The translations under genes and the position numbers were made by a program. This document shows, piece by piece, positions 1 to 34,319 of a DNA stretch of 34,319 nt; positions within the stretch are counted from its first letter, which is position 1, and every line of letters begins with the position of its first letter. The DNA comes from Eubacterium sp. (GTDB taxonomy: Bacteria > Bacillota > Clostridia > Lachnospirales > Lachnospiraceae), in NCBI GenBank assembly GCA_017541035.1, contig JAFXZW010000074.1, forward strand, positions 1 through 34,319, read 5' to 3'. The notes beneath the pieces were generated by a model. It did not search any database and was not told where the DNA came from. It saw only the letters and a list, made by a program, of their open reading frames with translations.

Positions 1-182
1 ACCAACTGACTGCCCTCTTCTTTAAGTCTCTGTTTTAGTTTATTCCAATATTTTCTTCCATCCGCGCTTTCTGTTAATGCCTGCACTACATCCACAACCG
101 AAAAATACCATTCTTCCTCTTCCTCAACCCACGCAGTTCTGATCGGCTGATCTTCAAATAACTGAATTTTATCATTTTCCAT
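1..182 (-). CDS. BRO-N domain protein, 5' part only
   Basis: The first 60 residues of a protein that runs off the left edge of the window. The translation starts MENDKIQLFEDQPIRTAW and contains WYFSVVDVVQALTES followed by GRKYWNKLKQRLKEEG. This pattern (IRxxW, a W-F-S-V-VDVV core, then YWxKLKxRL) is typical of the BRO-N domain of phage antirepressors and related chromosomal proteins, which are DNA-binding or regulatory. The start is ATG at 182, or at 188 with the same GGGGG ribosome binding site (193-197); spacing is 10 nt and 4 nt respectively. It overlaps the 3' end of the upstream XRE gene by about 11 nt, so translation is probably coupled. The C-terminal domain that would settle its role lies outside the window. 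Confidence 0.75.
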   Translation of the reverse strand, partial: MENDKIQLFEDQPIRTAWVEEEEEWYFSVVDVVQALTESADGRKYWNKLKQRLKEEGSQL

Positions 183-402
183 CTGCATTTTTCCCCCTTA
201 TCGGTTCTTCGTCTTGTATATGGCTTTTTTCTTCAAGCAGCATAATATACGCCATCATTCTTACCAAATACTCCGGAGGGGCACTTATTCCCTGTTCCCA
301 CTGCTGAAGAGTTCTTACAGGAATCCCAAATTTTGCAGAAAACTTACTTTGTGATAATCCCGTTTTCTTTCGTAACTCCTTTATTCTAACTGAAATATCC
401 AT
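172..402 (-). CDS. small XRE-family helix-turn-helix protein
   Basis: A 76-residue cytoplasmic DNA-binding protein. The helix-turn-helix fills residues 5-55 (IKELRKKTGLSQSKFSAKFG, then IPVRTLQQWEQG), close to antitoxin-like XRE/HigA or MqsA-type domains. It ends in a short acidic tail. The start ATG has GGAGA 7 nt upstream. It is the first gene of a two-gene unit with the BRO-N gene. Its promoter contains two perfect palindromes, so autorepression is likely (inference). It could be the regulator of a toxin-antitoxin-like or antirepressor pair, but no toxin is visible in the window. Confidence 0.8.
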   Translation of the reverse strand: MDISVRIKELRKKTGLSQSKFSAKFGIPVRTLQQWEQGISAPPEYLVRMMAYIMLLEEKSHIQDEEPIRGKNADGK

Positions 403-423
403 AACATAGTCTCCGTAAATTTC

Positions 424-468
424 ATACTTTAATAAAGTATAGAGCTATTTTTGTACGTTGTCAACGTA
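424..468 (-). promoter_or_regulatory. promoter with two palindromic operators for the XRE gene
   Basis: On the minus strand a perfect -35 TTGACA (464-459) is followed by a 17-nt spacer and -10 TATACT (441-436). Each hexamer lies in its own inverted repeat. TACGTTG-A-CAACGTA read on the minus strand spans 454-468 over the -35, and ATACTTT-ATT-AAAGTAT spans 424-440 over the -10. Binding of a dimer to either would block RNA polymerase. The XRE protein encoded immediately downstream is the obvious candidate ligand (inference). Confidence 0.85.
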
Positions 469-601
469 TAAATTGATTTCGAATGCAAAATATGATAAAG
501 CACAATTTTATAGTACTGCGCTTTATTATGCGCTTTGAAACGAATCTTTCCGCCCCCATGATGTACCCGTCACTTCATATCCTGTTATCACACGTGTAAA
601 C

Positions 602-641
602 AAAAAAGCTTCCGAAGGCACTTGTTTATGCCATCGAAAGC
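602..641 (-). terminator. rho-independent terminator of guaA
   Basis: Read on the minus strand, GCTTTCGATGGCA (641-629) pairs with TGCCTTCGGAAGC (620-608). There is one mismatch and one G-U pair over 13 positions and an 8-nt loop. Six T follow at 607-602. It lies 45 nt past the guaA stop codon. Confidence 0.88.
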
Positions 642-685
642 CTTTAATCGCAAATATTAAAATCCTACCGGCAAGCCACCCGGTA

Positions 686-2329
686 TTATTCCAGCTCAAT
701 CGTTCCCGGGGGCTTGGATGTGAGGTCATACATCACTCTGTTGACTCCCTTTACCTCATTGATGATCCGTGTCATGCAGCGCTGGAGAACGGTGAATGGA
801 ATGTCCGAGCAATCGGCAGTCATAAAGTCACTGGTACATACGGCACGCAAAACCACAGCATAATCATAGGTTCGGAAATCACCCATGACACCGACAGATC
901 GCATGTTGGTCAGGGCCGCAAAATACTGATTCGGCATCCAATCCGGTGTTCCATCGGCACGTTTTCGATAACGGTCTGCTTTAAGCACAGCTCCGCGATT
1001 TGCCTCTGCTTCTGCCTCATCCAGAAGTTCCTGCCTCCATGCTCCGACAGCCTTATCGATTTCCTCACGAAAGATGGCATCCGCTTCCTGCACGATACGC
1101 ACCTTCTCCTGAGTGATATCATCTATGATACGGACCCCAAGTCCCGGACCCGGGAAGGGCTGACGAAAGACTAGATATTCCGGAATTCCCATTTCCAGTC
1201 CTGCACGACGCACCTCGTCCTTGAAAAGCATGCGGAGAGGCTCAACGATCTCCTTAAAATCCACATGATCCGGCAGACCGCCCACATTATGATGGGACTT
1301 GATCACAGCTGACTTGCCGAGGCCGGACTCGATCACATCCGGATAAATGGTTCCCTGTGCCAGATAATCCACAGCTCCGATCTTCTTTGCTTCTTCCTCA
1401 AAAACACGAATAAACTCTTCACCGATGATATGACGTTTGCGTTCGGGGTCCGATTCGCCGGCCAGCTTCAGATAGAAGCGTTCCTTAGCATTGACACGGA
1501 CGAAGTTCAGATCATACTTCCCCGTCGGTCCGAAGACAGCTTCCACTTCATCGCCTTCATCCTTACGAAGCAGACCATGGTCTACAAAAACACAGGTCAG
1601 CTGCTTTCCTACTGCTTTGGACAAAAGCACCGCTGCCACAGAGGAATCCACACCTCCCGAGAGGGCACAGAGCACCCGTCCTTTTCCGATCTTTTCACGC
1701 AAGGATCGAATGGTATCCTCCACGAAAGTATCCATCCGCCAGGACCCGCTGCAGCCGCAGATATCAATCACAAAGTTCCGAAGGATATCCTGGCCGAACT
1801 CGGTATGCTGTACTTCCGGATGGAACTGCACGGCATACAGCTTCTTCTCCGGGCATTCCATTGCCGCTACAGGACAATGCTCCGTCCCGGCGGTGATACG
1901 GAAACCGGAGGGAACCTCCGCGATATAATCCGTATGGCTCATCCATGACGTAAAGACAGGTGCGACATTTTTAAGCAGCAATGATCCTTTCCCCTGTCCC
2001 GTTGTCTCTGTCCGTCCGTATTCACTGACCGGTGCGGTGGCAACACGTCCGCCCAGCAAATGAGCCATCAGCTGAGATCCGTAGCAGATCCCGAGGATTG
2101 GGATTCCCAGCTCAAAGATCTCCTTTGCATAAGTCGGAGAATCCGGAAGATAGACACTGTTCGGTCCTCCGGTGAAAATGATCCCTTTCGGGTTCATTTC
2201 CTTCAGTTTCTCCATGGATATCGTGTGGGGATGTACCTCCGCATAGACGTGACAATCCCGTACCCTCCGGGCGATCAGCTGGTTATACTGCCCTCCAAAA
2301 TCCAATACCAGAATCATTTCCTGTTTCAT
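686..2329 (-). CDS. guaA: GMP synthase (glutamine-hydrolysing)
   Basis: Converts XMP, glutamine and ATP to GMP in the last step of cytoplasmic guanine nucleotide synthesis. It is a two-domain protein of 547 residues. The N-terminal class I amidotransferase has GICYG with nucleophile C82 and the H170/E172 pair in HPEV. The C-terminal ATP-pyrophosphatase has the SGGVDSS loop at 224-230, and the dimerisation region ends [10 protein letters not shown], the usual GuaA terminus. The frame is open 18 nt further upstream. ATG at 2329 is preferred because AAGGG lies 8 nt upstream and the protein then begins [14 protein letters not shown] as in relatives. It has its own extended -10 promoter and terminator, so it is probably monocistronic. 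The family call is very secure. Confidence 0.97.
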
Positions 2330-2407
2330 TTCATTCACCCTTTTCATACATACAATGCCTGAATGACTTCAGACCCGCTCTTTTCCACGCAACGGATCAA
2401 CGGGTGA

Positions 2408-2416
2408 ATTATATCA
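2408..2416 (-). promoter_or_regulatory. extended -10 promoter of guaA
   Basis: The minus strand reads TGATATAAT (2416-2408), an extended -10 element. The -35 region is poor, as is common for TGn promoters. Transcription would start near 2401, giving a leader of about 70 nt. No purine riboswitch core is recognisable in this leader. Confidence 0.6.
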
Positions 2417-2484
2417 TACTCTCCTCAGGGATTCCATATCTGAATCAAGCAGGAGATAAATCCCCCTTCCCGTAATCCCCGCTC

Positions 2485-3273
2485 CTAAGAGCGGATATCT
2501 TTTCTTGTATATTTGATATAGGCAAGCACGATGCCGATCACCATGAAGCAAAGTCCGGGAAGTATGTATTTCCCTTCCAGCCGGTGACTGTTGGCTATCG
2601 TCGCGCCGTCGGTATAACCGTAGGGTGTAATATATTTCAGGAATTTTGCATCTGCGGAAAGGTTGCTGATCACGTTCATAAAATAAAGCATCGCAGCCAG
2701 ACCGATACCGATGCCTGCACCGAATTTCCCAATAAAGGCCGAAACCCCGAAACAGATCCCTGCGATCTCAAACTGAAGCAGCAGAAATGCCAGATGGAAC
2801 AGAAGGACCGTTCCCCACTTTACCTCTCCCTTGATGGTTAACAACGGGATTACCGCGCAGACAAGCACGATCAGATTCATGATCACAATAATGGCGAATA
2901 CACTGATCAGCTTCTCCGTGATCACACGCAAACGGGATACCGGATGCGTCAGCAGGAATTCCGCTGTCCGGTCACGTTCCTCCTTCATCAGGGCAGTGAC
3001 CGCGATGATAGCTGCGAAGAAGGCGCCTCCGATCCCAAGTATATTTCCGCACTCTATGGCATAAAAGCCGGTCAGGGTCCCGAAGTTCAGCTGGTCCATA
3101 CCGAAAGCCTTGGTAAAAGCTCCCATTGAGGACATCATATCCCCGATCTGATCCATCTGGGACTCCATCTGCGGATATACAAGAACACATACGCCTACCA
3201 TAATCCCAATCGCCAGTCCCCAGATCAGGATTGCTATTTTCTGTGAAAGGATTTCTCTTTTCAAAATAATCAT
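2485..3273 (-). CDS. ABC-2 type transporter permease
   Basis: An integral membrane subunit of 262 residues with about six hydrophobic segments (near residues 15-35, 75-95, 110-135, 140-165, 170-200 and 235-255). A short charged loop, KEERDRTAEFLLTHPVSR, lies after the second segment. This hydrophobic pattern and the TAEFLL-HPVSR motif are typical of ABC-2 permeases of the bacteriocin, antibiotic or lipid exporter group. It is encoded 73 nt downstream of its ATPase on the same strand, so the two probably form one exporter complex. The substrate cannot be read from sequence. The stop codon lies in a small hairpin (CCGCTC/GAGCGG) without a T run. Confidence 0.9.
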   Translation of the reverse strand: MIILKREILSQKIAILIWGLAIGIMVGVCVLVYPQMESQMDQIGDMMSSMGAFTKAFGMDQLNFGTLTGFYAIECGNILGIGGAFFAAIIAVTALMKEERDRTAEFLLTHPVSRLRVITEKLISVFAIIVIMNLIVLVCAVIPLLTIKGEVKWGTVLLFHLAFLLLQFEIAGICFGVSAFIGKFGAGIGIGLAAMLYFMNVISNLSADAKFLKYITPYGYTDGATIANSHRLEGKYILPGLCFMVIGIVLAYIKYTRKDIRS

Positions 3274-3346
3274 AACGTCCGCCTCTCTTATGCCTTACGG
3301 CTTTGCAAAACCCTTCTGCTCCTTTCCTTAACGCAACGTCTTATCG

Positions 3347-4246
3347 TCATTCATAATAATTCATGAAGATCTCTTCCATCGTAGGCTCCGTGATGCTCAG
3401 ATCCTTGAGTCTTTCTTCTGCCAGAAGCTTCAGCAGCCGGGAAATATCCCCGCCGTACAGGAAACTGGCATATCTATCCTCCAACACAAGCTCCGCCACT
3501 TCACGCCCTTGCCGGTTCTGCTCCATTTCTTTCAGCTCTGCCGCAAGCTTCCCGCTGACTTTTCCACGGAGAGTAACCTTCTTTGCTCCTGTTTCCTCCA
3601 GTTTCTCTACACGGTCGCAAATGATAATCCTTCCGTCCTTAATAAAAGCTGCCGTGCGGCAATGTGCCTGTACCTCCGCCAAAATGTGAGAGGACAGAAA
3701 AACCGTCTTTCCCTTTTCATTCTGCTCCGACAGGATACGGAAAAATTCCCGTTGCATCAACGGATCCAGACCCGAGGTTGGCTCGTCCATGATCAGCAGC
3801 TCCGGTTCATGCTGGATCGCACAAATGATCCCTGCTTTCTTCCGGTTTCCCAGAGACAGGTCATCCACCTTCTTCTCCGTATCGAGATCCAGCCGTTCCA
3901 CCAGCTCAGCAGCGGTTTTGCTGCAATCCATTCCCCTCAGTTGTGCGGAATAACGGATCGCATCCTTCACCTTCATCCCGCTGTAGAAGTTGATCTCCGA
4001 CGGCAGGTACCCTACGGATTTCAGGATCTCGTTATGCCCCGTCACAATGTCATGTCCCAATACCGTTGCGCTTCCGCCGGTTGGCATGATCAATCCCAGC
4101 AGCGTCCGGATACAGGTGGATTTTCCTGCTCCGTTCGGACCGATAAATCCGAAGAAATCTCCCTTTTCCACGGCAAGATCCAGTCCATCGATCCCCTTGC
4201 TTGTTCCATAGTACTTCGTCAGCTTTTTTGCTTCGATCACATTCAT
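3347..4246 (-). CDS. ABC transporter ATP-binding protein
   Basis: The 299-residue cytoplasmic ATPase that powers the adjacent ABC-2 permease. Walker A GPNGAGKST is at 36-44, the ABC signature variant LSLGNRKK at 130-137, Walker B LLIMDEP at 150-156 and the switch histidine in SSH at 187. The last 90 residues form the extra C-terminal domain usual in this subfamily (BcrA/NatA-like). AGGAAGG lies 9 nt before the ATG. A possible 15-codon leader ORF ends 27 nt upstream. The overall family is certain and the substrate is unknown. Confidence 0.94.
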   Translation of the reverse strand: MNVIEAKKLTKYYGTSKGIDGLDLAVEKGDFFGFIGPNGAGKSTCIRTLLGLIMPTGGSATVLGHDIVTGHNEILKSVGYLPSEINFYSGMKVKDAIRYSAQLRGMDCSKTAAELVERLDLDTEKKVDDLSLGNRKKAGIICAIQHEPELLIMDEPTSGLDPLMQREFFRILSEQNEKGKTVFLSSHILAEVQAHCRTAAFIKDGRIIICDRVEKLEETGAKKVTLRGKVSGKLAAELKEMEQNRQGREVAELVLEDRYASFLYGGDISRLLKLLAEERLKDLSITEPTMEEIFMNYYE

Positions 4247-4273
4247 ATCCGTTATCCTTCCTGTATAATCCCC

Positions 4274-4321
4274 TCACAGTTTATCTGGAAAATGACGTTT
4301 TGGCGATAGAACTGCTTCCAT
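4274..4321 (-). CDS. possible 15-residue leader peptide before the ABC exporter operon
   Basis: MEAVLSPKRHFPDKL followed by TGA. The ATG at 4321 has GCAGGAG 8 nt upstream, a better ribosome binding site than many full genes here. An in-frame TGA lies about 27 nt upstream of the ATG, so it is not the tail of a longer gene. It stops 27 nt before the ATPase start. No homolog is recognised, so it may be a coincidental ORF. Confidence 0.25.
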   Translation of the reverse strand: MEAVLSPKRHFPDKL

Positions 4322-4470
4322 TCTATCAACTCCTGCGTTAATAATTCATACCGTAATTTGAACGATAGCTGATGATAACGCGCAAAATATCACCGATAAC
4401 CCTAAAACCTTTTGCCATCCCCGCCTCGAAGAAGGATTTCTTCTCTCGCACACGCCACAACTATCCGTAT

Positions 4471-4533
4471 AAAAAAACTTCGCTTCGCCCGGTATGACGG
4501 AAAAAGCCAACCGTCATTCCGGGTAAAGCGAAG
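4471..4533 (-). terminator. long-stem terminator closing the arabinose operon
   Basis: On the minus strand 23-nt arms (4533-4511 and 4500-4478) pair with only two mismatches around a 10-nt loop. A seven-T run follows at 4477-4471. The arms carry the core of a common bacterial intergenic repeat (CGTCATACCGGGCGAAGCG), so two facing repeat copies appear to have been recruited as a terminator. It sits 57 nt past the araD stop. The remaining gap to the ABC operon (4322-4470) shows no clear signal. Confidence 0.9.
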
Positions 4534-4589
4534 AATCTTGTGAAGGTCTCGCAAACATGAGAAACGAAAATAACTAAGGAGTATGGATC

Positions 4590-5285
4590 TCAGTTCTGTC
4601 CATAGTATGCATTTGCTCCGTGCTTGCGGAAGAAATGCTTATCACGGATGCAGTCCGGCGCAGGCCGTACCTCCGGATTGATAAGCTCCGTCTTCAGAGC
4701 CATCTTTGCCACCTCTTCCAACACAACTGCGTTATGTACCGCTTCTGCTGCATCCTTGCCCCATGTGAAGGGACCGTGATTGGTGCAGAGCACGCCCGGC
4801 GTGTACATGGGATTGAGTCCCTTTTTCTCGAAGGTTTCGATGATCACAAGCCCTGTATTTGTCTCATAAGCCGCATCGATCTCCTCCGGCGTCAGGCTTC
4901 TGGCACAGGGAATCTCCCCAAAGAAATAATCCGCATGTGTGGTCCCGTACAGCGGAATACTCCGTCCTGCCTGAGCCCAGGAGGTTGCCTCCGGCGAATG
5001 GGTATGTACGATTCCTCCGATTTCCTTGTAGAATTTATAAAGCTCCAGATGGGTAGGGGTATCCGAAGAAGGCCGGAGATCTCCCTCAACCTTATTGCCT
5101 TCCAGATCCATCACTACCATATCTTCCCACTTCATTTTGTCATAATCCACCCCACTGGGTTTGATGACGAAGAGTCCCTTTTCCCTGTCGATTCCGCTGA
5201 CATTTCCCCAGGTATAGGTTACCAGATTTCTGCGGGGAAGCTCCATATTTGCTTCATATACCTTTTTCTTTAATTCTTCCAGCAT
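4590..5285 (-). CDS. araD: L-ribulose-5-phosphate 4-epimerase
   Basis: A class II aldolase/epimerase fold enzyme of 231 residues that interconverts L-ribulose-5-phosphate and D-xylulose-5-phosphate, the last dedicated step of arabinose breakdown. [18 protein letters not shown], the zinc histidines in GGIVHTHS and NHGPF, and the terminal GANAYYGQ with the catalytic tyrosine all match AraD. The frame is open to 5459, but ATG at 5285 is chosen. AAGGAAGG lies 7 nt upstream and the length then equals E. coli AraD (231). It is the last gene of the operon, 100 nt after the kinase. Confidence 0.96.
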
Positions 5286-5385
5286 GTTTTTTCCTTCCTT
5301 GCCTTGCCCTGTCGTACTACTTAGCCGGGTCCTTCTTCCGGGCATCCGGTATTTCCGTGGATCCCTTACTCCGGTTTTCCTGGCC

Positions 5386-6972
5386 TCAAAGGGTGTCCAC
5401 CGCTGCCTGTTCGATGGGAAGCGTAGCATGAAATGTCTCCATGAAACGATTGAAGCCATCGATCTCCTCGTTCCCGGCGGTCACCGTTGTTCCTTCTTCG
5501 CCGGCAAAGATCGTCCCGTTCAGATACTCGGAAAGGCTCTTTGCCCCCGCCTCCTTCAGATACAGTGCCAGAATCGCCATGCCCCAGGCCCCGCCTTCTC
5601 CGGCGGTCTCCATAACGGTGATCGGGCCTCCCGTGGCAGCCGACATGATACTCTGTCCCACCTTCTTTGTCTTAAAGAATCCGCCGTGTCCGTACAGCCG
5701 GTCCACCTTAACGTCCTCTTCCTTAAGCAGGATATCCAGTCCCACCTTCAGGGTACTGACTGCGGAATACAGATTCAGCCTCATGAAATTCGCCAGGCTG
5801 AAATCCGCGTCCACCTTTCTGGCAAAGACCGGTCTTCCCTCTGTAAATCCGGTCACCGGTTCGCCTGAAAAGTAGTTAAAGCCCGCCAGCCCTCCGCAGT
5901 CCGGCGCTCCGTCCAGTGCTGCGGTAAAAAGAGTGGTATACAGCTTGTCCGTATCCACAGGAGCTCCGATGGCATCCGCAAACTGACGGAATAAATTTGC
6001 CCAGGCGTTGATATCTGAGGTACAGTTGTTGCAATGCACCATCGCCACATCATCGCCCACCGGTGTCGTCACCACATCGATCTCCTCATGAACTGCGGAA
6101 AGAGCCTTCTCCATAACGATCATGGCGAAAATGGAGGTCCCCGCGGATACATTTCCCGTGCGGACAGCCACGCTGTTCGTAGCCACCATACCTGTTCCTG
6201 CATCTCCTTCAGGCGGGCAAAGCGGGATTCCTGCCTGAAGCTTTCCGCTTAAATCAAGCTTTGCCGCTCCCTCTGCCGTAAGTGTACCTGCAGCCTCCCC
6301 CGCCACAAGTACCTTTGGAAGGATCTCCGAAAGCTTCCATGCAAAACCACGGTCCGCTACAAGCGCCTCATATTTTGCAAGGTATTCCTCGTTGTAATTC
6401 CTGGTCCGGCTGTCGATGGGAAACATGCCGGAGGCATCTCCCACTCCCAGTACCTTTTCACCCGTCAGCTGCCAGTGAATGTACCCGGCCAGCGTAGTGA
6501 AGAATGTAATCTCCGGAACGTGCGGCTCCTGATTCAGAACCGCCTGGTGCAAATGCGCGATACTCCAGCGCTGGGGGATATTGAAACCGAATTTCTTCGT
6601 CAGCTCTGCAGCCGCCTCCCCGGTCACAGTATTCCGCCAGGTACGGAAGGGAACCAGCAGCCGGTCCTCCTTATCAAACGCCATATAACCGTGCATCATA
6701 GCCGAAAAGCCAATAGCGGATGTCGTTCTGATCTCTGTCCCGTATTTCTCCTGCACATCTTTCGCCAGCTGTGCATACGCATCCTGAAGCCCCGCCCAGA
6801 TCATTTCCAGACTGTAGGTCCAGAGACCGTTTTCATATTGATTCTCCCAGGTATGGCCCCCCTCGGCAATGGGTTTTCCGGAAATGTCCACCATCACTGC
6901 CTTGATGCGGGTAGAACCGAATTCGATACCGATCGCGGTTTTACCCGCGTCGATCATTTCTTTATAGTCCAT
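5386..6972 (-). CDS. FGGY-family carbohydrate kinase, probable L-ribulokinase (AraK-like)
   Basis: A 528-residue ATP-dependent sugar kinase. The N-terminal actin-like fold starts [17 protein letters not shown]. It continues with [21 protein letters not shown] and [12 protein letters not shown], and the C-terminal ATP site includes [15 protein letters not shown]. It is not a classical AraB sequence. Clostridia are known to use a non-orthologous FGGY ribulokinase (AraK). Its place between an isomerase gene and araD argues that it phosphorylates L-ribulose (inference). The start ATG at 6972 follows a weak GGGGG region (AAAGGGGGTAACGC). Xylulokinase or another pentulokinase role is the main alternative. 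Confidence 0.9.
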
Positions 6973-7035
6973 GCGTTACCCCCTTTAAAAATGTTCAAGT
7001 TAAATTCTCTGACTCATCGATTATTCAGTCAGCTT

Positions 7036-8517
7036 TTATTTGAACGGATTCTCCGAGGGATACAGCACACCCTTCGGTCTGTTATAATCAATCTCATCCA
7101 ACTCCACACCGATGAACTTGAACACCTCATACAGCAGTCTTCCATTGTGATGGAAGGTGATGGCCGCATGATGCGGGTAATTCTTCTCGATCAGAACATG
7201 GCGATAGAAACGTCCCATTTCCGGAATTGCGAAGATACCGATGCCTCCGAAGGAACGCGTACGTACCGGCAGGATCTCCCCCTCTGCCACATAGGCCCGA
7301 AGCCCTGCGTCCGAGGTGCTCTGCAGACGGTAAACCGTAGCGTGACCGGGGATCAGATCGCCCTCCAGCGTTCCGTTTGTCACTTCTTCCGGAAGGGTTC
7401 TCGCCATAATCTTCTGATTCTTCATCTCATGGAAAGCCAGCTTCGTCGAGCAGGTATTGCCGCAGTGGAAGCCCATAAAGGTATCCTTGATATCATAATC
7501 ATAGGCGAATTTGCCCTTGATCTCAGATTCATACATATCCCGGGGCACGGAGTTGTTGATGTCCAGCAGCGTTACCGCATCATCGCTTACCAGCTGACCG
7601 ATATACTCGGAAAGAGCACCGTAAATGTCCACCTCACAGGATACCGGAATACCACGGGCAGCCAGGCGGCTATTAACATAACATGGAACAAATCCAAACT
7701 GTGTCTGGAAAGCAGGCCAGCATTTTCCCGCAATCACCACATGGCCGCGGCTTCCCTTATTCTCCTCAATCCAATCCAGCAGGGTCAGCTCATACTGAGC
7801 CAGCTTCGAAAGAACTTCCGGCTTTTTATTTCCGTCACCCAGTTCCTTCGCCATATCGTCAACCACGCCGGGGATACGGTCGTCACCGGCATGCTTGTTG
7901 TAAGCTTCAAAAAGATCCAGCTCGGAATTCTCCTGAATCTCGATGCCCAGATTATACAGCTGCTTGATCGGTGCATTGCAGGCCAGGAAATCCTGGGGGC
8001 GGGGACCGAAGCTGATGATCTTCAGATCATTAAGCGCGATGGAAGCCCGGGCTATGGTCTTGAAATCATTGATCATATCAGCTACTTCGGAAGCCGTGCC
8101 AACCGGATACTCCGGGATATAGGCCTTGAGGTTTCTGAGCTTCAGATTGTAGCTGGCGTTCAGCATGCCGCAGTAAGCATCGCCGCGGTCATCGCAGAGA
8201 CGATCACCTGCTTCTTCTGCCGCAGCCGCCACCATACTGGGGCCGGGGAATTCCTTCACCAGCAGGATCTCGCTGGACTCCGGCCCGAAGTTCCCGAGAA
8301 AGACAACCAGTGCGTTACAGCCTGCCAGCTTCACCTCAGTCAGAGCCTTACGCATATCCACTTCATTTTCTACGGTGGTCTCACATTCGTAGATCTCACC
8401 ATAAGTCTTCCTGTACTCCGCTACGACTGCCTGTCTTCTGGAAATGGACAGACTCATAGGGAAGCAGTCACGGCTGACTGCAACGATTCCAAGTTTCACG
8501 ATGGGCATATTTTCCAT
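7036..8517 (-). CDS. L-fucose/L-arabinose isomerase family protein
   Basis: A 493-residue member of the FucI/AraA fold, distinct from the AraA encoded two genes upstream. Likely metal or active-site regions are VSCEVDIYGALSEY, VTLLDINN and TFMGFHCGNT, followed by a C-terminal barrel-like domain with GHATVYRLQS and HHAAITFHHNGR. Members of this family isomerise aldoses such as L-fucose or D-arabinose. In an operon that already has araA it may handle a second pentose or act as an alternative arabinose isomerase (inference). The upstream GGAGG lies close to the start. It sits between the transaldolase and kinase genes on the same strand, which implies co-transcription. Confidence 0.85.
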   Translation of the reverse strand: MENMPIVKLGIVAVSRDCFPMSLSISRRQAVVAEYRKTYGEIYECETTVENEVDMRKALTEVKLAGCNALVVFLGNFGPESSEILLVKEFPGPSMVAAAAEEAGDRLCDDRGDAYCGMLNASYNLKLRNLKAYIPEYPVGTASEVADMINDFKTIARASIALNDLKIISFGPRPQDFLACNAPIKQLYNLGIEIQENSELDLFEAYNKHAGDDRIPGVVDDMAKELGDGNKKPEVLSKLAQYELTLLDWIEENKGSRGHVVIAGKCWPAFQTQFGFVPCYVNSRLAARGIPVSCEVDIYGALSEYIGQLVSDDAVTLLDINNSVPRDMYESEIKGKFAYDYDIKDTFMGFHCGNTCSTKLAFHEMKNQKIMARTLPEEVTNGTLEGDLIPGHATVYRLQSTSDAGLRAYVAEGEILPVRTRSFGGIGIFAIPEMGRFYRHVLIEKNYPHHAAITFHHNGRLLYEVFKFIGVELDEIDYNRPKGVLYPSENPFK

Positions 8518-8630
8518 TATTTCGTAACCTCCTCAAATGATCCACCACACGATGGATATCTTTATCATACTGATCCTCCCCACTTCATTCTGAAGCTGCA
8601 GGCCGAAGAATATTTAAGCATCGCGCTGCC

Positions 8631-8666
8631 GCCCGCTCGTTCGGCACACAACGCAGCCCGCCGGGC
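8631..8666 (+). repeat. 36-bp hairpin repeat, copy B (downstream of transaldolase)
   Basis: Ends in complementary arms GCCCG and CGGGC around a CGTTC-GG-CACACAACG core. It matches 30 of 36 positions of copy A at 9418-9453. It is followed by CCGTTCAGGATGACAT, a dispersed repeat core also met elsewhere in the window. It fills most of the 201-nt gap between the transaldolase and the fucose-isomerase-like gene. No other gene or signal is seen in that gap. Confidence 0.8.
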
Positions 8667-8718
8667 TGCTGCGGCCGTTCAGGATGACATGCGGGAAAAA
8701 GCTTCGAATGATACCGGA

Positions 8719-9372
8719 TCACTCACCAAATACCTTTCTGTAATCCTCCTGAAACTTCACGATACCCTGATCCGTCAGCGGGTGTTTCGTCATCTGCTCG
8801 ATCACGGCATAGGGAACTGTTGCGATATCTGCACCGGCCAGCGCACACTCAGTCACATGCACGGTATTCCGGATACTTGCTGCGATGATTTCTGTCTCGA
8901 TATCATAATTTCTGAAAATGTCCACGATATTCTCAACCAGTTCGATACCGGGGGAACTGATATCATCCAGACGTCCCAGGAACGGAGAAACATAGGTAGC
9001 TCCCGCTCTGGCTGCAAGCAGCGCCTGATTAGCGGAGAAGATCAGTGTTACATTGGTCTTGATGCCTTCCTTGGAAAGAACCTTAACGGCCTTCAGACCT
9101 TCCACCGTCATGGGGATCTTCACTACCATATTCGGATGAATCGCTGCAATCTCGCGGCCTTCCCTGATCATTCCTTCCGCATCCACGGTGGTGGCTTTTA
9201 CCTCGCCGCTGATGGGGCCGTCCACGATCTCCGTGATCTCCTTAATGACCTCCTTGAAGTCACGTCCCTCCTTTGCGATCAGGGACGGATTCGTGGTCAC
9301 ACCACAGATCACGCCCATGTCATTTGCCTTTTTGATGTCCTCCACATGTGCTGTGTCAATAAAGAATTTCAT
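8719..9372 (-). CDS. tal: transaldolase (small TalC/FSA-type family)
   Basis: A 217-residue TIM-barrel aldolase of the non-oxidative pentose phosphate pathway. The Schiff-base lysine is K85 in NMVVKIPMT. The family also contains fructose-6-phosphate aldolase, which carries Gln at the position of E57 (ISGEVKATT) and Tyr at F131 ([11 protein letters not shown]). The Glu and Phe seen here are the transaldolase residues, so transaldolase activity is favoured. GAAAGGAG lies just before the ATG. Its place in the arabinose operon fits: xylulose-5-phosphate made by AraD must pass through transketolase and transaldolase. A 36-bp repeat sits on each side of the gene. Confidence 0.93.
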
Positions 9373-9417
9373 TTCGGTACTCCTTTCTTTTATTTAGATC
9401 CTTCGCTTCACACTTCC

Positions 9418-9453
9418 GCCCGGTCGTTCCGCTCACAACGCTGTCCACCGGGC
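9418..9453 (+). repeat. 36-bp hairpin repeat, copy A (upstream of transaldolase)
   Basis: Arms GCCCGGT (9418-9424) and ACCGGGC (9447-9453) enclose a nested CGTT/AACG pair. It is followed by CCGCTCGGGATGAAAT, the same dispersed core as in copy B. It lies in the 140-nt araA-transaldolase gap in the same orientation as copy B. Confidence 0.82.
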
Positions 9454-9512
9454 CGCATCCGCTCGGGATGAAATATCGGTACTTTGCTTAGAGTGACATT
9501 CCGGTGCACCCG

Positions 9513-11006
9513 TCAGCGATAGAAAACCTCTCCCAGTTTCAGATCCCGCTTTAATTCCGGGATGGTTGTATTCCGATTGATGAAGACCGCTTCGATCCCC
9601 ATCTGTTCCGCCCAGTCGCCCATCTGTTCTGCCGTAAGATCATAAGTAAATGCGGTATGATGCGCACCGCCTGCGAGAATCCACGCCTCCGCCCCTGTGT
9701 AGAGATCCGGCTGTGGAGTCCAGAAGGCTGTTGCCACCGGCAGCTCCGGCATGGGGCGCTCCGTCTTCCGACATTCCACATCATTGATGATGAGCCGGAA
9801 CCGGTTACCCAGATCCACCAGAGAAACTGCAATACCGGGGCCTTCCTTGGCTGTAAAGACGAGTCTTGCCGGATCTTCGCGATTACCCATGGAAAGCGGC
9901 TTCACCCGAATCGAGACGGGGCCATCCGCTATGGACGGGCAGATCTCCAGCATGTGGGCCTCCAGGATTCCTTCCTTCCCGCGAACAAGATTATAGGTAT
10001 AATCTTCCATCATGGAGGTTCCTTTTGCACCCGGCATACCTTCCGTCATGATCTTCATAAGGCGCACCATGGCTGCCACCTTCCAATCGCCCTCTGCGCC
10101 AAAGCCATACCCATTTTCCATAAGGCGCTGGATGGCAAGTCCCGGAAGCTGCTGCAGTGCACCCAGATCTCCGAAGTGGGTCACGATGGCCTGATAGTCC
10201 TTCTCCTCCAGGAAACGCTCAAAGCCCAGCTCGATCCTTGCCTGTACGGCAACATGCTTCCTGAATTCATCCGTATCTCTTCCATCCGTCAGGAAGATGT
10301 ACCTGCTCTCATACTCATCCATCAGAGCATTGACATCGGAATCGGAAACCGCTTCCACACTCTTTGCGATCTCGTTCACCGGATAAGCATCAACTTCCCA
10401 TCCGAACTTGATCTGGGCCTCCACCTTATCGCCCTCGGTCACCGCTACATTTCTCATATTGTCCGCTACACGCATGACACGGATATGACTGGACTCGATC
10501 ACGCCCACCGCCGTACGCATCCAGGTTGCGATCTTTTCCTGTACGACCGGATCCTTCCAGTAGCCCACAACCACCTTCCGCTCGATCCGCATACGGCTGA
10601 CGATATGCCCGTACTCCCGGTCTCCGTGAGCTGCCTGATTCTCATTCATAAAATCCATGTCAATGGTATCGTAGGGCAGTTCCTCATTATACTGGGTATG
10701 CAGATGAAGCAACGGCTTCCGGTATTCCTGCAGCCCCAGGATCCAGGATTTTGCCGGCGAAAAGGTATGCATCCAGGTGATCACACCTGCACAGCACTCA
10801 TCCTCATTTGCTCTGTTAAATGTTTCCCGGATCAGTTGATTCGTGATCAGTACCGGCTTCCACACCACTTCATAAGGCAATAAACCGGATGCATTCAGGG
10901 TCTCCACTATTTCTTTGGAATGCGCAGCGACATGCTGCAAAACCTCGTCCCCGTACAGATCCTGGGAACCGGTACAGAACCAGAACTTGTAATCCTTTTT
11001 CTTCAA
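9513..11006 (-). CDS. araA: L-arabinose isomerase
   Basis: Converts L-arabinose to L-ribulose. The 497 residues are close to the 500 of E. coli AraA. It opens KKKDYKFWFCTGSQDLYG, and the Mn-binding residues are recognisable in the E of GAEGDWKVA, the E of TSMMEDYTYN, the H of LEAHMLEICPS and GGAHHTAFT. The frame stays open to 11210. TTG at 11006 is chosen because AGGAGG lies 9 nt upstream and the protein then starts where other AraA proteins do; the extra 68 residues show no AraA similarity. It is the first structural gene of the operon. A leader with an inverted repeat and a probable AraR site lies upstream. Confidence 0.96.
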   Translation of the reverse strand: MKKKDYKFWFCTGSQDLYGDEVLQHVAAHSKEIVETLNASGLLPYEVVWKPVLITNQLIRETFNRANEDECCAGVITWMHTFSPAKSWILGLQEYRKPLLHLHTQYNEELPYDTIDMDFMNENQAAHGDREYGHIVSRMRIERKVVVGYWKDPVVQEKIATWMRTAVGVIESSHIRVMRVADNMRNVAVTEGDKVEAQIKFGWEVDAYPVNEIAKSVEAVSDSDVNALMDEYESRYIFLTDGRDTDEFRKHVAVQARIELGFERFLEEKDYQAIVTHFGDLGALQQLPGLAIQRLMENGYGFGAEGDWKVAAMVRLMKIMTEGMPGAKGTSMMEDYTYNLVRGKEGILEAHMLEICPSIADGPVSIRVKPLSMGNREDPARLVFTAKEGPGIAVSLVDLGNRFRLIINDVECRKTERPMPELPVATAFWTPQPDLYTGAEAWILAGGAHHTAFTYDLTAEQMGDWAEQMGIEAVFINRNTTIPELKRDLKLGEVFYR

Positions 11007-11031
11007 AGTGTAGCACCTCCTCAAAACTGAA

Positions 11032-11114
11032 AAGTTCCATGATAAGCTATCATCGTCTGCAACGCTTTTACAACGAAAAGCCATGCATTTCCCCATAGCA
11101 ACATCATGGAACTT
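11032..11114 (-). promoter_or_regulatory. araA leader with 12-bp inverted repeat
   Basis: AAGTTCCATGAT at 11032-11043 and its exact reverse complement at 11103-11114 face each other across 59 nt. In the araA transcript they would close a long stem ending directly before TTTTCAGTTTT and the AGGAGG ribosome binding site. A smaller GATA-GCT-TATC palindrome lies inside. This could be an attenuator, a loop between two operator halves, or the ends of a degraded insertion (all inference). The araA promoter itself could not be placed with confidence. Confidence 0.6.
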
Positions 11115-11126
11115 GTCTGTACAACT
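11111..11126. promoter_or_regulatory. probable AraR operator
   Basis: ACTTGTCTGTACAACT matches 12 of 16 positions of the Bacillus AraR box ATTTGTACGTACAAAT, including both TTGT and ACAA half-site cores. It overlaps another palindrome, ACAACTT-CGC-AAGTTGT (11121-11137). It lies in the 200-nt araR-araA gap, where AraR would repress araA until arabinose binds. Confidence 0.6.
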
Positions 11127-11206
11127 TCGCAAGTTGTTTTTCCGTATTTTGTCTTCTTTTCTTCCCGGGAGGTTGGTCTCTGACTGCTTCTGCATTCCTC
11201 TTTTAT

Positions 11207-12289
11207 TCACACTGCCTTTGTCGTATCCCCTTCCAGCAGCTCCGGTTCGATTATGATCCTTCGTTCCGTTTCCTCTCTCCGGATCAGATGCAGCAGCATA
11301 TCCGCAGCCAGACGTCCCAGTTCCTCCTGGGGATGCACAATGGTTGTTAACCGGGTTCCGTCCATGGATGATCTGTCCGAATTGTCATAGCCGGTTACGG
11401 AAATGTCCTCCGGAACTTTTTTCCCTGTCTCCCGTATGGCACGGATCACATGCCTTGCGATCTGGTCATTGTAGCAGACAACGGCATCCACCTTCTTTCC
11501 GCTGCGAATGATCCTCTGAAGACTGGTCACCGGATGCACCTTCCTGTCCTCCGTATAAAACCAGATCACGCGGGAGGGATCATAGGGTATCCCCGCTTCC
11601 GCAAGAGCTCTGGCGTATCCGTTATGCCGCTTCTGTCCCTGGCTGTCATCGCTCTTAAAGATTCCGTAAAGTTCTCTGTGTCCCTGTTCGATCAGATGAC
11701 GGGTCAGAAGGTATCCGCCCTTCTCGTCATCCATCAGCACATGGGGTTTATCCGCCATGGCCTCATATTCTCCCTGAATAAAGACATAGGGAATCTCATA
11801 TTGATCCAGCTTTTCAAAAAGCTCCGTGTGCTTGCAGTACATATTGCTCTTGCTGGGTTCGATGATGATGCCGTCGATATCCTTCTCCATCAGCTCCGTC
11901 AGGCAGGCGATCTCTCCATGACGGGAATTATTCGTATGCTTCAGGATCAGGTCATAGCCGTTCTCCGAGAGCACCTGATCGATTCCGCTGATCACCTTTG
12001 GGAAAATGTAATCCGAAAGGTACGTCATCACCACCGCAATATTCTTTGACTGTTTCCTGTGATTCATACGTTCGGACACAAAACGCCCGCTGCCGTGAAC
12101 CGCATAAATGAAGCCTTCCCGTTCCAGTCCTTCCAGTGCCTTTCGTACTGTCTGCCGGCTGACATGATACCCTGCCGCCAGCTCATTTTCCGAAGGAAGC
12201 TTATCTCCTGGGCAGTATTTTCCGGAAAAGACCAGCGTACGAAGTTCTGATTCGATCCCGCTGTATTTTATTTCTCTCTTCTCATCCAT
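11207..12289 (-). CDS. araR: arabinose-responsive repressor, GntR-LacI hybrid
   Basis: A 360-residue transcriptional regulator. Residues 1-70 form a GntR-type winged helix-turn-helix (PGDKLPSENELAAGYHVSRQ, then TVRKALEGLEREGFI). Residues 75-360 form a LacI/periplasmic-binding effector domain (HVLMDDEKGGYLLTRHLIEQ, AVVCYNDQIA, VPEDISVTGYDNS). This domain order is the AraR architecture of Bacillus and clostridia, where L-arabinose releases DNA. It is transcribed towards araA, and an AraR-like box lies in the gap between them. Its ribosome binding site is weak and the previous gene ends 15 nt upstream, so translation may be coupled. The specific ligand is inferred from context. Confidence 0.92.
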   Translation of the reverse strand: MDEKREIKYSGIESELRTLVFSGKYCPGDKLPSENELAAGYHVSRQTVRKALEGLEREGFIYAVHGSGRFVSERMNHRKQSKNIAVVMTYLSDYIFPKVISGIDQVLSENGYDLILKHTNNSRHGEIACLTELMEKDIDGIIIEPSKSNMYCKHTELFEKLDQYEIPYVFIQGEYEAMADKPHVLMDDEKGGYLLTRHLIEQGHRELYGIFKSDDSQGQKRHNGYARALAEAGIPYDPSRVIWFYTEDRKVHPVTSLQRIIRSGKKVDAVVCYNDQIARHVIRAIRETGKKVPEDISVTGYDNSDRSSMDGTRLTTIVHPQEELGRLAADMLLHLIRREETERRIIIEPELLEGDTTKAV

Positions 12290-12304
12290 ACAACCAGTCC
12301 GTCT

Positions 12305-13249
12305 CTATTCCTCGATCCACGCGCCTTCCTCATCAAAGCTGTATTCCACCCCGCCGATCTCCAGAGATCCGGTCACCATGGCTCCCTGCAGGAAATAATA
12401 CCAGTTCCCGGACAGCTTCTTCCAGCCCTTCACCATGGCTCCGCCCGCAAAGTAATACCAGTCTCCGTCGATCAGCTGCCAGCCCTTCACCATCACGCCG
12501 TCGTCATCGAAATAATACCATTTCCTGTCGATCCGCTTCCAGCCCTTGATCAAAAGCCCGTTTGGACTGAAATAATACCACTTATTGTCCAGCATCTGCC
12601 AGCCGGTCAGAAGATAGCCGTCGATTCCGGCAAGATACCAATTATCTCCGTCATTCAGCCATGCCGACTGGGCATAAAATCCGCCTCCATAGGCATACCG
12701 CCAGCCATTTTCATCCTCTTCCCAGCCGCCTTCGCTCATCTCAGGCAGGAAATGATACCCTCTGTCAAAGGCATGGCGTCCTCCCACGATCTCATTATCC
12801 ACAATGGAATATCCCCAGCTAATGCGTACACTGTCATTCCAGTTGCCTTCGGCGGTATACAGCATATTTCCTTCTCTTCTCAGAACCACAAACCAGTGTC
12901 CGTAGGTGCTCTGAACATGAATGACATCGCCGGCCCGGATCTCGTCAGCGTTATAAAAGATATCCTGGCTGGTGATCCCGTCCAGTCCGTAGCAATACTT
13001 GACGAAATCCGCACAGTAGGATGCGCATCCCCTTCCGCCTCCGGCGGATAAAAGGGGCCGCTGGTCAGGTCCCCAGGGCGCTCCCATGGTATAGTTCGGA
13101 TTATTGATAAATTCATCAAAGGTACTGTTTCCCGTAGATTCCAGGCCCCATCCATCATACCATTCCGATGCCTGTGCACGAACCGGAACCAGACTCATCA
13201 CTGCTGCCAGTATCAGCAGCAGGAGTTTTCTTCCTGCCTTTCCTTTCAC
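12305..13249 (-). CDS. secreted amidase/CHAP-like protein with cell-wall-binding repeats
   Basis: A 314-residue exported protein. The signal peptide is residues 1-28 (KLLLLILAAVMSLVPVRAQA). A papain-like peptidoglycan hydrolase domain at about 50-165 has GCASYCADFV (C75/C79) and YGHWFVVL (H118) as the probable Cys-His pair. Residues 180-300 carry about five CW-binding/choline-binding-type repeats with the pattern GWxxxxxxWYYF, which anchor proteins to surface teichoic acids or glycans. The start is GTG at 13249 with AGGAGG 8 nt upstream. It lies 33 nt after the hydrolase gene and 15 nt before araR, so it may be transcribed with the arabinose regulator. Wall remodelling or hydrolysis is likely, and the cleavage site is unknown. 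Confidence 0.85.
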   Translation of the reverse strand: MKGKAGRKLLLLILAAVMSLVPVRAQASEWYDGWGLESTGNSTFDEFINNPNYTMGAPWGPDQRPLLSAGGGRGCASYCADFVKYCYGLDGITSQDIFYNADEIRAGDVIHVQSTYGHWFVVLRREGNMLYTAEGNWNDSVRISWGYSIVDNEIVGGRHAFDRGYHFLPEMSEGGWEEDENGWRYAYGGGFYAQSAWLNDGDNWYLAGIDGYLLTGWQMLDNKWYYFSPNGLLIKGWKRIDRKWYYFDDDGVMVKGWQLIDGDWYYFAGGAMVKGWKKLSGNWYYFLQGAMVTGSLEIGGVEYSFDEEGAWIEE

Positions 13250-13282
13250 CTTCCATACCTCCTAAGTCAGATCGTTTATTCT

Positions 13283-14188
13283 TTATAACTCCTTTAAGAA
13301 CGCATCAACAGCTTCTTCATATCCTACCGGATCCTTCAGAACGGATTCCGCATGCTTTGCACCGGGAACAATCACGAGCCTGCACATTCCCCTGGTCTCT
13401 CCCGCCATTCTCTTCGCATTCTCCGGCAGGATAAAATCGTCCTCCTCTCCATGGATAAAAAGAACAGGGATCCTGTTCTCCGCCAGGGAATCAATGGGAC
13501 GCATCTTCTTCAGGGAATATCCGTACCGCAGTCTTGTTCCGATATCCGCCAGATTCACAGCAAATGAGGGATAATGAGATTTTTTCGTGATCCCCCGCAG
13601 CACATTTTCAATATCCGCGAAAGCGCAATCCGACACAGCGAAATCCACCTGTGGATTATACTTAAGACAGGTAATGGTAGTACCCGCGCCCAGAGATTCT
13701 CCGTGAAGTCCCAGCATCGTCAGCTCCGGATACCTTTTCCTCGTATCCTCGATCATGCAGTTCAGATCCGCAGCTTCCCGGATCCCGTAGGTCGTGATAT
13801 CCGGCTTATTCTCCCCATGCCCCCGCAGATCATAGATCACACAGTTGTAACCCTGTCTGAAGTAAATGGGAACATATTTCAGGGATCCCATTCGGTTATC
13901 CGTATGTCCATGGGAAAGAATGATATATTTTGTACTCGGCTCCGGATTCACAAGCAGTTCTGCATGCAGCGTATATCCGCCCTCTCCCTCAACTTCATAG
14001 GTCATCTTCTTTGTCTTTTCGTAGAAAGACGTATCATAGTGGTCCGACTGCCAGGCAAAAGCCTCCTCCAGGGTCTGCCTCTTACCGCTCTTCACAACTA
14101 CATCCGAAAGCCCGAAAATGAGCCCTGCGGATATCATCAGCAGGATACAGCCGATAACGACCAGTATCTTCCATTTTCTCTTCTTCAC
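13283..14188 (-). CDS. membrane-anchored alpha/beta hydrolase
   Basis: A 301-residue serine hydrolase fold with an N-terminal membrane anchor (residues 7-28). The oxyanion HGH motif is at 93-95, the nucleophile elbow GESLG has S165, the acid is D250 or D251 in HGEEDDFI, and the catalytic histidine is H279 in GAKHAES. The active domain should face outside the cell or be signal-anchored. The substrate is unknown; esterases, peptidases and acyl transferases share this fold. The start is GTG at 14188 with GGAGG 7 nt upstream. It precedes the wall-binding protein by 33 nt, suggesting a surface-related pair. Confidence 0.88.
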   Translation of the reverse strand: MKKRKWKILVVIGCILLMISAGLIFGLSDVVVKSGKRQTLEEAFAWQSDHYDTSFYEKTKKMTYEVEGEGGYTLHAELLVNPEPSTKYIILSHGHTDNRMGSLKYVPIYFRQGYNCVIYDLRGHGENKPDITTYGIREAADLNCMIEDTRKRYPELTMLGLHGESLGAGTTITCLKYNPQVDFAVSDCAFADIENVLRGITKKSHYPSFAVNLADIGTRLRYGYSLKKMRPIDSLAENRIPVLFIHGEEDDFILPENAKRMAGETRGMCRLVIVPGAKHAESVLKDPVGYEEAVDAFLKEL

Positions 14189-14245
14189 GCTTTTTCCTCC
14201 TTGCGATTTTCGACCCGCGGCCTCTTTCCCGAGATTGGGTTTATG

Positions 14246-14273
14246 AAAAACCGCCGGCGTAATCTACCGGCGG
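14246..14273 (-). terminator. terminator of the membrane GGDEF gene
   Basis: CCGCCGG (14273-14267 on the minus strand) pairs with CCGGCGG (14257-14251) around a 9-nt loop. Five T follow at 14250-14246. It lies 17 nt past the GGDEF stop, separating it from the hydrolase gene. Confidence 0.88.
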
Positions 14274-14289
14274 TCGACCCAGAACAAAC

Positions 14290-15963
14290 TCAGCCAGGAT
14301 TATACTGAAGTTTCATCTCTGCTTTCATTTCATACATCTTCTGATCTGCCAGACGGATCTGTTCCTCGATATCCTTCTCCCCCGGCACATATTCCGCATG
14401 ACCATATGCGATACCCAACGGAACCTTGCAGTCGGGGGATCGGTTGAAATCCTCCACCTGTTCTGTCATTCGGTTCAGGCTTTCCTCAAATCGGGGATCC
14501 GAATTCCCATACAATGCCATCACAAAGAACTCATCTCCGCCGATCCGGAAGCACTTTTCTCCGTGGCAAAAAGCCTGCTTCATCATCTCCGCTATCCTGG
14601 AGATGTATTTATCTCCCATATCATGTCCCAGTTCATCGTTGACACGCTTCAGGTCGTTCATATCCAGCATGATCAGCGTGCAGTCCGACTTCAGTTCCGA
14701 AGCCTCCTCTATTTCCCTGTTAAAAGCCATGCGGTTCATAAGACCTGTCAGGCCGTCCTCATAAGCAAGCTCCTCCATGATCTCCGCATACCGTCCGCGG
14801 CGGCTCATTTCCGAAATACGGAAGAATTCATATATCCCGCACACTAAAATGAACAGAAACAGAGCATATCTGTAAAATGACGCCTTCGAATACTCATCCT
14901 GCATTGTCATATAACGGATGATATCGATCACACCCATGGCCAGAGAAAAAAGGAGTGTAATAAAAAGTGCAATCACCAATCCGCTTCGCATTCTCCTCAT
15001 CACCAGTCCCCGCGCAACAAAAATGATGATGACGATCACAGCGATGGCCAGTAATATGTGCGTCACAATCAGAAGCTCGTGATAATCCCATCCCCCGCAG
15101 GCGGTGGATATCACAGAAAAAATGATCTTTGCAGCCGTAAGCGCTGCAAAGGAAATGATCACCGGCTTTTTCCATGAGCGCGTCACCGAGGCTACGAAGA
15201 TGATTCCCGGCAGAGAAAGCAGATCCAGTGAGATATAATCGATAAAATGAACCGCAACGGGTGCTCCGGTGAGCAATGAAAAAATCGGTGTTTCGCTGCT
15301 TACCCAGAGAGATGCCACCATAGCAAAGGTACCCAGGCTGATGATCTCATACCGTTCCTCTGAAAAATAACGGCCGATCACACCTACCACAAAAAGCACA
15401 GCCCCGAAGGTAAAAACCAACAGACATAGCAGGAAATCCATGGTCGAATCCTGCATCAGTTCGATCAGGAACTGGCCGCCGTTATCCAAGGTCATTTCCC
15501 GGATAAAGCCCGCCTTATCGTCATAGATATTCGTAATCTCAAACCTGATCACCCCATCGCCTGTCCTGACGGGAAGATTCACGGCATGCGGAAAAATACC
15601 GTACGCTTTGCCGATAAAACTCGGCGCATTCGGCCGAAAAGCATAGATTAACTCGTCATCCACATAAACCGAGAAGTAAATGTTCTTGCTATAGAAGCAA
15701 AGCATATGATCGCTGATCTCATCTCCTCTGACCTTTTTCCGAATAACCAGTTCTTCTCCAACCTTCAGATTATCCAGATCAACGATCATTCCGTTATCAT
15801 AGGTCCACGCGCTGTCATAAGGGATCGTTTTTTTATACTGCCCGATACTGTTGATATGCAGAAATGTTGATACGATCAGATATATGACCACTATGGCAAT
15901 CCCAATACAGATCACCAGCCGGTAATCAAATTTACTTTTTTTGATTTTTCTTTTCTCGTCCAT
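14290..15963 (-). CDS. membrane diguanylate cyclase with extracellular sensor
   Basis: A 557-residue c-di-GMP synthase candidate. A first membrane helix (16-35) is followed by an extracytoplasmic beta-rich domain (40-170), then about seven helices (175-380), resembling 7TMR-DISM receptors. The cytoplasmic GGDEF domain spans about 400-550, with YEDGLTGLMNRMAF, LDMNDLKRVNDELGHDMGD and an intact RIGGDEFF (475-479), so it should be active. ATG at 15963 is chosen over the open frame to 16014 because GGGAG lies about 6 nt upstream. The signal sensed is unknown. It is divergent from another GGDEF gene and has its own promoter and terminator. Confidence 0.9.
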   Translation of the reverse strand: MDEKRKIKKSKFDYRLVICIGIAIVVIYLIVSTFLHINSIGQYKKTIPYDSAWTYDNGMIVDLDNLKVGEELVIRKKVRGDEISDHMLCFYSKNIYFSVYVDDELIYAFRPNAPSFIGKAYGIFPHAVNLPVRTGDGVIRFEITNIYDDKAGFIREMTLDNGGQFLIELMQDSTMDFLLCLLVFTFGAVLFVVGVIGRYFSEERYEIISLGTFAMVASLWVSSETPIFSLLTGAPVAVHFIDYISLDLLSLPGIIFVASVTRSWKKPVIISFAALTAAKIIFSVISTACGGWDYHELLIVTHILLAIAVIVIIIFVARGLVMRRMRSGLVIALFITLLFSLAMGVIDIIRYMTMQDEYSKASFYRYALFLFILVCGIYEFFRISEMSRRGRYAEIMEELAYEDGLTGLMNRMAFNREIEEASELKSDCTLIMLDMNDLKRVNDELGHDMGDKYISRIAEMMKQAFCHGEKCFRIGGDEFFVMALYGNSDPRFEESLNRMTEQVEDFNRSPDCKVPLGIAYGHAEYVPGEKDIEEQIRLADQKMYEMKAEMKLQYNPG

Positions 15964-16055
15964 TCTTTCTCCCGTAATGAATGTCATCATGAAGTCCCAC
16001 GGTCCCTCCGGCATTCGTTAAAGGTGCTTTGTCAAAAATGCGTATAGACGTTTTT

Positions 16056-16064
16056 ATTATATCA
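16056..16064 (-). promoter_or_regulatory. extended -10 promoter of the membrane GGDEF gene
   Basis: The minus strand reads TGATATAAT (16064-16056), an extended -10 element with a poor -35. It lies about 90 nt before the ATG. A 7-bp inverted repeat CTGCATC/GATGCAG (16080-16086, 16104-16110) lies just upstream of it. Confidence 0.55.
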
Positions 16065-16131
16065 CAAATAAATACAAATCTGCATCTTTTTCCTTCATTG
16101 TATGATGCAGGGGTCAAAAGGTATTTTGCCT

Positions 16132-16183
16132 TGATGATGTCGCAGCACGCACACTACGTGTGCAATGTACTGTGACATCATTG
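16132..16183. promoter_or_regulatory. large nested inverted repeat between divergent GGDEF genes
   Basis: The arms 16132-16145 and 16170-16183 pair over 14 positions, three of them G-U, centred on TGATGTCGCAG/CTGTGACATCA. Inside is a second perfect repeat, GCACAC-TAC-GTGTGC (16149-16163). The right arm runs into the -35 of the rightward promoter. It may be an operator or an RNA structure. No T run follows, so it is not a standard terminator. Confidence 0.7.
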
Positions 16184-16209
16184 TATTCCGGCAAATGAAG
16201 TGGTATAAT
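16181..16209 (+). promoter_or_regulatory. promoter of the receptor-GGDEF operon
   Basis: -35 TTGTAT (16181-16186), a 17-nt spacer and extended -10 TGGTATAAT (16201-16209). The ATG of the GGDEF gene is at 16277, preceded by GGGAGG (16263-16268). Confidence 0.75.
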
Positions 16210-16276
16210 GTTGACGGCATATTAACCATCAAACCTTTTTTGTGTTATGTAAACCGAAAATGCGGGAGGCACATCC

Positions 16277-18220
16277 ATGGGAGAACACAGAAAGCTTGTC
16301 GCGCTCTGTACATCACGCGTCTATGACACCCAGATTCACGGCTTTATCGAGACATTAAACGAGAAGCTTCGTACAGAATCTGCATCTCTTTTAGTGTTCA
16401 CGATGAATTCCGATATCTACTGGGATGAGACTCTGGTTCCTGCCGAAACGTATGTTTATGATATCATCCCCTACGAAGACCTGGACTGCCTCATTTTGAT
16501 GGATGAAAAGATCAAGAGCCATTCCATCGCACAGCGCATTCTGTCACGATCAAAAGAGAATCATGTTCCGGTGATCGTGATTGACGGTTCCTATGAAGAT
16601 ACCATTCACGTTCGTTTTGATTATGCAAAGGGCTTTGAACAGATCGCGCGTCATATCATCGAGTATCATCATGCCCGGCTTCCGCATATGATGGCCGGCA
16701 TCCCCGGTGATGTCTTTTCCGAGGAACGGATAGATATTTTTAAGAAGATTCTTGCAGAAAATGGTATTCCCTTTGATGACAGCATGGTCAGTTACGGCGA
16801 TTTCTGGGCGGATCCCACCCGTGAAGCAACGCTCCTTCTCCTGAAGAGAGAAACTCTTCCGGACGCAGTGATCTGCGCCAATGATATTATGACCATCAAC
16901 GTAAGCGCCGTCCTTGAGGAAAATGGTATCCGTGTTCCCGAGGATGTGCTTGTGTCCGGTTTTGACGGATTTGAACAGATCTTCTTCTCGACTCCGAAGA
17001 TCTCCAGTGCCAGCTGTGACAGTGTCCTGCTTGCGGAAGCTGCCGGAGATACCGCTGTCCGTCTGATCCGGGGAGAGACCTGTACTCACCGCCTGATCCC
17101 ACCGAAGCTGATTCCTAATGAATCCTGCGGCTGTCCTTCCATGATGTGGCATGCCCACGCCATACTGTCCAGCTTCAACAACAGCTTCTACCGGCATCAG
17201 GATGATGTGCGAATCCTCTATGACATTTCTACCGCCATGGAGACCAGTCTGACGCCCTATGAAATGGCTTCCCGTATCCATCAGCATAAAACCAAGCATC
17301 ATCTTACTGTTGTGGACCGCCACCTCTTCGATACGGATCAGAACTATTTTCTGATACCCAAGGAGAACATGCAGACCCGGAATCTCCATATGATCAATGA
17401 TGCAGACTATGCCGAGGAGCATCGTTTCGTTCACATTCCCGTTCCGGATGAGGTATGGAATGACCAAACCGTAAATGAAAAGGAGTCCGTTCTCTCCGGT
17501 GGATACCGAAACCGGATCCTGGAGCTGACTGAGTCCGGTTATCCGCTGATCTTCAACGCCCTTGATTATCTGAACCGGCCCTTTGGCTTTGCCTGCTATT
17601 ATTTCCAGGACTATGCCATTACCGACTACTCCCGTTCCGCCACCATTACCAATGCGCTGAATATGGGTATCGGTGGTTATGTAAACCTGCAGCATCAGCG
17701 TATCCTTCTTGAGAAGATGGACGCCATGTATAAGCACGATGCGCTGACCGGCCTCTATAACCGTCTGGGATTCCATAATGCTTACGAGAAGGTATTTGCG
17801 GCGGAGGCTGATAAGGGCACTCCTGTCACCCTCATCATGTCCGATCTGGATGGATTGAAATATATCAATGATCATTATGGCCACGCTGACGGTGACCGGG
17901 CCATCGCAGCCGTAGCATCCGCTATGCTGAAGGCCTGCCCCGACGATGCTCTGTCCGCCCGCTTCGGCGGAGACGAGCTGTTCTCCGTTATCATCGGGGA
18001 GTGCGATCCGGAGAAGATCATTTCCGACATCGACCGTTATCTGGAAGAGTTCAATGCCTCCATCGACCTTCCCTATGTGATCGCAACCAGCAGCGGTTCC
18101 TTCACCACCACCCTGACCAAAGGCTATGACATCCTGAAGTCACTGAAGGTAGCAGACGATAAAATGTACGCAGTAAAGAATGCAAAACGTGATGCGGGAA
18201 ATTACATCACATCAAGGTAA
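16277..18220 (+). CDS. LacI-type receptor domain fused to GGDEF domain
   Basis: A 647-residue cytoplasmic protein with no signal peptide or membrane segment. Residues 5-285 form a LacI/GalR-like periplasmic-binding fold without a DNA-binding domain (AVICANDIMTINVSAVLEEN, VPEDVLVSGFDGF, ending NESCGC). Residues 295-475 form a linker that may be GAF-like. Residues 485-640 form a GGDEF domain (HDALTGLYNRLGF, SDLDGLKYINDHYGHADGD), with the signature as GGDEL at 564-568. It probably makes c-di-GMP in response to a sugar or nucleoside-like ligand (inference). The E-to-F core differs only in the last position, so activity is plausible but not assured. It is followed 2 nt later by acylphosphatase. 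Confidence 0.9.
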   Translation: MGEHRKLVALCTSRVYDTQIHGFIETLNEKLRTESASLLVFTMNSDIYWDETLVPAETYVYDIIPYEDLDCLILMDEKIKSHSIAQRILSRSKENHVPVIVIDGSYEDTIHVRFDYAKGFEQIARHIIEYHHARLPHMMAGIPGDVFSEERIDIFKKILAENGIPFDDSMVSYGDFWADPTREATLLLLKRETLPDAVICANDIMTINVSAVLEENGIRVPEDVLVSGFDGFEQIFFSTPKISSASCDSVLLAEAAGDTAVRLIRGETCTHRLIPPKLIPNESCGCPSMMWHAHAILSSFNNSFYRHQDDVRILYDISTAMETSLTPYEMASRIHQHKTKHHLTVVDRHLFDTDQNYFLIPKENMQTRNLHMINDADYAEEHRFVHIPVPDEVWNDQTVNEKESVLSGGYRNRILELTESGYPLIFNALDYLNRPFGFACYYFQDYAITDYSRSATITNALNMGIGGYVNLQHQRILLEKMDAMYKHDALTGLYNRLGFHNAYEKVFAAEADKGTPVTLIMSDLDGLKYINDHYGHADGDRAIAAVASAMLKACPDDALSARFGGDELFSVIIGECDPEKIISDIDRYLEEFNASIDLPYVIATSSGSFTTTLTKGYDILKSLKVADDKMYAVKNAKRDAGNYITSR

Positions 18221-18222
18221 TT

Positions 18223-18504
18223 ATGCGAGAGATCATCAGAAAAAGAATAAAGTTTACCGGTCTGGTACAGGGTGTCGGCTTCCGCTGGCGGGCAAAGAAT
18301 TCAGCAGCAGCCCTTGGGCTCACCGGCTGGGTCAGAAATGAATATGACGGCTCCGTCACCATGGAAGTCCAGGGTGTGGAAGCCGCCATCGACCGTATGT
18401 TGGCTGAGATCAGCGCCGGTCGCTATATCGATATCGATCAAATGGAGGCCCGTAGGATCTCCATTGATGAAAATGAGCGAAGCTTCAAGGTGCGGGGATA
18501 CTGA
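18223..18504 (+). CDS. acyP: acylphosphatase
   Basis: A 93-residue cytoplasmic enzyme hydrolysing carboxyl-phosphate bonds such as acetyl phosphate or carbamoyl phosphate. GLVQGVGFR (13-21) supplies the catalytic R21, and GWVRNEYDGSV supplies N39. Both match the family exactly and the length is standard. The ATG lies 2 nt after the stop of the GGDEF gene with AAGG at a usable distance, so translational coupling is likely. Confidence 0.95.
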   Translation: MREIIRKRIKFTGLVQGVGFRWRAKNSAAALGLTGWVRNEYDGSVTMEVQGVEAAIDRMLAEISAGRYIDIDQMEARRISIDENERSFKVRGY

Positions 18505-18553
18505 TCACCCGCACCTTTTAAGCCTCTGTTTCAATCCGGAAGGAGAAAACAAA

Positions 18554-19030
18554 ATGAATCCATATATGAAAATGGCAAATGATCTTGCGGAGGAGAACCT
18601 GACCACAAATGCAGGAGGCCCCTTTGGTGCAGTGATCGTAAAGGACAATGAAGTGATCGGCCAGGGTTCAAATCATGTTCTTGCCTGGCACGATCCCACC
18701 GCTCACGCAGAGGTAACCGCCATCCGGGACGCCTGCAGAAAGCTTGGTACCCATGACCTTTCCGGATGTACCCTCTATACCTCCTGCTATCCCTGTCCCA
18801 TGTGTCTTTCCGCCATCATCTGGGCCAACATCCGTACCGTGTATTACGGCAACACAAAGGAAGACGCGGCGGATATCGGATTCCGGGACGACTTCATCTA
18901 CGGCTATATTGATTCCCTGAAGGAAGGCGCCGGTGACAGTACCACTTTGGAGCTGAATGCCATGGACCGGGAAGAGACCATCGAAGCCTTCCGGAAGTTC
19001 GCGACAAAAGACGACAAAACCATGTATTAA
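18554..19030 (+). CDS. guaD: guanine deaminase (CDA-fold)
   Basis: A 158-residue zinc deaminase of the cytidine deaminase fold, converting guanine to xanthine. GGPFGAVIVKD, the zinc and proton-shuttle motif PTAHAEVTAI, PCPMCLSAIIWA, and the tail with FRDDFIYGYID are very similar to B. subtilis GuaD (156 residues), which has DPTAHAEVTAIRKAC and FIYKEID. The start ATG has AAGGAG about 10 nt upstream; the frame extends further, but into the acylphosphatase gene. It is the last gene of the GGDEF-acyP operon. A tRNA adenosine deaminase role is less likely given the GuaD-like tail. Confidence 0.9.
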   Translation: MNPYMKMANDLAEENLTTNAGGPFGAVIVKDNEVIGQGSNHVLAWHDPTAHAEVTAIRDACRKLGTHDLSGCTLYTSCYPCPMCLSAIIWANIRTVYYGNTKEDAADIGFRDDFIYGYIDSLKEGAGDSTTLELNAMDREETIEAFRKFATKDDKTMY

Positions 19031-19069
19031 CCATGTCATGAGCCTTATAAAATGCACAGAAGTCTTCAC

Positions 19070-19098
19070 ACCCCCCTGTGGCTAAGGGGGGTTTTTTT
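19070..19098 (+). terminator. terminator of the GGDEF-acyP-guaD operon
   Basis: CCCCCC (19071-19076) pairs with GGGGGG (19086-19091), extended by an A-T pair, around a 9-nt loop. Seven T follow (19092-19098). It ends at the stop codon of the convergent mgsA gene. Confidence 0.92.
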
Positions 19099-19583
19099 CA
19101 TTCTTCCTCTTCCGTGGGAAGCACTTCCGCTCTGTGCGCGATATTCTGCTTGAAATTGATGATCTCATGATCATATTCTTCATCCATAAAAGATGAATGG
19201 ATCAGGAAATCCGCCGTTGCCTTATTATTTGCAAAGGGAATGTCATAGACCTGGGCGATCCGCATCAGGGCCTTCACATCGGGATCGTGGGGAGCTGCTG
19301 TCAGAGGATCCGAGAAGAAGATCACAAAATCGATCCTTCCCTCAACAATCTTGGCTCCGATCTGCTGATCTCCTCCCAACGGACCCGAATTGTAACCCCG
19401 TACCGGAAGATCCGTAGCATCCGAGATCATCCGCGCCGTTGTGCCGGTCCCGCACAGGAAATGCTTCTTCAGTATTTCCACATTGTCCTTACACCATTTA
19501 ATTAACTCAGGTTTCTTACCGTCATGTGCAATCAGCGCAATATTCTTCTGTTTACTGATCGTCATCGTTATCTTATCGTGCAT
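19098..19583 (-). CDS. mgsA: methylglyoxal synthase
   Basis: Converts dihydroxyacetone phosphate to methylglyoxal and phosphate, a glycolytic bypass used under phosphate limitation or sugar excess. The 161 residues contain IALIAHDGKK, the phosphate-binding GTGTTA, SGPLGGDQQIGA with the catalytic aspartate, and FFSDPLTAAPHDPDV. All are diagnostic. GGAGG lies 7 nt before the ATG at 19583. It is convergent with guaD and lies 181 nt downstream of ktrA, across a short repeat cluster. An arabinose operon nearby may make triose-phosphate overflow relevant (inference). Confidence 0.96.
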   Translation of the reverse strand: MHDKITMTISKQKNIALIAHDGKKPELIKWCKDNVEILKKHFLCGTGTTARMISDATDLPVRGYNSGPLGGDQQIGAKIVEGRIDFVIFFSDPLTAAPHDPDVKALMRIAQVYDIPFANNKATADFLIHSSFMDEEYDHEIINFKQNIAHRAEVLPTEEEE

Positions 19584-19683
19584 TTTCTTTCCTCCCCCCG
19601 GTTTCTGACAGATCTGTCATCACTCCACCCTGCACCTGCCTATCCGCGCCTTATCCGCAGCCTTCTTTCTCCTCACTCATACG

Positions 19684-19769
19684 TCAGGTAAATCCCTCAG
19701 GTTAATCCTTTCATGTCGGTCCCTCAGGTTAATCCTGTCACATTACTCTCTCAGGTAAATCCCGTCACG
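19684..19769. repeat. short tandem repeat cluster, TCAGGTWAATCC
   Basis: TCAGGTAAATCC or TCAGGTTAATCC occurs at 19684, 19697, 19724 and 19751, with spacings 13, 27 and 27. The last copy overlaps the ktrA stop codon. The full 27-nt units also share a TCCTGTCA or TCCCGTCA extension. They fill half of the ktrA-mgsA gap; nothing else is seen in the rest of that gap (19584-19683). Confidence 0.8.
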
Positions 19770-20409
19770 TCAGCCGCTTCAGGTCTGCCTTCTCGAGAAT
19801 CACCAGAAGATCCGTATCCGCTTCCAGCGGACGGGAGGGATCGATAAAGGAGCGCATCTCACTGTGATCCTTTACAGCGATCACATTGATCCGATATCTT
19901 TCACGCAGATTCAGCTCCAGGAGACTCTTCCCGATCCATTCCGCCTTCGGCTTGAGCTCCAGCAGACACAGATTATCATCGATATCAAAGAATTCAAGGA
20001 AGGAGTCGGACATCATGATACGCGCGGTACGAATACCCATTTCATCCTCGGGAAAAATGATCTTGTCGGCGCCGATTCTTTTCAGGATCTGCCCCATACG
20101 ACTGTCCCTGGCCTTTGCCACAACTAGGGGGACTCCCTGCTCCTTGGCGATCATGACCGACATGATACTCGAAGTCAGGTCCGATCCCATGGCGACCACA
20201 ACCGCGTCCATATCCTTTAACCCCAGCCCCTTTACCATGTCGGGATTGGCCGCATCCGCCTCGATGGCGTAGGTCAGACTATTGGCAACCGAAGCCACGA
20301 TCTCCGGATTTTTATCCACACCCATGACATCACTGCCCATTTCATACAGAGAACAGGCAAGCTTCTTTCCGAACCGGCCGAGACCGATCACTGCAAATGA
20401 TTTAGACAT
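19765..20409 (-). CDS. ktrA: potassium uptake regulatory subunit (KtrA/TrkA-type RCK protein)
   Basis: A 214-residue cytoplasmic gating subunit of the Ktr potassium transporter. The N-terminal Rossmann fold carries GLGRFG (9-14) and the acidic VDKNPE after the second strand, binding NAD(H) or adenine nucleotide. Residues from about 135 to 214 form an RCK_C/TrkA-C domain (KPKAEWIGKSLLELNLRERY), which in KtrA relatives binds c-di-AMP. It begins 18 nt after ktrB with GGAGG at 6 nt. A single RCK unit, not two, indicates KtrA and not Gram-negative TrkA. Confidence 0.94.
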   Translation of the reverse strand: MSKSFAVIGLGRFGKKLACSLYEMGSDVMGVDKNPEIVASVANSLTYAIEADAANPDMVKGLGLKDMDAVVVAMGSDLTSSIMSVMIAKEQGVPLVVAKARDSRMGQILKRIGADKIIFPEDEMGIRTARIMMSDSFLEFFDIDDNLCLLELKPKAEWIGKSLLELNLRERYRINVIAVKDHSEMRSFIDPSRPLEADTDLLVILEKADLKRLT

Positions 20410-20427
20410 GATTTCCTCCCAAATACA

Positions 20428-21798
20428 TCAGCCCACGAAGAATTTTCCCTCCGCATAACTGATCTTATTCTTGTCTTCCGTGTTATACTTGAAGAAAAGC
20501 GCCATGGAGATTGGCCCGATCCGTCCCAGATACATGGCTAAGATAATGATCCACCTTCCTGCCGTATTTAACGTTGCTGTCAGGTTGCGGGAAAGACCCA
20601 CCGTTGCGGTGGCACTGAAGGTTTCGTACATGCCGTCCACCAGCCGGATCTGGTTGGTCATCATCAGAGCGATAGTCAGAACTACCGTCACGGAGAAGCT
20701 GACCATCACAATCGCGGATGCCTTGTGGATCATTTCCGAGGTGATCTTCCGTCCAAAGACCACATTTTCCCGACGGTTACGGATAAAGGAAACACCATTG
20801 ATCAATATCACAAATAAGGTTACGGTCTTGACGCCGCCGGCGGTTCCCACCGGAGAACCTCCGATAAACATAAGGAAACACCCAAGGAAGCTGGTGCTCT
20901 CCATCAGGGACTGCTGCGGCACAGCCGCAAAGCCCGCCGTTCGGAAGGTGACCGACTGAAAAAGACTGTTCATAACCTTCCCACCGAAAGACATATTTCC
21001 GATGGTATCCGGATTGTTATACTCCAAAACGAACACAAAGAGCGTACCGAAAAGGATCAGGAAAAATGTCAGTGACAGCACCAGCTTTGTGTGCTCGTTA
21101 AAATGCTTGATGATGGTGCGAAGGGAGTATTCCCTGCGTATTCCGCGGCGGATATTCCGGAGCACATCGATCCAGACCACATAACCAAGGCCGCCCATAA
21201 CGATCAGCATCATCGTATTGAAAAGGATCAGCGGGTTATCCTGGTAGGAGATCAGACTGTCCGGTCCGAGGATGTCGATACCTGCATTACAAAATGCCGA
21301 AATAGAAGTGAATATCGAATACCAGATCCCTCTTCCTGCACCGAATTTCGGAATGAAGGAGATCATGTAGATCATTGCCCCAATCATTTCCAGGATGAAG
21401 GTTCCCTTAAAAACAGCCAGAAGGAAATGGACAACCCCATCCATGGTGTTCAGATTAAAGGAGTCATGGATCAGAAGCGAACGGGACAGGGAAAGCTTCT
21501 TGTGCACCATCAGCATCAGAACGGTAGTTACCGCGATAATGCCAAATCCGCCGATCTGAATCAGGATCAGGATCACAATCTTCCCGAACAGGCTCCAATA
21601 GGCGAAGGTGTCCACTACCACCAGACCCGTCACACAAAGGGACGTAGTAGAGGTAAAGCAGGCTGTCGTCAGATCCGCACTACCCTCTCCTGCCTTGGCT
21701 ATGGGAAGCATCAAAAGCAATGTTCCGATAATGATCGCTGCCAGAAAGCTGATGGGGATCAGCTGCGCCGATTTCAGTTTTCTATTCTTTTTATTCAT
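20428..21798 (-). CDS. ktrB: potassium uptake membrane subunit (KtrB/TrkH family)
   Basis: A 456-residue channel-like K+ (Na+-coupled) transporter subunit with four membrane-pore-membrane repeats. Selectivity-loop regions are recognisable in TSLCVTGLVVVDT, SAFCNAGIDIL, TFRTAGFAAV and TATVGLSRNLT. The start is ATG at 21798, preceded by a weak GGGA; GTG at 21807 would add three residues. It is followed immediately by ktrA, forming the ktrBA operon. Its promoter overlaps that of the divergent TIR gene. Confidence 0.95.
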   Translation of the reverse strand: MNKKNRKLKSAQLIPISFLAAIIIGTLLLMLPIAKAGEGSADLTTACFTSTTSLCVTGLVVVDTFAYWSLFGKIVILILIQIGGFGIIAVTTVLMLMVHKKLSLSRSLLIHDSFNLNTMDGVVHFLLAVFKGTFILEMIGAMIYMISFIPKFGAGRGIWYSIFTSISAFCNAGIDILGPDSLISYQDNPLILFNTMMLIVMGGLGYVVWIDVLRNIRRGIRREYSLRTIIKHFNEHTKLVLSLTFFLILFGTLFVFVLEYNNPDTIGNMSFGGKVMNSLFQSVTFRTAGFAAVPQQSLMESTSFLGCFLMFIGGSPVGTAGGVKTVTLFVILINGVSFIRNRRENVVFGRKITSEMIHKASAIVMVSFSVTVVLTIALMMTNQIRLVDGMYETFSATATVGLSRNLTATLNTAGRWIIILAMYLGRIGPISMALFFKYNTEDKNKISYAEGKFFVG

Positions 21799-21846
21799 GA
21801 TTCCCACACTTTACAATGGTTTCACCCCATATCACGGGATAGACAT

Positions 21847-21875
21847 AGTATACTACATCTTATTTCGATTTACAA
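21847..21875 (-). promoter_or_regulatory. ktrBA promoter
   Basis: On the minus strand, -35 TTGTAA (21875-21870), a 17-nt spacer and -10 TATACT (21852-21847). The -35 overlaps the -35 of the rightward TIR promoter. Confidence 0.75.
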
Positions 21876-21897
21876 AAACCTTTTTATCCCTTAAAAT
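21869..21897 (+). promoter_or_regulatory. promoter of the TIR-propeller gene
   Basis: -35 TTTACA (21869-21874), a 17-nt spacer and -10 TAAAAT (21892-21897), about 54 nt before the ATG. The two -35 boxes of this divergent pair share five bases. Confidence 0.65.
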
Positions 21898-21902
21898 GAT
21901 GA

Positions 21903-21922
21903 GGGATTCCGACCGGAATCCC
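21903..21922. promoter_or_regulatory. perfect 8-bp hairpin at the TIR gene transcription start
   Basis: GGGATTCC-GACC-GGAATCCC sits just where transcription from the TIR promoter would begin. It could be an operator or a 5'-protective RNA hairpin. Confidence 0.6.
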
Positions 21923-21950
21923 GAGAAAAAGTCTATGGAGGCATCCATCC

Positions 21951-24900
21951 ATGATCGACCATTACAATGCCTTTATCTCTTATCGCCATTCGGAGCGTGA
22001 TATCCGGGTGGCCCACACCATCCAGTCAGATCTGGAGCATTTTCATATTCCCGCGAAGATCCGAAGGAGTACCGGGAAAAAGAAGATCGACCGAATCTTC
22101 CTGGACAAGGATGAACTTGGTGCGGCCAGCAACCTGTCCGCCGATATTTCCGCAGCTCTGGAGCAGGCGGAACACCTGATCGTAATCTGCTCCAATGCCA
22201 CAAAGGAGTCTCAGTGGGTACCGCGGGAGATAGCGTATTTCCTCCGTAATCACACACGTCGTCAGATTACCACGGTTCTTGTGGACGGTGAGCCGGAGGA
22301 AGTGATTCCCGAAATCCTGAAGTACGAGGACAGGGTATACCGGAATCCCGACGGCAGTGAATATACCGTTCGCGTCCCCCTGGAGCCCCTCTCCTGTGAC
22401 TATCGTCTTCCCCGCAGAAAGGCAAAAAAAGAGGAGCTTCCAAGACTTGCCTCCAAGCTGCTGGGATGTTCTTACGATGAGCTGATGAACCGTAGGCGTA
22501 CCTACATGATCCGCCGGCTGTCGATCATTTTTTCTCTCTTTCTTGCTGCAGCCATAGGCTTTGGGGCATACCTCATGTACAGTCGTACGCAGATTCGGGA
22601 TAACTACCGGAACTCTCTTCGGAATCAGTCTGTTTATCTTGCAAATGAATCCCTGTACTCCCTGCAGCAGGAGCAACGGATCCTGGCACTTCAGCTGGCT
22701 CTGGAATCCATGCCAAAGGATGAAGATGACATGCGTCCCGTCACGCCGCAGGCTATCCGTGCCCTGACGGACTCAACGCTCTCGTATACAACCAGAGACG
22801 GTCTTGGCATCGAAGATATCTGGAGCTACCGCATGCCGGATTATATCAAGAAAAATGACTGGGAGCTTTCTTCCTCGGGAAAAGCTCTTCTTGCCGCAGA
22901 CAAAGCCGGCAATGTCCGGGTGTGGGATACCTCAACCCACGCCATTCTTTTCGATCAGGCCGTCGGAAAACGTCTGAAGAAAGCAACCCTTCTTCCGGAT
23001 GATAAATTACTGGTGGTTACAACCGGTGAGATTACCCTTTACCGGTTAGGTGACGGAGCTGTTTTTTGGAAGGAAGAGAGTAAAAGCCCCTTCTGCGAAG
23101 CAAAACCGTCTGTCCTTTCCGATGATACAATCCTCATTGCCACCTCCGATCTGAAGCTGCATCGTCTTTCTCTTACAGATGGATCCGAGCTGGCTGTCTA
23201 TGAGCTTCCTGCGGAGGTTGACGGGTTTGCCATGTCTGTTTCCGAGATCAGGATTTCTCCTGACGAGAAAAAGATTGCCGTGAAATCCGTGTATGATTTT
23301 ACCTCCCAGCTGATGGTGATCTACGATATTCCCTCCGGAAAGGCCGTTTCACGCAGTTCCACCGAGTACACTTCCTCCTTCTTCTGGGGGGACGATACTC
23401 ATTTGCTTATCGCATCTATAGAAAAGTTATTGGATTCCAGTTATTCCATCGGCTATGTGCCCAACGTCAAGACAGACCGCGTTGATCTGCGCTGTTATGA
23501 CCCGTCCAGCTTCACTGAGATCTGGAACTATGATTTTACCAGTACAAATGTGGCGGTACAAAGCGGTTTTTATCCCCTTCCGAAGAACGGTGCCATTGCC
23601 TATTTTCATGCGAATAAGGCAGACATCCTTCAGCTCACAGACGGTGCGCAGATAGCGAGCCACAACACGAACGACCCCATCATTCTGATACAGGATCCGG
23701 ACGGTGATGGTTGGCCCTTCTACGTTACGGAGAAAGGCATTCTGGCCTTTCCGTCAACAACGGACAGCGTATCCCTGTACCCGTACTTCACATCCAACCT
23801 GCAGGACGCTTTCTACCGCAGCGATATTGGTTTCTTTGTACACTCTTCAAATGATTATGAGATCCTGCATTATGGACTTTATGTCAGTGATACCAGTTTT
23901 ACCCCGCTTCAACCGGAAAAGGAACTATCCCGGTTTGAAAAATCCTGGCTGGATGACAAGGTACTGGCCCTCATTACATCTGAACCCGCTGATCTTTTTC
24001 CGGGAACCGCTCCGGAGGGCGAAACAACAGTTCCTGTTCTGTCCATAGCCAACCCTTCCACAGGAGAACAGCTGCATCAGATCCCCCTTACGGATGAAAA
24101 ACCGATTCATTCCTTCCGCATCCAGTTTATCGGTACGGAGGGGACTCATTTCTACCTGGGCTACCCACGTTCCGGCAACGGATACCGGGTCCTGGAGGTA
24201 GATCTTGACTCCGGTGCGGTTTCAGAGATCGACCTTGCTGAAGGCGAAAATGTTTCTCAGGAATTCTGTACTCTGGATAAAGGAAAGCTTTACTATTGCT
24301 GCAAGGGCAATGCCGATCGCCTGCAGCTCTGCACCTATGATCTTCTGACGAAACAAATAACCACATATCCGGTCGGCGACGGGACCGATTACTTCAGTAT
24401 CCGGAGGGAACCTGTCATTCTTCCTGTCCTGCATGAGGTACTTCTGATCGGTTCGGAAAAGAGTATCCTGGTAAATACGGACAATGGGTCCTCCCGGTAT
24501 CTGACTCTTCCGGACAACTGGGACACAATGTGGACAGCTTATAATCCGGCTCAAAACAGCTTTGCATTTTCAGATGGAAATGATATCCGTCTGATCCGTC
24601 CGGACGGAGGAGACGATATTGTGATCAACTGTCCCGTGAAGCCCAGTGGTTTTTCCTTTTACTCCGACGGGAAGAAGGGAGATCCGACGTTGCTCCTGGT
24701 TGCCTATTCCAGCGGACATCTGTACCGCTACAACGCCGAAACCGGTGAACTTCTGGGACAAAGTGATCTTACCTGGTCCTCTTCCATAGAACCAAAGGCC
24801 GAATTCCTGAATGATCCGCAAAATGGACTCCTCTATCTTCAGCTGAGTGATACCCTTGACATTATCGAAACAGACACCTGGTATGAGGAAACCAGCATTA

Positions 24901-25100
24901 GCCGATGTCTGGGATATCATTCCCCCACCGATCGTTTCTATGTCTATTCGCATCCGAATGGCTCGACCTACACTGTCGGATATTTTAACCGGTATTCGGT
25001 AGATGAACTGGTACAGAAAGCGAAGGATATGCTTCATGATAACGAAATGCCGGACTCGGTGAAAACCGAGTACGGCATCGAAATTACGAAGGATGAATAG
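21951..25100 (+). CDS. TIR domain-transmembrane-beta-propeller protein
   Basis: A 1049-residue protein. Residues 1-135 are a TIR domain: box 1 FISYRHSERD, box 2 RIFLDKDEL and box 3 ESQWVPREIAYF. E93 aligns with the catalytic glutamate of NAD-cleaving TIR domains such as SARM1 (DWVHKEI). One membrane helix spans 189-210 and follows the positive RRRTYMIRR, so the TIR should be inside and the C-terminus outside. A helical linker (213-255, LANESLYSLQQEQRILALQL) resembles those placed before WD40 domains. Residues 290-1040 are beta-propeller-like, with GNVRVWDTSTHAILF as the clearest blade and DDTILIATSDLKLHRL, VIYDIPSG and GHLYRYNAETGELL as others. GGAGG (21936-21940) precedes the ATG. The architecture is receptor-like; function and ligand are unknown. 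Confidence 0.85.
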   Translation: MIDHYNAFISYRHSERDIRVAHTIQSDLEHFHIPAKIRRSTGKKKIDRIFLDKDELGAASNLSADISAALEQAEHLIVICSNATKESQWVPREIAYFLRNHTRRQITTVLVDGEPEEVIPEILKYEDRVYRNPDGSEYTVRVPLEPLSCDYRLPRRKAKKEELPRLASKLLGCSYDELMNRRRTYMIRRLSIIFSLFLAAAIGFGAYLMYSRTQIRDNYRNSLRNQSVYLANESLYSLQQEQRILALQLALESMPKDEDDMRPVTPQAIRALTDSTLSYTTRDGLGIEDIWSYRMPDYIKKNDWELSSSGKALLAADKAGNVRVWDTSTHAILFDQAVGKRLKKATLLPDDKLLVVTTGEITLYRLGDGAVFWKEESKSPFCEAKPSVLSDDTILIATSDLKLHRLSLTDGSELAVYELPAEVDGFAMSVSEIRISPDEKKIAVKSVYDFTSQLMVIYDIPSGKAVSRSSTEYTSSFFWGDDTHLLIASIEKLLDSSYSIGYVPNVKTDRVDLRCYDPSSFTEIWNYDFTSTNVAVQSGFYPLPKNGAIAYFHANKADILQLTDGAQIASHNTNDPIILIQDPDGDGWPFYVTEKGILAFPSTTDSVSLYPYFTSNLQDAFYRSDIGFFVHSSNDYEILHYGLYVSDTSFTPLQPEKELSRFEKSWLDDKVLALITSEPADLFPGTAPEGETTVPVLSIANPSTGEQLHQIPLTDEKPIHSFRIQFIGTEGTHFYLGYPRSGNGYRVLEVDLDSGAVSEIDLAEGENVSQEFCTLDKGKLYYCCKGNADRLQLCTYDLLTKQITTYPVGDGTDYFSIRREPVILPVLHEVLLIGSEKSILVNTDNGSSRYLTLPDNWDTMWTAYNPAQNSFAFSDGNDIRLIRPDGGDDIVINCPVKPSGFSFYSDGKKGDPTLLLVAYSSGHLYRYNAETGELLGQSDLTWSSSIEPKAEFLNDPQNGLLYLQLSDTLDIIETDTWYEETSISRCLGYHSPTDRFYVYSHPNGSTYTVGYFNRYSVDELVQKAKDMLHDNEMPDSVKTEYGIEITKDE

Positions 25101-25101
25101 A

Positions 25102-25131
25102 ATCGAGTAGGAGGGGCCCCTCCTACTCGAT
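25102..25131. repeat. perfect 30-bp palindrome after the TIR gene
   Basis: The 15-nt arm ATCGAGTAGGAGGGG is followed without spacer by its exact reverse complement. It begins 2 nt after the TIR stop codon. No T run follows, so it is not by itself a terminator. Confidence 0.92.
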
Positions 25132-25133
25132 GT

Positions 25134-25187
25134 CGCGTTGGCCGGCCTATGTGCATGCAAGCATGCCCGCATGCCGGCCGTATCGCG
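25134..25187. repeat. compound inverted repeat with GCATGC core
   Basis: Nested pairs: CGCG (25134-25137/25184-25187), GGCCGGC (25140-25146) with GCCGGCC (25173-25179), ATGTG/CGCAT, and GCATGC-AA-GCATGC at the tip. As RNA it would be one long hairpin with small bulges. It lies between the 30-bp palindrome and the terminator. Confidence 0.8.
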
Positions 25188-25192
25188 CATAC

Positions 25193-25239
25193 AAAGCCTG
25201 CCACAGCAATCTTATGATTCACTGTGACAGGCTTTTTTT
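25193..25239 (+). terminator. terminator of the TIR gene
   Basis: AAAGCCTG (25193-25200) plus CACAG pair with CTGTG plus CAGGCTTT (to 25235), with one mismatch and a 15-nt loop. Seven T follow (25233-25239). In the opposite direction the hairpin is followed only by TTTG, so it serves the convergent DHH gene poorly. Confidence 0.88.
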
Positions 25240-26752
25240 AATCTTCCACTTTCCGGTATAATTTGTCGAAAAGCCGTCTCCGTATAATGTAAATGTCATG
25301 CGGATCATCTTCCCGACAGGCGATATAGTCACCGGGGTTGCCGGAATAATACTTTTCTTCATCCCAGGCCGTAAAAAGCTTGACATAATGATCCAGCGGT
25401 TTAGCCAGGATTCTCGCTCCGCCTGAACTGATCACGCCCATGGCATGCTCCATTACGGTCTTTCGTTCGTGGGTTACCAGATCCGTAATGCTCGGATCGT
25501 AGTCAAAAACCCGACTATAGGGCTTTCCGGTCCTGGTATAGCTTGTCTGAAGCTTTGCCTCACGGATCGGATATACCTCCCCTTCAATTCCGATCATCAG
25601 GTAAAGATCAGCTTCCACTGTCACATCCACATCTCCCTCCAGAGTACGGATCTCCACCTTCGTCCCCTCCGGGAAGAGTACATTCAGCTTCACACAGCCA
25701 ACCTCCTGCGGAAGCTTCTCATAGAGAACAAGTCCTTTCGGATCAAGAGTCGTCTCTTTCGCATAAAGCACGTCATACAGCGAGAAGTAGGACTCCAGCC
25801 GTTCTTCCAGGATTCTGTCCGTCACAGTAACGATGTCCTCTCCCGGCAAAGCATACTGATCCAATCTGTCAGGACGGATGGTCCCTCCGGCCTTCAGAAT
25901 ATGTCCGCCGCCTCCACCGACTCCATCCGTCAGATAAGCAGCCAGTTCATCCGCATGAACCTCCTTTACGCAGCTCCGCACGGACAGCTTGATCTCATAG
26001 GGACTGACATAGTAAGCGAGACTTGCATCGATTCCTTCCGTCTCCATGACAAAATCACTGATCACGCCCAGAATGTTTGGATCGCAGGGCTCGGTCCGGA
26101 GGATCACATAACGGTATTTTTTATGATATTCGTATCCCGTGATGGCATGACCGGTTATGGTCAGTTCATCAAGAGATATGTTTGAATTGCTCATTTCCGT
26201 GATCACGCTGCGATTCACCGTAAGACTGTCCCGCATGTCTCGGTCCAGAGGATGAGACACCTCAGACAGACGATTGGTATCGGAGAAAAGTCCGTAATAC
26301 AGCGCCGTGGAAAGCTTCCTGTCATCATCCACAGACAGTCCCTCTGCCCGGATCATGTCCCATAGTATGGTGGCACAGCTTCCCTGCCCGACTCTCACTT
26401 CAGACAGCTCCGGCAGTTCATCGATCACCTGGTGATGATCGATCACCGCTACATTTTCCGCTTTGGTCCGTGTTACATTTTTCTGTCCGTACTGACAGTC
26501 TACCGTAACCAGCAGCTCCGGAACGGAAGACCAGTCCGGTTCATAGGAAACCGGGATATCCAGACGGTCGATCATGATCCTCAGGTTGCTTTTCTGTATC
26601 CGGTTCCTTCCGCGATAGATAAAAAGAGCATCCTTTCCCATCTTTTGGAAGTACCACCAGAGTGCATACCCGGATGCCAGCGCATCCGCATCCGGATTGT
26701 CGTGGCACTGGACCACAATATCACTATATTTCAGAAGTTCATTCAGTCTCAT
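25238..26752 (-). CDS. DHH/DHHA1 phosphoesterase with extra C-terminal domain
   Basis: A 504-residue protein. The N-terminal DHH domain has metal motifs CHDNPDADA (16-24), TVDC (D85), IDHHQ (105-107) and GLFSDTN (D158). The DHHA1 substrate domain has GGGGGH (279-284). These are the motifs of NrnA and PDE2-type enzymes, which cut nanoRNA, pApA or pGpG to mononucleotides. Residues about 340-504 form an additional region ending with NPGDYIACREDDPHDIYII, which is not in NrnA (about 320 residues) and which I do not recognise. GAGAGG lies about 8 nt before the ATG. It follows the EAL gene by 79 nt on the same strand, suggesting a role in clearing pGpG (inference). Confidence 0.88.
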   Translation of the reverse strand: MRLNELLKYSDIVVQCHDNPDADALASGYALWWYFQKMGKDALFIYRGRNRIQKSNLRIMIDRLDIPVSYEPDWSSVPELLVTVDCQYGQKNVTRTKAENVAVIDHHQVIDELPELSEVRVGQGSCATILWDMIRAEGLSVDDDRKLSTALYYGLFSDTNRLSEVSHPLDRDMRDSLTVNRSVITEMSNSNISLDELTITGHAITGYEYHKKYRYVILRTEPCDPNILGVISDFVMETEGIDASLAYYVSPYEIKLSVRSCVKEVHADELAAYLTDGVGGGGGHILKAGGTIRPDRLDQYALPGEDIVTVTDRILEERLESYFSLYDVLYAKETTLDPKGLVLYEKLPQEVGCVKLNVLFPEGTKVEIRTLEGDVDVTVEADLYLMIGIEGEVYPIREAKLQTSYTRTGKPYSRVFDYDPSITDLVTHERKTVMEHAMGVISSGGARILAKPLDHYVKLFTAWDEEKYYSGNPGDYIACREDDPHDIYIIRRRLFDKLYRKVED

Positions 26753-26831
26753 GCAAAAATCCTCTCAGGGCTTTAATGAAAGGTCATATCCTCTTACTCA
26801 ATTGTCTGACATTCAGAAGGCTAAAGAAGTC

Positions 26832-28763
26832 TCATTTTCTGACAAAAGCATCCTTCTGTGTGATATGTTCCAAAAATGCATTCTTTGGGATTGGCCTCGA
26901 GAAATAGAAGCCCTGAAGATAATCTACCTTCAGCTTTTCCAGCAGCCGGATCTGCTCTTCCGTCTCCACGCCTTCCACCAGGATCTTCTTATCCATCTGC
27001 CGGATCATACGGATGGTATTCTCCAGGATCACCATACCCAGCTTGCTCTTCTCGGCACCCCACAGGAGGCTTTTATCGATCTTCACCACATCCAGATTCA
27101 GGGAGAAGACCGCACTGACATTGGAATAACCTGTCCCGTAATCATCCATGGAGAAGAGGAAGCCTTCCCTCTTCAGCTTCCTGATCACCTTGCTGAGGGT
27201 ATCATAATCATCTGCCGCGATAGATTCCGTGATCTCAAAATTGATCTGTCTCCGGTCAATGTTATAACGGCTGACGATCCCCTTGATGCTCTCCACAAAA
27301 CCGGGCCGCATACACTGAAGCACCGACAGATTGACATTGATATTATCAATTCCGTACTTCTGCGGAACGCCCGTGGCAAGAAGGCGGCATACCTCCTCCA
27401 GAACAAATTCGTCGATATCATCAACCAATCCGTTCTGCTCCGCGATGGGTATGAATTCATCCGGGAAAAGGTTTCCCAGCTTCTTGTCATGCATTCGGAT
27501 CAGCGCCTCAGCTCCGTGAAGCTTTCCGTTGATATGATAGGTTGGTTGATAATAAACCTCATAACTGTTCTCTGCAAAACCGCGTGATAAAGCATCCTCG
27601 ATGGACTGCCTCCGCATGATAAAGCTCAGATCATCACCCTTTAAGACAGTCTTCCCCTCATTCTCCGGTATCGGACTGTCGATCATATAGAAGAGCTCAG
27701 ATGTTTTTTTGATCTGACTGGGAATATCCGCCACAACCACGGTAGCGTTCAGCTGAATACTGTATTCCCCGTAATCCCAGAGTTCCTCAAATCGTCCCGC
27801 TATCTCATCCGCCAGTGCAAACACCTTTGCCTCAGGCTCATCATAGATGGTCAGGACAAAGGAATCCTTCTCCGGCACATAGATATAATAACGCTTCACA
27901 ATGGATGTCAGATAACCGGAAAGGACATCCGCAACGGCATTATTCTCTCCCGTTCCCACCAGTCTGTTCACCAGATCGTAATTATGAATCCGGATCAGAA
28001 TGATATGCAGCTTCCGATCATTCCACAGACAGCTCGTAAAATCCAGATTGAGGGCCGTCCTGTTATAAAAGCCCATCCCGATATCGATACGGTCATCCTC
28101 ATTCTCAACCGACATCATAACACCGGTAAAGCCGATCGCCTCAGCCAGAACTTCTATCTTGAGATCCTTATTCAGAAGCTGGATGATAACACCGATTGCC
28201 GTCATGATGAAGAAGAAAACCAGGGCTGTCCGCCTCTTCTTTGAGATCACCTTCCATGAACGCCCAAGGACAACAAAGGAAAGAACATAGTAGAAAAGAG
28301 CGGCAAGATAGATCAGAAACTCGCCCCATTCCCGATGAAACTCACGATTCTCATCAATCCGCCATACAAAGTTCGTCACAGGATTGGTAATGGCAAGAAG
28401 CTCTGTAAAGAAAAACGGCAGGGAAAGAAGAAACATCTTTCTGTTGGCCAGACGTGTTGACACGAAGCTGACATTGGATACATAGTAGAAAAAAAGAGGA
28501 CAAAGCGCCGTATGTGTAGCAAAGTAGATATACCTGCTGATCTGCACGAAAAAGAGAGAGTTCGTCGCAGAATGCAGGCCATCACTGAAAATAGATGAGA
28601 TTATGCTTGTCATGGAATTGATAAGCAAAATAAGAAGAATCGCAATAAAGAAACGGTTCTGGAGTTTGTCCGTCCGTTTCTGAATAAAGGTATAGATTAA
28701 ATTGGCTATACAAATGAGCAGTGATGAAACAGCCACGCCCAGAGAGAACGAAAAATTCAGCAT
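26832..28763 (-). CDS. membrane EAL-domain c-di-GMP phosphodiesterase
   Basis: A 643-residue protein. Seven or so membrane helices occupy residues 5-220. A degenerate GGDEF-like domain (about 225-370) has YVPEKDSFVL where the signature should be. The EAL domain (about 385-640) has the catalytic set intact: EALIRM, NVNLS, FEITES, MDDYGTGYSN, VKIDKSL, EGVETEEQ and LQGFYFSRP. It should linearise c-di-GMP to pGpG. ATG at 28763 is chosen because GAGGG lies 6 nt upstream; it touches the ATG two codons earlier. It starts 34 nt after the PAS-GGDEF gene and precedes the DHH gene, all on one strand. Confidence 0.92.
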   Translation of the reverse strand: MLNFSFSLGVAVSSLLICIANLIYTFIQKRTDKLQNRFFIAILLILLINSMTSIISSIFSDGLHSATNSLFFVQISRYIYFATHTALCPLFFYYVSNVSFVSTRLANRKMFLLSLPFFFTELLAITNPVTNFVWRIDENREFHREWGEFLIYLAALFYYVLSFVVLGRSWKVISKKRRTALVFFFIMTAIGVIIQLLNKDLKIEVLAEAIGFTGVMMSVENEDDRIDIGMGFYNRTALNLDFTSCLWNDRKLHIILIRIHNYDLVNRLVGTGENNAVADVLSGYLTSIVKRYYIYVPEKDSFVLTIYDEPEAKVFALADEIAGRFEELWDYGEYSIQLNATVVVADIPSQIKKTSELFYMIDSPIPENEGKTVLKGDDLSFIMRRQSIEDALSRGFAENSYEVYYQPTYHINGKLHGAEALIRMHDKKLGNLFPDEFIPIAEQNGLVDDIDEFVLEEVCRLLATGVPQKYGIDNINVNLSVLQCMRPGFVESIKGIVSRYNIDRRQINFEITESIAADDYDTLSKVIRKLKREGFLFSMDDYGTGYSNVSAVFSLNLDVVKIDKSLLWGAEKSKLGMVILENTIRMIRQMDKKILVEGVETEEQIRLLEKLKVDYLQGFYFSRPIPKNAFLEHITQKDAFVRK

Positions 28764-28797
28764 AGGCATCCCTCAATCTGGTAGATTTCTTCTGATA

Positions 28798-30522
28798 TCA
28801 GCCATGCTTACAGATTTCCTTATTCCTGTACATCAGGGCATCTGCGCGTTCAAACACATCCTGTACACGCAGATCCAGATCGGGGTTGAATTCAGACATT
28901 CCGATCGCCAGTAAAACCACTCCCTCATACAGGTTTTCTTTCAAGGCACTCTGAAAGCGTTCCAGGAGTTTATTGCGGTTTTCATAATCCTGACCGCGCA
29001 TGATGGCAACGAACTCGTCACCGCCAACCCGGAATACGGGACTATGTTTGAACACGTCACAGATGATCCCGCAGGCTTTGCGGATGAACTCATCGCCTTC
29101 GTTGTGTCCCTTCGTATCATTCACACGTTTCAGTCCGTTCACATCGCAAACCGCCACGGCAAACTCGGGCTGGACATTATGCGAGATCTGCTCATCCAGA
29201 TCCAACTCCGCCTGTACATAAGCTCTCTTGTTCTTCACACCGGTCAACGCATCTCTGTTTGCCATATCCACAGCGTTCTGATATGCGATCTCCATCCGCT
29301 TCGCGGCATCCACATTTGCTACCGCGATAATGATATGCTCCGAATCATCCTGAGGACGAACTGCGTAAAGAGAAACATACTGCGCCCGTCCGTCCAGCAT
29401 CAGACGATAATTCAGAAATGTCTTTCCGAAGGAATCCAGACTGTTCAGCAGGTTTTCTTTCTGCATGGAAACACTCATCATGGGCAGATCGTCCGGATAA
29501 ATGTCCTTCTTCATGTTGATCTGGGTTTCCGTAAAGAAATCCTTCCCTGTTGCTCCCACCTTCAGCTTCGCGTACTGATCACTGGCGTTATACTCAACAT
29601 ATTCATTTGTCACAATATTGACACGATATATTACCTCATAGCGACGAGCCAGAGCCATGGCCATATCTCCAAAGGTCCGGGACTCCGACTCAAGCTTTAT
29701 CTGCTCATCGACATTTCTGGCTGCAATGATCAGGTGTTCTCCGCTTTCCGCAGTGGATTTCTGTATAAAAGCCAGAATATTCATATAACTGACAACTCCG
29801 TCTACCAGCTGACGGAAAGTGAGGGATATGGATTTGAATCTGTGCAGTTTGTCCAGAAGCACTTCCCGACCCAGCTCGTGAAGGATACGATCACAATCAT
29901 CCGGGTGAAGGATGCGCTTCAGATCCTTTCTGGCGCTCTCAAAGAAGTCCTCATCCTGCCCAAGCTTCTGACGTGAAAATTTCGACCTTGCACTGTAAAC
30001 CGTATAATATCCGGTTTCAAGCTCTATGTGGTAGATAATTTCAAACATGCTGGCAAGAGAGCTCGCGATTTCGGAATAAGTGCGGCTCTCTTCTTCGGAT
30101 TTCAATTCTCTTTTTCTCTGCTCATCGATATCCCGTACACCGATGACGATACTGCGGTCCGTTGTACGAATCGCCTTCAGGAAGAAATAGCGCGGAGCTC
30201 CTTCTATCGTAAGGCGATAGTTCAACGTGAAGGCCTGACCGTTCTCCAGTGCATGAACGATGTTCTCCTTCCGAAAAGCTTCCAGGAAAGACTCCTGATC
30301 ATCCTTCCATACCTGCTCACGAGCATCCCTGGGAACATCCTCAAAGAAATTCTTTCCGCCGGAAACCGGAATCAGTTCCTTCTCTTCCCCGCTGGGAGAA
30401 TACTCCACATAGCTGTCATCTTCGGAATCGATCACGAAAAGTCTGCTGTAATCATTGGCCAGAGCCAATGCGAGATTAACAAAAGAAAGTGATGCTTGTG
30501 TATTGCCGTTTCCTTCCTGCAT
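28798..30522 (-). CDS. soluble diguanylate cyclase with three PAS-like repeats
   Basis: A 574-residue cytoplasmic protein with no membrane segment. Three homologous sensor repeats (about 12-140, 146-278 and 285-410) each contain a YVEYSP/YYTVYSA/YVEYNAS strand, a GKDFF-like turn, and end in VRDIDEQ, ARNVDEQ or VANVDAA. A GGDEF domain follows (420-574), with RDALTGVKNKRAY, CDVNGLKRVNDTKGHNEGD and an intact FRVGGDEF (500-504). It should synthesise c-di-GMP under control of the sensor array. AAGGAG lies about 8 nt before the ATG. It is the first gene of the GGDEF-EAL-DHH operon. Confidence 0.93.
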   Translation of the reverse strand: MQEGNGNTQASLSFVNLALALANDYSRLFVIDSEDDSYVEYSPSGEEKELIPVSGGKNFFEDVPRDAREQVWKDDQESFLEAFRKENIVHALENGQAFTLNYRLTIEGAPRYFFLKAIRTTDRSIVIGVRDIDEQRKRELKSEEESRTYSEIASSLASMFEIIYHIELETGYYTVYSARSKFSRQKLGQDEDFFESARKDLKRILHPDDCDRILHELGREVLLDKLHRFKSISLTFRQLVDGVVSYMNILAFIQKSTAESGEHLIIAARNVDEQIKLESESRTFGDMAMALARRYEVIYRVNIVTNEYVEYNASDQYAKLKVGATGKDFFTETQINMKKDIYPDDLPMMSVSMQKENLLNSLDSFGKTFLNYRLMLDGRAQYVSLYAVRPQDDSEHIIIAVANVDAAKRMEIAYQNAVDMANRDALTGVKNKRAYVQAELDLDEQISHNVQPEFAVAVCDVNGLKRVNDTKGHNEGDEFIRKACGIICDVFKHSPVFRVGGDEFVAIMRGQDYENRNKLLERFQSALKENLYEGVVLLAIGMSEFNPDLDLRVQDVFERADALMYRNKEICKHG

Positions 30523-30560
30523 AAAAGCGCTCCTTTTTAAGAAATTGCCGTGCAGTTACA

Positions 30561-30589
30561 ATTATAGCATGAACACCCCGGAGAAACAA
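30561..30589 (-). promoter_or_regulatory. promoter of the GGDEF-EAL-DHH operon
   Basis: On the minus strand, -35 TTGTTT (30589-30584), a 17-nt spacer and extended -10 TGCTATAAT ending at 30561. It lies about 40 nt before the ATG of the PAS-GGDEF gene. Confidence 0.75.
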
Positions 30590-30636
30590 TGCCCTTCCTC
30601 CGTCAGCATCACTTTCTGTTATGATATTTTATCCTC

Positions 30637-31224
30637 TTATTCCCACCTCTCAATGATCTCTTCTGCCAGTATTTTTTTGGAAATGCACCGGTCCATCGCC
30701 GTCTTGGTGAGGTGTCTGTGTGCCTCCTCCTCCGTCATATGCTCCTTCTCAATGAGAAGACATTTTGCCTGGTTGACGATACGTATCTCCTTTATCCTTT
30801 CCTCCAGTGTGAGGACCTTCTTCTCCGTCTCCCGCATTTTGTTCCGGATGGCGATCAGATGGCGGAGATTCCGGGCCAGGGCCCGGTTCGTCAGCGGCTT
30901 TGCCAAAACCACCACTCCGTAATCGATCACACGCTCCGTAATATCATCCGCCACATCTCCGGGTGTGATCACAAGAACGCCTGAGGTATAACGGGTACAG
31001 ATGTCCATCACAAAATCCCCTCCAAACTCGTCCGGAAGGGGTGTATTGACAAGGATCACATCAAAGTGCCGGTTCAGAAGCTCCTGTGCCGCCTGTGCCG
31101 CGCTGCGCCGCACCTCGATCGTGTTGAAATGCGCTCCCGAAATCACTTTTTTCACAAAGCTATTCAGTTGTTCCGACTGTGAAACGATCAGAATCGAATA
31201 CATGCGGTCTGATGCTTTTTCCAT
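30637..31224 (-). CDS. ANTAR-domain antiterminator with pseudo-receiver
   Basis: About 195 residues. The N-terminal receiver-like domain begins MYSILIVSQSEQ and keeps the AKP lysine. The phosphate-accepting aspartate is replaced by asparagine (VILVNTPLPD; N60 counting from the chosen start), so ordinary phosphorylation is unlikely. Residues about 130-190 form a three-helix ANTAR RNA-binding domain (QAKCLLIEKEHMTEEEAHRH), which binds dual-hairpin antiterminators. ATG at 31224 has GGGA about 8 nt upstream; starts at 31236 and 31203 remain possible. In clostridia such regulators often pair with glutamine synthetase genes, and a synthetase-like gene is immediately upstream here. Confidence 0.88.
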   Translation of the reverse strand: MEKASDRMYSILIVSQSEQLNSFVKKVISGAHFNTIEVRRSAAQAAQELLNRHFDVILVNTPLPDEFGGDFVMDICTRYTSGVLVITPGDVADDITERVIDYGVVVLAKPLTNRALARNLRHLIAIRNKMRETEKKVLTLEERIKEIRIVNQAKCLLIEKEHMTEEEAHRHLTKTAMDRCISKKILAEEIIERWE

Positions 31225-31304
31225 AGCTTTTCCCATATTTCATCGATATCCCGGTGCCTGTTATCCGGCACCCGCCATTCCGGTCATCCCGGGCCCGCCA
31301 TTCC

Positions 31305-31375
31305 TGTCATCCTGAACCCCGAAGGGGTGAAGGATCTTTGGTTTTGCAAGACTCCCCGCTTCGCTCGGAATGCCA
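31305..31375. repeat. facing pair of dispersed intergenic repeats
   Basis: TGTCATCCTGAACCCCGAAG running into GGGGTGAAGGATCT (31305-31337), with an internal ACCCCGAAGGGGT hairpin, faces AGACTCCCCGCTTCGCTCGG running into AATGCCA (about 31350-31375). This is the TGTCATCCTGAGCGAAGCG-type repeat common in bacterial intergenic DNA. Two 17-nt copies of CGCCATTCCNGTCATCC precede it at a 23-nt period, and a GGTGCC/GGCACC hairpin lies at 31253-31272. Together they fill the gap between the synthetase-like and ANTAR genes. Confidence 0.75.
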
Positions 31376-31395
31376 CTCTGCACCTGCTGTCAGCC

Positions 31396-32568
31396 TTACT
31401 TAATATAGCATCGGATGATCTCTTCCGGGATCACCTCCCGGATGAAGGCACTCTCCTCTGCAACGCGGATTGCCTCCTTTCGGGACTGTGGAAGGAGCAC
31501 GCCCTCCGCATCCATCTCCACCGGAAGCTCCAGCTTCTTCTCAATGCCGTAAAGGCCGGCGTGAATCAGGAGTGCATAGACCAGATACGGATTGCTGAGG
31601 GCATCCGGTGACCTGAGCTCCACTCGTGTTCTTCCATGATGCGTGGAAATGTGTACCATTTCCGATCCGTCCGAGCTGGACCAGTTTACACGATCCGGTG
31701 CAGTTCCCTTACCGAAACGTGCATAGGAATTATCCGATGGATTCAGGAACAGCGTCATGTCGCGGATCTTGTCGATAATGCCTGCCGCAGCATAACGGCA
31801 GAGATCATTTCCATCCTGATCCTCCGCATAGATGTTGATATGATACCCGTTGCCCGGCGCACCCGGAAGGGGAACCGGTGAAAAATCCGCAATGAGCCCG
31901 TTTCTGTCCGCCACGGTCTGCACCACCATTTTGAAGGTTGTCATCTGATCCGCCGCCTTAAGAGGCTTCCCGTAATGGAAATCGATCTCATTCTGACCGG
32001 GTCCCCGCTCATGATGGGAGCGTTCCGGTGTCAGTCCCATCTGTTCGATGGTAAGACATATCTCCCGCCGGATATTCTCTCCCCGGTCCAAAGGTGCGAT
32101 ATCCATGTAGCCCGCCTGATCGTAAGGAATCATGGTAGGTTTTCCCTCCTCATCCTTCCTGAAAAGATAAAATTCAGACGCGGAACCGAAGCGGAATTCC
32201 ACACGATCCTTCTTTGCACGTTCCACGGCATTCTTCAGAACAGCCCGGGTATCCACAGCATAGGGTGTTCCGTCGGCTTTGACCACATCGCAGAACATGC
32301 GGACCACACGCCCGTTGTCCGGCCGCCAGGGAAGTACCGCCAGCGTGGACGGATCCGGGGACAGATAGAGTCTTCCGCTGCTCTCTCCCTGAAAGCCCTC
32401 GATATCTCCGGTATTGATCCCGATCCCCTCAGAGAAGGCCTTTTTCACCTCTCCGGGCATGATGGAAATGTTCTTCTGCACGCCGAACACATCCCGGAAA
32501 GCCAGCCGGATAAAGCTGACATCCTCTTCCTCGATATACTGCATAACCTCTTCAGGCGTATAATTCAT
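31396..32568 (-). CDS. glutamine synthetase-like protein with altered active site
   Basis: 390 residues, shorter than type I glutamine synthetase (about 440-470). The fold is clear: GIGINTGDIEGF, YLSPDPSTLAVLPWRP, HHERGPGQNEIDF, NGYHINIY, NPSDNSYARF and TRVELRSPDALSNPY. Metal ligands E132, E187, E194, H243 and E317 are kept. Replaced are D50 (N52 here), E129 (A130), the GYEAP flap glutamate E327 (GTAP, one residue shorter) and the ARNRS arginine region (SSSDGS). Reference numbers are for the Salmonella enzyme, from memory. Ammonia binding or catalysis may be lost or changed. ATG at 32568 has GGAGG 7 nt upstream. The ANTAR gene follows 171 nt downstream. Alternatives are a gamma-glutamyl-amine ligase-like enzyme or a regulator. 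Confidence 0.85.
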   Translation of the reverse strand: MNYTPEEVMQYIEEEDVSFIRLAFRDVFGVQKNISIMPGEVKKAFSEGIGINTGDIEGFQGESSGRLYLSPDPSTLAVLPWRPDNGRVVRMFCDVVKADGTPYAVDTRAVLKNAVERAKKDRVEFRFGSASEFYLFRKDEEGKPTMIPYDQAGYMDIAPLDRGENIRREICLTIEQMGLTPERSHHERGPGQNEIDFHYGKPLKAADQMTTFKMVVQTVADRNGLIADFSPVPLPGAPGNGYHINIYAEDQDGNDLCRYAAAGIIDKIRDMTLFLNPSDNSYARFGKGTAPDRVNWSSSDGSEMVHISTHHGRTRVELRSPDALSNPYLVYALLIHAGLYGIEKKLELPVEMDAEGVLLPQSRKEAIRVAEESAFIREVIPEEIIRCYIK

Positions 32569-32643
32569 TTCTTTTCCTCCGTTTCGGAATCCCTCTTTTG
32601 CCTTCACCATTAAGGAACGACTCAACTGTCATTCCTGAAAAAC

Positions 32644-32652
32644 ATTATACCA
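32644..32652 (-). promoter_or_regulatory. extended -10 promoter of the synthetase-like gene
   Basis: The minus strand reads TGGTATAAT (32652-32644), about 75 nt before the ATG. The -35 region is not recognisable. The same TGGTATAATGTT string occurs in the promoter at 16201. Confidence 0.65.
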
Positions 32653-32735
32653 TCATTTGTTTTATATTTCATTGCATTTTCGTACTGAATTCATACCGCT
32701 GCCCGGTGCTCTTTTTTCAAACCGGCTCCATTGCA

Positions 32736-34178
32736 TCACGCTTCCCCTGTACCGCTTTCCGACAGGGGTCTCTCAAATCGTTCCTTGCTGGTGTTCTCCG
32801 GAACAGCTGTATCATACTGTCCGCTGAAGCAGGCATGGCAGTAACCGTTATGACCCACCAGTTCGGACAGGGAGTCGATAGGCAGATACCCCAGTGAATC
32901 CGCTCCGATCATTTTTGCAATCTCAGTCAGAGAATGCTGGCAGGCCACCAAATTCTCCTTTGTATCTATGTCCGTTCCGTAGTAACAGGGGCTGATGAAT
33001 GGCGGTGACGAGATCCGTACATGGATCTCCTTTGCTCCGGCCTCCCGAAGCAGACGGACAATCCGGCCGCTAGTAGTTCCTCGGACAATGGAATCATCCA
33101 CCAGAATCACCCGCTTTCCCTCTACGGTGGAACGCACCGGATTCAGCTTGATCCGGACACCGCTGGCACGTTCGTCCTGGGAGGGCGAGATAAATGTCCT
33201 GCCGATATATTTGTTCTTGATAAATCCGATACCGTAGGGAACACCGGAATAACGCGCATATCCCAGTGCCGCATCCAGACCGGAATCCGGAACGCCCACC
33301 ACCACATCGGCGATAACCGGATAGGTCCGGGCCAGAATCTCACCGGCTTTGAGACGCGCTGCGTGAACCGGAACTCCTTCGATTACGGAATCCGGACGTG
33401 CAAAGTATATGTATTCGAAAATGCAGATGCTGTGCCGCTTCGTCCCGCAATGCTCCCGCACGCTTTGTACACCGCCATCCGAGAATACCACTACCTCTCC
33501 CGGCTCCACATCACGGATATAGCGGGCTCCTACCGCCTCCAGAGCACAGGTTTCCGATGCCGCAATATAGGTTCCGTCCGCCTTCTGTCCAAAGCAGAGA
33601 GGCCTGAAACCATGTGGATCCCGGGCTATGATCAGCTTGGCCGCAGACATGACTGCGATGGAGTAGGCGCCCTCCAGATAAGGCATGGCATTTATTACCG
33701 CTTCCTCAATGGAGGGACATTTCAGACGTTCCCTTGTCAGAATGTATGCGATGATCTCCGTATCCGAGGTGGAATGAAAGATGGCACCGGAAAGCTCCAG
33801 CTCCCGCCGGAGTTCAAATGCGTTGCTGATATTTCCGTTGTGAGCCAGGGCCATCTTGCCCTTCTGGTGATTTACCTCCATGGGCTGGCAGTTGTTGCGG
33901 TTATTGGCTCCGGTGGTTCCGTAGCGGACGTGTCCCACGGCGATACGTCCTTTCGGATAACGGGCCAGTTCCTCTGAGGAAAAAACCATGCTTACCTGCC
34001 CGAGATCCTTATGGGAATGAAAGATGCCGTCCTCATTCACAACAATTCCGCAGCTTTCCTGTCCACGATGCTGCAGGGCATAGAGGGCGTAGTAGGCATC
34101 CCTTGCCACATCATAATCTGCGGGGGAATATGCCCCGAAGATACCGCATTCTTCATGAAAATGATCATTCATATCCAT
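32736..34178 (-). CDS. purF: amidophosphoribosyltransferase
   Basis: Catalyses the first committed step of purine synthesis, glutamine plus PRPP to phosphoribosylamine. The 480 residues begin with a short propeptide before EECGIFGAY, whose cysteine becomes the N-terminal nucleophile. LQHRGQESCG and VGHVRYGTTG mark the Ntn amidotransferase. VILVDDSIVRGTTSGRIVR is the PRPP site. Cysteines in KRHSICIFEY, SPPFISPCYYG and GYCHACFSG match the 4Fe-4S type PurF of B. subtilis. ATG at 34178 is chosen; 34172 and a TTG at 34247 are alternatives, and all have weak ribosome binding sites. A hairpin lies 7 nt before the start. Confidence 0.95.
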   Translation of the reverse strand: MDMNDHFHEECGIFGAYSPADYDVARDAYYALYALQHRGQESCGIVVNEDGIFHSHKDLGQVSMVFSSEELARYPKGRIAVGHVRYGTTGANNRNNCQPMEVNHQKGKMALAHNGNISNAFELRRELELSGAIFHSTSDTEIIAYILTRERLKCPSIEEAVINAMPYLEGAYSIAVMSAAKLIIARDPHGFRPLCFGQKADGTYIAASETCALEAVGARYIRDVEPGEVVVFSDGGVQSVREHCGTKRHSICIFEYIYFARPDSVIEGVPVHAARLKAGEILARTYPVIADVVVGVPDSGLDAALGYARYSGVPYGIGFIKNKYIGRTFISPSQDERASGVRIKLNPVRSTVEGKRVILVDDSIVRGTTSGRIVRLLREAGAKEIHVRISSPPFISPCYYGTDIDTKENLVACQHSLTEIAKMIGADSLGYLPIDSLSELVGHNGYCHACFSGQYDTAVPENTSKERFERPLSESGTGEA

Positions 34179-34184
34179 ACGTAT

Positions 34185-34212
34185 AATCCAATTATCAGTT
34201 GATGATTGGATT
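34185..34212. promoter_or_regulatory. inverted repeat abutting the purF start codon
   Basis: AATCCAAT (34185-34192) and ATTGGATT (34205-34212) enclose a further ATCA-GT-TGAT palindrome, with a single mismatch between the two levels. In the purF mRNA it would place the only GGA near the start inside a stem. Six T follow on the plus strand (34211-34216), so it also looks like a rightward terminator, although no rightward gene ends here. Confidence 0.7.
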
Positions 34213-34319
34213 TTTTCCTTTCTCCCAGGTTCTACTGGGTAATTCAATCTCTATCTGATATATTTATTAAGGCGCTGTGGATCTGTGCCTATATCATTAC
34301 AGCTTTGACTGGTTGGAGG

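Follow-up and report, generated by a model that had tools for sequence, protein, structure and literature searches.

The TIR proteins so far known from bacteria are for the most part soluble alarm enzymes that work inside the cell, and ThsB and other bacterial TIR NADases, such as AbTIR and TcpB, are themselves soluble. The TIR domains of animal Toll-like receptors (TLRs) function by assembly, without NAD cleavage. As to enzymes that act on nucleotide signals, a DHH enzyme reportedly destroys the signal nucleotide of a CRISPR system. One published account mentions TIR-only proteins with transmembrane regions as well as TIRs attached to NBD and WD40 (PMC9153377), and according to another the cyclic linkages attacked by DHH phosphodiesterases are diverse (PMC7824862).

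Here we describe a protein of 1049 amino acids, encoded on the forward strand at positions 21951..25100 of a 34,319-nucleotide stretch of DNA from Eubacterium sp. (contig JAFXZW010000074.1), which was analysed as a whole and is hereafter called the window. Its layout is probably that of an upside-down Toll-like receptor, in which the TIR domain faces the cytosol and a large propeller probably lies on the outer side. One predicted membrane helix, a TIR on the inner side and a large repeat sensor, here probably on the outer one, are what it would share with animal TLRs, whereas its TIR is N-terminal, so that the order is reversed, a propeller takes the place of the leucine-rich repeats, the catalytic-type glutamate is kept and the protein is bacterial; the Toll-like layout appears to be convergent, with kinship shown for the TIR domain alone. 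With the Thoeris ThsB TIR (PF08937), AbTIR and TcpB it has in common the TIR fold family and the conserved glutamate and tryptophan, but here a predicted membrane segment and a propeller follow the TIR, and the partner is a DHH enzyme. Bacterial TIR-NBD-WD40 proteins (PMC9153377) likewise carry an N-terminal TIR and C-terminal WD40-type repeats; in the present protein the membrane segment occupies the place of the NTPase domain, which Pfam did not find anywhere in the 1049 residues. The partner shares with NrnA, GdpP and TM1595 a DHH and a DHHA1 domain whose metal motifs are intact, and differs from them in an extra C-terminal region of approximately 200 amino acids and in its linkage to a TIR gene. 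Neither a TIR-TM-propeller receptor nor a TIR-DHH pair was among the matches listed by a literature search, the reach of which stopped short of most subscription journals and all of bioRxiv.

Results

The architecture given to this ORF (21951-25100, forward strand) by a sequence-only reading, i.e., a TIR domain, one predicted membrane segment, a helical linker and propeller-like repeats, was confirmed by the profile and family comparisons. The TIR domain (21951..22400, forward strand; residues 1 to about 150) belongs to the TIR family by significant matches to two curated Pfam models, TIR_2 at residues 8-126 (36.6 bits, cut-off 28) and ThsB_TIR (PF08937) at residues 8-111 (34.2 bits, cut-off 21.2), while the older Pfam TIR model PF01582 stayed under its cut-off (14.2 vs 21.3); it is the single TIR_2 match in the source genome. 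The matches of this part in profile searches against the PDB include TcpB, TLR2, Cat1 and AbTIR (E 8e-5 to 0.004), and a single-sequence phmmer search of the first 200 residues against the same database gave nothing below E 0.19. The motif W89-x3-E93 (22215..22229, forward strand) stands at what we take to be the site of the catalytic glutamate, as in AbTIR, so that by its position E93 agrees with the W-x3-E signature of TIR NADases. Of 109 family ORFs, a set in which some species are counted twice (as named and unnamed copies), 108 have E in the glutamate column and 107 have W in the tryptophan column, and the sole exception to the glutamate is a short TIR-TM ORF in locus L121. The NADase-type glutamate that had been noticed in the sequence is thus a feature of the family; cleavage of NAD by E93 is predicted from this conservation, a conserved glutamate alone being no proof. 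Identity to the window protein over the TIR ranges from 55 to 80% in 34 full-length homologs, and from 37 to 48% in five more distant rows, against 17 to 49% over the C-terminal half, and this better conservation of the TIR fits a constant output joined to a changing sensor.

The most hydrophobic 19-residue stretch of the protein covers residues 190-208 (mean Kyte-Doolittle 2.14), the next separate one lying near residue 822 (1.44), and a single membrane segment with an arginine-rich N-side flank was predicted at residues 190-209 (22518..22577, forward strand). Across the family the segment is conserved at a single place, its hydrophobicity being at least 1.6 in 102 of 108 proteins and 1.36-1.53 in the remaining six, with means of up to 3.1. 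These values agree with the receptor-like layout with one membrane helix that had been proposed, in which a single span joins TIR and sensor in the manner of a TLR, as judged by hydrophobicity only. The accompanying claim of a positive inner flank held well for one measure and less so for the other: in 32 of 35 aligned proteins the 15 residues before the segment contain more lysines and arginines than the 15 that follow (equal in two), but net charge favours a TIR-inside orientation in only 21 of the 35. This alignment, also used for the linker, comprised the window protein and 34 of 40 proteins longer than 900 amino acids, those omitted (L037, L042, L060, L062, L067 and L071) being near-duplicates removed by hand, except L042, which runs off its contig. 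The idea of an external sensor fared in a similar way, as the lysine and arginine rule favours it but a composition test for export does not decide the matter. Most of the outer parts came out of that test as not exported, the training set of 7 lipoprotein-like and 143 cytosol-like neighbours being too thin for use, and the composition of the propeller falls between the two. The propeller is likely to lie outside the cell.

The predicted membrane segment is followed by a conserved helical linker (residues 210-290; 22578..22820, forward strand), in which R243, P255 and A271 are invariant and Q226, S227, Y229, L230, E233, S234 and A246 nearly invariant over the 35 rows, and then by propeller-type repeats, probably extracellular (residues 291-1040; 22821..25070, forward strand). 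The Pfam model PQQ_2, of the propeller type, matched at residues 301-489 with 47.8 bits (cut-off 27.6), the remaining propeller models listed by Pfam staying under their cut-offs. Against the PDB, the family profile matched WD40 proteins over positions of about 290-520, and the C-terminal half (560-1049) matched WD-40, TolB (E 1e-4) and an S-layer propeller (E 0.003). Comparison of residues 285-1049 with themselves gave an off-diagonal match at 98.7% probability. The shifts range from 43 to 558 residues, and several, the shorter ones among them, are weak; from these shifts the repeat unit may be estimated at roughly 46 residues, which would correspond to perhaps 14 to 16 blades. Model matches and internal repeats therefore agree in pointing to a beta-propeller of the WD40/PQQ type, in line with the approximately 750 residues of propeller-like repeats described beforehand, and it was propeller models that were matched instead of those of a leucine-rich repeat ectodomain. 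When ten divergent relatives were scanned, TIR_2 was above its cut-off in all ten and propeller models appeared in six, three of them above a cut-off, the other four being without any.

Of 37 genomes that represent the genus, 35 gave TIR-protein matches, the source genome included, with up to four matches in some of them and only the end of the protein in one (G004); of 24 genomes of other genera of the same order, 2 did. Homologs with the same TIR-TM-propeller order, for which the sequence-only reading had proposed a search, do exist, and this architecture is a conserved family for which chance is ruled out. The 42 named loci used for the analysis of neighbours, nearly all from MAGs (Lachnospiraceae, Eubacterium sp., other Clostridia, Solobacterium and one Erysipelotrichaceae record), were located through exact peptides including MIDHYNAF, and conservation of the first residues among them is therefore partly due to selection.

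The same reading had looked to conserved neighbours without mentioning the one that was found, which is a gene for a DHH/DHHA1 phosphoesterase of 504 amino acids (25238..26752, reverse strand), placed tail to tail with the TIR gene at a distance of 137 bp. It contains a DHH domain (residues 12-154; 26291..26719, reverse strand) with D21xD23, D85 and D105-H106-H107, and with D158 just past the domain, a DHHA1 domain (residues 215-299; 25856..26110, reverse strand) with GGGH at 281-284, and a C-terminal region of about 200 amino acids (25241..25855, reverse strand) without a Pfam family. Both domains scored above their cut-offs (DHH 49.8 bits, DHHA1 27.2 bits), and all 27 proteins of an alignment, made up of the window protein and 26 of 52 DHH proteins, have the DHH metal motifs and GGGH without variation. 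The partner thus has the two domains of a DHH/DHHA1 phosphoesterase with their metal motifs intact, and looks like an active enzyme. Its relatives in the PDB are a putative exopolyphosphatase-related protein (the best match), TmPDE/TM1595, NrnA and manganese pyrophosphatases. Apart from DHH and DHHA1, no Pfam family was matched by more than one of the 27 partners, and none is shared among their last 200 residues. The source genome encodes three other DHH proteins, one GdpP-like (with a GdpP-type GGDEF domain), one RecJ-like (above the curated cut-off) and one NrnA-like (below the cut-off), so the TIR-linked protein is an extra one.

Within the genus, 36 DHH genes are spread over 35 of the 37 genomes, and 34 of these genes have a TIR gene at a distance of less than 400 bp, in convergent arrangement in 26 cases and co-directional in 8. 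In the co-directional pairs the DHH gene is upstream on the same strand, and the gap ranges from -55 to +94 when the earliest start codon that is possible is taken, which means that the genes abut or nearly so. The two genes are on different contigs in genome G034, and in G004 both are partial and on separate contigs. Neither gene was found in G018 and G031, the same two of the 37 genomes for both, which are drafts with 86 and 91% completeness and 5 and 7% contamination. When neighbours were clustered over 43 sources (the 42 named loci and the window), the DHH cluster was present in 32 and every other cluster in at most 8; a profile search found a DHH gene within 500 bp in 33 of the 42 named loci, the nine without it including some at contig ends. 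The gene on the other side, TrkH, was rejected as a partner, as no more than 2 members of its cluster occur among the 43 sources. A ThsA partner is absent next door, where the window has TrkH and the DHH phosphoesterase.

The TIR-DHH pair also occurs in further families of the order. A quick tree was made from 79 DHH proteins, identical and short (<430 aa) rows having been removed. On it the arrangement of adjacent pairs switches 7 times and the state of being paired or alone switches 10 times, 7 of these forced by starred branches, in a tree with 22 open forks in which gains are indistinguishable from losses. Co-occurrence over 295 genomes (25 with both, 19 with TIR only, 22 with DHH only and 229 with neither) gave p 3e-12, and over 130 genera (13, 10, 6 and 101, respectively) p 7e-8, both uncorrected for kinship. 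In this count 11 of 55 genomes positive for the TIR protein (A1) were not taken as TIR, because the match lacked the TIR part, and 20 of 67 positive for the DHH protein (A2) were not taken as DHH, because it lacked the C-terminal region, while one genome whose match ends at 338 (G152) was included despite the exclusion rule. The two genes are within 1 kb of each other in 15 of the 25 genomes with both, at about 1.4-3.0 kb in 3 and apart in 7. None of 30 further DHH loci had a TIR gene, these having been picked for no known adjoining TIR gene, with several cut by contig ends and three on contigs under 4 kb. As 19 of 44 TIR genomes are without the DHH family and 22 of 47 DHH genomes without the TIR, the pair is not obligatory.

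In a tandem pair of genome G002, which is a single contig (locus L124), the TIR proteins are identical over 150 residues and their propellers 58% identical, synonymous identity being 85% for the TIR and 66% for the propeller, which is a patchwork within itself. This is a repertoire-like feature, with one clear case and most paralogs lacking it. With amino-acid conservation controlled, a difference of at least 15 points was reached by 3 of 24 within-genome pairs (L124 with 19, L080 and G098 with 15 each) and by 6 of 249 between-genome pairs (250 were drawn and one was filtered out). The idea that paralogs generally exchange their propellers was rejected, only L124 being persuasive.

Discussion

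We propose, as an evenly balanced judgement, that the protein is a TIR-class receptor which crosses the membrane once and would act jointly with the DHH/DHHA1 phosphoesterase encoded next to it. On the outer side of the membrane, the propeller would bind, or be disturbed by, something in the envelope or the surroundings, and its sensing would cause the TIR domains to gather at the inner face, where E93, to judge from its conservation, may cleave NAD and give rise to an ADP-ribose-type nucleotide signal. The cytosolic phosphoesterase, as its linkage and enzyme class suggest, would then destroy or convert the nucleotide, set the threshold and end the response. A broader version can be put forward only tentatively, as a possible bacterial Toll-like pathway in which an outer tandem propeller would gate a TIR-made, NAD-derived messenger, a dedicated DHH/DHHA1 phosphoesterase would remove it, the genes staying together through rearrangements, and tandem copies would form a small receptor repertoire.

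The pair could instead be an anti-phage or abortive-infection system, in which the propeller senses damage done to the envelope by infection, NAD is drained by the TIR and the DHH protein serves as a safety valve. The TIR indeed resembles ThsB, by the above-cut-off Pfam ThsB_TIR match and, weakly, by the PADLOC ThsB models (best E 0.00037), the L124 pair joins a near-identical TIR to divergent propellers, and a deaminase of the window (18272-19030) resembles the PADLOC dCTPase model (E 3e-10, 49 residues). However, that deaminase was the only one of five other window genes to match PADLOC, the DHH protein had no PADLOC match at E 0.001, and most of the neighbours to which Pfam and NCBIfam gave a name belong to housekeeping or to c-di-GMP turnover (trkH/trkA, methylglyoxal synthase, GGDEF/EAL, glutamine synthetase). 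Furthermore, the TIR protein, which all but two of the 37 genomes in the genus match, had no match in phage records (tblastn at E 1e-10) or in viral contigs (an exact-peptide scan, which reaches close relatives only). Such near-universal presence argues against a mobile phage-defence gene and, with the varied surroundings, favours a standing sensor; the defence device suggested by the sequence-only reading is not supported, and we regard it as unlikely. A different doubt concerns the TIR itself, which might be a scaffold that does not cleave NAD, with the propeller as a sensor of envelope status feeding other signalling proteins. Animal TLR TIRs operate in this way and the TLR2 TIR is among the profile matches, but a pure scaffold would have no need of an E93 kept in 108 and a W89 kept in 107 of 109 ORFs, and such a role seems quite improbable.

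The remaining alternatives concern the topology and the partnership. If the hydrophobic stretch were a buried helix, or the propeller cytosolic, the protein would be an internal TIR-WD40 sensor. STAND proteins have similar linkers ahead of their WD40 repeats, and the propeller composition, between the cytosol-like and lipoprotein-like sets of a thin training set, is compatible with this topology; the constancy of the segment at one place in 102 of 108 proteins, with means of up to 3.1, and the arginine-rich TIR side speak against it and make it improbable in our view. The adjacency of the TIR and DHH genes, in turn, might reflect the shared descent of one gene order without any joint function, as the DHH family also stands alone elsewhere and each family occurs without the other. 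Yet the genes remained adjacent while their order or strand changed 7 times on the quick tree, pairs are found in several families and no other neighbour cluster exceeds 8 of 43 sources, all of which renders mere co-inheritance distinctly unlikely.

If the proposed receptor is real, a membrane TIR protein kept almost throughout a genus would mean that bacterial TIR signalling also serves for sensing the outside. Moreover, if the DHH enzyme degrades a TIR product, its substrate would reveal the nature of the signal, and two genes would suffice to test how a TIR pathway is switched off.

The host is a gut- or rumen-type bacterium. At the level of the order, 55 of 295 genomes match the full-length profile (E 1e-10), though in 11 the match covers just the part that follows the TIR, and in a draw over the phylum 6 of 398 match the TIR profile (E 1e-12), the source included, 4 of the 6 belonging to its family. 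More distant relatives are present in seven records of a plasmid collection, from Sinorhizobium (3), Rhizobium, Novosphingobium, Butyrivibrio and Fusobacterium, and the Butyrivibrio and Sinorhizobium records name the product 'toll/interleukin-1 receptor domain-containing protein'.

One genome of the genus, represented by a single contig, has two TIR receptors in tandem at L124 (5974-12392), a locus with relatives of the window TIR gene; the TIR protein is identical in the two copies and the propellers are divergent and mosaic, a pattern that suggests gene conversion or propeller exchange. At two other related loci, short TIR-TM ORFs without a propeller adjoin a longer receptor (280 aa, L121:7621-8463; 268 aa, L109:8933-9739), and these may be adaptors or remnants; the conserved glutamate predicted to cleave NAD is missing from the one at L121.

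At the related loci L096 (3042-5375) and L094 (9215-11060), the DHH phosphoesterase gene is separated from the TIR-TM gene by the gene for a different, second TIR-like protein, which is 778 aa long at L096 and was matched by the RT-Protease_XI models of PADLOC (E 4e-20, residues 388-575). The same interval holds an additional 162-aa gene, whose product, judged by eye, we take to resemble LURP-one proteins.

In the window, the 252-aa deaminase (18272-19030, + strand) resembles anti-phage dCTP deaminase models over approximately 49 residues (PADLOC dCTPase, E 3e-10), with TadA as top NCBIfam match, under the cut-off. The + strand also encodes a 647-aa fusion of a LacI-type periplasmic-binding domain and GGDEF (16277-18220), an unusual sugar-sensor/diguanylate cyclase arrangement, and consecutive EAL and GGDEF proteins adjoin the DHH gene (26832-30522, - strand).
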